DNA from: Gemmatimonadota bacterium
Lineage (GTDB): Bacteria > Gemmatimonadota > Gemmatimonadetes > Gemmatimonadales > Gemmatimonadaceae
Length of the DNA: 64,000 bases
Direction of reading: 5' to 3'
NCBI GenBank assembly: GCA_016871915.1
Contig: VHBP01000001.1
Coordinates: 1 to 64,000 of the forward strand
Shown here piece by piece: positions 1 to 64,000 of this stretch. Within the stretch, counting starts at the first letter, position 1, and each line of letters begins with the position of its first letter. The notes beneath the pieces are model-generated. The model saw only the letters and a program-made list of their open reading frames with translations, did not search any database and was not told the origin of the DNA. A program made the translations under genes and the position numbers.

Positions 1-2
1 TG

Positions 3-557
3 GAGCAGAAGCAGGGGGCGGGGCACATCTTCGTCGCGAACCACCTGAGCATCCTCGATGTGTTGGCGCTCGCCGGGCATCTTCCCTGGATCAAGTTCGT
101 CGCGAAGGCGGAGCTCTTTCGTGTGCCGATCCTCGGACCCGCGATGCGTCGCGCGGGGATGATCCCGATCCAGCGGGCGAATCGGAAGGCGGCCTTCGGG
201 GCCTACACCACCGCGACCGAGCGCATCCGCGCCGGCGCCTCGGTCGGCGTCTATCCCGAGGGGACCCGGGGGCGCGCCTACCCGCTGCGCCCGTTCAAGA
301 AGGGCCCCTTCGTCCTCGCCATACAGGCGCAGGTCCCCGTGGTCCCCATGTTCGTGTACGGCGTACTCGAGCGCGCCCCGCGCGGACGCTTCCGGGTGTA
401 CCCCGGGACGATCCATCTGCACTACCTCCCCCCGATCCCGACCGCCGGTCTCACCTACGACGATCGCGAGGGCCTCGCTCGGCGGACCTACGAGGCGATG
501 GCCGCCTGTGCCCGCGAGCGGTACGGCATCGTCTCCCCACCGTACGGCGCCTCCTGA
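3..557 (+). CDS. plsC: 1-acyl-sn-glycerol-3-phosphate acyltransferase (PlsC family), 5' truncated by window start
   Basis: Frame is open from base 3; contains NHLSILD (NHx4D motif) upstream of the listed ORF start, plus VYPEGTRGR and FKKGPFVLA motifs. Confidence 0.88.
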   Translation, partial: EQKQGAGHIFVANHLSILDVLALAGHLPWIKFVAKAELFRVPILGPAMRRAGMIPIQRANRKAAFGAYTTATERIRAGASVGVYPEGTRGRAYPLRPFKKGPFVLAIQAQVPVVPMFVYGVLERAPRGRFRVYPGTIHLHYLPPIPTAGLTYDDREGLARRTYEAMAACARERYGIVSPPYGAS

Positions 558-580
558 CCCGATATCTTTCAGGCGTCCGA

Positions 581-1898
<1,318 letters not shown>

Positions 1899-1899
<1 letters not shown>

Positions 1900-2210
1900 T
1901 GGCGAAGGGGCGGCCGGCGGAGCGGGACCCCAAGGCGATCGCGCGTCGACTCGCGCTGTGGGGGTTCTGGCTCTTCGTCGCCTTCTGGGCGGTGCAGGGG
2001 GGGGAGTACGGGACCACCGATCTCCTGCGGCAGCGTGGACGGGTCCGAGAGGCCCGGGCGCGGGTCGACTCCCTCGAGCGGGTGGTACGGGAGCTACGGG
2101 AGCAGAAGCGGTTGGTGGAGTCGGACCCCGTGACCCAGGAGCGGATCGCCCGAGAGGAGTTCGGGATGGTTCGGGAAGGGGAGCTCCTCTATCGGTTCGT
2201 GGATCCCTGA
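1899..2210 (+). CDS. Septum formation initiator family protein (FtsB/DivIC-like)
   Basis: ATG overlaps eno stop (TGATG); single TM then coiled coil, KRLVESDPVTQERIAREEFGMVREGE. Confidence 0.85.
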
Positions 2211-2278
2211 GGGCGAGCGGCCGAGCGCGATCAGCACCTTGAATCCGCGGGGGCGCCGGTCTACTTTTCCCCTACTAC

Positions 2279-2352
<74 letters not shown>

Positions 2353-2407
2353 TGTGCGAGGCGGTCGGTTCATCCGAACCGGCCGCCTCGTGGTTTCTGG
2401 AAGGTGT

Positions 2408-2481
2408 GGCTGGGTAGCTCAGCCGGTTAGAGCACGGCACTCATAATGCCGGGGTCGCGGGTTCGAGTCCCGCCCCAGCTA
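2408..2481 (+). tRNA. tRNA-Met (elongator, anticodon CAT; Ile2 not fully excluded)
   Basis: GGCTGGGTAGCTCAG...CACTCATAATG...GTTCGAGTC...CCCAGCTA; similar to canonical elongator tRNA-Met. Confidence 0.9.
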
Positions 2482-2488
2482 TCGTGGT

Positions 2489-2526
2489 AAGTCCCCGTAG
2501 CCCAATGGGTTGCGGGGACTTTTCTC
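2489..2526 (+). terminator. Rho-independent terminator after tRNA pair
   Basis: AAGTCCCCG ... CGGGGACTT stem followed by TTTCTCTTT. Confidence 0.85.
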
Positions 2527-2594
2527 TTTGGCGTCAAATCCATTCTCGCGCTGGCGGCGTCCGCGCTGCGTCCAGGTGGGGTGGCGCATTCAGC

Positions 2595-2669
2595 GGGGAC
2601 TGAATAGAACACCGCAAACGGCACCCACGCCACCAGGTACCACCCGAGCGTGCGACCGCGAAGCTGCAT
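2595..2669 (-). pseudogene. Truncated 5' fragment of a membrane protein, possibly LytS/YehU-type histidine kinase N-terminus
   Basis: MQLRGRTLGWYLVAWVPFAVFYSV starts 1 nt after the stop of the TPR-like CDS, then runs without recognisable content into the terminator/tRNA. Confidence 0.4.
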
Positions 2670-2670
2670 G

Positions 2671-3441
2671 TTAGGACTTGCCCTTGTCGAGGGCAGGCAG
2701 CAGCCGGAACTTCACCCAGCCGTACTCGGGCACCAGGGCCAGCGCACGCGCATACGCCTCGCGTGCCTCCGGCACCCGCTTCTCGGCGGCGTACACCTGG
2801 CCAAGCCAGGCCCACGCTTCGGCATGGCCCCAGCGCGGCTTCGGCGACGCCGGCATGTCGTTGGCAAAGAGCTCCACCGCACGCTTGAGGTCACGCTCAG
2901 CCTTGTCCATCCCGCCGCCGAACATCTTGGGCTTGTACATCGCCGAGACGCCGCGAAGCATGAAGACCCGCGGGTTGTCGGGGCCGATCGCCACCGCATC
3001 GTCCATCAGCCCGTCGGCCGTGGAACCCAGGCGCATCCCTGCCATCATCCCGCTCACGCCGATGATCTGGTTGATCACCGCCGACCGCAGCGCGGGCGTC
3101 TCGGGCCACTTCACAAGCGACGCCGAGCGCTCGAGGATGTCGTCGGCTTCCTCGAGCAAGGCCTTGATCTCCTCCTCCTTGGCCCCGCTGCCGATCATGC
3201 GTCCGGCCTTGGTGTAGAGCGCATAGCCCTTGTAGTGCATCATGACGCCGTCGTTGGGCGTGACACTCAACACCCGCTCGGCGAGGGCAATGGCCTGGTC
3301 GACATCGGTGCCAAGGCGCACCTGGTCCATCGACAGGAGCACGTGGATGGAGTCGGCCCAGCGCGCCGTGCCGGCGGGCGCCTGCGCGCGGAGGGAAGTG
3401 GCCGCAACGGCCACGAGGGCGAGGGAAGGAATGAGTCGCAT
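2671..3441 (-). CDS. Secreted TPR-like repeat protein
   Basis: Signal peptide MRLIPSLALVAVAATSLRAQ at internal ATG 3441; helical repeats WAWLGQVYAAEKRVPEAREAYARAL. Confidence 0.75.
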   Translation of the reverse strand: MRLIPSLALVAVAATSLRAQAPAGTARWADSIHVLLSMDQVRLGTDVDQAIALAERVLSVTPNDGVMMHYKGYALYTKAGRMIGSGAKEEEIKALLEEADDILERSASLVKWPETPALRSAVINQIIGVSGMMAGMRLGSTADGLMDDAVAIGPDNPRVFMLRGVSAMYKPKMFGGGMDKAERDLKRAVELFANDMPASPKPRWGHAEAWAWLGQVYAAEKRVPEAREAYARALALVPEYGWVKFRLLPALDKGKS

Positions 3442-3452
3442 GAGGAGGATTC

Positions 3453-5648
3453 CTACTGCCAGATCAGTGAGGCCCCGAAGTATACGGAGCGGTTGAAGAT
3501 GGAACGAACGGGGGTGCGGGTGCGGTAGTCGTCGGAGTACTTCCATCCCTGGGTGTTGTCGCGGTCGAACACGTTGGAGAGCGACAGGTACAGCACGCTC
3601 TGGACGCCAGGGCGCAGGGGGCGATACCACGAGGCTGAGAGGTCCAGGCGCTTCAGGTCGGGGAAGCGTCCCGAGTTGGGTACGCCGAAGCGCGGCACCC
3701 AGATGTCACTGGTGGTGTCGAAGGCGGCGGATGCGACCGGGGTGTACGGCCGGCCACTGGAGGTGCGCCAGGTGAGCGCGGAGCGCCAGCCGCGTGGCAG
3801 GAGCTTCTCGGCGATGAAGGAATAGGACCGAGGGACGTCGAAGGCCGCCCGTGTGGTGGTGCCGGTTTCCGGTGCGGTGCGGCGGGCCTGGAGGAGGTTG
3901 AGCGTGGTGCGGGTCTCGATGTCCAGCCCCGGGATGCGACCCTTGAAGAAGAGGTCCATCCCACGCGACCGTCCCACGCCGTCGGTTGCCACGAGGTTGT
4001 CGCGACTGAGGAGCGAGAGGTCGCGGTAGTGCTTCTCGTAAGCCTCGACGCGGATGAGGGTCGTGCTGGGCTCACCCCACTGCACACCCAGCACGCGTTG
4101 TTCGGCGCGCATGCTGGGCAGGCCCGAGCGCCCCAGGGAGTCGCTGTAGAACAACGGGTCGGGGACCTGGTGGTAGATGCCCCAGGCGGCGGTGAGGCTG
4201 AGGGCGCCCCCCGGCTGCCAGGCCGCGTTCACCCTGGGGTCAAGGGTGGTGCGACCGGTGAGCGTGGAACGATCGGCGCGAAGGCCGGGGACGATGCGCA
4301 ATGTGGGGAGGGGCTGCAGGTCGCCCTCGACAAACGCGCCGGTGCGTGTGCCGGGCCGGTCAATCCGCCATACGGTCGTGCGCGCCCCGGGTCGGCGGTC
4401 GTCACCGACCGGCACCGATCCCCGCATGTCCGAGACCAGGTGTTCCACCTCGGCGCCGAGGCGAAGCGTGGTACCGGGCGAGCGCTCCCAGCTCAGCTGG
4501 CCGAAGAGCGTGCGCAGGTCCTGGCCCGCGTTCAGGTTGAAGGCGCCAAAGCCCTCGCGACGATCGAGGCGGCTGCGGCTGACGCTCACGAGGGGCGCGA
4601 AGGCGCCGCGAACATCCTTCCACGTGGCAACGAGCAGGTTGGAAGCGACATCAGAGTCGAAGGTGGCACGAAAGCCAGGGTCGTCGATGGGGATGCCGAT
4701 CACGTTGGTCTGGTCCACCGCGTACACCTTCACCTCGCCGGCGAGCCCGTACGTGTAGGTGGCGCTGGCGCTGAGGTCACGACCGCGTGGCGGCGGCGCG
4801 AAGCCTCGTGGGTTGGAATTGAGGCGGAGGAAGGGGGACAGGTCATTGCGGTTGCCTGCCACGCGCAGCGTGAGGTGTTCGCTGGCGCGCAGGGCACCAT
4901 CGGCTGACCAGGCCGCCAGCCCGCCGCCTAACGTGGCGGCGTGGCGGGTGGCGGCCCCCCGCGTGCGGAGTCCGACGACACCGGAGAGTGCGTTGCCGTA
5001 GCGGGCACCAAAGCCGCCGGAGGAAAAGAAGATCCCATCGAGCTGGAAGGGGTCCACGGTCCCGACGAAGGTCCCGCTGGGGGTGAGGAGCTGCGCCGGG
5101 TTGAGGAGCACGGCCTCGTTGATGAAGACTTTGGTCTCCGTGTAGTCGCCGCCCCGCACAAACAACGCAGTGCCGTCATCCACCGGCTGCACGCCGGGGA
5201 GCAGCTGGATGGCACGATTGATGTCAGCAGCGGTCCCCGGGGTCGTGACCACCTCGAGCGAGGTGAGGGTGGCGCCCCGCTCGTTGCCGGCGGTGATGGC
5301 GCCGGCCTGCACCGTGATGGGGGCGAGCGAGGTCGCGCCGCGGGTCAGGGTGATCGCAACTCCGCCCGTGGTATCAGTGGCGGTGACCACCCGCTGGAAC
5401 TGCCGGAACCCCACTCGGCGGGCAAGGAGGGTGGCGGGGAGGCCTCCCCCGGAGAGCGCGATGCTGAAGCGCCCCACCGAGTCGGTGAGGGCACCCTCGA
5501 GCGTCTCGACGATGAAGACGTTGACCCCCGGGACAGGTGACTTCTCGGGGGTGAGCACCACCCCGCGGAGCCTAGGGGCGCTCTGCCCGGCCAGCTGGAG
5601 CGGGGGGATGAAGGCCAGGAGGGCAAGGAAGAGAATGAGCCGTCGCAT
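3453..5648 (-). CDS. TonB-dependent receptor with carboxypeptidase-regulatory-like N-terminal domain
   Basis: GVVLTPEKSPVPGVNVFIVETLEGALTDSVGRFSI; plug motif FVRGGDYTETKVFINEAVLLNP; C-terminal aromatic (YFGASLIWQ). Start at 5648 or 5654. Confidence 0.88.
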   Translation of the reverse strand: MRRLILFLALLAFIPPLQLAGQSAPRLRGVVLTPEKSPVPGVNVFIVETLEGALTDSVGRFSIALSGGGLPATLLARRVGFRQFQRVVTATDTTGGVAITLTRGATSLAPITVQAGAITAGNERGATLTSLEVVTTPGTAADINRAIQLLPGVQPVDDGTALFVRGGDYTETKVFINEAVLLNPAQLLTPSGTFVGTVDPFQLDGIFFSSGGFGARYGNALSGVVGLRTRGAATRHAATLGGGLAAWSADGALRASEHLTLRVAGNRNDLSPFLRLNSNPRGFAPPPRGRDLSASATYTYGLAGEVKVYAVDQTNVIGIPIDDPGFRATFDSDVASNLLVATWKDVRGAFAPLVSVSRSRLDRREGFGAFNLNAGQDLRTLFGQLSWERSPGTTLRLGAEVEHLVSDMRGSVPVGDDRRPGARTTVWRIDRPGTRTGAFVEGDLQPLPTLRIVPGLRADRSTLTGRTTLDPRVNAAWQPGGALSLTAAWGIYHQVPDPLFYSDSLGRSGLPSMRAEQRVLGVQWGEPSTTLIRVEAYEKHYRDLSLLSRDNLVATDGVGRSRGMDLFFKGRIPGLDIETRTTLNLLQARRTAPETGTTTRAAFDVPRSYSFIAEKLLPRGWRSALTWRTSSGRPYTPVASAAFDTTSDIWVPRFGVPNSGRFPDLKRLDLSASWYRPLRPGVQSVLYLSLSNVFDRDNTQGWKYSDDYRTRTPVRSIFNRSVYFGASLIWQ

Positions 5649-5976
5649 TCGCATTGGAACGTCGCCCCGCATCGAAGGTGTCGGCCCATCTGGTGAACGG
5701 TCAAACGGCTCGGTGAACGGCGAGCCTTGTGGGCAGCCACTTCCGGGACCCATCCCCGTAGATAGACTATCGGGATAGGAATTTCAATCGGGTTGGCGTT
5801 GGGTGCATCTGATTCATCTGGCACCACCCATCGCACTGAGGTCCCGTGGAAAATCGTTCCCGAGAGGAGTGGGTGTCCGCGCTAGTGCGGCTGGCTATCG
5901 AGCGGTATAATCAGCGAATTCCACTCGCTCGTGCGACCCTAATTCCGAGCTCCACCGCCTTGGAGAGCGTCACTCT

Positions 5977-6612
5977 GTGAACAAAGCCCTGTCCCTGCAG
6001 GCCGCCGGGCTGGTCGCGGGCTTCTGCTACCTCGCCGGCGCCCCGCTGTGCGCCCAGGAGGCCGTGCTGCCGCCGGACCCCACCCTGAAAGCCATAAATG
6101 TCCAGCGGCTTGGTCCTCGCCTGGTTCTTTCCGGCCAGCCCGATGCGGCCAGCCTTGCCTCGCTACGCGAGAAGGAGAGTATCGAGGCCGTGATCTACCT
6201 GGCGCCGTCGTCGTCGCGCGGTGCTATCGCCGAGGAGCCGGCCCTGCTGTCACGTCAGGGCATCGAGTTCGTGCATATCCCGGTGCCATGGGACAAACCT
6301 GAGGCTCAGCACCTGGAGGCGTTCCGCGCAGCGATGGACCGCCTGAAGGGCCGCCGGATTCTGGTGCACTGCCAAACTAACTACCGCGCCTCGGCGATGA
6401 CCTACGTCTGGCGCGTGCTTGATGACAAAGCTGATCCGACGCAAGCGCTGCGCGACCTGCAGGCCATGTGGACCCCGGCAGGACCCTGGAAGACGCTCAT
6501 TGATGGCGCCCTCGCGGGCCGGGCTCCCGGTGATGGCGCGGCCCCCCTCAGCGCACCCGGAAAGCCCCGCTCGCTGCCCGCACGGCCCCCTGCGAGCCCG
6601 ACAACGCGCTGA
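5977..6612 (+). CDS. Secreted dual-specificity/tyrosine phosphatase-like protein
   Basis: Signal peptide; HCQTNYRAS = HCx5R motif; LSGQPDAASLASLREKESIEAVIYL. Confidence 0.8.
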   Translation: MNKALSLQAAGLVAGFCYLAGAPLCAQEAVLPPDPTLKAINVQRLGPRLVLSGQPDAASLASLREKESIEAVIYLAPSSSRGAIAEEPALLSRQGIEFVHIPVPWDKPEAQHLEAFRAAMDRLKGRRILVHCQTNYRASAMTYVWRVLDDKADPTQALRDLQAMWTPAGPWKTLIDGALAGRAPGDGAAPLSAPGKPRSLPARPPASPTTR

Positions 6613-6997
6613 ACGCGAACACGAGGCGATACTCGCCGGGCGCGATGTCCCGCGGCAAATCCACCCGCTCGATACGTTCCTGCCCAGCGTCCAGCAGGTA
6701 GAGCATCTTGTTGCACGCCCGCAGGGGTTCGCGATGCGTGTTCCATTCGCTGCTCACCCGGCGCTGCACCACGCGCTCACAGGGATTGAAGCCATAAATC
6801 TGGTCCGAGCGATTCCCGAACCGTACCGACGCCACCCCACCCGCCGAGACGGTGTCTACCAGCACGGCCACGGCAACTGACCCGTCCTGCACGAGGTCAA
6901 CAAAGGGAGGCTCCACCGGCTGCCGCTCGGCGGCACACGCAAGGAGTACCGGCAGGCCCAACAACACTGGCCAGCGCACACGGATGCGACGCGACAT
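6548..6997 (-). CDS. Hypothetical secreted lipoprotein
   Basis: Lipobox-like VLLACAAE; overlaps 3' end of the phosphatase gene convergently. Confidence 0.6.
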   Translation of the reverse strand: MSRRIRVRWPVLLGLPVLLACAAERQPVEPPFVDLVQDGSVAVAVLVDTVSAGGVASVRFGNRSDQIYGFNPCERVVQRRVSSEWNTHREPLRACNKMLYLLDAGQERIERVDLPRDIAPGEYRLVFAFSALSGSQGAVRAASGAFRVR

Positions 6998-7026
6998 AAC
7001 CGACCTCTCGGTGGTGGGCGTCAGCC

Positions 7027-7143
7027 CTAGGAGACGTTGCCTGCTTTCCCGTCAGCGACGGCGGCGCGTAGCAGTGCCACCACGACGATTCCTGCCGGCA
7101 GGGCGATGACCAGTCCCATTGCGAAAAGCGTCAGGTTAGACAT
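7027..7143 (-). CDS. Small single-TM membrane protein (38 aa)
   Basis: Hand translation MSNLTLFAMGLVIALPAGIVVVALLRAAVADGKAGNVS*; start overlaps previous ORF by 8 bp; absent from ORF track because of its size. Confidence 0.5.
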   Translation of the reverse strand: MSNLTLFAMGLVIALPAGIVVVALLRAAVADGKAGNVS

Positions 7144-7327
7144 CGGTATCCCCGTGGATTAGGAGTGCAACGCTCCCGAAGGAGAGAATAGATGGGACCC
7201 AGAGTCCCACGTAGAGTCCTTGATCTCGGTTCCCCGTGAACCAAAGTGCGACTGAAAGCAGGAACGAGGCGAAGGCCGAGAGCAGAATGACTGTAGCCGC
7301 TCGGCGGCGTTGGGCCTTTCGTGGCAT
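7136..7327 (-). CDS. Small membrane protein (63 aa)
   Basis: MPRKAQRRRAATVILLSAFASFLLSVALWFTGNRDQGLYVGLWVPSILSFGSVALLIHG; two predicted TM segments. Confidence 0.55.
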   Translation of the reverse strand: MPRKAQRRRAATVILLSAFASFLLSVALWFTGNRDQGLYVGLWVPSILSFGSVALLIHGDTDV

Positions 7328-7829
7328 AGTGGCAGACCTCTGCGTGGAGAACGGGAACGCGCCGCTGTGACCGGCGGCCTCGAAAGGAAACTCGGTCGGT
7401 TTTTGAGAGCATAGGTTCGGGACCGCTGCCTCGCAAGTAGCGGGAAGCGGGCTTCGGCGCTACCGCCTCCGCGCCGGTGCGCTTCGCGGGCTGTTTAGCG
7501 GACGAGGAGCCCGGCGCCCTCGCGGGCCGATGAGAGATGTCATGCTGCGGCGGCCAAAGTCACCTTCCCGCATCCCTCCTCTTTGACTTGCACCGAAGGA
7601 TCATGCATTAGGCGGAGTACCTCCGAGTAGGCGCCGCCAGTTGGACGGACATACCCCCCCGGATGGTGCGTACGGTCACCATCGGGATGCCGCGGCGGGA
7701 CGAGATGGAGGGCATCGCCCCAACCGTACCGCGCTGGCGATACCGCGAGACGCTGGGCTCCGCCCGGAGATCCGCGAGTGTGAGGCGGACCTAGGCGCTC
7801 AAGGCTAATGATCGAACGGCGCCGTCAGG

Positions 7830-10268
7830 TTAGGGCCGCACGCGAATCGTGACCAATCCCTGCGTGGATGACGTCGGTACGAGCACCTTAACGTGCAGCC
7901 GCTGCTGACTGGCGTCCCACGCGAGCGCCATCGTGCTCCCCGCCCCGACAAGTGCGGGGGTCGCGACCTCGGGGACGGCGGTGCTCCCGCTCAGCACCGA
8001 GACAGGCCGCCCGGGTAGCCCAACCGAGAAGAGGAGCCACTCGCCCGCACGTGCCTCCTGCAGCCGGAGGGTGAGCGTCGTCGGGAACTGTCTGAGCGTT
8101 AGGTCATAGCGCCGGCTCGGCATCGCCGCGAAGATGACGCGGCTAGTCGAGGTGCCCGACCCGACGAATCGTTCCGACGCGGTCCCGTCACGCACGATGT
8201 CAACGGGGGCGATCGGCGCAGCGGTACCGCTCCCCTCGACGATGGCGCGTAGGTAAGGCCCGGGGCAGATCTGTGCATTCCAGGCGCCGCGCAGCATGCA
8301 ATCAGCGGTCGTCAGGAAGGGGGTGTTGGCGGTGACCCATCGGCCGGCAGTTCCGGTGAGGGAGCCGGTGAGGTCTTCGAAGACCGCCGTCTTGTCGCCG
8401 TCCTTTGTGGGGACCGGGGTGTCGATGTAAAGGGCGTTCGACTCGACGAAGGTGAGGTTGTGCGCGCTGTTGAGGGTACTCAGCGCGAAGGCGTTGCCGC
8501 CCCCGCCGTTCCGGTTGAAGCCGAGCGCGCTCCACGGTATGAGCCCGTTTCCGCTGAAGCCGGCGAAGGTGACATCGCGTGCGCCGACTGGGCCGTCGTA
8601 GAACTCGAAGCCGCGGTAGAGGTCGCGCGAGGTGACGAGGTTCGCGGTGCGCCCGACGACGAGGGAGCTCGTGAGGTAGCTCATCGCGCTCGCGAAGGTG
8701 GCGCCGATGCCGTTGTCGGCGAGTACGGCCCCGCTCAGGAAGTGATCGCGGCCCCGGAGCCAGACGCCGCGCCCGCTGTTCTTGTACGCGGTGAACCCCA
8801 TGAAGTACGCGGGGACGGTGGCGGAGCCGACCTGCGAGGGGACGGCGCGCGGTTGGTATGATGTCCCAACGGTGGTGCCGTCGGCGAGTGGGCCGTCGTC
8901 GACGTGGAGCCCAGTCTGCCGATTGGAGTGTGCGACGTTGTTCGTGAAGGCGAGGAGTGGCGTACGGTTCGGGCGGTCGGGTTGCCCGGCGGAGAAGCCG
9001 CGCGGATTGTCGGGGAGCGCGTACCAGAAGCCGAAGGCGTCGGAGCCAGCGGCGACGTTCCCGATGAGGCTGTTGTCGGGGTTGGTCACCCAGAAGGTGG
9101 CGGGGCGATCATCGCTCGGGAGGAGCCGATCGGCGACGGCAGGACGCCGCGAGAGGACACCGAGGTTGTGGTGGAGCGCGTTCTGCGTCTCGCCGCCATC
9201 CTCGAGGAAGTAGCCGTGGCCGAGGTGGTCATAGCAGACGTTGTCACGCACCTCGAGCTGCCGCGTCCCATGCACGGTGACGCAGCGGTTGTTGCTGCGC
9301 CAGATGGCGCTGTTCCGGATGAACTGTTGCGGGACGGCGCCGGCGAGATGCCAATGGATGGGGTAATGCCCGAGCTTACCGCGCTGCCCCATGTTCGCGA
9401 GCTCGACGCCCAGCACGGAGGCCGTGGCGCCAGCGAGGATCATGATATGTCCGCCGATCCCATCCGCCGACTGAGGAACGCCATCGATGATTCCGGTGCC
9501 GGCGCCCTGGATGCGGATGTTCCGCGTCAGGAGTCCGACCTCGGCCCGCTCGTCGACCGTGCGTCCCGCAATCAGTTGCAGGTCGCCGTAGTGCGGATGC
9601 TGCAGGCCGGTTTCGAGCGTGACGGTGCGGCCGCTCACGGCACTGATACGCCGCTGCTCAGCTTGCGTCGGTTCAAAGCCCGACGGGGCGATGACGATGC
9701 GGTCCCCGGCGCGCCAGTCGATGTCGTCGCGCATCGTGAGGGTGCGCGCCCCGGAAGGGGCGGACGCATTGAGCCGAGTCCAGGCGGTGCGCGTCTCACC
9801 GATGAGGGTGAGCTCGCCGCCGGGGAAGACACCGATCACGCGGGTGCCCATCCCCGGGATGGCATCGCCGGCGGTCGGGCCGGTGAGGGTGATGGTGGCG
9901 CGCTTGGTGTATGGGGCCTGTAGGGTGCCGATGCGTAGGGCGCCCTCGATGCGGATGAAGCCGGTGCTGAGCGAGAGGTCCATGTCGCGCTCGAACTCGA
10001 CGACGCCCTGGATGTCGAGGCCCGCCAGCGCGGGCGGCGAGACATCGAGCCGCATCAGGGTGCCGGCGGGGACGACGACCGTGTCACCCGCGGCGGGGAT
10101 GCGCCCTAAAGGCCAGGCGCGGGCATCCGACCAGCGACGGACCCGGAGTTCGCCGCCGAGGGCACCGGGACCGTTCGATGCGATGAGCCCCGTGGACCCG
10201 TCACCTGCGCAACCGGCGGCGGCGAAGACGAGAGCGAGGCAGCGGGGGAGGAGGCGGCGGGGGCTCAC
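7830..10268 (-). CDS. G8-domain / right-handed parallel beta-helix lipoprotein (CEMIP/TMEM2-like architecture)
   Basis: Lipobox AAAGCAG; G8-like WSDARAWPLGRIPAAGDTVVVPAGTLMRLDVSPPALAGLDIQGVVEF; beta-helix HYPIHWHLAGAVPQQFIRNSAIWRSNNRCVTVHGTRQLEVRDNVCYDHLGHGYFLEDG. Confidence 0.82.
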   Translation of the reverse strand: MSPRRLLPRCLALVFAAAGCAGDGSTGLIASNGPGALGGELRVRRWSDARAWPLGRIPAAGDTVVVPAGTLMRLDVSPPALAGLDIQGVVEFERDMDLSLSTGFIRIEGALRIGTLQAPYTKRATITLTGPTAGDAIPGMGTRVIGVFPGGELTLIGETRTAWTRLNASAPSGARTLTMRDDIDWRAGDRIVIAPSGFEPTQAEQRRISAVSGRTVTLETGLQHPHYGDLQLIAGRTVDERAEVGLLTRNIRIQGAGTGIIDGVPQSADGIGGHIMILAGATASVLGVELANMGQRGKLGHYPIHWHLAGAVPQQFIRNSAIWRSNNRCVTVHGTRQLEVRDNVCYDHLGHGYFLEDGGETQNALHHNLGVLSRRPAVADRLLPSDDRPATFWVTNPDNSLIGNVAAGSDAFGFWYALPDNPRGFSAGQPDRPNRTPLLAFTNNVAHSNRQTGLHVDDGPLADGTTVGTSYQPRAVPSQVGSATVPAYFMGFTAYKNSGRGVWLRGRDHFLSGAVLADNGIGATFASAMSYLTSSLVVGRTANLVTSRDLYRGFEFYDGPVGARDVTFAGFSGNGLIPWSALGFNRNGGGGNAFALSTLNSAHNLTFVESNALYIDTPVPTKDGDKTAVFEDLTGSLTGTAGRWVTANTPFLTTADCMLRGAWNAQICPGPYLRAIVEGSGTAAPIAPVDIVRDGTASERFVGSGTSTSRVIFAAMPSRRYDLTLRQFPTTLTLRLQEARAGEWLLFSVGLPGRPVSVLSGSTAVPEVATPALVGAGSTMALAWDASQQRLHVKVLVPTSSTQGLVTIRVRP

Positions 10269-10336
10269 GGGACGGTGAGAGGGGCCGGTTAAAAACGTAT
10301 AGCGGACCGGGTTGAGCGGCTAGGTCGGTTGACGGG

Positions 10337-10600
10337 GTGGGGCGGCGAGGGCGCGTCTCGAGGGCTATTTCCCTCGCCAATCTCCCGCTCTCCGCCGTCT
10401 GTGCGACGTCTTATGCAGTGGCTGTCCTCCCGTGGAGAGCGACGAAGGCGCACAATCGCCATCTCCCGTACGGCACCGACACTATCCCCGCGGAACCGGT
10501 TGATGGGGAGGCGGCGCGGCGCGCGGAGTAGCAGGGGGTACGCGTCGCCGTGTTGCCGGCCGTCCCGTTCGGCGTCTACTCCGGCGGGCGGGCCCGCGTT
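10337..10600 (+). pseudogene. Decayed creatininase-family gene (paralogue of 15148-15924)
   Basis: LANLPLSAVCATSYAVAVLPWRATKAHNRHLPYGTDTI...(stop)QGVRVAVLPAVPFGVYSGG vs intact LAEQALPSVRAAGYQVAVLPWGATEPHNHHLPYGTDTI...ARGARVAVLPTVPFGVNTTQ. Confidence 0.85.
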
Positions 10601-10619
10601 CCACGGGATATGTTGCAGC

Positions 10620-11747
10620 ATGCCATCCGATGGCCGCCGTTATCCCGACCCTAAGCGTTACGCCTGGCTTCTCGCCCTAGCGATCCCGCTCTCCCCGTTC
10701 GTGGCGGCGTTGCTCGCCCATGTGACGGGATCGACGGTCGCGTGGTACCTCGGGCCGATCGTCAGCTTCCTCGTGCTCCCCCTGCTCGACCTGTGGGTCG
10801 GCACCGATGCGACGAATTCCTCGGAACGCGTTCTCGCGCAACTCGAGGATGACCGCTACTACCGCTGGTGCACGATGGCGTTTCTCCCGCTGCAGTACGC
10901 CGGCGTGGTCGTCGCCTGTATGCTCTGGGCCTCCGGGAGCCTCTCCGTGGCCGACGCGCTCGGGCTCGCGCTGACGGTCGGTGTCGTCGCGGGGTTCGCG
11001 ATCAACGCGGCGCACGAACTAGGGCACAAACATGATACCGTCGAGCGCTGGTGCAGCCGTCTCGCCCTCGCGCAGAGCGCCTATGGGCACTTCTACATCG
11101 AGCACAACCGCGGGCATCATGTGCACGTGGCGACCCCTGTTGACCCGGCGAGCGCGCGGTACGGCGAAAGTTTCTACGCCTTCTGGCCGCGCACGGTGAT
11201 CGGGTCGTTGCGCTCCGCGCTTGCAATCGAGCGCGCGCGCCTCGCGAAGCTCGGGCGTAGTCAATGGACGGTCGCGAACGAGGTGGTGCAGGGCTGGGCG
11301 TTGACGGCCATCCTCGCGGGCGGACTCCTGCTCACCTTCGGGCCGATGATCGCGCCCTGGCTGGCGCTGCAGGCGGTGGTCGGGTTTACCTTGCTCGAGG
11401 CGATCAACTACCTCGAGCATTACGGACTCCTCCGCGAGCGACGCCCGGATGGGCGCTACGAACGCTGCGGGCACGTGCACAGCTGGGACAGCGATCATCT
11501 TGCATCGAACATTTTCCTCTTCCATCTGCAGCGCCACAGCGACCATCACATGCATCCCGCGCGTCGGTACCAGGCACTGCGGCATGTGACGGAGGCGCCA
11601 CGCCTCCCGCAGGGCTATGCGGCGATGGTCCTGCTGGCCTTCGTCCCGCCGCTTTGGCACCGTGTGATGGATCCGCGTCTGCTAGCGCATTACGGTGGGG
11701 ATACCTCCCTCACGAACCGAGGAATAGTCGGCGCCGCCAGCCCGTAG
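10620..11747 (+). CDS. alkB: Alkane 1-monooxygenase (AlkB-type membrane di-iron hydroxylase)
   Basis: HELGHK, EHNRGHH, NYLEHYG, LQRHSDHHMHP histidine boxes; internal ATG start. Confidence 0.9.
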   Translation: MPSDGRRYPDPKRYAWLLALAIPLSPFVAALLAHVTGSTVAWYLGPIVSFLVLPLLDLWVGTDATNSSERVLAQLEDDRYYRWCTMAFLPLQYAGVVVACMLWASGSLSVADALGLALTVGVVAGFAINAAHELGHKHDTVERWCSRLALAQSAYGHFYIEHNRGHHVHVATPVDPASARYGESFYAFWPRTVIGSLRSALAIERARLAKLGRSQWTVANEVVQGWALTAILAGGLLLTFGPMIAPWLALQAVVGFTLLEAINYLEHYGLLRERRPDGRYERCGHVHSWDSDHLASNIFLFHLQRHSDHHMHPARRYQALRHVTEAPRLPQGYAAMVLLAFVPPLWHRVMDPRLLAHYGGDTSLTNRGIVGAASP

Positions 11748-11784
11748 GACGCCACCTCACTCAAGCAGCTCATCGACCCCCCCC

Positions 11785-14700
11785 TCACATCGTCAGGTAG
11801 CGCCCCAGGAACTTTTGCACGCGGTCGAGCGCCTGCTTGAGCTCGGTCGCGAGTTCGCGCGAGAGCGCCTGCTGCGGCGCCGTCGGCGGGAAGTGCCCCG
11901 CATCGACGTTGCGCTGGAGGCCGCCGAGCCGCTCGGTCACGCGCGGCCCCTCGCTCCAGTAGGGGTAGTTCGCCGGCTTCGTGAGGGTTGTGATCAGCGT
12001 GTCGACCTCGGCCAGCTCCATCGTCAGTGACTTCACCACCGCGGCCCCCTCTTGGTTCGGGAGCGCCTCGGCCGCGCGGCGACGCGCTTCGAGCTCCCCC
12101 TTCCGCGCGTCGAGTGCGCGGAGGGTGTCATTCGCCTGCGAGACGAGGTCCCGCAACTGCATCGCGAGGTCGAACTGCGCGCTCAGCCCCTCAGGTGTGG
12201 TACGGGCGGTGGGATCGACGCGCACCGTCACCGGCTGCTCGAGCACCTGCGTTCCGATGGTGAGACGTACGGTGTAGCGGCCGGGGAGGGCGCGTGGCCC
12301 CCCCCCGCCGCCAAAGCTGCCCTCGCCATCATCCCCTAGGGCGACGTCCGCCGCGGGGGCACGCCGCGGGCGTGACGCCTCGTGCGCGAGGTCCCATGCG
12401 GTGGTGTTGATCCCCGCTGCGGTCGGGATCTTCGCGTACGTACGGATCACCCGCCCGGTCTCGTCGACGATCTCCAACTTCGACGGGGTCCCCGCCGCTG
12501 GCGCCGCTTTCAAATAGTAGCGTATGATGGCGCCATACGCCGGGTTCGGTCCGCGGAAGAGGTCGTCGCCGAGGGAGCCCTTGTTCATCTTGGTGGCGAA
12601 CCGCGTCGCCGTGCGCATCCCGAAGAGATAGGCCGGCTTCGCGGCCGCTGCGGCGAGCTCCTGGATCACCGAGGCGTCGTCGAGGATCCACGCCCCGCGG
12701 CCATGCGTCGCGACGATGAGGTCGTTCTCGCGCCCGTGCACGAGCACCTCGTGCACAGGGACGGCGGGCAGGTTGCCGCCGAGGCGGAACCAGTCACCGC
12801 CGCCGGTGACGCTCACGTAGAGCCCGATCTCCGTCCCCGCGTAGAGCACATTGGGATTCTTGGGATCCTCGCGTAGCACCTGGAGATACGCTCCCTCGGG
12901 GAGGTTCCCGGCTAGGCTCGTCCAGGTAGCGCCGCAGTCGGTGGTGCGGAAGGCGTATGGCTTGAGGTCGTCCATGAACTTCCGTTCGAAGGTCACGTAC
13001 GCCGTGCATGGGGCCCGGCGGCTCGCCTCGATATGGCTGACCACGGCTTCCGGTCCGACGCCGGGGATCCGCGCATCGACGCGGGCCCAGGTGCGCCCGC
13101 CGTCTCGCGTGAGCTGCACGAGGCCATCGTCGGTGCCGACCCAGAGGAGGCCCGCCTGCGCCGGCGATTCTGCCACGCTGTAGATGGTGTTGTAGAACTC
13201 GGCGGTCGTCGCCTCGAGCATCGCGGGACCGCCCGCCCACCCGTGCCGGGTGGTATCGTTCTTGGTGAGATCGCCCGAGATCGCGGTCCAGGTCCCACCG
13301 AAGTCAGTCGACTTGAAGAGCACCTGCGCGCCGAAGTAGAGCGTCTTGCCATCGTGAGGTGAGGCGACGACCGGCGCATTCCAGTTGAAGCGGTACTGCA
13401 GCTGATTCACCGGACCGCCGTCGTTGCGCCGCGGCTGCGGCGAGATGTCCTCCTGCTCCCGGGTCTGCATCCGCGTGCGGAAGACCATCCCGCCCTGCGC
13501 GTCGGTAACGTAGTAATCGGGGTCATCGGGGTGCGTCACCTGGTAGTAGCCATCCCCGTACGAGATGAGGTTCCAGTCGTCGACGAGGATACCGAGCGGG
13601 TCGCGCGTGCGGCTCGGGCCCACCCAGTTGCCGTTGTCCTGCAGGCCACCGCCGAGGAAGTAGAAGGGCTCCCGGTTGTCGGCGTGCAGTTGGTAGAACT
13701 GCGCGAGCACGAACTGGTTCGGGAAGCGCCACGTCTCGGCGCGGTCGTGCGAGACCGCGATGCCGCCGTCGTTCACCTGCCAGACGCGCGCGGGATCGGT
13801 CGGGTCGATCCACAGGCCATGATGGTCGCCGTGGATGCGCTGCGAGATGGTGCGGAAGGTCCGGCCACCATCGATCGAGACGGAGAGGTTGCAGGCGATC
13901 GCGTAGACACGGTCCGCGTCTACCGGATCGACGCGGAGATCGGAGTAGTAATAGCCGCGGCAGATCGTCTTGGCATCGTCGGAGACGCGGCGCCAGGTCT
14001 CGCCGTGGTCATCGCTCCGCCAGACGTAGCCCTCCTTGCGGGACTCGAGGATCGCGTAGACCGTGTTCGGGCTCGACGGAGCGACCTTCACTCCGATGCG
14101 GCCGATGAGCGCCGGGAGCCCGCCGCCGAGCTTCTTCCAGGTACGGCCCCCGTCGATCGACTTGTGGATGCCGCCCTGCTCGGAGCCTGAGCGGAAGGTC
14201 CACTGTTTGCGATCGAACTGCCACATCGCCGCATAGACGATGTTCGGGTTCACCGGGTCGATGTCGAGATCGGCGCACCCGTGGCGGTCGTCGGTGTAGA
14301 GGGTCTTGGTCCAGGAGGTGCCACCGTCGCGCGAGACGAAGACACCACGCTCCGCATTCGGCCCTGCCATATGGCCGACCGCGCAGACAAAGACCGTCTG
14401 CCGCTCGGTGGGGTGGACCATCACGCGCGCGATGTGCCGAGTGTCGGTGAGCCCAATGTTCGTCCAGGAGGTCCCGCCGTCGGTCGACTTGAAGACGCCG
14501 CGCCCAAAGGAGACCGAGTTGCGGACATTTCCTTCGCCGGTCCCGACATAGATCACCTGTGGATTACCGGGCTCGAGCGCGAGGTCGCCGATGGCGAGGG
14601 TCGACTGCCGGTCGAAGAGCGGGCTCCAGGTGGTCCCCGCGTTCGTGGTCTTCCAGGCGCCGCCGGCGGCCGTGCCGACGTAGACGAGGTTCGGGTTCCC

Positions 14701-14904
14701 CGGGACCCCCTCGATGTCGGTCGAACGGCCCATCATGTTTGCCGGCCCGACGTTTCGGAGGCTGAGGCGGGTGAGGGCGGTGGTGTCGACCATCGGGCGG
14801 GCCGACGCGACCGGCGCGATCCCGCGCTGGGCGGTGAGCGCGTGAGGGGCGAGCGCGGGGGCGAGGGCAGCGAGGACGGAGAGGAGGCGCAGGGGTCGGA
14901 GCAT
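11785..14904 (-). CDS. Large secreted BNR/sortilin-like beta-propeller protein (VPS10-type glycosyl hydrolase annotation)
   Basis: Repeated S-x-D-G-G-x-T-W Asp-box motifs; signal peptide MLRPLRLLSVLAALAPALAPHALTAQ at internal ATG 14904. Confidence 0.85.
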   Translation of the reverse strand: MLRPLRLLSVLAALAPALAPHALTAQRGIAPVASARPMVDTTALTRLSLRNVGPANMMGRSTDIEGVPGNPNLVYVGTAAGGAWKTTNAGTTWSPLFDRQSTLAIGDLALEPGNPQVIYVGTGEGNVRNSVSFGRGVFKSTDGGTSWTNIGLTDTRHIARVMVHPTERQTVFVCAVGHMAGPNAERGVFVSRDGGTSWTKTLYTDDRHGCADLDIDPVNPNIVYAAMWQFDRKQWTFRSGSEQGGIHKSIDGGRTWKKLGGGLPALIGRIGVKVAPSSPNTVYAILESRKEGYVWRSDDHGETWRRVSDDAKTICRGYYYSDLRVDPVDADRVYAIACNLSVSIDGGRTFRTISQRIHGDHHGLWIDPTDPARVWQVNDGGIAVSHDRAETWRFPNQFVLAQFYQLHADNREPFYFLGGGLQDNGNWVGPSRTRDPLGILVDDWNLISYGDGYYQVTHPDDPDYYVTDAQGGMVFRTRMQTREQEDISPQPRRNDGGPVNQLQYRFNWNAPVVASPHDGKTLYFGAQVLFKSTDFGGTWTAISGDLTKNDTTRHGWAGGPAMLEATTAEFYNTIYSVAESPAQAGLLWVGTDDGLVQLTRDGGRTWARVDARIPGVGPEAVVSHIEASRRAPCTAYVTFERKFMDDLKPYAFRTTDCGATWTSLAGNLPEGAYLQVLREDPKNPNVLYAGTEIGLYVSVTGGGDWFRLGGNLPAVPVHEVLVHGRENDLIVATHGRGAWILDDASVIQELAAAAAKPAYLFGMRTATRFATKMNKGSLGDDLFRGPNPAYGAIIRYYLKAAPAAGTPSKLEIVDETGRVIRTYAKIPTAAGINTTAWDLAHEASRPRRAPAADVALGDDGEGSFGGGGGPRALPGRYTVRLTIGTQVLEQPVTVRVDPTARTTPEGLSAQFDLAMQLRDLVSQANDTLRALDARKGELEARRRAAEALPNQEGAAVVKSLTMELAEVDTLITTLTKPANYPYWSEGPRVTERLGGLQRNVDAGHFPPTAPQQALSRELATELKQALDRVQKFLGRYLTM

Positions 14905-15147
14905 GGTAGAGCCCGGTCGAGGAGGGGAGGGGAGCGGCAACAGCGAGGGCACGATCCCTCGCGACGCGTGGACACCAATGCCCGCGACGTCAAGATGGTC
15001 GTCTGTCTCTAAAATATCGCATGACGGGCGCGAACGAGGGGGTCGCCGGGAGCGTGAGTGGAGCGTCGGGCGGGTCGATGGTCCATATTTGGTCGTCCCC
15101 ATTCCTCCCCATCTTCCTGCCGTTGAGCGAGCATCCGCCACGTCGGA

Positions 15148-15924
15148 GTGACCCCGATGAACGACCGTCCCTGGATCCTCGCCGAACAAGCCCTCCCCTC
15201 GGTCCGTGCCGCGGGCTACCAGGTCGCCGTCCTCCCCTGGGGCGCAACCGAACCTCACAACCATCATCTGCCGTATGGCACCGACACAATCGAATGTGAT
15301 GTGCTGGCGGCAGAATCGGCGCGCCTCGCCTGGGCACGCGGCGCGCGCGTCGCGGTGCTCCCAACTGTCCCCTTCGGCGTGAACACCACCCAGCTCGACC
15401 TCCCGCTCACGCTCAACATGAATCCCACGACGCAGCTCGCGCTGCTGCGCGATCTCGTGCAGGCGCTCGAGGAGCAGGGGATCCGGCGGCTACTGATTTT
15501 CAATGGCCATGGCGGGAACGACTTCAAGTGGATGATCCGGGAATTGCAGCCGACCACCGCGGTCTTCCTCTGCACGCTCAACTGGTGGCAGGTAGTCGAT
15601 GCGCGCCCCTTCTTCACCGACCTCGGCGACCACGCGGGGGAGTTGGAGACGAGTGTGATGCAGGGGATCGCGCCGGCGCTCGTGCGGCCCCTCACCGAGG
15701 CAGGGGATGGGCGGGCACGCCCCTGGCGCGTCGCCGCCTTTCGAGAAGGGTGGGCCTGGGCGCCGCGCCGGTGGACGCAGGTGACGCGCGACACGGGGAT
15801 CGGGGACCCGCGCGCGGCGACTCCAGAGAGGGGCGTGGCCTTCCGCGATGCCGTCTGTGAGACGATCGCGGGGTTCCTGGTGGAGCTTGCGCAGCTCGAT
15901 CCCAGCGATCTCTACGGCCCCTGA
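15148..15924 (+). CDS. Creatininase family protein
   Basis: GATEPHNHHLPYGTDTI, NGHGGND, GDHAGELETS; second ATG at 15157 possible. Confidence 0.92.
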   Translation: MTPMNDRPWILAEQALPSVRAAGYQVAVLPWGATEPHNHHLPYGTDTIECDVLAAESARLAWARGARVAVLPTVPFGVNTTQLDLPLTLNMNPTTQLALLRDLVQALEEQGIRRLLIFNGHGGNDFKWMIRELQPTTAVFLCTLNWWQVVDARPFFTDLGDHAGELETSVMQGIAPALVRPLTEAGDGRARPWRVAAFREGWAWAPRRWTQVTRDTGIGDPRAATPERGVAFRDAVCETIAGFLVELAQLDPSDLYGP

Positions 15925-15970
15925 GCGGACTAACTGGCATGGCGGGCCGCAGGCGGCGACCTTTGATGTG

Positions 15971-18874
15971 ATGCGCGTCCCCCTCATTCGCCTCGGTCTT
16001 CTCCTCGCCTGCATCGTCGGCCTGCCGCCCGCGGGCGGGGCCCAGACCCAGCCGCCCACCGCCCCACGCGTCTCGGTGCTCTACACCGGACGGAGCCTTG
16101 GCGCCCTTGGGGCGAGGCGTCAACAGGACGAGCACGAGCTCCTCACCGAGCAGGCGCACGCTGAGGGGATCACCTTCTCGCTGGTGAGCCATTTGGCGTG
16201 GCGCGTGCCAGGGATAGTCATCTTCCTCCCCGGGGCGGAGCCGGAGGGCGAGGAGCTCAAGTGGGCGCTCGCAAATCGTGCCTCTGCGGAGCGTGTCGAC
16301 CGGGTGCGCGCCCTGCGATCCGAGAACGGGGTGCTGCTCCAGGACCCCTGGCAACCCGGCCCCGATCTCCTCGGGATGTTGCTGCGGAATCCGCGGCAGC
16401 GACTCGATTTCGCCGATATTGTTCCGGCGACACTCACGGTCTCGCGGCTGCGGCAACCGGGCGGGAACCGAATCATCATCGTCGAGGAGGCCGGCGCGAT
16501 CTGGCCCACTGATGCGCGCGCTTGGCAGCTCGGGGTGATGAACCGGATCGATTTGCTCGAGTCCCGCGTCTTCGAACTCCCGATGAACATCGGCGGGGTA
16601 GGGCCTCGTGCGACGCTGATGCGCCGTTTCGCTGAGGAGACGATGCGACAGGGGGGGGCGGTAGTGCGCATCGACCTCGGGCACCAGCGCGGCGAGCTGA
16701 ACGTGGCCCCGGCGCGGCGGGCGATGCTCGACTTTACCGCGCTGCAGGCGATGGAGGTGACGGCGGTCGTACCGTACGAGTTCGAGCTCTCGCTCGGTGT
16801 GGAGGGGCTCGCCACCTTGCGAGACTCCTTTCCGGAGGTCGCCTTGGTCTCCGTTAACCTCCGCCCGTCCAAGCCGGGCCTCGTGGTCCCGCACCGCATC
16901 GTCACGCGCGACGGGGTGCGCGTGGGGCTGATTGGGGTGACCAATCCCGCGGTCCGCGAGCGGTTGCCGCGCGCGCGACTCGGCGACTTCATCATCGACG
17001 CCCCCGTTCCCGCGGTGCAGCGCGAGGTCGCGGCGCTCCGCGAGCGCGGGGTCGAGGCGATCGTCGTCCTGTCGAATCTCGATCCCGCCCTCAACGCGCA
17101 GATCGCGAGTGAGATCCGTGGCGTGGACGCGATCCTCGCTGATATGCCGGTGCGGTGGGCCCCCGAGGTGATGCGGACGCGGGTTGAGCTCCCGGAGCGC
17201 CCGAATGTGCGCCCCGGGACCCCCGCCTTCGTCGCGCGCGGCGTGGCGAACGGGCTGGCGGTCGGGAAGCTCGATCTCGAGTTCCAACGGACCGTTGAGG
17301 GGCGCGTCGCCCTCGCGGCGGTGGAGCATCGCCATGAGCGGGTGAACGACCGGACCCCGGCCGACACCGCGCTGATGGCTCGGCTCTTCACGATGGCGGC
17401 GGTCCAGCGTCTCCCCCGAGGCGAGCTGCTCGTGCCCTCCTTCACCGATCTCCTCGATCGGCATCAGGACATCGGGGGGGAACGGGAGGAGGCGCGCGGG
17501 CGGATTACCAAGCCGCTCTGGGAGGAGTTCATGGCGCGCGTGCTGCGGGTCCGCGGCGAGGCCGAGGTCGCCGTCCTCCCCCGACTCGACCAGTTCCCGC
17601 CGCTGATCGGCAAGCTGTACGAGGAGGAGATCCAGGAGTGGATTTTCAGCGAGGACCGCCTTGTGATTCTCGACCTCTCTGGGGGTGACCTTAAGGCGCT
17701 TTTGCGCTCCGATGCGCGCGGGGAGTTGGTGAGCAACGGGATCGACTTGGCGACGAATACCGTCTTGGGGCATCCCATCCGCGACAACGTGCTCTATCGC
17801 GTGGCGACGACTGACGTCCTGGTCGATGGGGCCCGGGCCGGATTCTTCACCCGGGCCCTGCGGGCACGTAGGCGCTTCACCACCGACTCCACCGGGACCT
17901 ATCACCCCGCAGTAGTAGGGGCCGACGTCACGATGCGGGACCTCCTCCTCGCCGAGCTCCGGCGCATCCGTCGCGTCTCCAAGGGGGACTCGCAGATCGA
18001 CTCGGTGGCGGCGTGGATGCGTCCCGACCCCGCCTTCGTCCCCCTCACCACCCTCGCCTTCGAGCGTCCGACGCTCTCGCTGCTCGTCAACGACGTCGCG
18101 GGGAACGAGGGGTATGGCACCGTCCCCGAGAGCCGCATCCGCTCGCAGGATGCTTGGGTGATCGCCTTGGGGGGACGGCTCGTCCTGTCGCGGGCGATGC
18201 CGACCGCGGTGACCGACTATGGCCTCACCGTGGCCTATGGGCGACAGACGGTGACCGCTGACGGTTCCTCTGATGCCTCGGAGACTGCCGACGACATCCG
18301 GCTCGATGCCACTTATCGCCCGACGCTCTCGGGCGAGGGGTGGCTGGGACGCCTCTTTCCCTTCGCGCGCGGCGAGCTCGATACCGAATTCTCACCGACG
18401 GAGAACCGCGTCACCCAGCAGAGGAATCCGCGTCAGCAGGTGGTGCGTGCCCTCGGGGGCGTGCTGATGCCCGCGAACGGGCGCTGGCCTCGCCGGGAGG
18501 CCTCCCTCGCGGTCGAGAACGACTTCGGTCAGCCGAATGTGCAGGTGGGTGTGCAGTCGCGTGTCGAGTATCTGCGGCCGGTGGGGAAGGCGCCGCTGCC
18601 GGGGACGGCGCCGATGACCTATCGCCTGCGTAACGACCTCACCTATCTCCTCCCGGCGCGCCGCGACAACGCCACGCAGCTCGCCCTCCGATATAACCAG
18701 ATCCATGATCTGGTGATCCCGCTCGCGAGCGAGCTCTCCCTCTCGGTGACCGCGGACCTCTTCGTCTTCCAGGGGAAGGTGAAGGCGACGCGGGGGATCG
18801 GGACCAACTCTCAGCTCCGCGTGGGGCTGACCTACGACCGGATCTGGAAGCCGCGCTACCAGCCCTTCTTCTAA
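15971..18874 (+). CDS. UshA/5'-nucleotidase-like protein with substituted metallophosphatase motifs and a putative C-terminal outer-membrane region
   Basis: Signal peptide; AVVRIDLGHQRGE...AVVPYEFELSLGVEGL...VSVNLR...DGVRVGLIGVTNP; C-terminal beta-rich segment ending ...LTYDRIWKPRYQPFF. Confidence 0.7.
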   Translation: MRVPLIRLGLLLACIVGLPPAGGAQTQPPTAPRVSVLYTGRSLGALGARRQQDEHELLTEQAHAEGITFSLVSHLAWRVPGIVIFLPGAEPEGEELKWALANRASAERVDRVRALRSENGVLLQDPWQPGPDLLGMLLRNPRQRLDFADIVPATLTVSRLRQPGGNRIIIVEEAGAIWPTDARAWQLGVMNRIDLLESRVFELPMNIGGVGPRATLMRRFAEETMRQGGAVVRIDLGHQRGELNVAPARRAMLDFTALQAMEVTAVVPYEFELSLGVEGLATLRDSFPEVALVSVNLRPSKPGLVVPHRIVTRDGVRVGLIGVTNPAVRERLPRARLGDFIIDAPVPAVQREVAALRERGVEAIVVLSNLDPALNAQIASEIRGVDAILADMPVRWAPEVMRTRVELPERPNVRPGTPAFVARGVANGLAVGKLDLEFQRTVEGRVALAAVEHRHERVNDRTPADTALMARLFTMAAVQRLPRGELLVPSFTDLLDRHQDIGGEREEARGRITKPLWEEFMARVLRVRGEAEVAVLPRLDQFPPLIGKLYEEEIQEWIFSEDRLVILDLSGGDLKALLRSDARGELVSNGIDLATNTVLGHPIRDNVLYRVATTDVLVDGARAGFFTRALRARRRFTTDSTGTYHPAVVGADVTMRDLLLAELRRIRRVSKGDSQIDSVAAWMRPDPAFVPLTTLAFERPTLSLLVNDVAGNEGYGTVPESRIRSQDAWVIALGGRLVLSRAMPTAVTDYGLTVAYGRQTVTADGSSDASETADDIRLDATYRPTLSGEGWLGRLFPFARGELDTEFSPTENRVTQQRNPRQQVVRALGGVLMPANGRWPRREASLAVENDFGQPNVQVGVQSRVEYLRPVGKAPLPGTAPMTYRLRNDLTYLLPARRDNATQLALRYNQIHDLVIPLASELSLSVTADLFVFQGKVKATRGIGTNSQLRVGLTYDRIWKPRYQPFF

Positions 18875-18890
18875 CGCGCGCGGGGCTGAC

Positions 18891-19183
18891 TCAGGCGCCT
18901 CGAAACCCGCTCCGCGCCATTAGGTTCACGAGCGCCACGATCGAGCCGACGGCGAGGCGCCCCTTCATTCGATCCTTGTGGAGGGCCACGGTGCGCTCGG
19001 TGATCCCGAGGCACTGGCCGATCTCGCGCGCGGTCATTCCATTGGCGACGAGTGCGAGGAGCTCCTCGCACTCGTCGCCATGCCGAGGACCGTGGTTCAG
19101 GTCCCGGCGTGATAGGCGAAGACGTCGAGGAGGAGCTGGTGCTCGTCAGCGACCAGGACGTTCGGGAGGTCCGTGGTCGGCTG
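18891..19183 (-). pseudogene. Remnant LuxR/NarL-type response regulator
   Basis: Receiver-domain start TDLPNVLVADEHQLLLDVFAYHAGT* followed by out-of-frame intact HTH: GDECEELLALVANGMTAREIGQCLGITERTVALHKDRMKGRLAVGSIVALVNLMARSGFRGA*. Confidence 0.8.
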
Positions 19184-19280
19184 CTAGGCGGGGAGGGTCC
19201 GGGCGCTCATCGGGAGAGCGAAATCAAACAGGTGAGAACTACGCCCCGTCACTAGCAGAGCTGATAGGGTCTGGTGGGCC

Positions 19281-20174
19281 TCACCCGGCGAAGAGCCGCA
19301 CCGCCTCCGCCAGATGGCGCATCGGGATCCCGGTGGGGATGAACTCATGAGCCACATACCCCTGGAACCCCGTCCCGGCGATCGCCCGCGCGATCCGACC
19401 GTAATTCAGCTCCTGGGTCTCATCGAGCTCGTGCCGCCCCGGCACCCCCGCGGTGTGGTAGTGCCCGATGTAGGGGGCGTAGCGCTCGATCGTGCGCACG
19501 ACATCCCCCTCCATGATCTGCATGTGGTAGATGTCGTAGAGGAGCCTGAAGCGCTCCGACCCTAACGCCTCGGCGAGCGCAACGCCGAAGGTCGTGCGGT
19601 CGGCCTGATAGTCGGCGTGGTCGACCTTGCTGTTGAGGAGCTCCATCACGATGGTGACGCCGAGGTGCTCCGCCGTGGTGAGGATGCGCCGGAGGCCGCG
19701 GACGCAGTTTCGGATCCCTTCGCCGTCGCTCTGGCCGCGCCGGTTCCCGGAGAAGACAATCATCTGTGGGATCCCCGCCTTCGCGATCAACGGGAGGAGG
19801 CGCTCGCTCTCCGCCACGAGAGTGTCGTGCCGCTTGGGGTCGTTCCAGCCGTCGGGGATCGGCCCCGGGCCGTTGGCAATCGCGCAGCGGAGCCCGTGGC
19901 GCGCGGGGACGTCCCATTCGTTCTCACTGAGCAGATCGATCCCTTGCACCCCGACGCGCCTTGCATCGAGGCAGAGCTGGTCGAGCGGGAGATTCGAGAA
20001 GCACCAGCGCGCGACGCTCTGTCGGTAGGTGGGGGCGAAGGGAGGGAGGGGGTCCGTCGCGTCTGGGGCGCGCTCGGGCATGGTCGCGCTGGTGGCGTGC
20101 AGCGTCGCGGGGAGCCCTGCCGCGGCGAGGGCCGCCGCCCCACGCGTGATCGCGTCACGTCGGGAGACTGTCAT
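19281..20174 (-). CDS. Xylose isomerase-like TIM barrel protein (hydroxypyruvate isomerase-like), Tat-type signal
   Basis: SRRDAITRGAAAL signal; GVTIVMELLNSKVDHADYQADRTTFGVAL, LLYDIYHMQIMEGDVVRTI. Confidence 0.85.
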   Translation of the reverse strand: MTVSRRDAITRGAAALAAAGLPATLHATSATMPERAPDATDPLPPFAPTYRQSVARWCFSNLPLDQLCLDARRVGVQGIDLLSENEWDVPARHGLRCAIANGPGPIPDGWNDPKRHDTLVAESERLLPLIAKAGIPQMIVFSGNRRGQSDGEGIRNCVRGLRRILTTAEHLGVTIVMELLNSKVDHADYQADRTTFGVALAEALGSERFRLLYDIYHMQIMEGDVVRTIERYAPYIGHYHTAGVPGRHELDETQELNYGRIARAIAGTGFQGYVAHEFIPTGIPMRHLAEAVRLFAG

Positions 20175-21892
20175 AGCTCACCTCGATTCATCCGCTCCAC
20201 CGCGAGCGCTGCGGCGCGGGCCGTGAGCGCCATGTAGGTGATGCTCGGGTTCTGGCAGGCGGAGCTCGCCATGCAGGCGCCATCGGTGACCAGCACGTTC
20301 GGAACCTCCCAGAGGGCGTTGTTCGCATCGCAGACGCTGACGTCAGTGGAGCGCCCCATGCGCGCACCGCCCATCTCGTGGATGCAGAGCCCGGGCGGGA
20401 CGTCGGGACGATTCTGGTAGATGTTGGTCGCGCCGGCGGCCTCGAGCATCTCGGTGGCCGAGGTCACCATATCGCGCATCATCGCGCGCTCATTGTCGCC
20501 CCACTTGCAGGTGATTCTGAGCGTGGGGATTCCCCACCTGTCCTTCACCGAGCCGTCGAGGGCGAGATGGTTCGATTCGTGCGGGAGCATCTCCCCCCAT
20601 CCGTTTATCCCGATCCCCCAGGGACTTAGCTCGGTCAGGAGCTTCTGCTTGAAGTCGGCGCCGTACCCGGGCCCCGACCAACGCCCGCGCCCACCCGCAC
20701 CCCCCTGCATCCCATAGCCGCGGAGGAAGTCCGCGCTCGTCTTCGATCGCTTCGTATTGCGGAAGCGGGCGACGTACATCCCGTTCGGGCGGCTCCCCGT
20801 GGTCGTGTAGTCATCGAACCCCGGCATCGTCCCGCCGGCGCCATGGAGCATGTGGTGATCCATGATGTACTTGCCGAGTGTCCCGCTCGCGTTCCCCATC
20901 CCCTGTGGGTGCGCGCCGCTCGTGGAGTTCATGAGGATGCGCACCGATTCGAAGGCGGAGGCGCAGAGGAAGATGACGCGCGCCTCGTAGACCATCTCCC
21001 CCAACGTGCGCGCATCGATGACGCGGACGCCTTTCGCGCGGCCGGTCTTGGGATCGAGCACCACCTCGCTCACCACGCTCCAGGGGCGGAGGGTGAGGCG
21101 GCCGGTCTTCTCCGCGGCGGGGAGGGTGGAACCGTTGCTCGAAAAATAGGAGTGTGTGATGCATCCCCGCTCGCAGGGGCCGCAGTAGTGACAGGCGGCG
21201 CGGCCATTGTGCGGGCGGGTGAGGATCGCGGCGCGCCCGATCGTCCAGACGCGCTGGCCCCCGAAGGCCTGCATCACCTTCTCGCGGACATGCTGTTCGA
21301 CGCAGGTCATCTCCATCGGGGGGAGGAACTCGCCGTCGGGGAGCTGCTCAAGCCCTTCCTTGGCACCGGAGACGCCGATGAAGCGCTCGACGTGCGAGTA
21401 CCAAGGGGCGAGGTCGGCGTAGCGGATCGGCCAATCGGTGCCGTGGCCGTCCGTTGCATTGGCCTCGAAGTCGAGATCGCTCCAGCGATAGACCTGTCGC
21501 CCCCACATGATCGAGCGGCCGCCCACCTGCCGACCGCGGATCCACCGGAAGGGGGCGTCGTTCGGGGTGGTATAGGGATTTTCGACATCGTTGACGAAGA
21601 ACTTCGAGCCCCACTCGTCACAGGCGTAGCACTCGCGCTGTACCGCCTGCTCGCGCGCCATCCGTTCGCGCTCCCCGTAGCCGCGGTAGCGCTTCTCGTA
21701 GGGCTGTACATGCTCCACGTAGTCGCGTGCGGGGTTGATCGGGCCCCCGGCCTCGAGGACGAGGGTGCGGAGCCCGCGCTCGGTCAGCTCCTTGGCGGCC
21801 CAGCCCCCGCTGATCCCCGAGCCGACGACGATCGCGTCGTACTGGCGACCGGGCTGCGGCGTGCCGAAGAGGAGGTGGCGACGATCAGGCAT
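20171..21892 (-). CDS. GMC-family oxidoreductase (gluconate 2-dehydrogenase-like large subunit)
   Basis: YDAIVVGSGISGGWAAKELTERGLRTLVLEAG; CHYCGPCERGCITHSYFSS; GGARMGRSTDVSVCDANNALWEVPNVLVTDGACMASSACQNPSITYMALTARAA. Confidence 0.92.
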   Translation of the reverse strand: MPDRRHLLFGTPQPGRQYDAIVVGSGISGGWAAKELTERGLRTLVLEAGGPINPARDYVEHVQPYEKRYRGYGERERMAREQAVQRECYACDEWGSKFFVNDVENPYTTPNDAPFRWIRGRQVGGRSIMWGRQVYRWSDLDFEANATDGHGTDWPIRYADLAPWYSHVERFIGVSGAKEGLEQLPDGEFLPPMEMTCVEQHVREKVMQAFGGQRVWTIGRAAILTRPHNGRAACHYCGPCERGCITHSYFSSNGSTLPAAEKTGRLTLRPWSVVSEVVLDPKTGRAKGVRVIDARTLGEMVYEARVIFLCASAFESVRILMNSTSGAHPQGMGNASGTLGKYIMDHHMLHGAGGTMPGFDDYTTTGSRPNGMYVARFRNTKRSKTSADFLRGYGMQGGAGGRGRWSGPGYGADFKQKLLTELSPWGIGINGWGEMLPHESNHLALDGSVKDRWGIPTLRITCKWGDNERAMMRDMVTSATEMLEAAGATNIYQNRPDVPPGLCIHEMGGARMGRSTDVSVCDANNALWEVPNVLVTDGACMASSACQNPSITYMALTARAAALAVERMNRGEL

Positions 21893-22508
21893 GGGACATC
21901 CCTCCCATCGGTCGGGCGGGGGTTGGCGAGGCCTTTACCGGGACAGCGCCGCGGAAGGTCTCGTGGATGTAATTCACCTTGAGAACATCGCGCCGCACCG
22001 TCTCGCTCGTGAGATAGCCGTGGAGGATGAGTCCCTTGAGGCGGCGGTAGGCGCGCTTGGCCGAGGTCGTCCCATCGACGGCGTTCTCCCCCCACTGGAG
22101 CTCACCGTCGCGTTGCACGGGATCAAGCGCGGGCCACCGGGCGCCGTACATCGCGAGCGCCCGTTGGTTTAGCGCGGCGAGCCCCGCGCGGAACTCGTCA
22201 CGATCCTTCGCCTCCATCCACTCGCCGGCGATGATCTCGACGAAGGCGGGGACGCCCACATCGAGCGCGCCTGGGGTATCGGTGCGAGGGAGGATCCCGT
22301 CGGCGATGGTGCGCACAAGGGCGCGCTCGTCGGGCGTGAAGAAGCGTGGGGGATCCTGGAGGGCGCGCTGGAGGAGCGCATCGGTCCACCGGGTGATCGT
22401 GGTCTCGTCGGCGTGGACGAGGGCGGGGAGGGCGGCGAGGCCCGCCATCTGCAAGAGGGTGCGACGGGTCAGGGTCATCCCGGCTCCGATCTGAGAGGGT
22501 TTGCGCAA
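21885..22508 (-). CDS. Gluconate 2-dehydrogenase subunit 3 family protein
   Basis: N-terminal Tat-like leader TRRTLLQMAGLAALPAL; FTPDERALVRTIADGILPRTDTPGALDVGVPAFVEIIAGEW; overlaps GMC gene start. Confidence 0.88.
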   Translation of the reverse strand: MRKPSQIGAGMTLTRRTLLQMAGLAALPALVHADETTITRWTDALLQRALQDPPRFFTPDERALVRTIADGILPRTDTPGALDVGVPAFVEIIAGEWMEAKDRDEFRAGLAALNQRALAMYGARWPALDPVQRDGELQWGENAVDGTTSAKRAYRRLKGLILHGYLTSETVRRDVLKVNYIHETFRGAVPVKASPTPARPMGGMSHA

Positions 22509-22610
22509 CGTTGCAACTCGTCCGCAGGCGGGGCAAGGCGGCGAGGCCGGTCGATGGCGTCGCGCCCCACTTGCTCTTGCCCGGTCCGTGGTCTACTACT
22601 TCCCCTGTAA

Positions 22611-22693
22611 GCCGCCAGGGGTATCCCGCGTCAGCGGGGTTGAGACAGTCCCTTGGAACCTGACCCGGTTCAGACCGGCGTAGGGAGCGCGGC
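22611..22693 (+). promoter_or_regulatory. TPP riboswitch (THI element)
   Basis: AGGGGTATCCCGCG...TTGAGACAGTCCCTTGGAACCTGACCCGGTTCAGACCGGCGTAGGGAG; closing stem GCCGC/GCGGC. Confidence 0.93.
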
Positions 22694-22765
22694 GTGACTC
22701 GATGACCGTCCGCGTGGGCGGCGCGAGCACGACGATCCCGACGCCTCTCCGTTCGAGGATCTTCA

Positions 22766-24847
22766 ATGTCCCTTTCGTCGCCCCGCTCGCTCGTCTTCAC
22801 ACTCATCCTTCTTGCCATCGCGCTCCCCGTGGGCGCGCAGGGCAAGCGGCCATCCCCGCCTCTCGATACCACGCGGGCGCGCGATACGCTAGAGGCGGTC
22901 GTGATCCGCGCCACTCGCTGCGGCGGGACCGCGCCCACCTCGCAGTCGACGTTGGACCGGGCGACGATCGAGCGCACGTACGCGGGTCAGGATGCCCCGC
23001 TCGCCCTGCAGGGGCTCACGGGAGTCACCGCGGCCTCGGATGCGGGAACCTTCAGCGGGTACTCCTCGCTCCGCCTCCGCGGGATTGACCAGACCCGCCT
23101 CGCGATCTCCGTCGACGGCGTCCCGCTCAACGATCCCGAGGACCAGGTCCTCTACTTCTCGAACGTCCCCGACTTCATGAACTCGATGCAGTCGGTGCGG
23201 GTGCAGCGCGGGGTGGGGGCGAGCGCCTTCGGGCCCGCCGGATTCGCGGGGTCGCTCAGCTTCGAGTCGCTCTCCCTCGCGACCACACCGGCCTTTCGCG
23301 AGCTCCAGCTCACCTCCGGCTCATGGGGGACCAATCGCGCGAGTGTCGAGGCCGCCACTGGCCTGCAGCGTGGGTTCGCGGCCTATGCGCGCCTCTCGGG
23401 CCAGAGGACTGATGGCTACCGCGAGCGCTCGGGGAACCAGGCGCGGTCGGCGTTCGTGAGCGCGGGGTGGTTCGGGGCGCGCGATGCGGTGAAGTTCACC
23501 GGCTTCGCCGGCCAGTCCAAGATGCAGCTCGCCTACTATGCCGCGAGCGAGGACGAGCTCCGAGTGAATCGGCGCTTCAACCCGATGTCCCCAGATGAGC
23601 GCGATGACTTCTGGCAGGCGATGGCGAGCGTGCAGCACACGCGGACCTTCGGTGCCTCCGCAGCGCTCACCACGACGGTCTATCGTAACGCCGCCGGAGG
23701 TGCCTTCGATGTGGCGGCCGGGGACCTCCTCAACTTCAATCTCGATCATGGGTGGGTCGGTCTCCTCTCGACCCTCACTTGGCGCGCGCGATCCACCGAC
23801 TTCGCCGCCGGGATCCACTTGAGCGACTACGCGCGCGATCACCATCTCAAGGTCCGCCCTGACCTCGAGACGCGCCTCTACGACAACACCGGGTTCAAGC
23901 AGGAGCAGAGCGGCTTCGTGAAGGCGAGTCGGCAGTTCGGCGCGCTCGAGCTGAACGGCGACCTCCAGCTCCGGCGCGCCGCCTTCCGCTACCAGCCCTC
24001 CCCGGGGACCCCGATCCCCGGGCCGACGGAAGATGCGATGCGTGATCTCTCGGTCGACTGGCGCTTCGTCAATCCGAAGCTCGGGGTCACCTGGCAGGCG
24101 CGCCGCGATCTCGCCCTCTTCGCCTCCGTAGGTCAGGCGAGTCGGGAACCGACCCGCACCGATCTCCTCGCCGGGGCCGATGATATCGATGCCACCGCGG
24201 CGGCCGAGCTGTTGCCGTTCACGCGCGTGCGACCCGAGCGACTCACCGATCTCGAACTCGGCGCGCGCCTCACCCGCGGCACCACCACGCTCCAGGTGAA
24301 CGCCTTCGCGATGGCCTTCCGCGATGAGATCGCCCCCATCGGCGCGATCGCGATCACCGGGAGCCCGCTCCGTCGTAACGTCGATCGCTCCTCGCGCGTG
24401 GGCGTCGAGGTGGAAGGGACGATGGCGCTCTCACCGTCGCTCGTGATCCGCGCGAACGCGATGGCGATGCGCGCGCGGATCGCCGAATACCAGGATGAGG
24501 GGTCGGGGATCACCTATCGCGATGTGCGTCCCGTGCTCACCCCGGCGGTCCTTGCCAACGTACAGGCGATCTGGCAACCGCGCACCGGCTGGGAGACGAT
24601 CCTCAGCGTGCGGCATGTCGGGGATGCCCCACTCGCCAATGATGGGAACGCGGCCCTCGTGACCCCGGCCTTCACGATGGTCGATGGCGATCTCAGCGTG
24701 CCGATCGGACGGCAACGGCTGCGCGTGCAGGGGCTGAACCTCCTGGACACCACGGCCTACGCCGCCGGCTACACGGATGGGACCACCCGCTATCTCTTCC
24801 CCGTGGCGGCGCGCACCTGGCTCGCGACGGTGCAGCTGACCTTCTAA
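22766..24847 (+). CDS. TonB-dependent receptor, probably thiamine-regulated
   Basis: Signal peptide; plug motifs SSLRLRGIDQTRLAISVDGVPLNDPEDQVLYFSNVPDF; C-terminal barrel ...ARTWLATVQLTF; directly downstream of TPP riboswitch. Confidence 0.9.
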   Translation: MSLSSPRSLVFTLILLAIALPVGAQGKRPSPPLDTTRARDTLEAVVIRATRCGGTAPTSQSTLDRATIERTYAGQDAPLALQGLTGVTAASDAGTFSGYSSLRLRGIDQTRLAISVDGVPLNDPEDQVLYFSNVPDFMNSMQSVRVQRGVGASAFGPAGFAGSLSFESLSLATTPAFRELQLTSGSWGTNRASVEAATGLQRGFAAYARLSGQRTDGYRERSGNQARSAFVSAGWFGARDAVKFTGFAGQSKMQLAYYAASEDELRVNRRFNPMSPDERDDFWQAMASVQHTRTFGASAALTTTVYRNAAGGAFDVAAGDLLNFNLDHGWVGLLSTLTWRARSTDFAAGIHLSDYARDHHLKVRPDLETRLYDNTGFKQEQSGFVKASRQFGALELNGDLQLRRAAFRYQPSPGTPIPGPTEDAMRDLSVDWRFVNPKLGVTWQARRDLALFASVGQASREPTRTDLLAGADDIDATAAAELLPFTRVRPERLTDLELGARLTRGTTTLQVNAFAMAFRDEIAPIGAIAITGSPLRRNVDRSSRVGVEVEGTMALSPSLVIRANAMAMRARIAEYQDEGSGITYRDVRPVLTPAVLANVQAIWQPRTGWETILSVRHVGDAPLANDGNAALVTPAFTMVDGDLSVPIGRQRLRVQGLNLLDTTAYAAGYTDGTTRYLFPVAARTWLATVQLTF

Positions 24848-26307
24848 TCGCGACGCGGGGCGGGGAGCGGTCGAATCGAGCGGATGACATCGCCCTCGAG
24901 GATCGCATCGATGACGTCGATCCCGGCGATCACCTCGCCCCAGACGGTGTAGTCGCGGTCGAGCCGCGCGTTGTCACGCAGATTGACGAACCACTGCGCA
25001 TCGCCGGTGTCATGCCCGCGTGTGCTCATCCCGAGGGTGCCGCGCCGATGCGAGACGGTGCCGAGCTCGTCGCGGAGGGCGAGCGGGTGCCCTACGTATT
25101 CGTTCGCGCCGGGACTCCCGCCCTGGATCACGAAGTCGTGCTCGACGCGATGCCAGCTGAGCCCATCGTAGTAGCCACGCTCGGCGAAGGCGGCGAGGCG
25201 CGCGGCCATGATCGGGGCCACATCGCCACGGAGGCGCACGTCGAAGGTGCCCCCGCCACTCCGCTTCGCCATCGTCACGCGGAGCGTGATCGTGTCGCCG
25301 AGGGCGAGGCGGATGGCATCGCGCGGGAGCGGGCGAGGCGGCTCTTGGATCCGATCCTCCGCGGCCGGCCGTCCGGCGGCCTCCAAGAGTGCGACGCGCA
25401 CGTCACGCTCCGAGGCGTTGTTCCGTGCCGCGAAGCGGTGATAGGCGCGTATCGCGGCGTCGGCGAGCGCAGGTGCTGACGACCCCTTGAGTGCGATGGC
25501 GGCCGCGCGCACCACCGGCGCGCCCTTCCGCGAGAGCGCGCTGAGATAGATCGCATCATCCGCATGCGCGGTGCGCTCGCGCAGGAGCTCGATCGCCGTC
25601 TCGGCCACATTGTCGTCACCGTCGGTGGCGAGGCGACGGAGGAGGATGGTGTCGTTGAGCACGCCGGCGGCACGGGCCGCGGCGCGACGCAGCGGCCAGG
25701 AGCGATCCGTGGCGAGCACCTCGAGCCGGGGCCGCGCCTCATCGGGGGCGAGACGTACGACGGCGACGATCGCATGCGCCGCGCCCTGCCAGCTCACCTC
25801 GCCACGACGCCGACGGTCGAGCTTCGAGGGCCGACGGTCGATCCACCGCAGGAAGGTCGCGACGAGCGCGGTATCGGATGCGCAGGAGGCGCGCGCGAGA
25901 TCGGCGGCGCGGAGGCGGACCGGCCACGCGCTGTCGGCGGCGGCGAGCCGAAGCGCTGGGCAGTCGTCCCGCAGGGCGGGGAGCTGACGGAACCGCACGC
26001 GCCAGGCGGGCTCCACCCAGACCGGTGCCTGCGCGAGTACCGGGAAGGACGTGCGATCCACGAAGCGCGCATCCCGCGTGCGAGCGACGGCCCGCTCGGC
26101 GAGCGTGCGGAGGCGGGAGTCGGCGTGGGCGCGCCCCTCAGCGAGCGCCGCATCGGTGGTGTCGCGGCGGTCCTCGGCCATCAGGATCCGCGTGACGAGG
26201 GTGGAATCCGCGCGGGTGAGCTGCTGTGCCCCTATGGTCGTCACGCCGGGCAGCGAGGCGACGAGCAGGAGCGTGAAAGGATGCAGGAAGTGCCGAGGCC
26301 GCGTCAC
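24844..26307 (-). CDS. Cyclophilin-type peptidyl-prolyl isomerase with HEAT-like repeats
   Basis: C-terminal GYYDGLSWHRVEHDFVIQGGSPGANEYVG...GTLGMSTRGHDTGDAQWFVNLRDNARLDRDYTVWGEVIAGIDVIDAI; N-terminal alpha-helical repeats. Confidence 0.88.
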   Translation of the reverse strand: MTRPRHFLHPFTLLLVASLPGVTTIGAQQLTRADSTLVTRILMAEDRRDTTDAALAEGRAHADSRLRTLAERAVARTRDARFVDRTSFPVLAQAPVWVEPAWRVRFRQLPALRDDCPALRLAAADSAWPVRLRAADLARASCASDTALVATFLRWIDRRPSKLDRRRRGEVSWQGAAHAIVAVVRLAPDEARPRLEVLATDRSWPLRRAAARAAGVLNDTILLRRLATDGDDNVAETAIELLRERTAHADDAIYLSALSRKGAPVVRAAAIALKGSSAPALADAAIRAYHRFAARNNASERDVRVALLEAAGRPAAEDRIQEPPRPLPRDAIRLALGDTITLRVTMAKRSGGGTFDVRLRGDVAPIMAARLAAFAERGYYDGLSWHRVEHDFVIQGGSPGANEYVGHPLALRDELGTVSHRRGTLGMSTRGHDTGDAQWFVNLRDNARLDRDYTVWGEVIAGIDVIDAILEGDVIRSIRPLPAPRRD

Positions 26308-27563
26308 CGCGGGACGACCTTCCAGAACGCGATCCCGCTCGCCTGCGGACCGATATCGACCGACGCGACCTTGACGCGCGCGCGGAGATCGATGACATCG
26401 ACCTTTCCCGGAGCGGCCCCCACCCCTTCACTCGTGACGAAGGCGTAGCGCGAGTCGCTCGAGACCGCGACCCCATGACTCAGCGTGGTGCTCGCCGGGA
26501 TCCGCGCGACGGAACGACCGGTCGCGAGGTCGAAGAGCTCGATTTGCGAGCCCTGTTTGATCGAGGCGATCATCAGCGTGCCATCGGGGGTGACGCCGAG
26601 ATTGTAGGGGCCACGTCCCGTCGCGAAGCGCCGAGTGATCGTCCAGGTGGCGTGATCCACTTCGAGGATCTCATCCCCCTTGTTGCACGCCACGAAGATT
26701 CGCGCGCCATCCGCCGAGGGTTGTGCCCACGTCGGCGAACAGGTGGCAGGCGCCATCATGTGCTGGTGCCCCTCCATCGCGGGATAGCCGACCTCTGCAG
26801 GATCGCCGGTCTGTCCCTTCGAGACGCGGCGCGCCCCCTCGATCCACATCTGTAGCATCTCGCCGCCATCGGCGGGCAGGGGGCCCTCCTTCCCCTTCGC
26901 GAGGTGGAAGCGGCGCGAGACCTGTTGCGTGCGCGTGTCGATCTCGACGAGCTCGTCATCCATCATGCAGGCGCTGTAATGGTAGCGACCATCGGGGGAG
27001 AGGCGGCTGCCGTGGGGCATCGTACAGGTCACGATGCGCGCCACCTCGACGAGGTTCGGCACGTGCACGACGGAGACGGACGACGGCACCATGTCCCCGT
27101 GGAGATTGAAGTTCACAGAATAGGTGTAGCGTCCATCCGGCGTCGCATCGATCGAGGCGGGGAAGGTACCGAGGAGGACGCCGGGGCCGGCGAGGGTGTC
27201 GGGGCCAAGCACGTACTGCCAGTACTTGCCGTCGGGGAAGCCGTGACCCGTCGTCATGTGGAGGAAGCGGCCGTCAGTGGAGATCGCGAGGCCGTGGGGC
27301 CCCTCCATCTCCGCGGCGAACTCCCCGATCGGGATCTCCCGCTCCACCGTCGCGGTGCGACCGTCGAAGCGGATGCGGTAGATCTTGTCGGCGCTCTCGG
27401 CGCCCGCATAGGCGTAGTAGAGTGGGCCGCTCGAGGTCACCGGGGCCGTCGCGGGCGTCACCGGTCCCCGGGGCTGCGCGAGCACCGGCGCGGCGACCAC
27501 GGGGAGGAGAAGGGCGAGGCGCCAGATGGGCGCGCCATTGCGGGGTCTGCTCGGAATCTGCAT
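26304..27563 (-). CDS. YVTN-type beta-propeller protein
   Basis: Repeated TPDGRY, SPDGRYHYSACMMDDELVEIDT, VTPDGTLMIASIKQGSQIELFDLATGRSVARI. Confidence 0.8.
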   Translation of the reverse strand: MQIPSRPRNGAPIWRLALLLPVVAAPVLAQPRGPVTPATAPVTSSGPLYYAYAGAESADKIYRIRFDGRTATVEREIPIGEFAAEMEGPHGLAISTDGRFLHMTTGHGFPDGKYWQYVLGPDTLAGPGVLLGTFPASIDATPDGRYTYSVNFNLHGDMVPSSVSVVHVPNLVEVARIVTCTMPHGSRLSPDGRYHYSACMMDDELVEIDTRTQQVSRRFHLAKGKEGPLPADGGEMLQMWIEGARRVSKGQTGDPAEVGYPAMEGHQHMMAPATCSPTWAQPSADGARIFVACNKGDEILEVDHATWTITRRFATGRGPYNLGVTPDGTLMIASIKQGSQIELFDLATGRSVARIPASTTLSHGVAVSSDSRYAFVTSEGVGAAPGKVDVIDLRARVKVASVDIGPQASGIAFWKVVPR

Positions 27564-27581
27564 CCTCTCTCCTGACGTCTG

Positions 27582-29672
27582 ATGATGTCCGGACCTTTTC
27601 CCTCCCTCCCGACCATGCCAATGCTAACGCTCCGCCGTCTCCTCGTCACGGTCGCGTGCACGGTGTCGTGCCTCCCGCTCGTGCTCTCTGCGCAGCAGGG
27701 CGGGGCGGCGACCCCGGTCGCGACCACGGTCGCGCGTCTCGTCGCCGAACCGGCGTCCCTCCAGCTCCGGGCAGGGGAGACGGTCGCGTTCCGGGTCCGC
27801 GCCTTCGCCGCCGACGGGCGTGAGATCCCCGATGCCTTCGTTCGGGTGATGGCCGGGACCCGCGCCGTCCGCTTCACCGACTCCACGGTGACCGCGACGG
27901 CGGCGGGGCGATTCGAGGCCACCGCGATGGCGCAGGGGGCAGAGGGGCGCAATGTGACCCTCGCGATCCCCGTCGCGGTGAGTTGGCCGCGCGTGATGAC
28001 GCTGACGGTCTCGGGACCGGCCGGCACGCTCTATACCGGACTCACCGTGCCGCTGAAGGTGACGGGGACCCATGCCGACGGGTCGGAGCGTCCGGGGCTG
28101 ACCGCCACCTGGCAGAGCGCGAATCCCAAGGTCGCGACGGTGAATCGATTCGGCGACGTCACCGCGGTGTCGCCGGGGACGACGACGGTGACGGCCGAGT
28201 CGGAGGGAGCCACGGCTCGGCTCACCCTCACGGTGGTGCAGAACCCCATCGCGAAGGTCGAGATCACCGTCGCCCAGTCGCAGGTGCGGCAGGGCGATGT
28301 GGTGCGCCTGACCGCGGTGGCGAAGCGGGCGAATGGGAGCGCCGTCGCCGACGCCCCGATCACCTGGAGCTACACCTACGTGCCAGACGATTCGATCCTC
28401 CCGGCGGGGCTCCCTGGTGGGGCGGGGATCGTGCAGTTCGACCGCTTCACGGGGAACTATCCGGGGCGCTATACCCTCCTCGCGCAGAGCGCCGGGGTGA
28501 CGGCGCAGACATCACTTCAGGTGGTGCCGCGTGAGGTCCGGCAGCGGATCCAGGTCACGAGCCGTGGGAACATCAACACCTCCCACACCTCCGACCTCTG
28601 GCCGTGGACCGGACGGGATGGTCGGGACTACGTGCTCGTCGGCACCTGGGGCGGGGATGGATATGCGTTGGTGTTCGACATCACCGATATGGACAACATC
28701 GTGAAGACCGATTCGGTGAAGGTCGATGCCCGCACCATCAACGATGTGACCGTCTCGCCCGATGGTCGGTACGGCGTCCTCTCGCGCGAGGGAGCGTCGA
28801 ATCGTCAGAACGGCGTCGTCATCCTTGATCTCGCTAATCCGGCCCACCCCAAGATCGCGAGCACCTTCACCCAGGAGCTGACGGGTGGGGTGCACAACAT
28901 GTTCGCGACCAACGATTACCTCTTCGCCGTCTCCGGCGGCGCGAAGTACGTGATCGTCGACGTGCGCGACATCTACAAGCCAAAGTACGTCAGTGAATAT
29001 CGGCATCCCAATGCGCGACTCCACGACCTCTGGGTCCGTGATGGGATCGCCTACTCGGCGCAGGGGGGCGTCGGCGTGGTCGTGGTCGATGTCGGCAACG
29101 GGAAGTACGGCGGGACGATCCAACAGCCGAAGCTGATCACCACCTATCCGGTGAACTCAGGGCACGAGATCTATCCCTATGTGCAGCAGAAGACGGGGCG
29201 GACCTATCTCTTCATCGGCGACGAGGAGATGAGCCGTCGTGGCCGGACCTGGGAGGGGACCAACTATGCCCTCTCGGGTCCCGATGGGAAGCCGCCGCGC
29301 AATGGGGTCGCGCAGACCTCCGGTGGGTACACGCATATCGTCGACTTCACCGATCCGATGAAGCCGCTCCCGGTGGGCCGGTATCATCTCGAGGACTACG
29401 GCGCCCACGACATCATCGTCGAGGACGATGTGCTCTACCAGGCGTACTACGATGGCGGCGTCCGCGTCGTCGATGTCTCGGGGGAGCTGTTGGGGAATCT
29501 CTACGATCAGAATCGGGAGATCGCGGTCTTCAAGCCGTATGATCCCGATGCGTACACCCCCAACGCGCCCTTCGTCATGAACGCGATGCCGTGGAAGGGG
29601 CGGGTCCTCTTCACCGACTTCAACTCGGGGCTTTGGGCCGCCAAATTGATGCCGAAGTCCTTCGTGCCCTGA
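27582..29672 (+). CDS. Secreted protein with BIG2 Ig-like domain and LVIVD-type repeats
   Basis: LTATWQSANPKVATVNRFGDVTAVSPGTTTVTAES (BIG2); KYVIVDVRDIYKPKYVSEY, GVVVVDVGN, GVRVVDVSG. Confidence 0.82.
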   Translation: MMSGPFPSLPTMPMLTLRRLLVTVACTVSCLPLVLSAQQGGAATPVATTVARLVAEPASLQLRAGETVAFRVRAFAADGREIPDAFVRVMAGTRAVRFTDSTVTATAAGRFEATAMAQGAEGRNVTLAIPVAVSWPRVMTLTVSGPAGTLYTGLTVPLKVTGTHADGSERPGLTATWQSANPKVATVNRFGDVTAVSPGTTTVTAESEGATARLTLTVVQNPIAKVEITVAQSQVRQGDVVRLTAVAKRANGSAVADAPITWSYTYVPDDSILPAGLPGGAGIVQFDRFTGNYPGRYTLLAQSAGVTAQTSLQVVPREVRQRIQVTSRGNINTSHTSDLWPWTGRDGRDYVLVGTWGGDGYALVFDITDMDNIVKTDSVKVDARTINDVTVSPDGRYGVLSREGASNRQNGVVILDLANPAHPKIASTFTQELTGGVHNMFATNDYLFAVSGGAKYVIVDVRDIYKPKYVSEYRHPNARLHDLWVRDGIAYSAQGGVGVVVVDVGNGKYGGTIQQPKLITTYPVNSGHEIYPYVQQKTGRTYLFIGDEEMSRRGRTWEGTNYALSGPDGKPPRNGVAQTSGGYTHIVDFTDPMKPLPVGRYHLEDYGAHDIIVEDDVLYQAYYDGGVRVVDVSGELLGNLYDQNREIAVFKPYDPDAYTPNAPFVMNAMPWKGRVLFTDFNSGLWAAKLMPKSFVP

Positions 29673-29686
29673 CCGCCGCCCATCTC

Positions 29687-30511
29687 ATGGAATTCCTCGT
29701 CCAGTACTTCGCGAGCATCCCCTCCTCCCACCGGGCGCTGATCCTCGCGGGAGGGATCGCCTGCTTCTGGCTCTGGGAGTCGGCGGGGCCGCTGATCCGC
29801 TTCCGTTCCAACAAGTGGTCGCATGCGCTGGTGAACTTCTTCTTCACCGGCACGACGATCGTCGTCAACTTCGCCCTCGCCTTCCTGCTGCTCCTCGCGT
29901 CGGAGTGGTCGGTGGCGAACGGCGTCGGGTTGCTCGCGCTGGTGCCGAACTGGCCCCTCTGGGCGCAGATGGTGGTGGGGCTCCTTGTGCTTGATCTCGT
30001 CGCCGCCTGGCTCGCGCACTGGGTGCAGCACAAGACGCCGCTCCTCTGGCGGGTGCATCTCGTGCATCACTCCGACACCGAGGTCGATACGACCACGGCG
30101 AACCGGCATCATCCGGGGGAGAGTGTCGTCCGCTTCGCCTTCACCACGCTCGCCGTGCTCGTCACCGGCGCGCCGATGTGGCTCGTCTTTCTCTATCAGT
30201 CACTGAGCGTGGTGCTGAGCCAGTTCAACCACGCGAACATCGCGCTCCCTCCGGCGCTCGACCGCGCGATCAGCTGGGTACTCGTCTCTCCGGACATGCA
30301 CAAGGTGCATCATCACTACGTGATGCCCCACACCGACACCAACTACGGTAACGTCTTCTCGATCTGGGATCGCCTCTTCGGGACCTTCCAGACCATGGAC
30401 CGCCACGCCATCGTCTACGGCGTGGATACGCACATGGCGCCGGCGGAGCATGCGACGGTCGGTGCGCTCCTGACGATGCCGTTGCGGCCGGGGACCAAGG
30501 CCCCGCGCTGA
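29687..30511 (+). CDS. Sterol desaturase / fatty acid hydroxylase superfamily protein
   Basis: WVQHKTPLLWRVHLVHHSDTEVDTTTANRHHP; SPDMHKVHHHYVMPHTDTNYGNVFSIWDRLFGTF. Confidence 0.93.
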   Translation: MEFLVQYFASIPSSHRALILAGGIACFWLWESAGPLIRFRSNKWSHALVNFFFTGTTIVVNFALAFLLLLASEWSVANGVGLLALVPNWPLWAQMVVGLLVLDLVAAWLAHWVQHKTPLLWRVHLVHHSDTEVDTTTANRHHPGESVVRFAFTTLAVLVTGAPMWLVFLYQSLSVVLSQFNHANIALPPALDRAISWVLVSPDMHKVHHHYVMPHTDTNYGNVFSIWDRLFGTFQTMDRHAIVYGVDTHMAPAEHATVGALLTMPLRPGTKAPR

Positions 30512-30514
30512 GCG

Positions 30515-32374
30515 CTACTGCGCGATCGCCACGCCGTCGCGCCGCGGGTCGGCGACGCCGATGCGGCGGTCGTTCCTCTCCACGACGATCGCGTGGAGCC
30601 CCCCAAAGGTGATATCCGCCACGCGACTCAGCGGGCGGTATCCCTTCGCGACGAGCGCCGCATAGACGGCGCTACTGAATCCCGGCTCGACCTCCACCTC
30701 GGTCCGCGAGGGGGACGAGAGGATGCGCGGGGCCGCCATCGCGAGGGTCGGGTCCTCACCGAAGGCGAGGAGGCGCAGGGCGACCTGCGTGACCGAGGGC
30801 TGGATGTACTGCGAGCCCCCCGCGCCGATCACGAGCCGGACCCGATCGCGATCGAGGATGATCGTCGGGGCGATCGTCGAGTTGGTGTAGCGATTCGGGC
30901 CGCGCGTCCGTGCGTCGAGATTCGCGCCAGACGAGTTGAGGAAGAACCCATCGGTGTAGACGCCCGAGCCGAAGAGCAGGCCGACCGTCGTCGTCATCGA
31001 GACCGCGTTCCCGTCGGCGTCAATCACGGAGAGATGTGAGGTGAAGCTCGCCGGGGCGTCCGCATCGGACGTCGTCGCCGATGCGTCGGGTCGAGCCGCG
31101 CTCCCCGTCTGCGGGCGCGTCGCCACGGGCATCGCATACGCCGCGCAGGCAGCCGGCATCGGCGCTGCCTCGAACGGCCAGGGATCTCCCGCGCGCACCG
31201 TGTCGATCGCCGCTGCCTGCACCAGCGCCGCACGCGTCCGCGCATAGCCGGCGTTGACCACGCCGCGCATCGGCACCGCCATCACCGCCGGATCCCCACG
31301 CCAGGTCCCGCCATCGGCGGTCGCGGTGCGGATCACTCCCGTCATCGTCACCACCGCCTCGGGGGACATCGTGAGTCCCGCGCCACGCGTGAGCCCCGAG
31401 GCCTCGGCGAGATGCAGCATCGCGAGCACCGGCGCGCCCCCCACCGGGGCGGGGGCGCCAAGCACGGTGTGCCCGCGCCACGCCGTGCAGAGCGGGGGAC
31501 CATCGGCCACCGGATAGGTGCGGAGGTCACGCTCGGTGATCAGCCCGCCCTGCGCCTGCACCGTCGCGGCGAGTCGCGCGGCGATCGGCCCCGTATGGAA
31601 GGCCTCGCGCCCCCCCTGGGCGATCGCCTCGAGCGTCGCCGCCAGCCCCGGCTGCACGAGACGATCCCCCGGCCGCAGCGCCTCACCATTCGGCAGGAGG
31701 AGTCGCGTGGCCGCGCTGTCAGTGAGCAGCTTCTCGCGCGACGAGGCGATCGTGCGCGAGAGCAGCGGGCCGACGATGAATCCCTCGCGCGCGAGCCGGA
31801 TCGCCGGCGCCATCACCTGCGCGAGCGGGAGGCGCCCGAATCGCCGATGGGTCTCGAGGAGTCCCGCCACCATCCCAGGGGTCGCCGCGATGCGACCGGG
31901 GCGGCGTGACCCAGCGGCCTCCGCCTCCCCCCATGCGGGATCCTCCCCGGTGCGCGGATAGAACGAGAGATGCGAGGCGCGTCGCGCGGTGGCGTCGTAG
32001 TGGAGCATCGCCCCGCCACCCCCGATCCCCGTCTGCGAGATGTCGGTCACGGAGAGGGCGAAGGCGACGGCCACCGCCGCATCAGCCGCATTGCCGCCGG
32101 CGCGGAGGAGCTCCGCCCCCGCGGCCGCCGCATCGACCTGCGAGGCGACGACCATCCCGCGCGATCCATCCGCGCGCTTCCCGCTCGCGGGGGTCAGTGC
32201 GGCGTGGTCACCCGCGACACGCCCGCAGGCGGCGAGGGCGATGGGGAGGGTGAGCAGGAGTGCCGAGCGAGCGATGCGGGGCGAGCGGTGCGTGCGAATC
32301 AGGTCCGAGTCCGTTTGGGGAAGACGAAAACGTGGCGCTCCAGCCGCCGTTCCGCCACGGCAGGCGAGGCGCAC
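30515..32374 (-). CDS. ggt: Gamma-glutamyltransferase (probable lipoprotein)
   Basis: AELLRAGGNAADAAVAVAFALSVTDISQTGIGGGG; TSHLSVIDADGNAVSMTTTVGLLFGSGVYTDGFFLNS; lipobox ALAACG implies a true start downstream of the ORF start. Confidence 0.9.
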   Translation of the reverse strand: MRLACRGGTAAGAPRFRLPQTDSDLIRTHRSPRIARSALLLTLPIALAACGRVAGDHAALTPASGKRADGSRGMVVASQVDAAAAGAELLRAGGNAADAAVAVAFALSVTDISQTGIGGGGAMLHYDATARRASHLSFYPRTGEDPAWGEAEAAGSRRPGRIAATPGMVAGLLETHRRFGRLPLAQVMAPAIRLAREGFIVGPLLSRTIASSREKLLTDSAATRLLLPNGEALRPGDRLVQPGLAATLEAIAQGGREAFHTGPIAARLAATVQAQGGLITERDLRTYPVADGPPLCTAWRGHTVLGAPAPVGGAPVLAMLHLAEASGLTRGAGLTMSPEAVVTMTGVIRTATADGGTWRGDPAVMAVPMRGVVNAGYARTRAALVQAAAIDTVRAGDPWPFEAAPMPAACAAYAMPVATRPQTGSAARPDASATTSDADAPASFTSHLSVIDADGNAVSMTTTVGLLFGSGVYTDGFFLNSSGANLDARTRGPNRYTNSTIAPTIILDRDRVRLVIGAGGSQYIQPSVTQVALRLLAFGEDPTLAMAAPRILSSPSRTEVEVEPGFSSAVYAALVAKGYRPLSRVADITFGGLHAIVVERNDRRIGVADPRRDGVAIAQ

Positions 32375-32384
32375 GGTGGCGGAC

Positions 32385-34529
32385 TCAGCCCCCGGCGGCG
32401 ATCCGCCAGAGCTGCGCCACGAGGAAGCAGGTCACGAATCCCAGTCCGACGGGGAGTAGTGTGGCCACGGTCGTCCACTTCGCGCTCCGCGTCTCCTGCC
32501 AGATCGTATAGATCGTGGTCGAGCACGGATTATGCAGGAGACTGAAGAGCATCAGGCAGAGCCCCGTCAGCGTCGTCCACCCATTCGCGCGGAGCATCGT
32601 CCCGATCTGCGAGGCATCGAGCTCGAAGAGGACGCCCGCCCCCGCACCCGCCTCGGGGCCCCCGGTCGTGAGCGCCGTGAGCATCAGCACGGTCGGGATG
32701 ATGATCTCGTTCGCCGGGATCGCGACGAGATAGGCGAGGAGGATCACCCCGTTGAGCCCGATGAGCACCCCGAGGGGATCGAAGGCGCGCACCAGATGGG
32801 CCGCCGTACTCTCGCCCCCCCACCCCACATTCCCGATCAACCAGATCACCGCCCCCGCTGGCGCGGCGAAGACGATCGCGCGCCAGAGCACGATCAACGT
32901 GCGGTCGATGATCGAGGTATAGAGCGTCTGCAGCAGTCGCGGCGGACGATAGGGCGGGAGCTCCAGACTGAAGCTCGTCGCCTCGCCACGCAGCACGGTG
33001 TGCGTCAGGACCCACGAACTCCCGAACATGATCACGATCCCGAGGAGCGTCACCCCGACCACTGCACCCGCGGAGACGAGGCCGGCGAGTGCTGGCGGCG
33101 CGAGCACTCCGATGAAGAGCGAGGCCATCAGGATCTGCGTCGGCCAGCGCCCATTGCAGAGCGAGAAGTTGTTCGTGATGATCGCGATCAAGCGTTCGCG
33201 CGGGCTGTCGATCACCCGGGTGGCCACCACACCCGCGGCGTTGCACCCGAACCCCATGCACATCGTGAGCGCCTGCTTCCCATGCGCCCCCACCGTCCGG
33301 AAGAGCCCGTCGAGATTGAAGGCGACGCGCGGGAGATATCCGAGATCCTCCAGCAGCGTGAAGAGCGGGAAGAAGATCGCCATCGGCGGCAACATCACCG
33401 AGATCACCCACGCCGTCGCCAGATACACCCCATCGAGGAGGAGTCCGCGTATCCAGAGCGGGAGCCCGATCGACGCCGCGAGCCCCTGCAGCCAGGGATG
33501 CCCCTGATCGATCAACAGGTCGGCGAGCATCCCCGAGGGGACGTTCGCCCCAGCGATCGTCACCCAGAAGACGACGCCGAGCATCGCGATCATCAGCGGG
33601 AAACCCGTCAGAGGGCTCGTGAGCCAGCGGTCCAAGGTACGATCGAAGTCGAATCCGATCTTCGAGAGCCCCGTCCTCTGAGCGCGCGCCGCGATCGAAG
33701 CCGCCGCGAAGTACAATCCCTCGGCGATCCGATCATGGAAGTCCGCCGGGAGTCGCCACCGGACCGCGCTCGCCACCCGGAGCACCTCCGGCGGCATCGT
33801 CGCCTCCACGCGTTCATCCGCGTTCAGCAAGCGTAGCGCGACCCACCGGCTGTTCGGGCGATCGGGCATCACCGCGCGCACCGCAACCTCCACCTCGCCG
33901 ATTGACGCCTCGACCTCCGGCGCGAAGGTGCGCACCCGTGTCGGGGCGGGGGCGATCACTCCGGTCGCCACCTCGTGAATCGCCTGGCGCAGCGCATCGA
34001 TCCCTTCGCCACGCCGCGCCGCCGCCGCGATCACCGGCACCCCGAGCTCCGTCGCGAGCTTCGCCGGATCGACGGCGACGCCGAGTCGCTTCGCCTCGTC
34101 CATGAGATTCAGGCAGACCACCACGTGCGGGGTGATCTCGAGCACCTGGAGCGCGAGGTTGAGGTTCCGCTCGAGGCGCGTGGCATCGAGCATGAGCACC
34201 GTGACCTCCGGCGCGCCGAAGAGCAGCGTGTCGCGCGCGACCTCCTCGTCGGTGCTCGCCGCCTGCAGCGAGTAGGTCCCCGGGAGATCGATCAGGCGAT
34301 ACCGCGTGGCCCCCACATTGAACCGCCCCTCGGCGCGCGTGACCGTCTTGCCAGGCCAATTCCCCGTGTGCTGCCGGAGCCCGGTGAGCGCGTTGAACAC
34401 CGTGCTCTTCCCGACGTTCGGATTCCCTGCGAGCGCCACGAGATGATCGAAGCCGCCGGAGCGGACGCCGAGCTGCACCAGCGAGTCGTCTAGGCGCGGG
34501 AGCCGGGTGCGCATCGTGGTCGTCGCCAT
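32385..34529 (-). CDS. feoB: Ferrous iron transport protein B
   Basis: GNPNVGKSTVFNALTGLRQHTGNWPGKTVTRAEG; CMGFGCNAAGVVATRVIDSPRERLIAIITNNFSLCNGRWP. Confidence 0.96.
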   Translation of the reverse strand: MATTTMRTRLPRLDDSLVQLGVRSGGFDHLVALAGNPNVGKSTVFNALTGLRQHTGNWPGKTVTRAEGRFNVGATRYRLIDLPGTYSLQAASTDEEVARDTLLFGAPEVTVLMLDATRLERNLNLALQVLEITPHVVVCLNLMDEAKRLGVAVDPAKLATELGVPVIAAAARRGEGIDALRQAIHEVATGVIAPAPTRVRTFAPEVEASIGEVEVAVRAVMPDRPNSRWVALRLLNADERVEATMPPEVLRVASAVRWRLPADFHDRIAEGLYFAAASIAARAQRTGLSKIGFDFDRTLDRWLTSPLTGFPLMIAMLGVVFWVTIAGANVPSGMLADLLIDQGHPWLQGLAASIGLPLWIRGLLLDGVYLATAWVISVMLPPMAIFFPLFTLLEDLGYLPRVAFNLDGLFRTVGAHGKQALTMCMGFGCNAAGVVATRVIDSPRERLIAIITNNFSLCNGRWPTQILMASLFIGVLAPPALAGLVSAGAVVGVTLLGIVIMFGSSWVLTHTVLRGEATSFSLELPPYRPPRLLQTLYTSIIDRTLIVLWRAIVFAAPAGAVIWLIGNVGWGGESTAAHLVRAFDPLGVLIGLNGVILLAYLVAIPANEIIIPTVLMLTALTTGGPEAGAGAGVLFELDASQIGTMLRANGWTTLTGLCLMLFSLLHNPCSTTIYTIWQETRSAKWTTVATLLPVGLGFVTCFLVAQLWRIAAGG

Positions 34530-35395
34530 CACACCCTCTCGGCGGCGTCGAACGGCTCGATCGCGATCCACTGCGCCTGTTGACGACGCAGCGCGATCAG
34601 TGCCCCACGAATGCGATAGGCGATCGGATCACCGGACGCGCTCCGCATCTCGGCGGTGATCGCGGTGCCGGGAACGACGCCGAGGTCGAGGAGGCGACGA
34701 CGCTGCGGGCCGCGGCAGTCGGCGGTGAGATGCGTGACGCGGGCGGTGGCACCGACGGGGAGGTCGGCGAGGGTGCGTGCCGGCGCGGCGATGGTCGCCG
34801 CCGCTGCGGTGGATGGGCGCGTGCCGGGGAGCGAGAGGGAGACCGGCTCGGGGAGCGCCTCGAGGGGTGCAGGGAGCTCGCCCTGCGCGGTGGGGATCGG
34901 CTCGCCATGTGGATCGAAGCGCGGCTGGCCGAGTCGCGCGGCGAGGGCATCGATCTCCGCGGCGGAGAGGCGGTGTTCCTCTTCCTCGGCGACCTCGTGC
35001 CATTCATCGGGGGCGAGCCCGGTGCGATCGGCGAGGAAGCGCTCGAGGAGGCGATGCGAGCGGACGAGCTGGAGCGCGGCGGTGCGCCCATTGTCGGTGA
35101 GCCGGTAGCCGTGATCGCTCGGATGGGCGAGACCGGTCGCGACGAGTCGATCGAGGAGTCGGAGGGCGACGGGGCGGGGGATGGCGAGGGCGCCCGCGAC
35201 GGCGTCGAGGTGCACGGGGCGTTCCTCGCTCGAGCGGTGCACGAGGTATTTGAGGGCGTCCTCGGTGCGGGCGCGTTCGGAGAGGCGGAGGCGTCGGCGG
35301 AGTCGCGCGGCGAGGCCGGTGCGCGGCCAGACCACGGCGAGGGTGGCGGCAGCGCCCACGGCGAACCAGGCGAGGGCGAGGCGGGGATCGGTCAT
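34529..35395 (-). CDS. DtxR/MntR-like winged-helix regulator fused to FeoA domain, with N-terminal TM segment
   Basis: LALAWFAVGAAATLAVVW TM; EDALKYLVH...RPVALRLLDRLVATGLAHPSDHGYRLTDNGRTAALQLVRSHRLLERFLAD; FeoA-like ADLPVGATARVTHLTADCRGPQRRRLLDLGVVPGTAI. Confidence 0.88.
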   Translation of the reverse strand: MTDPRLALAWFAVGAAATLAVVWPRTGLAARLRRRLRLSERARTEDALKYLVHRSSEERPVHLDAVAGALAIPRPVALRLLDRLVATGLAHPSDHGYRLTDNGRTAALQLVRSHRLLERFLADRTGLAPDEWHEVAEEEEHRLSAAEIDALAARLGQPRFDPHGEPIPTAQGELPAPLEALPEPVSLSLPGTRPSTAAAATIAAPARTLADLPVGATARVTHLTADCRGPQRRRLLDLGVVPGTAITAEMRSASGDPIAYRIRGALIALRRQQAQWIAIEPFDAAERV

Positions 35396-35532
35396 CGGTG
35401 GGGCGAAAACTTCGTACGTCCTAAATTAGGGGGTCGGGGGGCCGCAGGGTCAAGTGCTTGCCCTCCTATGGGGGCGGGGGATTGCTTTCCCTCCGCCCGG
35501 GACGCCCGCTGCGAATCCTCCACGCCCCCCTC

Positions 35533-37011
35533 GTGTCCTCTTCGACCTCCCTCCGCCGCGACCTCGGCTTCCTCGGCCTCACCGCCACCGGCGTCTGCTC
35601 CATGGTCGGGGCGTCGATCCATATCATACCCTTTCTGGTGCAGGTGACCGTCCCGGGGATCGGCCCCTGGGTCCTCCCGGCCTTCGCCTTCGCCGCCCTC
35701 CCCGCCTTCCTCGCCGCCCTCGCCTACGCCGCGCTCGCCTCGGCGATGCCGCGCGCCGGCGGGAGCTACCTCTTCGCGAGCCGCGGACTCCATCCCTCGC
35801 TCGGTTTCGTCGCCTCCTTCTCGCAGTGGGTCGGCCTCTCGATCGTGATCGGGGCGGTGGCGTACGTGATCCCCGTGTTCCTCTCAGGTGTGGCGGAGGG
35901 GCTTGGGAGCACCGGCCTGGCAGGGATGATGCTCGACGGCCCGGTGCGCCCCCTGATCGCCCTCGCACTCGTCTGGGGGTTCGTGGCGCTCAACCTGCGC
36001 GGGCTCGCGGCGTACGAGCGCACGTTGATCCCCCTCATGCTCGTGATGTTCGCGCTCGGGGCGATCGTGATCGTCGTCGGGGCAGGGCATGACCACGCCG
36101 ACTTCGCTGCGGCGATGGCGCCGAGTGGGGCGGGGCTTTCCGCTTCGCGTGTGGCCCCCTTCGACAAGGACACCTTCATCGCGGCCGCCGCGGTCCTCTT
36201 CTCGAGCTTCATCGGCTTCGATGCGATCGCGCAGGCGGGGGGCGAGGCGCGTGATCCGGCGCGTGCGTTGCCGCGCGCGATCCTCCTCACCTTCGCGGTG
36301 GTGTCGGGGTTCTATCTGAGCTTCGCGGCGGCGGTCTATCACGCCGTCCCGTGGGAGGTCGTCGCGGCCACACCCGCGAACGAGACCCCGACCGCCTCGG
36401 CGCTCTTGGCGCCCTTCCTCTCCCCGCTCGGGCGCGCGGCGATCACCGCTGGTGCTGCCGTCGCGCTGATCAACGATCTCCCGGGGATGCTCCTCAGCGT
36501 CTCGCGTCTGATGTTCGCCTGGGCGCGCGATGGGGTCTTCCCCGCCTGGGCTGCCGATGTGCATCCCGAGCGGCGGACCCCGCGGATGGCGTTGCTCGCC
36601 AGCGGGGCGATGGCGACTGTCGGCGTGGTGCTCAGTCATAGTGCGGGGAGCTTCTCCAAGGGTGTCGATATCATGGTCGTCGCGATGCTGGTGAACTTCC
36701 TGTTGATCTGCCTGGCGTTGGTGAAGCTCCCTACGCGGCACCCCGCGCTCGCGGCGCGGATGACCTTCCTCGCCGAGCCGCGTGCGCGGCAGATCGTCGG
36801 GATCGCTGGGGTGAGCGTGCTCTCGCTCTTCCTTGCCGTGCATGTGCGACGTGAGCTCAGCGCCGAGGTCACCGTCTGGTACGAGCGTCCGCTTGCCGTG
36901 TGGGGCGCGGTGATGGCGATCGGCACCCTCGTGCATCTCGTCGAACTTTGGAAACTCCGTGCGCGTGAGGGGGATCTCACCGCGCGCTTCGCGACCCTCC
37001 CAGAGGAATGA
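35533..37011 (+). CDS. APC-family amino acid permease
   Basis: GFLGLTATGVCSMVGASIHIIPF; SAMPRAGGSYLFASRGLHPSLGF; FSSFIGFDAIAQAGGEARDPARALPRAIL; GTG start proposed. Confidence 0.88.
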   Translation: MSSSTSLRRDLGFLGLTATGVCSMVGASIHIIPFLVQVTVPGIGPWVLPAFAFAALPAFLAALAYAALASAMPRAGGSYLFASRGLHPSLGFVASFSQWVGLSIVIGAVAYVIPVFLSGVAEGLGSTGLAGMMLDGPVRPLIALALVWGFVALNLRGLAAYERTLIPLMLVMFALGAIVIVVGAGHDHADFAAAMAPSGAGLSASRVAPFDKDTFIAAAAVLFSSFIGFDAIAQAGGEARDPARALPRAILLTFAVVSGFYLSFAAAVYHAVPWEVVAATPANETPTASALLAPFLSPLGRAAITAGAAVALINDLPGMLLSVSRLMFAWARDGVFPAWAADVHPERRTPRMALLASGAMATVGVVLSHSAGSFSKGVDIMVVAMLVNFLLICLALVKLPTRHPALAARMTFLAEPRARQIVGIAGVSVLSLFLAVHVRRELSAEVTVWYERPLAVWGAVMAIGTLVHLVELWKLRAREGDLTARFATLPEE

Positions 37012-37018
37012 ATCACCG

Positions 37019-38473
37019 ATGACCTCTATCAGTCGGTACGCGATCGGTCCCAATCTGTCGATCGCGCGGATCCTCACCGGGCTCTGGCAGGTGGCGGATC
37101 AGGAGCGCGATGGCCGCGCCTTCGATCTCGACCGCGCCGCCGATGCGATGGGGCCGTATGTGGCCGCGGGGTTCACCACCTTCGACATGGCCGACCACTA
37201 CGGGTCGGCGGAGGAGATCGTCGGGCGCTTCCGCACGCGGCCGGGCTCGCCGGCCACTCAGCTCCTTACCAAGTGGGTCCCCGAGCCGGGGCCGATCACG
37301 CGGGAGATGGTGCGTGCCGCCGTCGACCGCGCCTGCGCGCGGATGCGTGTCGAGCGGATCGATCTCCTGCAATTCCATGCATGGAGCTATGCGGATCCCG
37401 CTTGGCTCGATGCCATGTGCTATCTGGATGAGCTGCGACGCGAGGGACGGATCGCGCATCTCGGGCTCACCAACACTGACACCGCCCATCTGCGACTCGT
37501 CGTGGAGAGCGGGATCCCGATCGCGACGAACCAGATCTGCTATTCGTTGCTCGATCAGCGGGCGGCGGGAGCGATGGCTGAGTACTGCGCGCGGAAGGGG
37601 GTCGCGATCCTCGCCTTCGGCACGCTCGCTGGTGGCTTCCTCACGGACAAGTGGCTCGGCGCGCCGGAGCCCGATTGGGATGCACTCAGCACCTGGTCAC
37701 AGATGAAATACGGCCGCTTCATCCGCGTGGTCGGCGGATGGGCGGCACTGCAACGGGTCCTGCGTGCCGCGCGCACCGTGGCGGATCGGCACGGGGTCTC
37801 GATCGCCAACATCGCCACGCGGTACATCCTCGATGCCCCAGCGATCGGCGGAGTGATCATCGGCGCCCGGCTTGGCGAGCGCGCGCATCTCGAAGACAAT
37901 GCGCGCACCGATGCCTTGCAGCTCACCGCGGACGACCGCGCGACGATCGCCGAGGCGTTGGCGACGCTCGAGTCGGTGCCCGGGGACTGTGGGGACGAGT
38001 ATCGGAAACCACCGTTCCTGACGGCGAGCGGGGACCTCTCGCATCATGTCGCGTCGTTCCCAGCGCCCTTCAGGGTAGATACCGCGCCCGATGGCGCACG
38101 GCGTGCTTTCAGCGGGACGCCGTGGGAGACGTCAGCGGGGTATGCACGCGCGGTGCGCATCGGCGATCGCATCGTGGTCTCGGGCACCACCGCCACGCAT
38201 GGCGATCGCGCGATGGGGGGCACCGACGCCTACGCGCAGGCGCATCACGTGTTCGATAAGATCGAAGGGGCGGTGCAGTCGCTCGGTGGCGCGCTCGCCG
38301 ATGTGGTGCGCACGCGGGTCTTCGTGAGCCGGATCGAGGACTGGGAAGCGGTCGCGCGCGCGCATGGGGAGCGGTTCGGGAGCATCCGCCCCGCCAACAC
38401 CCTCGTGCGCGCGGAGTTGATCGGGGCGGAGTATCTGGTGGAGATCGAGGCGGAGGCGGTGGTGCGGGGGTAG
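37019..38473 (+). CDS. Aldo/keto reductase fused to C-terminal RidA (YjgF/YER057c/UK114)-like domain
   Basis: FDMADHYGSAEEIVGRF, LLTKWVPEPG, IDLLQFHAW (AKR); RAFSGTPWETSAGYARAVRIGDRIVVSGTTATHG...AGEYLVEIEAEAVV-type tail (RidA). Confidence 0.88.
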   Translation: MTSISRYAIGPNLSIARILTGLWQVADQERDGRAFDLDRAADAMGPYVAAGFTTFDMADHYGSAEEIVGRFRTRPGSPATQLLTKWVPEPGPITREMVRAAVDRACARMRVERIDLLQFHAWSYADPAWLDAMCYLDELRREGRIAHLGLTNTDTAHLRLVVESGIPIATNQICYSLLDQRAAGAMAEYCARKGVAILAFGTLAGGFLTDKWLGAPEPDWDALSTWSQMKYGRFIRVVGGWAALQRVLRAARTVADRHGVSIANIATRYILDAPAIGGVIIGARLGERAHLEDNARTDALQLTADDRATIAEALATLESVPGDCGDEYRKPPFLTASGDLSHHVASFPAPFRVDTAPDGARRAFSGTPWETSAGYARAVRIGDRIVVSGTTATHGDRAMGGTDAYAQAHHVFDKIEGAVQSLGGALADVVRTRVFVSRIEDWEAVARAHGERFGSIRPANTLVRAELIGAEYLVEIEAEAVVRG

Positions 38474-38480
38474 CGTCCGC

Positions 38481-40802
38481 TCAGCGCGGTGCCCCCCCCA
38501 CCAACGCCTGATACACCAACGTCTGGAACCGCGCCCGCGCCTCCGGCGTCCCCGGCAGATGCTGCAACATCAGCACCATCACCAATCGCTCTGCCGGATC
38601 GACCGCGTAGATCGACGCATACGCCCCACCCCAGTTGAAGCTCCCCCCTGAGGCGAACCCGTTCGCCCCGGTCCGCTGCACCGTGGCGAAGCCGAGCCCC
38701 CAGCCGGTCCCGCCGTCGGCGCTGTAGCGCGTGCCGACCTGATCGGTGGAGAGGAGCTCGACGCTGCGCGGCGAGAGATAGCGCTGCCCATCGATCGCCC
38801 CACCGCGCCGGAGCATCTCGAGGAAGCGCGCGTAGTCGCGCGCGGTCGAGGTGAGACCGGCGCCACCGGCGAAGCTCATCCGTGGGCCATCCACATAGTG
38901 TCCCTGCCCGCGCGCCCCGGTGTCGGCGCGGACGAGTCGCCCCTCGTTGTCGTTGCGATACACCGCGACCAACCGCTGACGCTCGGTCGCTGGGACGAAG
39001 AAGCGCGTGTCGCGCATCCCGAGCGGATCGGTGAGACGCTCACGCACGAAACGATCGAGCGGCACCCCACTCGCGCGCTCGACGATGCATCCGAGCACAT
39101 CGGTGTTGTAGCCGTAGACCCATCGCTCCCCGGGCTGCGCGACGAAGGGGAGGGTGCCGAGTCGCTCCATCGTGGTGCAGATCGGCTCGCGCTTGTCGGC
39201 GGTGTACCACCCGAAGCCAGCAGCAGGGCCGAGCCCAGCGGCGCGATAGCGCTCGGCGACGACGGCATCGGTGCCGTAGGAGATCCCGGCGGTGTGCGTG
39301 AGGAGATCGAAGATGGTGATCTGTCGCTTGGCCGGGGTGATCACCGTCCCGGTGTCACTGCGGGTGGCGACGGTGGTGCGCGCGAAGGTGGGGATCCATT
39401 TCGAGGCCGGATCGCTGAGCGCGATCCGGCCTTCCTCGACGAGCATCATGATTCCAGCGCTCACGAGCGCCTTGGTCTGCGAGGCGATGCGGAAGATCGC
39501 GTCGGGGGTCATCGCGCGGTTGGCCTCGCGATCGGCCCATCCGACGGCCTGCTCATAGACCACCTCGCCATCGCGGAGCACGACCGCGACCGCCCCGCCG
39601 ATCTTTGCCGAGTCGACCTGCTGCTGCAGATAGCGCGAGAGCCGATCGAGCCGCGAGCCATCGAAGGCGGCGCGCGCATCGAGCTCCTCGAGCCGCAGCC
39701 GCGCACTCAGGATGTAGGGCGGCTGCCCGGTGTCCCAATGGCCGTAGGTGGTGGTGACGAAGCTCCCATCGGGCATCCGCTCGAGCCCGGGGTAGGTGCT
39801 ATCCCACTGGTTGGTGTTGTCCTTGATGCGGATGCGGTACTGGCCGGGGGTCCCGCGCAGGAGATCCTCCCAGCGTCCGACCCAGGCGACCCAATCCCCC
39901 TTGGTCGCACTCCCCTCCGCCATATCGCGGAAGGTGATGAGGAGGCGCCCATCGCCGGCGTACTGCGCGGTGTGGCGATCGCCGGTGAGTTCCCACGCGA
40001 GATCGCGCGGGGTGCTCCAGGAGCGGCCCTCATCGGTGGTGGTGATGATTTGCGACGGCGCCTTGCGACGGTTCTCACGCAACAAGAGCGCCAGAGTGCG
40101 GCCATCGGGGGAACGGACCGCTCTCGGCTCGCAGAGGTGCAGATCGCTCCCACTCCAGATCTCGGCGGGTTCCCCCCAGGTGCGGCCGCCATCGGTGGAG
40201 CGGACCTGGAAGAGTCGGAAGGTCCCTGCGGCGCGGCCATTCGCCCTGAAGAAGCGCCCGTCGTCGTGGAAGAAGGCGAGGAGGGAGCCATCGGCCATCG
40301 GGACCACGGAGCCCATCACGACGATCCCACCCCAATCACCGATGGGGGCGAGCGGGGTCCAGGTGCGCCCCTCGTCCTCGCTCGAGGCGATGCGCGCGGG
40401 ATAGAGCCCGGAGAAGAGGATCAGGCGATGCCCCCCCTTCACCGGATCGGGGACGCGGTGGATCGTCGGGGTCTCCAGGGAGGTCGCCCAGTTCTCCGGG
40501 GTGGGGAGGCGCTCGCTCCAGCTGCGCCCTCCATCCGCGCTCTTCTTCATGAGGGTGGCGCCCTTGCCATGCCCCTTGGGATAGACGGCGAGGATCGTGC
40601 GGCCATCGCCCAACAGGGTGGTGGAGACGTGGCCGAGGTATTGGCCCGCCTCGCGGTCGACGACGGTGTGGCGGCCGGCGTCGCGGTCGAGGTCGACGAG
40701 GGGGATCCGCTGGGCGCCAGCTGGGGCGGCGAGCCAGCAGAGGCCGAGGAGGGCGGGGAGGGGGGCGAAACCTAGGCGGGGACGGCGACGTAAAAGGGGC
40801 AT
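38481..40802 (-). CDS. Sialidase-like exo-beta-propeller fused to class C beta-lactamase-like serine hydrolase
   Basis: Asp boxes SADGGRSW, SEDEGRTW, STDGGRTW, TTDEGRSW; then SQTK (SxxK) and YGYNTDV; signal peptide from ATG 40802. Confidence 0.85.
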   Translation of the reverse strand: MPLLRRRPRLGFAPLPALLGLCWLAAPAGAQRIPLVDLDRDAGRHTVVDREAGQYLGHVSTTLLGDGRTILAVYPKGHGKGATLMKKSADGGRSWSERLPTPENWATSLETPTIHRVPDPVKGGHRLILFSGLYPARIASSEDEGRTWTPLAPIGDWGGIVVMGSVVPMADGSLLAFFHDDGRFFRANGRAAGTFRLFQVRSTDGGRTWGEPAEIWSGSDLHLCEPRAVRSPDGRTLALLLRENRRKAPSQIITTTDEGRSWSTPRDLAWELTGDRHTAQYAGDGRLLITFRDMAEGSATKGDWVAWVGRWEDLLRGTPGQYRIRIKDNTNQWDSTYPGLERMPDGSFVTTTYGHWDTGQPPYILSARLRLEELDARAAFDGSRLDRLSRYLQQQVDSAKIGGAVAVVLRDGEVVYEQAVGWADREANRAMTPDAIFRIASQTKALVSAGIMMLVEEGRIALSDPASKWIPTFARTTVATRSDTGTVITPAKRQITIFDLLTHTAGISYGTDAVVAERYRAAGLGPAAGFGWYTADKREPICTTMERLGTLPFVAQPGERWVYGYNTDVLGCIVERASGVPLDRFVRERLTDPLGMRDTRFFVPATERQRLVAVYRNDNEGRLVRADTGARGQGHYVDGPRMSFAGGAGLTSTARDYARFLEMLRRGGAIDGQRYLSPRSVELLSTDQVGTRYSADGGTGWGLGFATVQRTGANGFASGGSFNWGGAYASIYAVDPAERLVMVLMLQHLPGTPEARARFQTLVYQALVGGAPR

Positions 40803-40897
40803 ATGCAGAACATCGGCCCCGCGGGGCGCGCCGTCCACCCTCGGCGGGGCCACCGCGCGTTCCGCCCCCCTCCGGCGGGCGCTAACTTCCTCTGGAT

Positions 40898-41689
40898 ATG
40901 ACGGCATCACGGAAGGTCGCGTTCGTCGGGACGCGTGCGGTTGGGAAGATTCGTGAGGCGCGCCTCGAGGCCGCCGTCCTCATGCTCTGCATGCTGGCCG
41001 CGTGCGCCCCCGGTGCCACGATCGCGACCGGTCCGGTGCCTGTGGCCGCTTCGGTCGGCGCCCCCGCGGAGGCCTTCACCGGCTTCCCCGACGCCCCAGT
41101 CGTCCCGACTGTGGGGCCGTCGACTCCGGCCGCGATCGCCAAGGCGCGTGCCGACAGTGCGAAGCTCCCCTACACGTCCGCTGACGTCGAGTTCATGCAA
41201 GGGATGATCAGCCATCATGCGCAGGCGGTCGCGATGTCGCGGCTTGCTCCCACGCGCACGAAGAATCGGGCGATCCTCACCCTCGCCTCGCGCATCATCA
41301 ATGCGCAGCAGGATGAGATCCGGACGATGCAGACCTGGCTCGCCGACCGGCAGCAGCCGGTGCAGGAGGCGCGTCCGATGGGGATGCGGCATGAGATGGA
41401 GGGGATGACCCACGACATGCTCATGCCCGGGATGCTCGCCGAGGAGGAAGTCCTCGCGCTCGGCCGCGCACGCGACGCCGCGTTCGACGAGCTCTTCCTG
41501 CGCAAGATGATCCAGCATCATCGCGGGGCGACCGCGATGGTGGCCACGCTCTTTGCCACCCCGGGTGGTGGGGAGGAGCTCACCGTCTTCAAGTTCGCCG
41601 CCGATGTGAACGTCGATCAGACCACGGAAATCGCCCGGATGGAGCTCATGTTGGTCCAGCTCGTCGTGAACCGTGCGAGCACGCCCTGA
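40898..41689 (+). CDS. DUF305 family lipoprotein
   Basis: Lipobox LAAC; VEFMQGMISHHAQAVAMSRLAPTRT and FLRKMIQHHRGATAMV. Confidence 0.88.
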   Translation: MTASRKVAFVGTRAVGKIREARLEAAVLMLCMLAACAPGATIATGPVPVAASVGAPAEAFTGFPDAPVVPTVGPSTPAAIAKARADSAKLPYTSADVEFMQGMISHHAQAVAMSRLAPTRTKNRAILTLASRIINAQQDEIRTMQTWLADRQQPVQEARPMGMRHEMEGMTHDMLMPGMLAEEEVLALGRARDAAFDELFLRKMIQHHRGATAMVATLFATPGGGEELTVFKFAADVNVDQTTEIARMELMLVQLVVNRASTP

Positions 41690-41755
41690 TGTCGTAGTGT
41701 TGTTGTCCGACCCGCTCGACCTGTGTCACCCCTGACCCTCACCTGAGGCACTTGC

Positions 41756-43726
41756 ATGGCACACTCCACTCGCAGTCGCGTCCGTCCCCTCATCACGCTG
41801 CTCGCGTCGTTCGCGATCGCGGCGTGCGCCCCCTCGGCGACGCCCAATCTCGGAATGGCGCCGAGCCCCGATCCTCGCGTCGGCCTGAAGGCCGGTGTGC
41901 GCGACGCCGGTGAGGCGATCTGGAATCTCGATCTCCTCTCCGCGACCCCGTCGCCGGAGCCCTTCAGCGGGTCGACGAACTCCGACCTCGCCTTCTCCGG
42001 GAAGTATGCGATCCAGGGGAATTACAGCGGCTATCAGGTTTGGGATCTCTCCGATCCGCGGAAGCCCGTCCTCGCGGCGCAGCTCGTCTGCCCGGCGTCG
42101 CAGAGCGATGTCTCGGTCTACGGCAACCTCCTCTTCGTCTCCGGCGAAGGGCTCGAGGGGCGGCTCGACTGCGCCCCCGGTGGTGTCCGTGACACGGTGA
42201 GCGCGATCCGCCTCCGCGGCCTCCGCATCTTCGACATCACCGATATCAAGAACCCACGCAACGTCGGCAACGTGCAGACCTGCCGCGGCTCGCACACACA
42301 CACCGTCCTCAAGGACCCGAAGGACGACGAGAACGTCTACGTCTACATCTCGGGCTCGGCGCCGGTGCGCTCGCCGAACGAGCTTCCGGGGTGCAGCCGC
42401 GCGACGCCGGACCAGGATCCCAACTCGGCGCTCTTCCGCATCGAGGTGATCAAGGTCCCGCTCAAGGATCCGGCACGTGCCGCGATCGTGAGCTCGCCGC
42501 GCATCTTCAACGACCTCACGGCCCCGCCGCGTCATGGTGATGCGCCGGAGGACAAGAAGAACCGCGAGCAGATGCTTGAGCAGGCCAAGCGGAGCGGGGC
42601 CTTCGTGGTCTCGATCGAGGGGCAGACGATGATGCTCCCGCCGCAGTTCACCCGCCCGATGCTAGACAGCATCGTGAAGTCGCGCGGTGGCAGCGGGGCC
42701 CCCACGGCCGCCGATAGCGCCGCGCTCCGTGGCTCGATCGACGGGATCGTCGCCAAGATGGTGGGGCTCGCGCCGGCGGGTCAGAGCCGAGGTCCGCGCC
42801 CCGGCCCGACGCAGTGCCATGACATCACCGTCTATCCGGCGATCGGCCTCGCGGGCGGCGCCTGCGAAGGCTACGGCCTCCTCCTCGACATCCGTGACCC
42901 GGTGAACCCGAAGCGGATCGCTGCGGTCGCCGATTCGAACTTCGCCTACTGGCACTCGGCCACCTTCAGCAATGATGGGTCCAAGGTCCTCTTCACCGAC
43001 GAATGGGGCGGCGGCGGTGGTCCGAAGTGCCGCGCGTCCGATCCGATGGAGTGGGGCGCCAATGCGATCTTCTCGATCGAGAATGGCACGATGGTCTTCC
43101 AGAGCTACTACAAGATGCCGGCACCGCAGACCAATCTCGAGAACTGCGTGGCCCACAACGGGAAGCTGATCCCGATCCCTGGCCGCGACCTCATGGTGCA
43201 GTCGTGGTATCAGGGCGGCATCTCGGTCTTCGACTGGACCGATGCCAAGCGCCCGGTGGAGATCGCGTTCCATGACCGTGGCCCCATCGACGCGACCCGC
43301 ATGGGGAACGCCGGTTCGTGGTCGGTCTACTGGTACAACGGCCTGATCGTGAGCTCGGAGATCGGACGCGGGCTCGACGTCTTCGCGCTCAAGCCCTCGG
43401 CGGTGCTCACGCAGAACGAGATCGACGCCGCCAACACGGTGCGCTACGACTACCTCAATCCGCAGGGCCAGCCGAAGATCGTCTGGCCGGCGAGCTTCGC
43501 GCTCGCGCGGGCCTATGTCGATCAGCTCGAGCGCTCGGGTGGCGTCTCGGGCGGCAAGGTGAAGGCGTACCGCGCGGCGCTGGCCGAGGCCGAGGCCAAG
43601 CGTGGGGCGGAGCGGCAGGCGGCCCTTAAGGCGCTCGGGAGCACGGTGCGGAAGAGCGTCGGCGGAAAGGATGCCGGTCGCGTCACCAAGCTCGCGGACG
43701 CGGTGGAGGCACTCGCCGCGCAGTAA
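41756..43726 (+). CDS. LVIVD-repeat beta-propeller lipoprotein
   Basis: Lipobox AIAACAP; YQVWDLSDPRKPVLAAQL; LRIFDITDIKNPRNVGNVQTC; ISVFDWTDAKRPVEIAFHDRG. Confidence 0.82.
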   Translation: MAHSTRSRVRPLITLLASFAIAACAPSATPNLGMAPSPDPRVGLKAGVRDAGEAIWNLDLLSATPSPEPFSGSTNSDLAFSGKYAIQGNYSGYQVWDLSDPRKPVLAAQLVCPASQSDVSVYGNLLFVSGEGLEGRLDCAPGGVRDTVSAIRLRGLRIFDITDIKNPRNVGNVQTCRGSHTHTVLKDPKDDENVYVYISGSAPVRSPNELPGCSRATPDQDPNSALFRIEVIKVPLKDPARAAIVSSPRIFNDLTAPPRHGDAPEDKKNREQMLEQAKRSGAFVVSIEGQTMMLPPQFTRPMLDSIVKSRGGSGAPTAADSAALRGSIDGIVAKMVGLAPAGQSRGPRPGPTQCHDITVYPAIGLAGGACEGYGLLLDIRDPVNPKRIAAVADSNFAYWHSATFSNDGSKVLFTDEWGGGGGPKCRASDPMEWGANAIFSIENGTMVFQSYYKMPAPQTNLENCVAHNGKLIPIPGRDLMVQSWYQGGISVFDWTDAKRPVEIAFHDRGPIDATRMGNAGSWSVYWYNGLIVSSEIGRGLDVFALKPSAVLTQNEIDAANTVRYDYLNPQGQPKIVWPASFALARAYVDQLERSGGVSGGKVKAYRAALAEAEAKRGAERQAALKALGSTVRKSVGGKDAGRVTKLADAVEALAAQ

Positions 43727-43740
43727 GCGGGACAAGAGAA

Positions 43741-43806
43741 CGCCCCGAGCGAGTGGCTCGGGGCGCGACCGCCGGGGGCGCCATCAGGCGCTCCCGGCGT
43801 TTCTCT
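43741..43806. terminator. Two consecutive GC-rich hairpins between convergent genes
   Basis: CGCCCCGAGC-GAGTG-GCTCGGGGCG and CGCCGGGGGCGCC-ATCA-GGCGCTCCCGGCG followed by TTTCTCTT. Confidence 0.8.
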
Positions 43807-43813
43807 TGCTCGG

Positions 43814-45205
<1,392 letters not shown>

Positions 45206-45565
45206 TCAGAGCGTGGGCGTAGGCCGCTGGCGGGGGGTGGCGAGGGCACGGGCGAGTTCCGCGGCGGAGCCGGCCAGCAGCCCGCCGTAGGCGAGCGTCA
45301 CGGCGACGAGGGCGTTGGGGCCTAGGCGCAGCGCCCGCCCGACGGTCTGCGCCACGGATCCTGCGGGGGCGCCGCGCGCCACGAGGGCAAGGATGATCCC
45401 CCAGGCGAGCACGCCGGCCGCCGCGGCGAGCAACGGGGCGGCCGCATCATCGCGGCGGGCGATGGTGAGGATCGCCGCGACCACCGGGACCATCCACCAC
45501 CCGACGACCCAGGTGAGGGTCGCCATCGCCACGCTCGTGAGGAGGAACCAGATCGGCCGGGTCAT
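45206..45565 (-). CDS. Hypothetical multi-pass membrane protein
   Basis: MTRPIWFLLTSVAMATLTWVVGWWMVPVVAAIL; overlaps stop of upstream penicillin acylase gene. Confidence 0.6.
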   Translation of the reverse strand: MTRPIWFLLTSVAMATLTWVVGWWMVPVVAAILTIARRDDAAAPLLAAAAGVLAWGIILALVARGAPAGSVAQTVGRALRLGPNALVAVTLAYGGLLAGSAAELARALATPRQRPTPTL

Positions 45566-48075
45566 CGCGCCGCCGGGGTGAGGGTGAGGACGCTCTGACG
45601 CACCATGCCGGGGAGCTCGCCGGCCTTCCGTGGGAGGTGCAGGGGGTTGAGCTGTCCCAAGCGCCACCCTTCGAGGCGATCGGCGTAGCGGGAGGAGACG
45701 GGGTTCCCCGACTGCCCACCGGGATAGATCCCCCACGCCTGCACGGTGTCCCCCAGCTCGACGACGAAGCGCCAGCTCGCCCCGGCGGTCCCACGCCCCT
45801 CACTCGGACTCAGCGTGCCTGGGCCCGCCTGCACGGCGAGCGACTCGCGATCGAACCCAGGGAGCTGGAGGAGGTGACGTACGTTGGTGAGGCGACGCAT
45901 CCGCCAGCGCCAGGTGGTGGGATCGTTGCCGAGCTGCGCGCGCGTGTCCCGCCACGCCTTCTCCAAGCTCTCGACGAGGATCTGGTCGCGGTCCTCGCGC
46001 GCTTCAGGGGTGCGTCGATCATCCCACCAGATCGAGGTGCGATCCTCGAAGAGTCGGACCAGCAGCATCGAATTCGGGGTCGCCACACGGCTGCTGTCGC
46101 CCTCGGGGATGAGTTCGTCCCAGGTGCGATTCGTGATGGTGCGGAGTACGGCGTCGAAGAGCACCGCGCCCTGACTCTCGGGATCGAAGTGCTGATCCCA
46201 GCCATCGAGGAAGGCGAGCGCGGCGCGTGCCTCCTCCGACGCCATCGGCCGCGCGCGCATCGCCTCACGGAGCGCGCTCAGGACCGGGGCGGTCAGCGCG
46301 CTCTGCGGATCGGTGTGCGCGAGCCGCATCTTCTCCGGCGTCATCGCGGCATCGGCGCGCAGGATCTGATTGATCCGCATCGCACGCCAGGGCGTGGGCC
46401 AGTCCCAGCCCAGATACCCTGGACGCTTGGTGGGATCGAGCGGCTGTTGATTGGCACTCGCGAGATAGCCCTGCGCCGGTGCCATCGACTGCGGGAATCG
46501 CTCGGCGGGCCAGTCCCCGGTCCAATCGCTGGCGCGGGTGGAGCCGTCCTGGAGGCGGTCCCCGCGGCCATCGCCGGGCCGGATGGGGAAACGCCCGGTG
46601 CTGCGGATCGCGATGCGCCCGCTGCGGTCGGCGACGAGGAAGTTCTGTGCCGGCGCGCGGTAGCCGCTCATCGCCTCGTACCAGGCGTCGACGGAGCGCA
46701 CGCGGATCGCCTTGAGGTAGGCGCCAGCTTCCCCCGAGGGCTCGAGCGCGGTCCACCGCTGTGAGGTCCACCCGGCGGAGGTGCGGCGCAAGGGACCGCG
46801 ATGCGTGGTGTGGAGCGTGTCGGTGGCGAGCACCTCACCACGCTTCCCACGGAAGGTCTCGAGGCGCGAGGTGATCGGCATCCACTCGCCGTCGAGCTGG
46901 TACCGCGTGGGGGCGATCGAATCGTCGACCGTCTCCCGATAGAAGTCGACGACGTCGGCGCCGGTGTTCGTCGCCGTCCAGGCGACGTCGCGGTTGAACC
47001 CGATCGGGATCACCGGCGAGAGCGGAAGCGAGACGCCGTACAGATCGAGCTCCCCCGCGACGAGATGCACCTCGTACCAGATGCTCGGCAGGGTGAGCTG
47101 GAGGTGCGGGTCGCCGGAGAGGAGCGCGTGGCCGGAGGCGGATCGCGCGGGCGCGATCGCCCAATTGTTGCTTCCCACCACCGCCTCACCCTTGGTCTCG
47201 CTCTCGACCCCAGCGATCAGGCGACGACCATCCTCGAGGCGCGCGCGCGCGGTGGCGACCTTCGCCGGCGTTGGGCTCGTCGGGGCGGGGAAGCGCGCGG
47301 TGAGATACGTGGGTGCCGTACGCCCCGGCACCGGTTCGATCGGCTCCTGAATCGGCGCATCCACCGGGAAGAGCGCATCCGTAGCCGCCGCTCCGATCAG
47401 CGCCTCGACCGCCTCGCGTCGCAGTTCGTCATCGCGAAACGAGAGCGACTGCGACATCTGCATCAACAGGAGGAAGCAATCGACCGGCTCGAAGCGGCGC
47501 GGGGCGACGCCGAGGAGTTTGTACTCGATGGGCAGCTCGGCGGGGGAGGCCTGCGCGATCCAGGCGTTCACGCCGTCCATGTAGGCGACGATCGCGGCGC
47601 GCGTGGGATCGTCCGCGGCGAGCGAGGCCCACTTGGCGGCGGCCGCCGCGGGGAGTCCACGCGCCCGTGCCGCACGATCGAGCTCGAGCGTGCGCGCCCC
47701 GGCGACCTCGGTGAGGGTCCCTGAGGCCGCGCGCTGCGTCATCTCCATCTGAAAGAGCCGATCGCGCGCATGCACCCAGCCGAGCGCGCGGAAGGCGTCG
47801 AGTTCGGTGGCGGCGAAGATGTGGGGCACGCCGCGATCGTCGTACTCGACGGTCACCGCCTCACCGAGGCCGGCGAGCGCTCGCGATTCCTCCGCCGAGA
47901 GCTCGGCGGTGCGTGCCGCCGCCCAGACCCCATGCGCGGGGTCGAGCAGGGGACCGAGGGCCGGGAGATTCCGGATCGGGAAGAACCCGTGGACGAGTCC
48001 CGCCGCAAGCGCGGCCCCAGCGATCCCTGTCGTCAGCCACCGCGGCAGTGTCACGCGCTCACCCCTGATCGCCAA
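45562..48075 (-). CDS. Penicillin acylase family protein (Ntn hydrolase)
   Basis: EYDDRGVPHIFAATELDAFRALGWVHARDRLFQMEMTQRAASGTLTEVAG; GSNNWAIAPARSASGHALLSGDPHLQLTLPSIWYEVHL. Confidence 0.95.
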   Translation of the reverse strand: MAIRGERVTLPRWLTTGIAGAALAAGLVHGFFPIRNLPALGPLLDPAHGVWAAARTAELSAEESRALAGLGEAVTVEYDDRGVPHIFAATELDAFRALGWVHARDRLFQMEMTQRAASGTLTEVAGARTLELDRAARARGLPAAAAAKWASLAADDPTRAAIVAYMDGVNAWIAQASPAELPIEYKLLGVAPRRFEPVDCFLLLMQMSQSLSFRDDELRREAVEALIGAAATDALFPVDAPIQEPIEPVPGRTAPTYLTARFPAPTSPTPAKVATARARLEDGRRLIAGVESETKGEAVVGSNNWAIAPARSASGHALLSGDPHLQLTLPSIWYEVHLVAGELDLYGVSLPLSPVIPIGFNRDVAWTATNTGADVVDFYRETVDDSIAPTRYQLDGEWMPITSRLETFRGKRGEVLATDTLHTTHRGPLRRTSAGWTSQRWTALEPSGEAGAYLKAIRVRSVDAWYEAMSGYRAPAQNFLVADRSGRIAIRSTGRFPIRPGDGRGDRLQDGSTRASDWTGDWPAERFPQSMAPAQGYLASANQQPLDPTKRPGYLGWDWPTPWRAMRINQILRADAAMTPEKMRLAHTDPQSALTAPVLSALREAMRARPMASEEARAALAFLDGWDQHFDPESQGAVLFDAVLRTITNRTWDELIPEGDSSRVATPNSMLLVRLFEDRTSIWWDDRRTPEAREDRDQILVESLEKAWRDTRAQLGNDPTTWRWRMRRLTNVRHLLQLPGFDRESLAVQAGPGTLSPSEGRGTAGASWRFVVELGDTVQAWGIYPGGQSGNPVSSRYADRLEGWRLGQLNPLHLPRKAGELPGMVRQSVLTLTPAAR

Positions 48076-48838
48076 GGATCCCGCCGATCAATCCGCGGGA
48101 GGTGCCCTGACGCTGGAGCGCGGGCGCATGCGCGATCACCTGTTCGGCGAGGCGCGAGAAGGGCATCGTCTGCAACACGATCTTCCCGGGGCCGGTGAGC
48201 TTCACGTAGAAAAGTCCCTCGCCACCGAAGAGCATCGTCTTCACGCCGCGGACCATCTCGATGTCGTAGTCGACCGAGGGCTGCATCGCGACGAGACATC
48301 CGGTGTCGACGCGGAGGACCTCGCCCGCCGCGAGCTCACGCTCCACGAGGGTGCCGGAGGCGGAGAGGAAGGCGAGGCCATCGCCGCGCAGGCGCTGGAG
48401 GATGAACCCTTCGCCGCCGAAGAAGCCCGCACCGATGCGGCGGGTGAAGGCGATGTCCATGTCGATCCCGCGCGCGGCGCAGAGGAAGGCGTCCTTTTGC
48501 GCTATGAGCTCACCGCCCCAGCTCTTGAGATCGGCGATGAGGATCTTCCCCGGCGTGGGGGCGGCGAAGGCGACATCGCGCCGCTGATTGACGGTGTTCC
48601 CGAAGAGGGTGATGAAGAACGACTCCCCGGTGAGCATCCGCTTCCCGGCGCCGACGAGCTTACCGAAGAGGCCGCCGCCCTGGTTGTTCGGATCCAGTGT
48701 GGTCGCCATCTGGATCCCATCCTCCATGTACATCATCGCCCCCGCCTCGGCGAGCACCGCCTCGCCCGGGTCGAGGGTGATGATCACGCCCTGCATGTCG
48801 TCGCCGATCAGGCGGTAGTCGATCACATCAGCAGCCAT
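48059..48838 (-). CDS. AIM24/TIGR00266 family protein
   Basis: GEAVLAEAGAMMYMEDGIQMATTL; GESFFITLF; GKILIADLKSWGGELIAQKDAFLCAARGIDMDIAF. Confidence 0.88.
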   Translation of the reverse strand: MAADVIDYRLIGDDMQGVIITLDPGEAVLAEAGAMMYMEDGIQMATTLDPNNQGGGLFGKLVGAGKRMLTGESFFITLFGNTVNQRRDVAFAAPTPGKILIADLKSWGGELIAQKDAFLCAARGIDMDIAFTRRIGAGFFGGEGFILQRLRGDGLAFLSASGTLVERELAAGEVLRVDTGCLVAMQPSVDYDIEMVRGVKTMLFGGEGLFYVKLTGPGKIVLQTMPFSRLAEQVIAHAPALQRQGTSRGLIGGILGDQG

Positions 48839-48843
48839 ATCAA

Positions 48844-48864
48844 CTCCAGGTGTCAGGGAACAGG
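48844..48864 (-). repeat. 14-bp repeat family member CCTGTTCCCTGACA-CCTGGAG upstream of AIM24-family gene
   Basis: Direct reading of reverse complement; similar to arrays at 581-612 and 57161-57192. Confidence 0.6.
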
Positions 48865-48866
48865 GA

Positions 48867-49832
48867 TCAGAGGGCGGCGGCGAATTCCCGTACGATCTCG
48901 CCGGCGGGTTTGATGTCATGAATGGTCGCCACGGACCGCCCCGCCTGCCAATAGTCCTGCGCGGTATCGTCGCTCCAGAGGGAGCGCTTGAGGCGGCGCA
49001 CGGAGTTGAGGGCGTACCAGGTGCGCATCCAGTGCTTGGTGCGGCGCCCACGCAGCATCCAGCGGGCGAAGGGGCTCGCGTCGGTGCCGAGGCGTTGGAT
49101 GTAGGGGTTGTTGATCACGGCGACGGGGACGCCCGTGAGGCGCACGGTGCGCACGATGTCCTCCTCGCGCGCGTGGACGATCGCGTCCTTGTACGCCTGA
49201 CTGCTCTCGCATTCGGTGGTCGCGATGAAGCGGGTCCCAAGCTGGACGGCGGCGTAGCCCACGCGGATCATGCGCGCGAACTCCGTGGCATCGCCCACGC
49301 CGCCCGCGGCGACGATCGGGAGGCCGAAGGGACCGAGCTCCTCGAGCAAGGCCTCCGCGGTCTTACTCCCCGCATGCCCACCGGCGCGGTCATTCACCGC
49401 GACGAGGCCGTCGATCCCACCATCGACCCCCTTCTGCGCCCACTTTCGCTCGGTCACATCGTGATAGACCACGCCACCGACCGCATGGACCTTCTCGCAG
49501 ACCCAACGCGGGTTCCCGAGCGAGGTGAGGAAGAAGCGCACGCCTTCCTCGAGGGCGATGTCGATCCACTCCTCCATCCGCTTGCGGTAGATCTTGTTGT
49601 TTCCCTCGATCAGCGCGTTGAAGCCGATCGGTTTGGACGTCCGCTGCTTGATGAAGCGCAGCCCCTCGCGGAAGTCGTACCCATGCACGTAGGTGAGCGA
49701 GATCGGCTGGACGATGCCAAGGCCCCCCGCCTCGCTCACGGCGGCAACGAGCTCGGGGTTGGAGCAGGGATACATCGGGCCGCAGATGAGGGGGACCTCG
49801 ATCCCGACCTGCCTGGTGAACACGGTCTCCAT
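48867..49832 (-). CDS. Nitronate monooxygenase (2-nitropropane dioxygenase-like)
   Basis: ICGPMYPCSNPELVAAVSEAGGLGIVQP; GGHAGSKTAEALLEELGPFGLPIVAAGGVGDATEFARMIRVGYAAVQLGTRFIATTE. Confidence 0.9.
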   Translation of the reverse strand: METVFTRQVGIEVPLICGPMYPCSNPELVAAVSEAGGLGIVQPISLTYVHGYDFREGLRFIKQRTSKPIGFNALIEGNNKIYRKRMEEWIDIALEEGVRFFLTSLGNPRWVCEKVHAVGGVVYHDVTERKWAQKGVDGGIDGLVAVNDRAGGHAGSKTAEALLEELGPFGLPIVAAGGVGDATEFARMIRVGYAAVQLGTRFIATTECESSQAYKDAIVHAREEDIVRTVRLTGVPVAVINNPYIQRLGTDASPFARWMLRGRRTKHWMRTWYALNSVRRLKRSLWSDDTAQDYWQAGRSVATIHDIKPAGEIVREFAAAL

Positions 49833-49840
49833 CGGAGCGC

Positions 49841-50332
49841 TCAGCGTGAGGAGGAGGGCTGGGTCGGCATGAGGCCGAGCCGCCATGACACGGTGGCGCG
49901 TGCGACCACCGCGCCCGATCGATCGAGACAGTCGGCGGTGACCTCCACGTCACAGTCCCCCGTGACGGTGGGGATCGCGACATGGCTCACCGCGCGGATC
50001 GTCCCGCGCGCCTTCTTGAGGTACTCCATCCGGATCTCGCGCACGATGCTCCGCACCCCCTCAGGGAGACCGCTCACCATCGCGAGTCCGCTCGCCATCT
50101 CCGCCACGTTCATCAGGGCGATGGCATGGACGGAGCCGAGGTGCTGGCGATTGGCGCGCCGGTCGGGAATCTCGACCTCGGCGTGGCCCGGCTCGAGGAC
50201 CCGCACGCGGGGCTTGGTCGAGGCGGAGTAGGGGACGCTCCAGGCGAAGAGGCGCTGGAAGACCCACCAGCCCCCGGGCATCGGGGCGCAGAGGCGCCAG
50301 AGGCGCAGGAGGCGGCGGCCGGTGGCGGCCAT
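49841..50332 (-). CDS. DUF4442 / hotdog thioesterase-like protein
   Basis: EVEIPDRRANRQHLGSVHAIALMNVAEMASGLAMVSGLP. Confidence 0.8.
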   Translation of the reverse strand: MAATGRRLLRLWRLCAPMPGGWWVFQRLFAWSVPYSASTKPRVRVLEPGHAEVEIPDRRANRQHLGSVHAIALMNVAEMASGLAMVSGLPEGVRSIVREIRMEYLKKARGTIRAVSHVAIPTVTGDCDVEVTADCLDRSGAVVARATVSWRLGLMPTQPSSSR

Positions 50333-50448
50333 GGTGGACGGTGGGATCGAGAGAGGGAAGGGGGGCAGGACGCGCCCCGTAAGCTAGCGCCTCACACCCG
50401 CTCGGGGTGCTCGGTAGTTTTCCTCATCCCTCTCTCAGGAACCCTCCG

Positions 50449-52566
50449 ATGCGTCCGATCGCGTTCGTCGCCCCGCTCCTCTCCCTGATCGCTCTCCCGT
50501 CCATCATGTCCGCCCAGCGCCCCCTCCCGCCGATCGCCAAGCGTCTCCCCGTCGAGTCGGTCCTTCACGGGGATCGCCGGGTCGACGAGTACGCCTACTT
50601 CAAGGATCGGAACCACCCCGAGACGATCCCGTATCTCGAGGCCGAGAACCGCTACACCGACGCCATGATGGCGCACACGGCGGGGCTCCAGCAGCAGCTC
50701 TACGACGAGATGCTCGCCAAGATCAAGGAGGACGACAGCCAGGTCCCCGAGCGGCGCGATGGGTGGTACTACTACGCGCGGACGGAGAAGGGGAAGCCCT
50801 ACCCGATCTACGTGCGTAAGCGCGGATCCCTCGAGGCACGCGAAGAGGTCTACTTCGACCAGAACGCCGAGGCGGAGGGGCATGCCTTCTACTCGCTAGG
50901 CGGGATGGAGGTGAGCCCCGACCACAACCTGCTCGCGGTGCTCGTCGATACCACCGGGTACGAGGACTTCATCCTTCGCGTCCGCGATTTGCGCACGGGG
51001 AAGTGGCTTCCCGATGAGATCGAAAAGCTCAGCTGGGGGCTCGCCTGGGCGAACGATAACCGGACGCTCTTCTACATGACCCCCGACTCGGCGAAGCGCG
51101 GGGATGCCGTCTGGCGGCATCTGCTCGGGACGCCGCGCAGTGCCGACGTGAAGGTCTATCAGGATGACGACGTGCTCTTCAATGTGAACGTGCGGCGCTC
51201 GCGGAACGGGGAGTGGATCCTCCTCTCGAGCGGGTCGTTCACCTCGAGCGAGTGGCACCTGATCTCGACCGCCCGTCCCACGGAGCGGCCGCGCATGATC
51301 GCGGCGCGCCGGCCGGGGATCGAGTACGAGGTGGAGCCGGGGGAGGGGGCGCTCTACATCGTGACGAACGAGGGAGCGCAGAACTTTCGCGTGATGACCG
51401 CCCCGATCGCCAACACCGATCGCGCCCAGTGGAAGGACTGGCTCGCCCCGCGCGCCGATGTCTTCGTGGAAGGGATCATGCCCTTCAAACACCATGTGGT
51501 GGTGGTCGAGCGTCGCGAGGGACTGCGCCGACTCCGCATCACCGCGCTCGACGGGAAGCGTGACACGCATGAGGTGACCTTCCCCGAGGCGGCGTACGGC
51601 GTCTTCCCTGGAGAGAATCCGCAGTACGATGCCCGCGAGCTGCGATTCTCCTATAGCTCGCTGGTGACGCCGAGCACGGTGTTTGACTACGACATGGCCG
51701 CGCGCACGCGGGTGGAGAAGAAGCGCACCGAGGTCCCTGGATACGATCCGTCGCGGTACGAGGTGGAGCGCCTCTACGCCACCGCCCGTGATGGCACGCG
51801 GATCCCGATCTCCCTCGTACATCGCAAGGGGTTCGTGCGCGACGGCAAGGCGCCGCTCCTGCTCTACGCGTACGGGTCGTATGGCTCGACCACCGAGCCG
51901 ACCTTCAGCTCGCAGCGCTTCGCGCTCGTGGATCGCGGCTTCACCTACGCCATCGCCCATGTCCGCGGCGGGCAGGAGATGGGGCGCCCCTGGTACGACG
52001 ACGGGAAGATGCTCAGGAAGATGAACACCTTCACCGACTTCATCGACGTCGCCGATCATCTGGTGCGCGAGCGGTATACCACGCCCGAGCGGCTCGCCGC
52101 GAATGGCGGGAGCGCGGGCGGTCTCCTCATGGGGGTCATCGCGAATCTGCGGCCCGAGCTCTTCAAGGTGATCGTCGCCGATGTCCCCTTCGTCGATGTG
52201 ATCAACACGATGCTCGATGCCAGCATCCCCCTCACCGCGCAGGAGTGGGAACAGTGGGGGAATCCGCAGAAGGTAGAGGAGTACCGCTACCTCAAGAGCT
52301 ACTCGCCGTACGACAACGTGGAGGCCAAGGCCTATCCGCGGATGCTCGTGACGAGCGGACTCAACGATTCGCGCGTCGGCTACTTCGAGCCGACCAAGTG
52401 GGTGGCCAAGCTCCGCGCGACGAAGACCGATGGGAATCCGCTCCTGCTCAAGATGCACATGGGGGCGGGGCACGGCGGTTCCTCGGGGCGGTACGAGCGG
52501 CTCAAGGAGCAGGCCTTCCGCTTCGCCTTCATCGTCGATCAGATCAACGCGGGTCCGATCCAGTAG
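50449..52566 (+). CDS. S9A prolyl oligopeptidase / oligopeptidase B-like, secreted
   Basis: Signal peptide from ATG 50449; AYFKDRNHPETIPYLEAENRYT; ANGGSAGGLLMGVIANLRPELFKVIVADVPFVDV; catalytic H in MGAGHGGSSGRYE. Confidence 0.94.
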   Translation: MRPIAFVAPLLSLIALPSIMSAQRPLPPIAKRLPVESVLHGDRRVDEYAYFKDRNHPETIPYLEAENRYTDAMMAHTAGLQQQLYDEMLAKIKEDDSQVPERRDGWYYYARTEKGKPYPIYVRKRGSLEAREEVYFDQNAEAEGHAFYSLGGMEVSPDHNLLAVLVDTTGYEDFILRVRDLRTGKWLPDEIEKLSWGLAWANDNRTLFYMTPDSAKRGDAVWRHLLGTPRSADVKVYQDDDVLFNVNVRRSRNGEWILLSSGSFTSSEWHLISTARPTERPRMIAARRPGIEYEVEPGEGALYIVTNEGAQNFRVMTAPIANTDRAQWKDWLAPRADVFVEGIMPFKHHVVVVERREGLRRLRITALDGKRDTHEVTFPEAAYGVFPGENPQYDARELRFSYSSLVTPSTVFDYDMAARTRVEKKRTEVPGYDPSRYEVERLYATARDGTRIPISLVHRKGFVRDGKAPLLLYAYGSYGSTTEPTFSSQRFALVDRGFTYAIAHVRGGQEMGRPWYDDGKMLRKMNTFTDFIDVADHLVRERYTTPERLAANGGSAGGLLMGVIANLRPELFKVIVADVPFVDVINTMLDASIPLTAQEWEQWGNPQKVEEYRYLKSYSPYDNVEAKAYPRMLVTSGLNDSRVGYFEPTKWVAKLRATKTDGNPLLLKMHMGAGHGGSSGRYERLKEQAFRFAFIVDQINAGPIQ

Positions 52567-52593
52567 CGTGCAGGTGATGCGCGGGCGCCGGCC

Positions 52594-53748
52594 ATGATCG
52601 ACGCCGTCCTCGGCGGGCTCGCCCTCGTGCAGGGGGGGACGCTCGCGGTGCTGACCGCGCGGCTCGCGGGGGGGCGCACGCGGCGTCCGCCTGAGATGCC
52701 GCGCCTCGAGGGGCTCGCCGAGCCGAGGCTCACGATCGTGATCGCCTGCCTGAACGAGGCGCAGCGGATCGGCCCCTGCCTCCGTGGGGTGCAGGCGCAG
52801 GGCGCGCCGGTGCGCGAGATCCTCGTGATCGACTCAGGCTCCACCGACGGCACGCGAGAACTCGTGGAGGCCGCTGTACGACAGGACCCGCGCATCCGCC
52901 TCCTCACCGATCCTCCGCTGCCGTCGGGATGGATTGGGAAGGCGTGGGCGCTTCAGTACGGGCTCACGCAGGCGAGTCACCCCTGGGTGCTCGGGCTCGA
53001 CGCCGATACGGAGGTCGAGCCCGGCGCGGCCGCCGCGATCCTGCACGCGGCGCAGCGCGAGCGCTTCGATGTGGTCTCCTTCTCCCCGCGATTCGATGGG
53101 CAGGGGGCGGCCGAGCGATTCGTGCAGCCCGCCCTGTTGATCTCGCTGCTCTATCGCACCGGCGCGGCAGGAGATCCGCGCGTGCGCCCCGATCGGATCC
53201 TCGCCAATGGACAGTGCTTCCTCGCGCGGCGCGAGGTGCTCCTGCACCATGGCGGCTACGAGCCGGTGCGCGAGTCGTTCGCCGAGGATGTCTCGCTCGT
53301 CCGGCATCTCGCGACGCGCGGGGTGGCGGTCGGCTTCCTCGATGGCTCGCGGCTCTACCGCGTGCGGAGCTATGCGAACGTGGGGCAGATGTGGCGCGAG
53401 TGGGGACGCTCGATCGATCTCAAGGACGCGGCGAGCCGCGCGCAGCAGTGGCGGGACGTGCTGGTCGTGGTGTGCGCACAGGGACTCGCCCTGCCGCTGG
53501 CGATCACCCTCTGGGCGTGCTGGCCCGTGCTACCCGCCTCGCCGGTGCGTGATCTCCTCACTGGCTTCACCGCCGCGATCCTCGGGATCCGCGTCTTGCT
53601 GCAGGTCGCGTTGCGTGGGAGCTACCAGCGAAAAGGGCTCAGCTGGTGGCTGAGCCCTCTCGCCGATCCGCTCGCGGCGGTGCGGATGGTTCTCTCGTCG
53701 GTGCGGCGTCCCCGGCGCTGGCGGACGCGCACCTACGACGCCACTTAG
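52594..53748 (+). CDS. Glycosyltransferase family 2, membrane-associated
   Basis: TIVIACLNEAQRIGPCLRGV; VIDSGSTDGTRELVE; GLDADTEVEPGA; C-terminal TM region. Confidence 0.88.
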   Translation: MIDAVLGGLALVQGGTLAVLTARLAGGRTRRPPEMPRLEGLAEPRLTIVIACLNEAQRIGPCLRGVQAQGAPVREILVIDSGSTDGTRELVEAAVRQDPRIRLLTDPPLPSGWIGKAWALQYGLTQASHPWVLGLDADTEVEPGAAAAILHAAQRERFDVVSFSPRFDGQGAAERFVQPALLISLLYRTGAAGDPRVRPDRILANGQCFLARREVLLHHGGYEPVRESFAEDVSLVRHLATRGVAVGFLDGSRLYRVRSYANVGQMWREWGRSIDLKDAASRAQQWRDVLVVVCAQGLALPLAITLWACWPVLPASPVRDLLTGFTAAILGIRVLLQVALRGSYQRKGLSWWLSPLADPLAAVRMVLSSVRRPRRWRTRTYDAT

Positions 53749-55136
53749 ACCTGCTTCACCTCGGCGACGAGCTTCGAGAGCGTCCCCTTGGCATCGCCGA
53801 AGAGCATCTGTGTCTTGGGGTTATAGAAGAGCTCGTTCTCGATCCCCGCAAACCCCGCACTCATCCCGCGCTTCATCACGATGCAGCGCTTGGCCTGGTC
53901 GGCGTTGAGGATCGGCATCCCGAAGATCGGGCTCGACGCATCGGTGCGCGCCGCCGGATTCACGACGTCGTTCGCGCCGATCACGAGGCAGACATCGGTC
54001 CGCTCGAACTCCGGATTGATATCGTCCATGTCGATCAGCTTGTCGTACGGGATGTTCGCCTCGGCGAGGAGCACGTTCATATGGCCCGGCATGCGGCCCG
54101 CCACCGGATGGATGGCGAACTTCACCGTCCCGCCACGCTTCTCGATGAGGTCCATGAGCTCGCGCACCTGGTGCTGCGCCTGCGCCACGGCGAGGCCGTA
54201 GCCCGGGACGATGATCACCTGCTGCGCGTAGGCGAGCTGGAGCGCCGCCTCCTCCACGTTGGTGGAGGCGACGGTGAGCCCCTCCGAGCTCTTGGTGCTC
54301 TTCCCGGCGGTGGCCCCGGAGGCGCCGAAGAGGACGTTGCCGAGCGAGCGGTTCATCGCCTTGCACATGATCTGCGAGAGGATGATTCCCGAGGAGCCGA
54401 CGAGGGCCCCTGAGATGACGAGCACCTCGCTCTTGATCACGAACCCGGTCATCGCCGCGGCGATGCCCGAGTAGGAGTTGAGCAGCGAGATCACGACCGG
54501 CATGTCGGCGCCGCCGATCGGGATCACGAGGAGCACACCGAGGAGCAGGGAGAGCCCGATGAGGGCGTAGAAGGCCCAGAGCGGGGCGGTGGGGACCATG
54601 ATCAGCCAGGCCGCGAGCCCCGCGATCACCGCGAAGAGCAGGCCGTTGACCGTCATCTGGCCGCCGAAGGTGATCGCCTTCCCCGTCATGACCTCCTGGA
54701 GCTTCGCCCAGGCGATCGCCGAGCCGGTCAGCGTCACCGCGCCGATCAGTACGCCGAGGTGCGTGGAGAGCGCGACATCGACCGTCGCGGCCTCCCCCTT
54801 CTCGTACATGTGCAGGAACTCCGCCGTCGCCACGAGGAGCGAGGAGCCACCGCCCACGCCGTTGAGGAGCGCGACCATCTGCGGCATCGAGGTCATCGCC
54901 ACCGAGCGGGCGAGATAGAGCCCGATCCCGCCGCCGACCAGGAGGCCGGCCATGATCGTGCCATACGTCATCGTCTTGGCGCTGAGCAGGGTGATCACGA
55001 TCGCCAGCAACATGCCAAGCGCCGAGATCTGATTCCCCTTGCGCGCGGTCTCAGGGCTCTGGAGCTGCTTGAGCCCGGTGATGAAGAGGACGGCAGCGAC
55101 GAGGTAGAGGAGCCGTTCGAGGCCGATGCCGATCAC
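53745..55136 (-). CDS. pntB: NAD(P) transhydrogenase subunit beta
   Basis: VVISLLNSYSGIAAAMTGFV; VIIVPGYGLAVAQAQHQVRELMDLIEKRGGTVKFAIHPVAGRMPGHMNVLLAEA; VIGANDVVNPAA. Confidence 0.97.
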   Translation of the reverse strand: MIGIGLERLLYLVAAVLFITGLKQLQSPETARKGNQISALGMLLAIVITLLSAKTMTYGTIMAGLLVGGGIGLYLARSVAMTSMPQMVALLNGVGGGSSLLVATAEFLHMYEKGEAATVDVALSTHLGVLIGAVTLTGSAIAWAKLQEVMTGKAITFGGQMTVNGLLFAVIAGLAAWLIMVPTAPLWAFYALIGLSLLLGVLLVIPIGGADMPVVISLLNSYSGIAAAMTGFVIKSEVLVISGALVGSSGIILSQIMCKAMNRSLGNVLFGASGATAGKSTKSSEGLTVASTNVEEAALQLAYAQQVIIVPGYGLAVAQAQHQVRELMDLIEKRGGTVKFAIHPVAGRMPGHMNVLLAEANIPYDKLIDMDDINPEFERTDVCLVIGANDVVNPAARTDASSPIFGMPILNADQAKRCIVMKRGMSAGFAGIENELFYNPKTQMLFGDAKGTLSKLVAEVKQV

Positions 55137-55438
55137 TTGGCACCCCCCTGCGGGCCCTTCTTGAACATCTCGAGCATCCGGTCGGTCACGGCATAGCCGC
55201 CGACGACGTTCATCATCGCGAAGACGATCGCGATGAAGCCGAGGACCGAGCCGAGCCAGCCGTAGTCGGTGTGACCGGCGACGGCCATCGCCCCCACCAC
55301 CGTGATCCCGGAGACCGCGTTGGCCCCCGACATCAGCGGGGTGTGGAGGGTCGGCGGGACGCGGCCGATGAGGGAGGCGCCCAGATAGGTCGCCAAGATG
55401 AAGACGACGATGAAGCCGATCAGGTCGATGCCGGTCAT
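55133..55438 (-). CDS. pntAB: NAD(P) transhydrogenase subunit alpha 2
   Basis: RVPPTLHTPLMSGANAVSGITVVGAM; overlaps both neighbours by 4 bp. Confidence 0.95.
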   Translation of the reverse strand: MTGIDLIGFIVVFILATYLGASLIGRVPPTLHTPLMSGANAVSGITVVGAMAVAGHTDYGWLGSVLGFIAIVFAMMNVVGGYAVTDRMLEMFKKGPQGGAK

Positions 55439-56532
55439 GCGGCGGTTCTCCCGGTGACGATCATCGCGTCGGTGATCTCGTCGGCGCGGTCGACGTTGAG
55501 GGTGCCTTCCTTGGTGAGCAGGTGCTGCACGAAGGTGAGGATGTTGCGGCTGAGCATCGCGGAGGCGTGGTTGGGCATCGTCGCGGCCAGGTTCACCGGC
55601 CCGATCACCTTCACCCCGTTCACCTCCACCGTCTCGCCTGCCTTCGTCGGCTCGCAGTTGCCGCCGGTCTCGGCGGCGAGGTCGACGATCACCGAGCCCG
55701 GGGCCATCGTCTGGATGGTCGCCGTGCTGATGAGGCGTGGGGCGGTGCGCCCCGGGACCTGGGCGGTGGTGATCACGAGGTCCATCCCGGCGAGGTGGGC
55801 CTTGAGGGCGTCCTGGATCGCCGCCTGCTGCTCGGCGCTCTGTTCCTTGGCGTAGCCACCCGTGGTCTGGGAATCAGCCGAGATGAGGTTCTCCGCCACC
55901 ACCGAGGCGCCGAGCGACTTGATCTGCTCGGCGGCCGCGGCGCGGATGTCGAACCCGCTCACGACGGCGCCGAGGCGGCGGGCGGTCGCGATCGCCATGA
56001 GACCGGCGACGCCGGCGCCCAGGACGCAGACCTTGGAGGGGGCGATGGTCCCGGCGGCGGTGGTGAGCATCGGGAGGAACTTCACGAGCTCCGCGGAGCC
56101 GATCAGGACCGCCTTGTAGCCCGCCACGGTGGCCTGGGAGGAGAGGACGTCCATCGACTGGGCCCGGGTGATCCGGGGGACCAGCTCGAGGGCGAAGGCC
56201 GTGACCCCACGGGCGTCGAGGGCCTGGATCGCCTCGGCGCTGCTGGAGGGCTGCAGGAGTGAGATCAGGTGGCTCCCGGCGGCCATCTGAGCCACTTCGG
56301 CCGCTGTGGGCTTCTGGACCTTGGCCACCAGATCGGCGCTGAAGGCCTCCGGCTGGGTGGCGAGGGTGCCACCGGCCTTCTCATAGGCCGCGTCAGGGAA
56401 GCCGGCGCGGAGCCCAGCGCCGCGTTCGATCAGCACGGTCACGCCGGCCTTGGTCAGCCGGCTGACACTCTCAGGGATGAGGGCCACCCGGGACTCGCCG
56501 GGGGTGCGTTCCGTGGGGACGCCGATTTTCAT
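55435..56532 (-). CDS. pntAA: NAD(P) transhydrogenase subunit alpha 1
   Basis: MKIGVPTERTPGESRVALIPESVSRLTKAGVTVLIERGAGLRAGFPDAAYEKAG; VLGAGVAGLMAIATARRLGAVVSGFDIRAAAAEQIKSLGA. Confidence 0.96.
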   Translation of the reverse strand: MKIGVPTERTPGESRVALIPESVSRLTKAGVTVLIERGAGLRAGFPDAAYEKAGGTLATQPEAFSADLVAKVQKPTAAEVAQMAAGSHLISLLQPSSSAEAIQALDARGVTAFALELVPRITRAQSMDVLSSQATVAGYKAVLIGSAELVKFLPMLTTAAGTIAPSKVCVLGAGVAGLMAIATARRLGAVVSGFDIRAAAAEQIKSLGASVVAENLISADSQTTGGYAKEQSAEQQAAIQDALKAHLAGMDLVITTAQVPGRTAPRLISTATIQTMAPGSVIVDLAAETGGNCEPTKAGETVEVNGVKVIGPVNLAATMPNHASAMLSRNILTFVQHLLTKEGTLNVDRADEITDAMIVTGRTAA

Positions 56533-56933
56533 CTGATGATAGGAGAAGGTGGGGACGGATTGGCCGACCGCCAGAAGCTCCTACAATAGTGGAGCTCGAC
56601 GATTCGTTCCAAGCCAGCCATTTTGGCTCGAATCGATGGTGGGCGGTTGATCGGCGGTTCCCCTGGAGCTGATTCAGGCCGGCTGATCAAAGGCCTTTGG
56701 TCCGTGTTGGGGCACACTGGGGCAGGGGGGAAGGGAGGGCGCAGTCAGGCGCCAAATTGTTGATAACTTTCCCTTCGCGATGACCATCTGCCGTCCGGAT
56801 CATACGTTCGGCTGGATCTCGGCGCCGTTTTGTTGACAAGAAGGCGATCTTCGCGCCTTTCTTCGTAAATCACTCGATATATTTCATTGTAAAACCATAT
56901 TTTGTGGGAGTTTACAGATATGCACTAAAGCAA

Positions 56934-56963
56934 ATTCCGTATGCAAATAATTGCATACGGAAT
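56934..56963. repeat. Perfect 13-bp inverted repeat in AT-rich intergenic block
   Basis: ATTCCGTATGCAA-ATAA-TTGCATACGGAAT; additional half-site GCATACG at 56975-56981. Confidence 0.95.
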
Positions 56964-57160
56964 CATTTTGTCCTGCATACGCGATGTGGATAGGCGCCGT
57001 TCAGCTGATTAGTCACTTTCCTGCTTTTCAACACCATCGCTTGACCCGATATCCCGGCCGTCACGCCCTGCCTCGCAATGTGGAAAAATCAGACTGGATC
57101 TCCCACGCTACGGTAGCAATTCAGCCAGGGCACTCCCGTCAGAACCAGCACCCGCCGTTA

Positions 57161-57192
57161 CCTGGTCCCTGACCCCTCCCACCTGACCCCTG
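57161..57192 (+). repeat. Tandem 14-bp repeat CCTGGTCCCTGACC / CCTCCCACCTGACC / CCTG
   Basis: Direct reading; same family as 581-612. Confidence 0.8.
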
Positions 57193-57230
57193 AACCTAAT
57201 CTGCCACTCCGGCACATGGCAACCGGGCAA

Positions 57231-57256
57231 GAAAAACGGCGCCTCGCGGGCGCCGT
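57231..57256 (-). terminator. Rho-independent terminator on minus strand
   Basis: Minus strand ACGGCGCC-CGCGA-GGCGCCGT followed by TTTTC; downstream of small CDS 57317-57490. Confidence 0.8.
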
Positions 57257-57316
57257 CGGGTCCTACCGGGGGGAACGTGTCTTTCAGCTTTCAGCCTAGA
57301 GCTTCCAGCCTTCAGC

Positions 57317-57490
57317 TCAAGACTCAGCCTTCTTCTTCCGCGCATCCATCACCCAGGTCACCGGGATGATGAAGAAGGGGGTCAGGAAGAGGCCGAGGAG
57401 GATGTTGATCCAGGTGAGGCCGAGGTAATAGGCGCCCATACCGAGCCCTGCGATGAGGGTGCCGAGGGGGCCGCCGAAGTTCTGCTCCAC
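57317..57490 (-). CDS. Small membrane protein (57 aa, GTG start)
   Basis: Hand translation MEQNFGGPLGTLIAGLGMGAYYLGLTWINILLGLFLTPFFIIPVTWVMDARKKKAES*; followed by a minus-strand terminator. Confidence 0.65.
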   Translation of the reverse strand: MEQNFGGPLGTLIAGLGMGAYYLGLTWINILLGLFLTPFFIIPVTWVMDARKKKAES

Positions 57491-57561
57491 GTGGATGCTC
57501 CGCGTCCAAAGGTCGATGGTCTGCCTGATTCAACGCATATCTTAGATAGGTGTTCCCGAAA

Positions 57562-58506
57562 ATGGAATCGGGGTCCGCGGTCGAGCGGGCCGTGGACGCT
57601 CTCCCGGCGGGGCGGTGGCTCCTCGCGGTCTCCGGGGGGCGGGACTCCATGGTGCTGCTCGATGCCATGGCGGCGCGGTGCCGGGAGCAGATCGCCGGGG
57701 TCGCCACCTTCGACCATGGGACGGGCGCTCAGGCGACCGCCGCCTGCGACCTGGTCGCCCAGGAGGCGTCGGCCCGAGGGCTGACACTAGTCCGTGGCCG
57801 GGCTCCCCGGGGGCTGGCTCGCACCGAGGCGGCGTGGCGGGGTGCCCGTTGGTCGTTCCTATCTGAGGCGGCCGCCTCCCTCGGGGCTCAGGTGGTGACC
57901 GCCCACACCCGGGATGATCAGATCGAGACCGTGGTCCTCCGACTCCTGCGCGGGTCTGGCCCTCGCGGCCTCGCGGGGATGCTCGCCGGCGGTCCCCTCC
58001 GCCCCCTCCTCACCGCGCCTCGGGCTGCCGTCGCCGCATACGCCGTATCCCATCAGGTCCCGTTTCTCGACGATCCGAGCAACGCCACGCGCGCCTTCCA
58101 GCGGAACCGCGTCCGACACGAGATCCTCCCGGCGCTCGAGCGCGTCGCTCCGGGGTTCAGCGAATGGTGTTGGACCCTCGGCCTCCGCGCCGCCGATTGG
58201 CGCGCCGAGGTCGAGGCGCTCGTAGACGCGCTCGGCGGCCGCCTGATCGCGCCGACGACGGTCACCGTCCCAGTGGAGACGGTCGCCGCGCTCGATGCCG
58301 CTGCGTGGGAGGTGTGCTGGCCCGCGATCGCGGCGCGCGCGGGGGTCGTCATGGACCGTCGCGGTGTCGACCGTGCCTCGCGATGGGCACCGATCGCTCA
58401 GGCAGGGCAGACCATCCCGCTCTCCGGTGGGGCGCGCCTCTCGCGCACGCGCACCACCTACGTCGTCGAGGGAACGGTTCGTGGGGCTGGGGACTATATT
58501 CCATAG
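57562..58506 (+). CDS. tilS: tRNA(Ile)-lysidine synthetase
   Basis: LLAVSGGRDSMVLLDAM (PP-loop), VVTAHTRDDQIETVVLRLLRGSGPRGLAGM, FLDDPSNATRAFQRNRVRHEILP; start could be 57550 or 57562. Confidence 0.94.
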   Translation: MESGSAVERAVDALPAGRWLLAVSGGRDSMVLLDAMAARCREQIAGVATFDHGTGAQATAACDLVAQEASARGLTLVRGRAPRGLARTEAAWRGARWSFLSEAAASLGAQVVTAHTRDDQIETVVLRLLRGSGPRGLAGMLAGGPLRPLLTAPRAAVAAYAVSHQVPFLDDPSNATRAFQRNRVRHEILPALERVAPGFSEWCWTLGLRAADWRAEVEALVDALGGRLIAPTTVTVPVETVAALDAAAWEVCWPAIAARAGVVMDRRGVDRASRWAPIAQAGQTIPLSGGARLSRTRTTYVVEGTVRGAGDYIP

Positions 58507-59058
58507 ATGCAGACCTCCTCTGTCGATCCCCGTCTGAAAGGGCGTCCGGTCGCCCGCATCCCCTTCGACGCCGAGACCATCGCGCGGCGCGTGGCGGAGC
58601 TGGGCCGCGAGATCACCGCGGCATACCCGGACGGCGACCTCCTCGTGCTGGGGCTCCTCAAGGGGAGCTTCATCTTCGTGGCGGACCTCGTCCGGGAGAT
58701 CGAGCGCCCGCTGCACGTCGACTTCATCGTCGCCTCGAGCTACGGCGCGGGGACGGTCTCCTCGGGGACGGTCCGCCTGGTCTACGACCCGGAGACCTCG
58801 CTCGAAGGGAAGCATCTTCTCCTTGTCGACGACATCGTCGATTCGGGGCGCACCCTGCAGGAGCTGTCCACCATCCTGCGCGCGCGGAAGCCGAAGTCGA
58901 TCGCCCTCTGCGCGCTCTTCCACAAGCACATCGCCACCGAGCTCACCGAACCCGTGCGTTTCTATGGGTTCGATGCGCCGTCGGAATTCCTCGTCGGGTA
59001 TGGACTCGACCACGCCGAGGATTTCCGCCACGTCCCGTACGTCGCCAGTCTCCAGTAG
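58507..59058 (+). CDS. hpt: Hypoxanthine phosphoribosyltransferase
   Basis: LLVLGLLKGSFIFVADLVREIERPLHVDFI; EGKHLLLVDDIVDSGRTLQELSTIL. Confidence 0.97.
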   Translation: MQTSSVDPRLKGRPVARIPFDAETIARRVAELGREITAAYPDGDLLVLGLLKGSFIFVADLVREIERPLHVDFIVASSYGAGTVSSGTVRLVYDPETSLEGKHLLLVDDIVDSGRTLQELSTILRARKPKSIALCALFHKHIATELTEPVRFYGFDAPSEFLVGYGLDHAEDFRHVPYVASLQ

Positions 59059-59067
59059 GAATCATTC

Positions 59068-61044
<1,977 letters not shown>

Positions 61045-61073
61045 GCGCGCCGGCGCCGCACGAGTCAGTCCGC

Positions 61074-61823
61074 GTGACGATGTTCCCCGAACTCCCGGCG
61101 CGGGTCGCGGAGATCCGTGGCCGCATCGCGGCGGCGGTCGCGCGCGGTGGCCACGCGCAGGACGTGCGTCTTATCGCGGTCACCAAGACGCATGGCCCCG
61201 AGGCGGTGGAGGCGGCGTGGGCCGCGGGCATCACCGACGTCGGTGAGAACAAGGTGCAAGAGGCGATCGGGAAGCAGGAGGCGCTGGCCGATGCGCCCTG
61301 CACGCGCGGCGGGGTGCGGTGGCATCTCATCGGGCATCTCCAATCCAACAAGGCGAAGGCGCTCCCGCATTTCGCGCTCTCCCATGCGCTCGATCGCGAG
61401 AGCATCCTCGTCGCCGCCGATGCGGTCGGGCGCAAGGCCACCGTGGTCATCGGTGCCGGCGCGAACGTCGTGGTCGCGCCGCAGCCCCTCCACGTGCTGC
61501 TGCAGGTCAACATCTCTGGCGAGGACACGAAGGGCGGCTATGCCCTCGCCGATGTGCCTGCGGTGGCGGAGCGTTTGCACCAGTGTGCGGGGCTCTCGGT
61601 GCGCGGGGTGATGACGATGGCGCCCTTCGATGCCCCTGAGTCGGTGCTCCGGCAGGTCTTTCAGGGCGCCCGTGCGGCGCGCGAGATCTTGGCGAGCGCT
61701 GGGCACCCGGCGACCGAGCTCTCGATGGGGATGTCGGGGGACTACGAGATCGCGGTCGAGGAGGGGGCGACCCTCGTGCGGCTCGGGACGGTCCTCTTCG
61801 GGGAGCGCGGGCGGCCCGTCTAG
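61074..61823 (+). CDS. YggS/PLPBP family pyridoxal phosphate homeostasis protein
   Basis: VRLIAVTKTHGPEAVEAAWAAGITDVGENKVQEAIGK; RWHLIGHLQSNKAKAL; LSMGMSGDYEIAVEEGATLVRLGTVLFGER. Confidence 0.95.
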   Translation: MTMFPELPARVAEIRGRIAAAVARGGHAQDVRLIAVTKTHGPEAVEAAWAAGITDVGENKVQEAIGKQEALADAPCTRGGVRWHLIGHLQSNKAKALPHFALSHALDRESILVAADAVGRKATVVIGAGANVVVAPQPLHVLLQVNISGEDTKGGYALADVPAVAERLHQCAGLSVRGVMTMAPFDAPESVLRQVFQGARAAREILASAGHPATELSMGMSGDYEIAVEEGATLVRLGTVLFGERGRPV

Positions 61824-61875
61824 GGGGCCAGCGCGGCTTCCTCCCGCCCCCTAAGCGGCCGTAAATTCAGAGGTT

Positions 61876-64000
61876 ATGTCGGGTTCCCCCTCCGCCGCGC
61901 CGCGCTTCCGTCTCCTCCCTGGGGACCGTCCCGCCGATGACCTCGAGCAGGAGGTCCTTGGCCGCTGGACCGCCGATGGGGTCTTCGAGGCCTCGCAGGC
62001 CGCGCGCGCCGATGCGCCCGCCTGGGTCTTCTATGAGGGCCCGCCGACCGCGAACGGACGCCCGGGGATCCACCATGTCTTCGCGCGCACCATCAAGGAC
62101 CTCTTCTGCCGCCATCGCGCGATGCAGGGGTTCCATGTCCCGCGCAAAGCGGGATGGGACACGCATGGGCTCCCGGTGGAGATCGAGGTCGAGAAGTCGC
62201 TCGGGATCTCGGGGAAGGCCGACATCGAGAAGGTCGGCGTCGACGAATTCAATCGGCGCTGCCGCGAATCGGTCTGGACGTACAAGGGGGAGTGGGAGCA
62301 GCTGAGCGCGCGCATGGGATATTGGCTCGACTACGCCGATCCCTACGTCACCTACGAGACGCCGTATGTGGAGAGCGTCTGGTGGGCGCTCAAGACGCTG
62401 CATGAGAAGGGGCTCCTCTATCAGGGGCACAAGGTCCTCCCGTACTGCGCGCGCTGCGGCACCGCACTGAGTTCGCACGAGGTCGCGCAGGGGTACGAGG
62501 ACGTCGAGGATCCCTCGCTCTACATCGGGCTCGATCTCGTCGATGACGCCGCACCGGCCGTGCGTCGCCGCATCATCGTCTGGACCACGACGCCGTGGAC
62601 CCTCGTCTCGAACGTCGCGCTCGCGGTGCACCCCGATCTCACCTACGTGGAGCTCCGCAAGAAGTCGGTCACCGATTGGACGATCCTGCTGGCTGAGGCG
62701 CGCGCCGGTGCGGTGCTTGGCGCCGACTACACCGAGCGGTGGGAACCGGTCGCGACCTTCACGGGGCGCGATCTCATCGGCATGCGGTATCGTCGTCCGC
62801 TCGACTGGGTGCCGTATCCCGCGGAGGGGGCGCATGAGGTGATCGTCGGCGAGACCTTCGTCTCCGCCGAGGATGGCTCCGGCGTGGTGCACATGGCGCC
62901 GGCCTTTGGCGCCGACGACTATGCGGCGGGTCAGCGTCATGGGCTCGCCTTCCTGAATCCGGTGAATGCGCGGGGCGAGTTCCCCGCGGAGCTTCCGATC
63001 GTCGGTGGGCAGTTCGTGAAGGAGGCCGACGCGGCGATCATCGCCGAGTTGGAGCGGCGTGATCAGGTCTGGAAGTCGCAGCGCTTCACGCACAGCTATC
63101 CCCACTGCTGGCGGTGTCGGACGCCGTTGCTCTACTACGCCCGTGCGAGTTGGTTCGTGCGCACCACGGCGTATCGCGACGCGATGCTTGCGCGGAACGG
63201 CGACGTCCACTGGAATCCCCCCGAGGTCGGGGCGGGGCGGTTCGGGAGCTGGCTCGAGAACAACATCGATTGGGCGATCTCGCGCGATCGCTACTGGGGC
63301 ACCCCGCTCCCCGTCTGGGTGAACGACGCCGATCCGACGGAGATCGAGGTGATCGGCTCGTCGGCGGAGCTCGCGGCGCGCATCGGCACGCCGCTCCCAG
63401 CGGACTTCGATCCGCACAAGCCACACATCGATCGCTACACCTGGCCGGCGAAGAGTGGGACGGGGACGATGCGGCGCGTACCTGAGGTGATCGACACCTG
63501 GTTCGACTCGGGGTCGATGCCCTTCGCGCAGTGGGGCTTCCCGCATCAGCCGGGGAGTCGCGAGCAGGTCGCGCGCTACTTCCCAGCCGATTTCATCGCC
63601 GAAGGGGTCGATCAGACGCGCGGGTGGTTTTACTCGCTGCTCGCGATCGCGACGGGGTTGGGGGACGCGCTCCCGAACAATGGGCCTGGCGTCGCCTCGC
63701 GCGGCGTGGCCGATGTACCAGGGGCGGCGACGCAGGCGGCGCCGTATCGCGCGGTGGTGGTGAACGATCTCGTGCTCGACGCGAACGGACAGAAGATGTC
63801 CAAGTCGCGCGGGAACACGGTGGAGCCGCGCGCGGTGATGGCGCGTCATGGCGCCGATGCGGTGCGCCTCTTCCTTGCGGCGAGCTCGCAAGTCTGGGTC
63901 CCGCGGCGCTTCGACGAGTCGGTGATTCGTGAGACCGCGGGGCGCTTCCTCGTCACACTCCGCAACGTCTACAGCGGGATCTTCGCGCAGTACGCCAACT
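61876..64000 (+). CDS. ileS: Isoleucyl-tRNA synthetase, 3' truncated by window end
   Basis: Open frame to window end; YEGPPTANGRPGIHHVFARTIKDLFCRHRAMQGFHVPRKAGWDTHGLPVEIEVEKSLGISGKADIEKVGV; DANGQKMSKSRGNTVEP. Confidence 0.97.
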   Translation, partial: MSGSPSAAPRFRLLPGDRPADDLEQEVLGRWTADGVFEASQAARADAPAWVFYEGPPTANGRPGIHHVFARTIKDLFCRHRAMQGFHVPRKAGWDTHGLPVEIEVEKSLGISGKADIEKVGVDEFNRRCRESVWTYKGEWEQLSARMGYWLDYADPYVTYETPYVESVWWALKTLHEKGLLYQGHKVLPYCARCGTALSSHEVAQGYEDVEDPSLYIGLDLVDDAAPAVRRRIIVWTTTPWTLVSNVALAVHPDLTYVELRKKSVTDWTILLAEARAGAVLGADYTERWEPVATFTGRDLIGMRYRRPLDWVPYPAEGAHEVIVGETFVSAEDGSGVVHMAPAFGADDYAAGQRHGLAFLNPVNARGEFPAELPIVGGQFVKEADAAIIAELERRDQVWKSQRFTHSYPHCWRCRTPLLYYARASWFVRTTAYRDAMLARNGDVHWNPPEVGAGRFGSWLENNIDWAISRDRYWGTPLPVWVNDADPTEIEVIGSSAELAARIGTPLPADFDPHKPHIDRYTWPAKSGTGTMRRVPEVIDTWFDSGSMPFAQWGFPHQPGSREQVARYFPADFIAEGVDQTRGWFYSLLAIATGLGDALPNNGPGVASRGVADVPGAATQAAPYRAVVVNDLVLDANGQKMSKSRGNTVEPRAVMARHGADAVRLFLAASSQVWVPRRFDESVIRETAGRFLVTLRNVYSGIFAQYAN

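Follow-up and report, generated by a model that had tools for sequence, protein, structure and literature searches.

Non-coding loci that control DnaA from outside oriC are best known from Escherichia coli. The E. coli loci datA, DARS1 and DARS2 lie away from oriC and carry DnaA boxes together with conserved sites for other proteins, separated by variable spacers (PMC4585315). In Vibrio, crtS is a single non-coding site off the origin through which initiation control can be influenced; it acts on a second chromosome via RctB. For Gemmatimonas species, within the Gemmatimonadota, Tomasch et al. (2024; PMC11237797) reported a strand-biased region of 600 kb around ter that contains the rRNA genes, and suggested that it forms an isolated domain.

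We describe here an AT-rich block between pntAA and tilS in a 64-kb stretch of DNA from a Gemmatimonadaceae genome (the window). Like datA, DARS1 and DARS2, it is a non-coding single locus at a conserved place far from oriC, in which DnaA-like boxes and putative sites for another protein are separated by variable spacers. Unlike them, it has TGCATA half-sites where E. coli has IHF and Fis sites, and its boxes are largely lost in one genus; the likeness would be functional, and no sequence homology is claimed. Likeness to crtS would be by analogy, as a single non-coding site off the origin, whereas the complete relative G012 consists of one contig.

A conserved single-copy element between pntAA and tilS

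The G+C content of positions 56856 to 56975 is 33.3% (68% for the window), the lowest of all 120-bp stretches in the window; more than 400 bp from the block, the next-lowest value is 53%. The initial annotation had put this stretch at about one-third G+C, and had placed within the block a perfect palindrome, ATTCCGTATGCAA-ATAA-TTGCATACGGAAT (56934-56963), a third half-site, GCATACG, at 56975-56981, and DnaA-box-like 9-mers at 56758, 56831, 56985 and 57079. We recovered each of these, and when the block was shuffled 2000 times by mononucleotide, no palindrome with 13-bp arms arose. The three half-sites listed are present, but a fourth, TATGCA at 56919-56924, had escaped notice. Nor do the boxes all share an orientation, as had been claimed: a conserved reverse box, TTTTCAACA at 57025-57033, had been missed. 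The features of the block are as follows.

56758-56766, plus strand: outer DnaA-like box TGTTGATAA; the three closest species have TGTTGATAA, TGTTGATAA and TGTGGATAA, all at -139 from the profile start
56831-56839, plus strand: box A, forward DnaA-like box TGTTGACAA; found in most genus members (see below)
56851-56911, no strand: AT-rich stretch left of the half-sites; composition kept, sequence not (44% invariant columns, three species)
56895-56917, plus strand: block B, degenerate in the window species (genus consensus TATAGAATGC..GTTAC; alignments A2 and A4)
56896-57033, plus strand: conserved element as a match to profile R1 (75.8 bits, window sequence in the training set; one match per genome)
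56919-56924, minus strand: half-site TATGCA; kept in the three closest species
56934-56963, no strand: perfect palindrome with half-sites TATGCA (56940-56945) and TGCATA (56952-56957); arms conserved in three species, unique in the genome
56974-56981, plus strand: further half-site TGCATACG; GCAT nearly invariant in the 30-sequence alignment
56985-56993, plus strand: inner DnaA-like box TGTGGATAG; TGTGGA kept in three species
57013-57016, plus strand: block D, TCAC (usually ATCACA); TCAC invariant in 30 of 30 aligned sequences from four genera
57025-57033, minus strand: box E, reverse DnaA-like box TTTTCAACA; at a fixed spacing after TCAC (see below)
57079-57087, plus strand: outer DnaA-like box TGTGGAAAA; conserved in three species, with similar boxes in G001 and G009

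The gap between pntAA and tilS had been described as lacking a recognisable large gene; that description overlooked a conserved ORF of 57 aa (57317-57490, minus strand) between the block and tilS. The ORF shows 59-69% identity across genera, no Pfam family was found for it, and its product is probably a small membrane protein. Downstream of tilS, where the genes had been named tilS-ileS, sequence points to a hypoxanthine phosphoribosyltransferase-like gene and ftsH.

The block with its palindrome is thus a genuine DNA element, non-coding and present in single copy, that is conserved in four genera of Gemmatimonadaceae. Two further species of the genus have it in the corresponding position, with 79% and 68% identity, and in close relatives invariant columns make up 81% of the 81 bp around the half-sites, 80% of the pntAA 5' end and 35-54% of the flanks. 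In further members of the genus the array is found in new surroundings: upstream of either pntAA or a DJ-1/PfpI gene, or beside an M48 peptidase gene. In the element, a DnaA-like box is followed after about 65 bp by an AATGC..TTAC block and three or four TGCATA half-sites, and after about 34 bp more by TCAC and then a reverse DnaA-like box; from block B to TCAC it measures about 116 bp. Block B, the half-sites, TCAC and the reverse box keep this order across a 13-species alignment of the genus, with a length of 138-142 bp throughout. Near-constant length with variable spacers is as in a phased protein complex.

A first, sequence-only profile was built from 13 genus members, the window's own sequence among them. 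It found one copy in each of these 13 genomes, as expected because they built the profile. Independent of this training set, genera g13, g20 and g33 also gave clear single matches. A second profile, with the g13, g20 and g33 sequences included, was used to search 288 genomes of the order. Conservation in relatives, which the initial annotation had proposed as a check, was borne out: the element was detected in 39 genomes, one copy each, all from the four Gemmatimonadaceae genera, including 13 of 17 genomes in the window's genus and 11 of 11 in g13. The four genomes of the window's genus without it are assemblies in 230-550 contigs. In the remaining genera of the order the profile gave no match, nor did other genera show such an AT-rich array before tilS, with L254 and L259 as a possible weak exception. 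Among 80 named loci around tilS (all labelled metagenome-assembled, most of them Gemmatimonadetes or Gemmatimonadaceae), 23 contain the element, with identical orientation relative to tilS in all 23. Alignment A3, in which row G185 is misplaced, was left out of all conclusions. Our literature searches on Gemmatimonadota origins yielded nothing on the element.

DnaA-like boxes and a candidate control site

Sequences with at most one mismatch from TGTGGATAA, on either strand, occur at four places in the 64-kb window, and three of these are among the four 9-mers of the block. Around 29 elements we counted 38 DnaA-like 9-mers, compared to a mean of 1.9 and a maximum of 9 in first-order Markov shuffles. 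The boxes are thus enriched about 20-fold, and they lie at fixed spacings. A DnaA-like 9-mer corresponding to box A precedes the profile start by 64-66 bp in 11 of 13 genus members, the intervening sequence not being conserved, and TC[AC]AC, corresponding to box E, follows TCAC by 15-19 bp in 18 of the 35 elements compared, which come from four genera; the background is about one per 5-bp bin. Neither the outer box at -139 nor the inner box was seen at the corresponding place in other genus members. In several g20 genomes, TGTGGATAT is fused to a TATGCA half-site.

The number of boxes varies between genera. Elements of the window and its closest relatives carry three to five, but no strict DnaA box lies near the well-kept half-site array in most g13 genomes, or in G015 and G005 of the window's own genus. 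The box-poor g13 genomes are the main weakness of a reading based on DnaA, and together with G015 and G005 they suggest that DnaA may be accessory or not involved.

We tentatively favour, as possible rather than probable, a single-copy non-coding control site that would be bound by DnaA, with a second protein on the TGCATA array, and that would work like datA and DARS. As judged from the sequences compared, DnaA would bind the flanking boxes, A in forward and E in reverse orientation, as well as the extra boxes. A putative second DNA-binding protein, probably dimeric, would sit between them on the three or four TGCATA half-sites, and could hold the complex together and set the geometry of the boxes. 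By analogy with the E. coli loci, such a site would most likely modulate DnaA by titration or by a change in its nucleotide state. Although the element shares with datA and DARS a non-coding single locus outside oriC with DnaA boxes, the DARS core has at least three DnaA boxes in all members, which is not the case in most g13 genomes; we therefore suggest that the element works like these loci rather than being a member of the group. Since it was not found in other genera, any such control of DnaA would be clade-specific. A precise, single-copy candidate in a deep and little-studied phylum makes the generality of DnaA control outside oriC testable.

At G012:C1:1400074-1401609 (L117) lies a gene for a protein of some 640 aa in which two DnaA ATPase domains are arranged in tandem, and relatives of it are present in G003, G005, G006, G008, G010, G015, G016, G038 and G065. 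The Pfam DnaA DNA-binding (C-terminal) domain was not found in this protein, and its gene lies 24-46 kb from pntAA where both share a contig. As an obligatory partner of the element it was rejected, because the small genomes G000 (that of the window), G013, G009 and G011 carry the element and have a single DnaA match each.

Position on the chromosome

The initial annotation had suggested an origin-like or DnaA-controlled region, to be checked by GC skew and the location of dnaA. The origin-like make-up, with enriched boxes at fixed spacings, agrees with the first part of this suggestion, but the element is not the chromosomal origin by skew, dnaA or parS. In two complete or near-complete relatives the skew turns near dnaA and parS, more than 1.2 Mb from the element. 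G012 (one contig, 3.26 Mb) has dnaA at 0.4 kb, parS at 21.6 kb and the element at 1,377 kb; its third-position skew, calculated for per-strand gene sets, rises from about -0.2 to about +0.15 in the region of dnaA and parS, around 0-60 kb, and no change of sign was seen around the element. In G005, which was sampled, dnaA is at 2,980 kb, parS at 2,959 kb and the element at 1,715 kb, and the skew is positive to about 1.4 Mb and mostly negative thereafter. Thus parS lies about 20 kb from dnaA in both relatives, and the element 1.26-1.38 Mb away. In the window, the excess of G over C is still rising through the block and onward along the contig.

The element does resemble a bacterial oriC: it is intergenic and AT-rich, has an inverted repeat, and carries a cluster of DnaA-like boxes that point both ways, the densest such cluster in the examined sequence of the window's genome. 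Nevertheless, it lies away from the skew minimum and far from dnaA and parS in G012 and G005, and another AT-rich gap with DnaA-like boxes is found beside parB. We therefore rejected the element as chromosomal oriC, and consider it extremely improbable that it serves as the main origin. The gap beside parB in the window's genome (G000:C16:18870-19035, L026), about 18 kb from dnaA, is the better candidate and likely the real oriC of the lineage. An AT-rich gap with DnaA-like boxes is also present near 18.64-18.77 kb in G012 (L051), with a neighbouring gene that differs from that in the window's genome.

A secondary or relic replication origin could account for the DnaA-like boxes, AT-rich stretch and repeated short sites, and for a neighbouring region whose genes run away from the element. 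We regard this as very unlikely, because the skew does not change sign at the element in G012, no such change could be made out in the contig of the window, in G005 or in G128, and GC skew, dnaA and parS all indicate another place. The element was also considered as dif, the 28-bp XerCD site at the skew maximum, and rejected: the best dif-like scores fell elsewhere, with no match at the element. In G012, ATACTTATAATATGTATTATGTATTG (G012:C1:1606129, L127) resembles dif weakly, lies close to the skew maximum and is a candidate dif.

Counted from the origin, the element is situated about 80-85% of the way to the point opposite on the chromosome, with the 16S gene roughly 145-185 kb off, on the tilS side, in the genomes compared. 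Within 60 kb, 88-100% of coding bases are on one strand on the tilS side, while the other side is mixed (39-63%). Using a crude ORF caller on five genomes of three genera, we placed the change point in gene strand, relative to the element, at +649 bp in G000, +492 bp in G128, +1,865 bp in G055 (weakly supported), -5,967 or +2,265 bp in G012 (nearly tied) and -6,009 bp in G035. In all five genomes, the element is therefore within about 6 kb of the switch from mixed to nearly one-way gene orientation, and appears to mark the origin-proximal edge of the published strand-biased region. The published work treats gene strand rather than a cis-element (PMC11237797), and a search of its text found no mention of tilS, oriC or a motif.

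These positions bear on a different role, that of a terminus-domain border element, which would isolate the strand-biased region as a boundary, condensin or nucleoid-protein site, the DnaA-like boxes being secondary. The nearby change point in five genomes of three genera and the proposed isolation of the 600-kb ter region (PMC11237797) are in its favour, but a domain has two borders and each genome a single copy, tilS may merely be the first gene of the domain, and the domain is reported in Gemmatimonas species while the element was not found in the order's other genera. The element is therefore not the general cause of the domain, and we think this role unlikely. Returning to DnaA, the two ideas can be joined: the DnaA-box element may mark and help to set the origin-proximal border of the terminus domain, linking the arrival of the fork to DnaA activity or to domain isolation. 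This too is unlikely, if slightly less so; were it true, the element would be the first known cis-element of the Gemmatimonadota strand-biased domain. Its place at the edge of such a domain also makes it a defined target for deletion in studies of how these domains are bounded.

Operator, RNA and acquisition as alternatives

The half-sites could alternatively serve as the operator through which a dimeric regulator controls genes nearby (pntAA, DJ-1/PfpI or others). A multi-half-site operator had been among the options of the initial annotation, and a search for GTATGC(N)nGCATAC elsewhere had been among its proposed checks. The array is indeed palindromic, with conserved half-sites, and lies upstream of pntAA or a DJ-1/PfpI gene in the window and several relatives. 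However, GTATGCAA-N0-8-TTGCATAC occurs once in the whole 2.07-Mb genome, and paired half-sites are essentially one per genome, so a regulon was rejected; pattern matches on G003 C8 and G129 C137 are not copies of the element, which lies on C43 and C6, respectively. The flanking genes converge on the element in G012, in G005 and in some genomes of g13, so that it is not simply a promoter and is not placed there at that of a regulated gene. Moreover, pntAA is preceded by a conserved block of its own (about 56590-56640). With a sole paired site in the genome and convergent flanks in some relatives, an operator for a neighbouring gene is decidedly unlikely.

Block B of g13 and of two g20 genomes contains a strong inverted repeat that is maintained through paired changes. 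In g13 (L162, L163, L167, L168, L170, L171, L172 and L175) it reads GCGAACTTAC-N4-GTAAGTTCGC, changed in G188, for example, to GCGAGCTTAG-N4-CTAAGCTCGC. A symmetric protein site or a hairpin could either of them give paired changes, and the repeat falls outside the DnaA control-site model. Together with the window palindrome, which fits a terminator-like pattern, it speaks for a small RNA gene or a transcribed regulatory element. Against this, RNAalifold predicted no base pair on the 13-species genus alignment, Rfam gave no match over the element, no consistent promoter was seen, and the half-sites are kept as sequence and in both orientations, like protein sites. We judge an RNA to be unlikely, though slightly less so than a secondary origin.

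Recent acquisition, the remaining suggestion of the initial annotation, was rejected, as the element is a syntenic single copy beside tilS in several genera and had no match in phages or plasmids.

Two further features were noted elsewhere in the window. The longest perfect palindrome in the window, at 19043-19080, has 19-bp arms (GGCGACGAGTGCGAGGAGC/GCTCCTCGCACTCGTCGCC) and no spacer, and apparently lies inside a coding stretch. A TPP riboswitch is located at 22607-22704 (Rfam RF00059, 62 bits).
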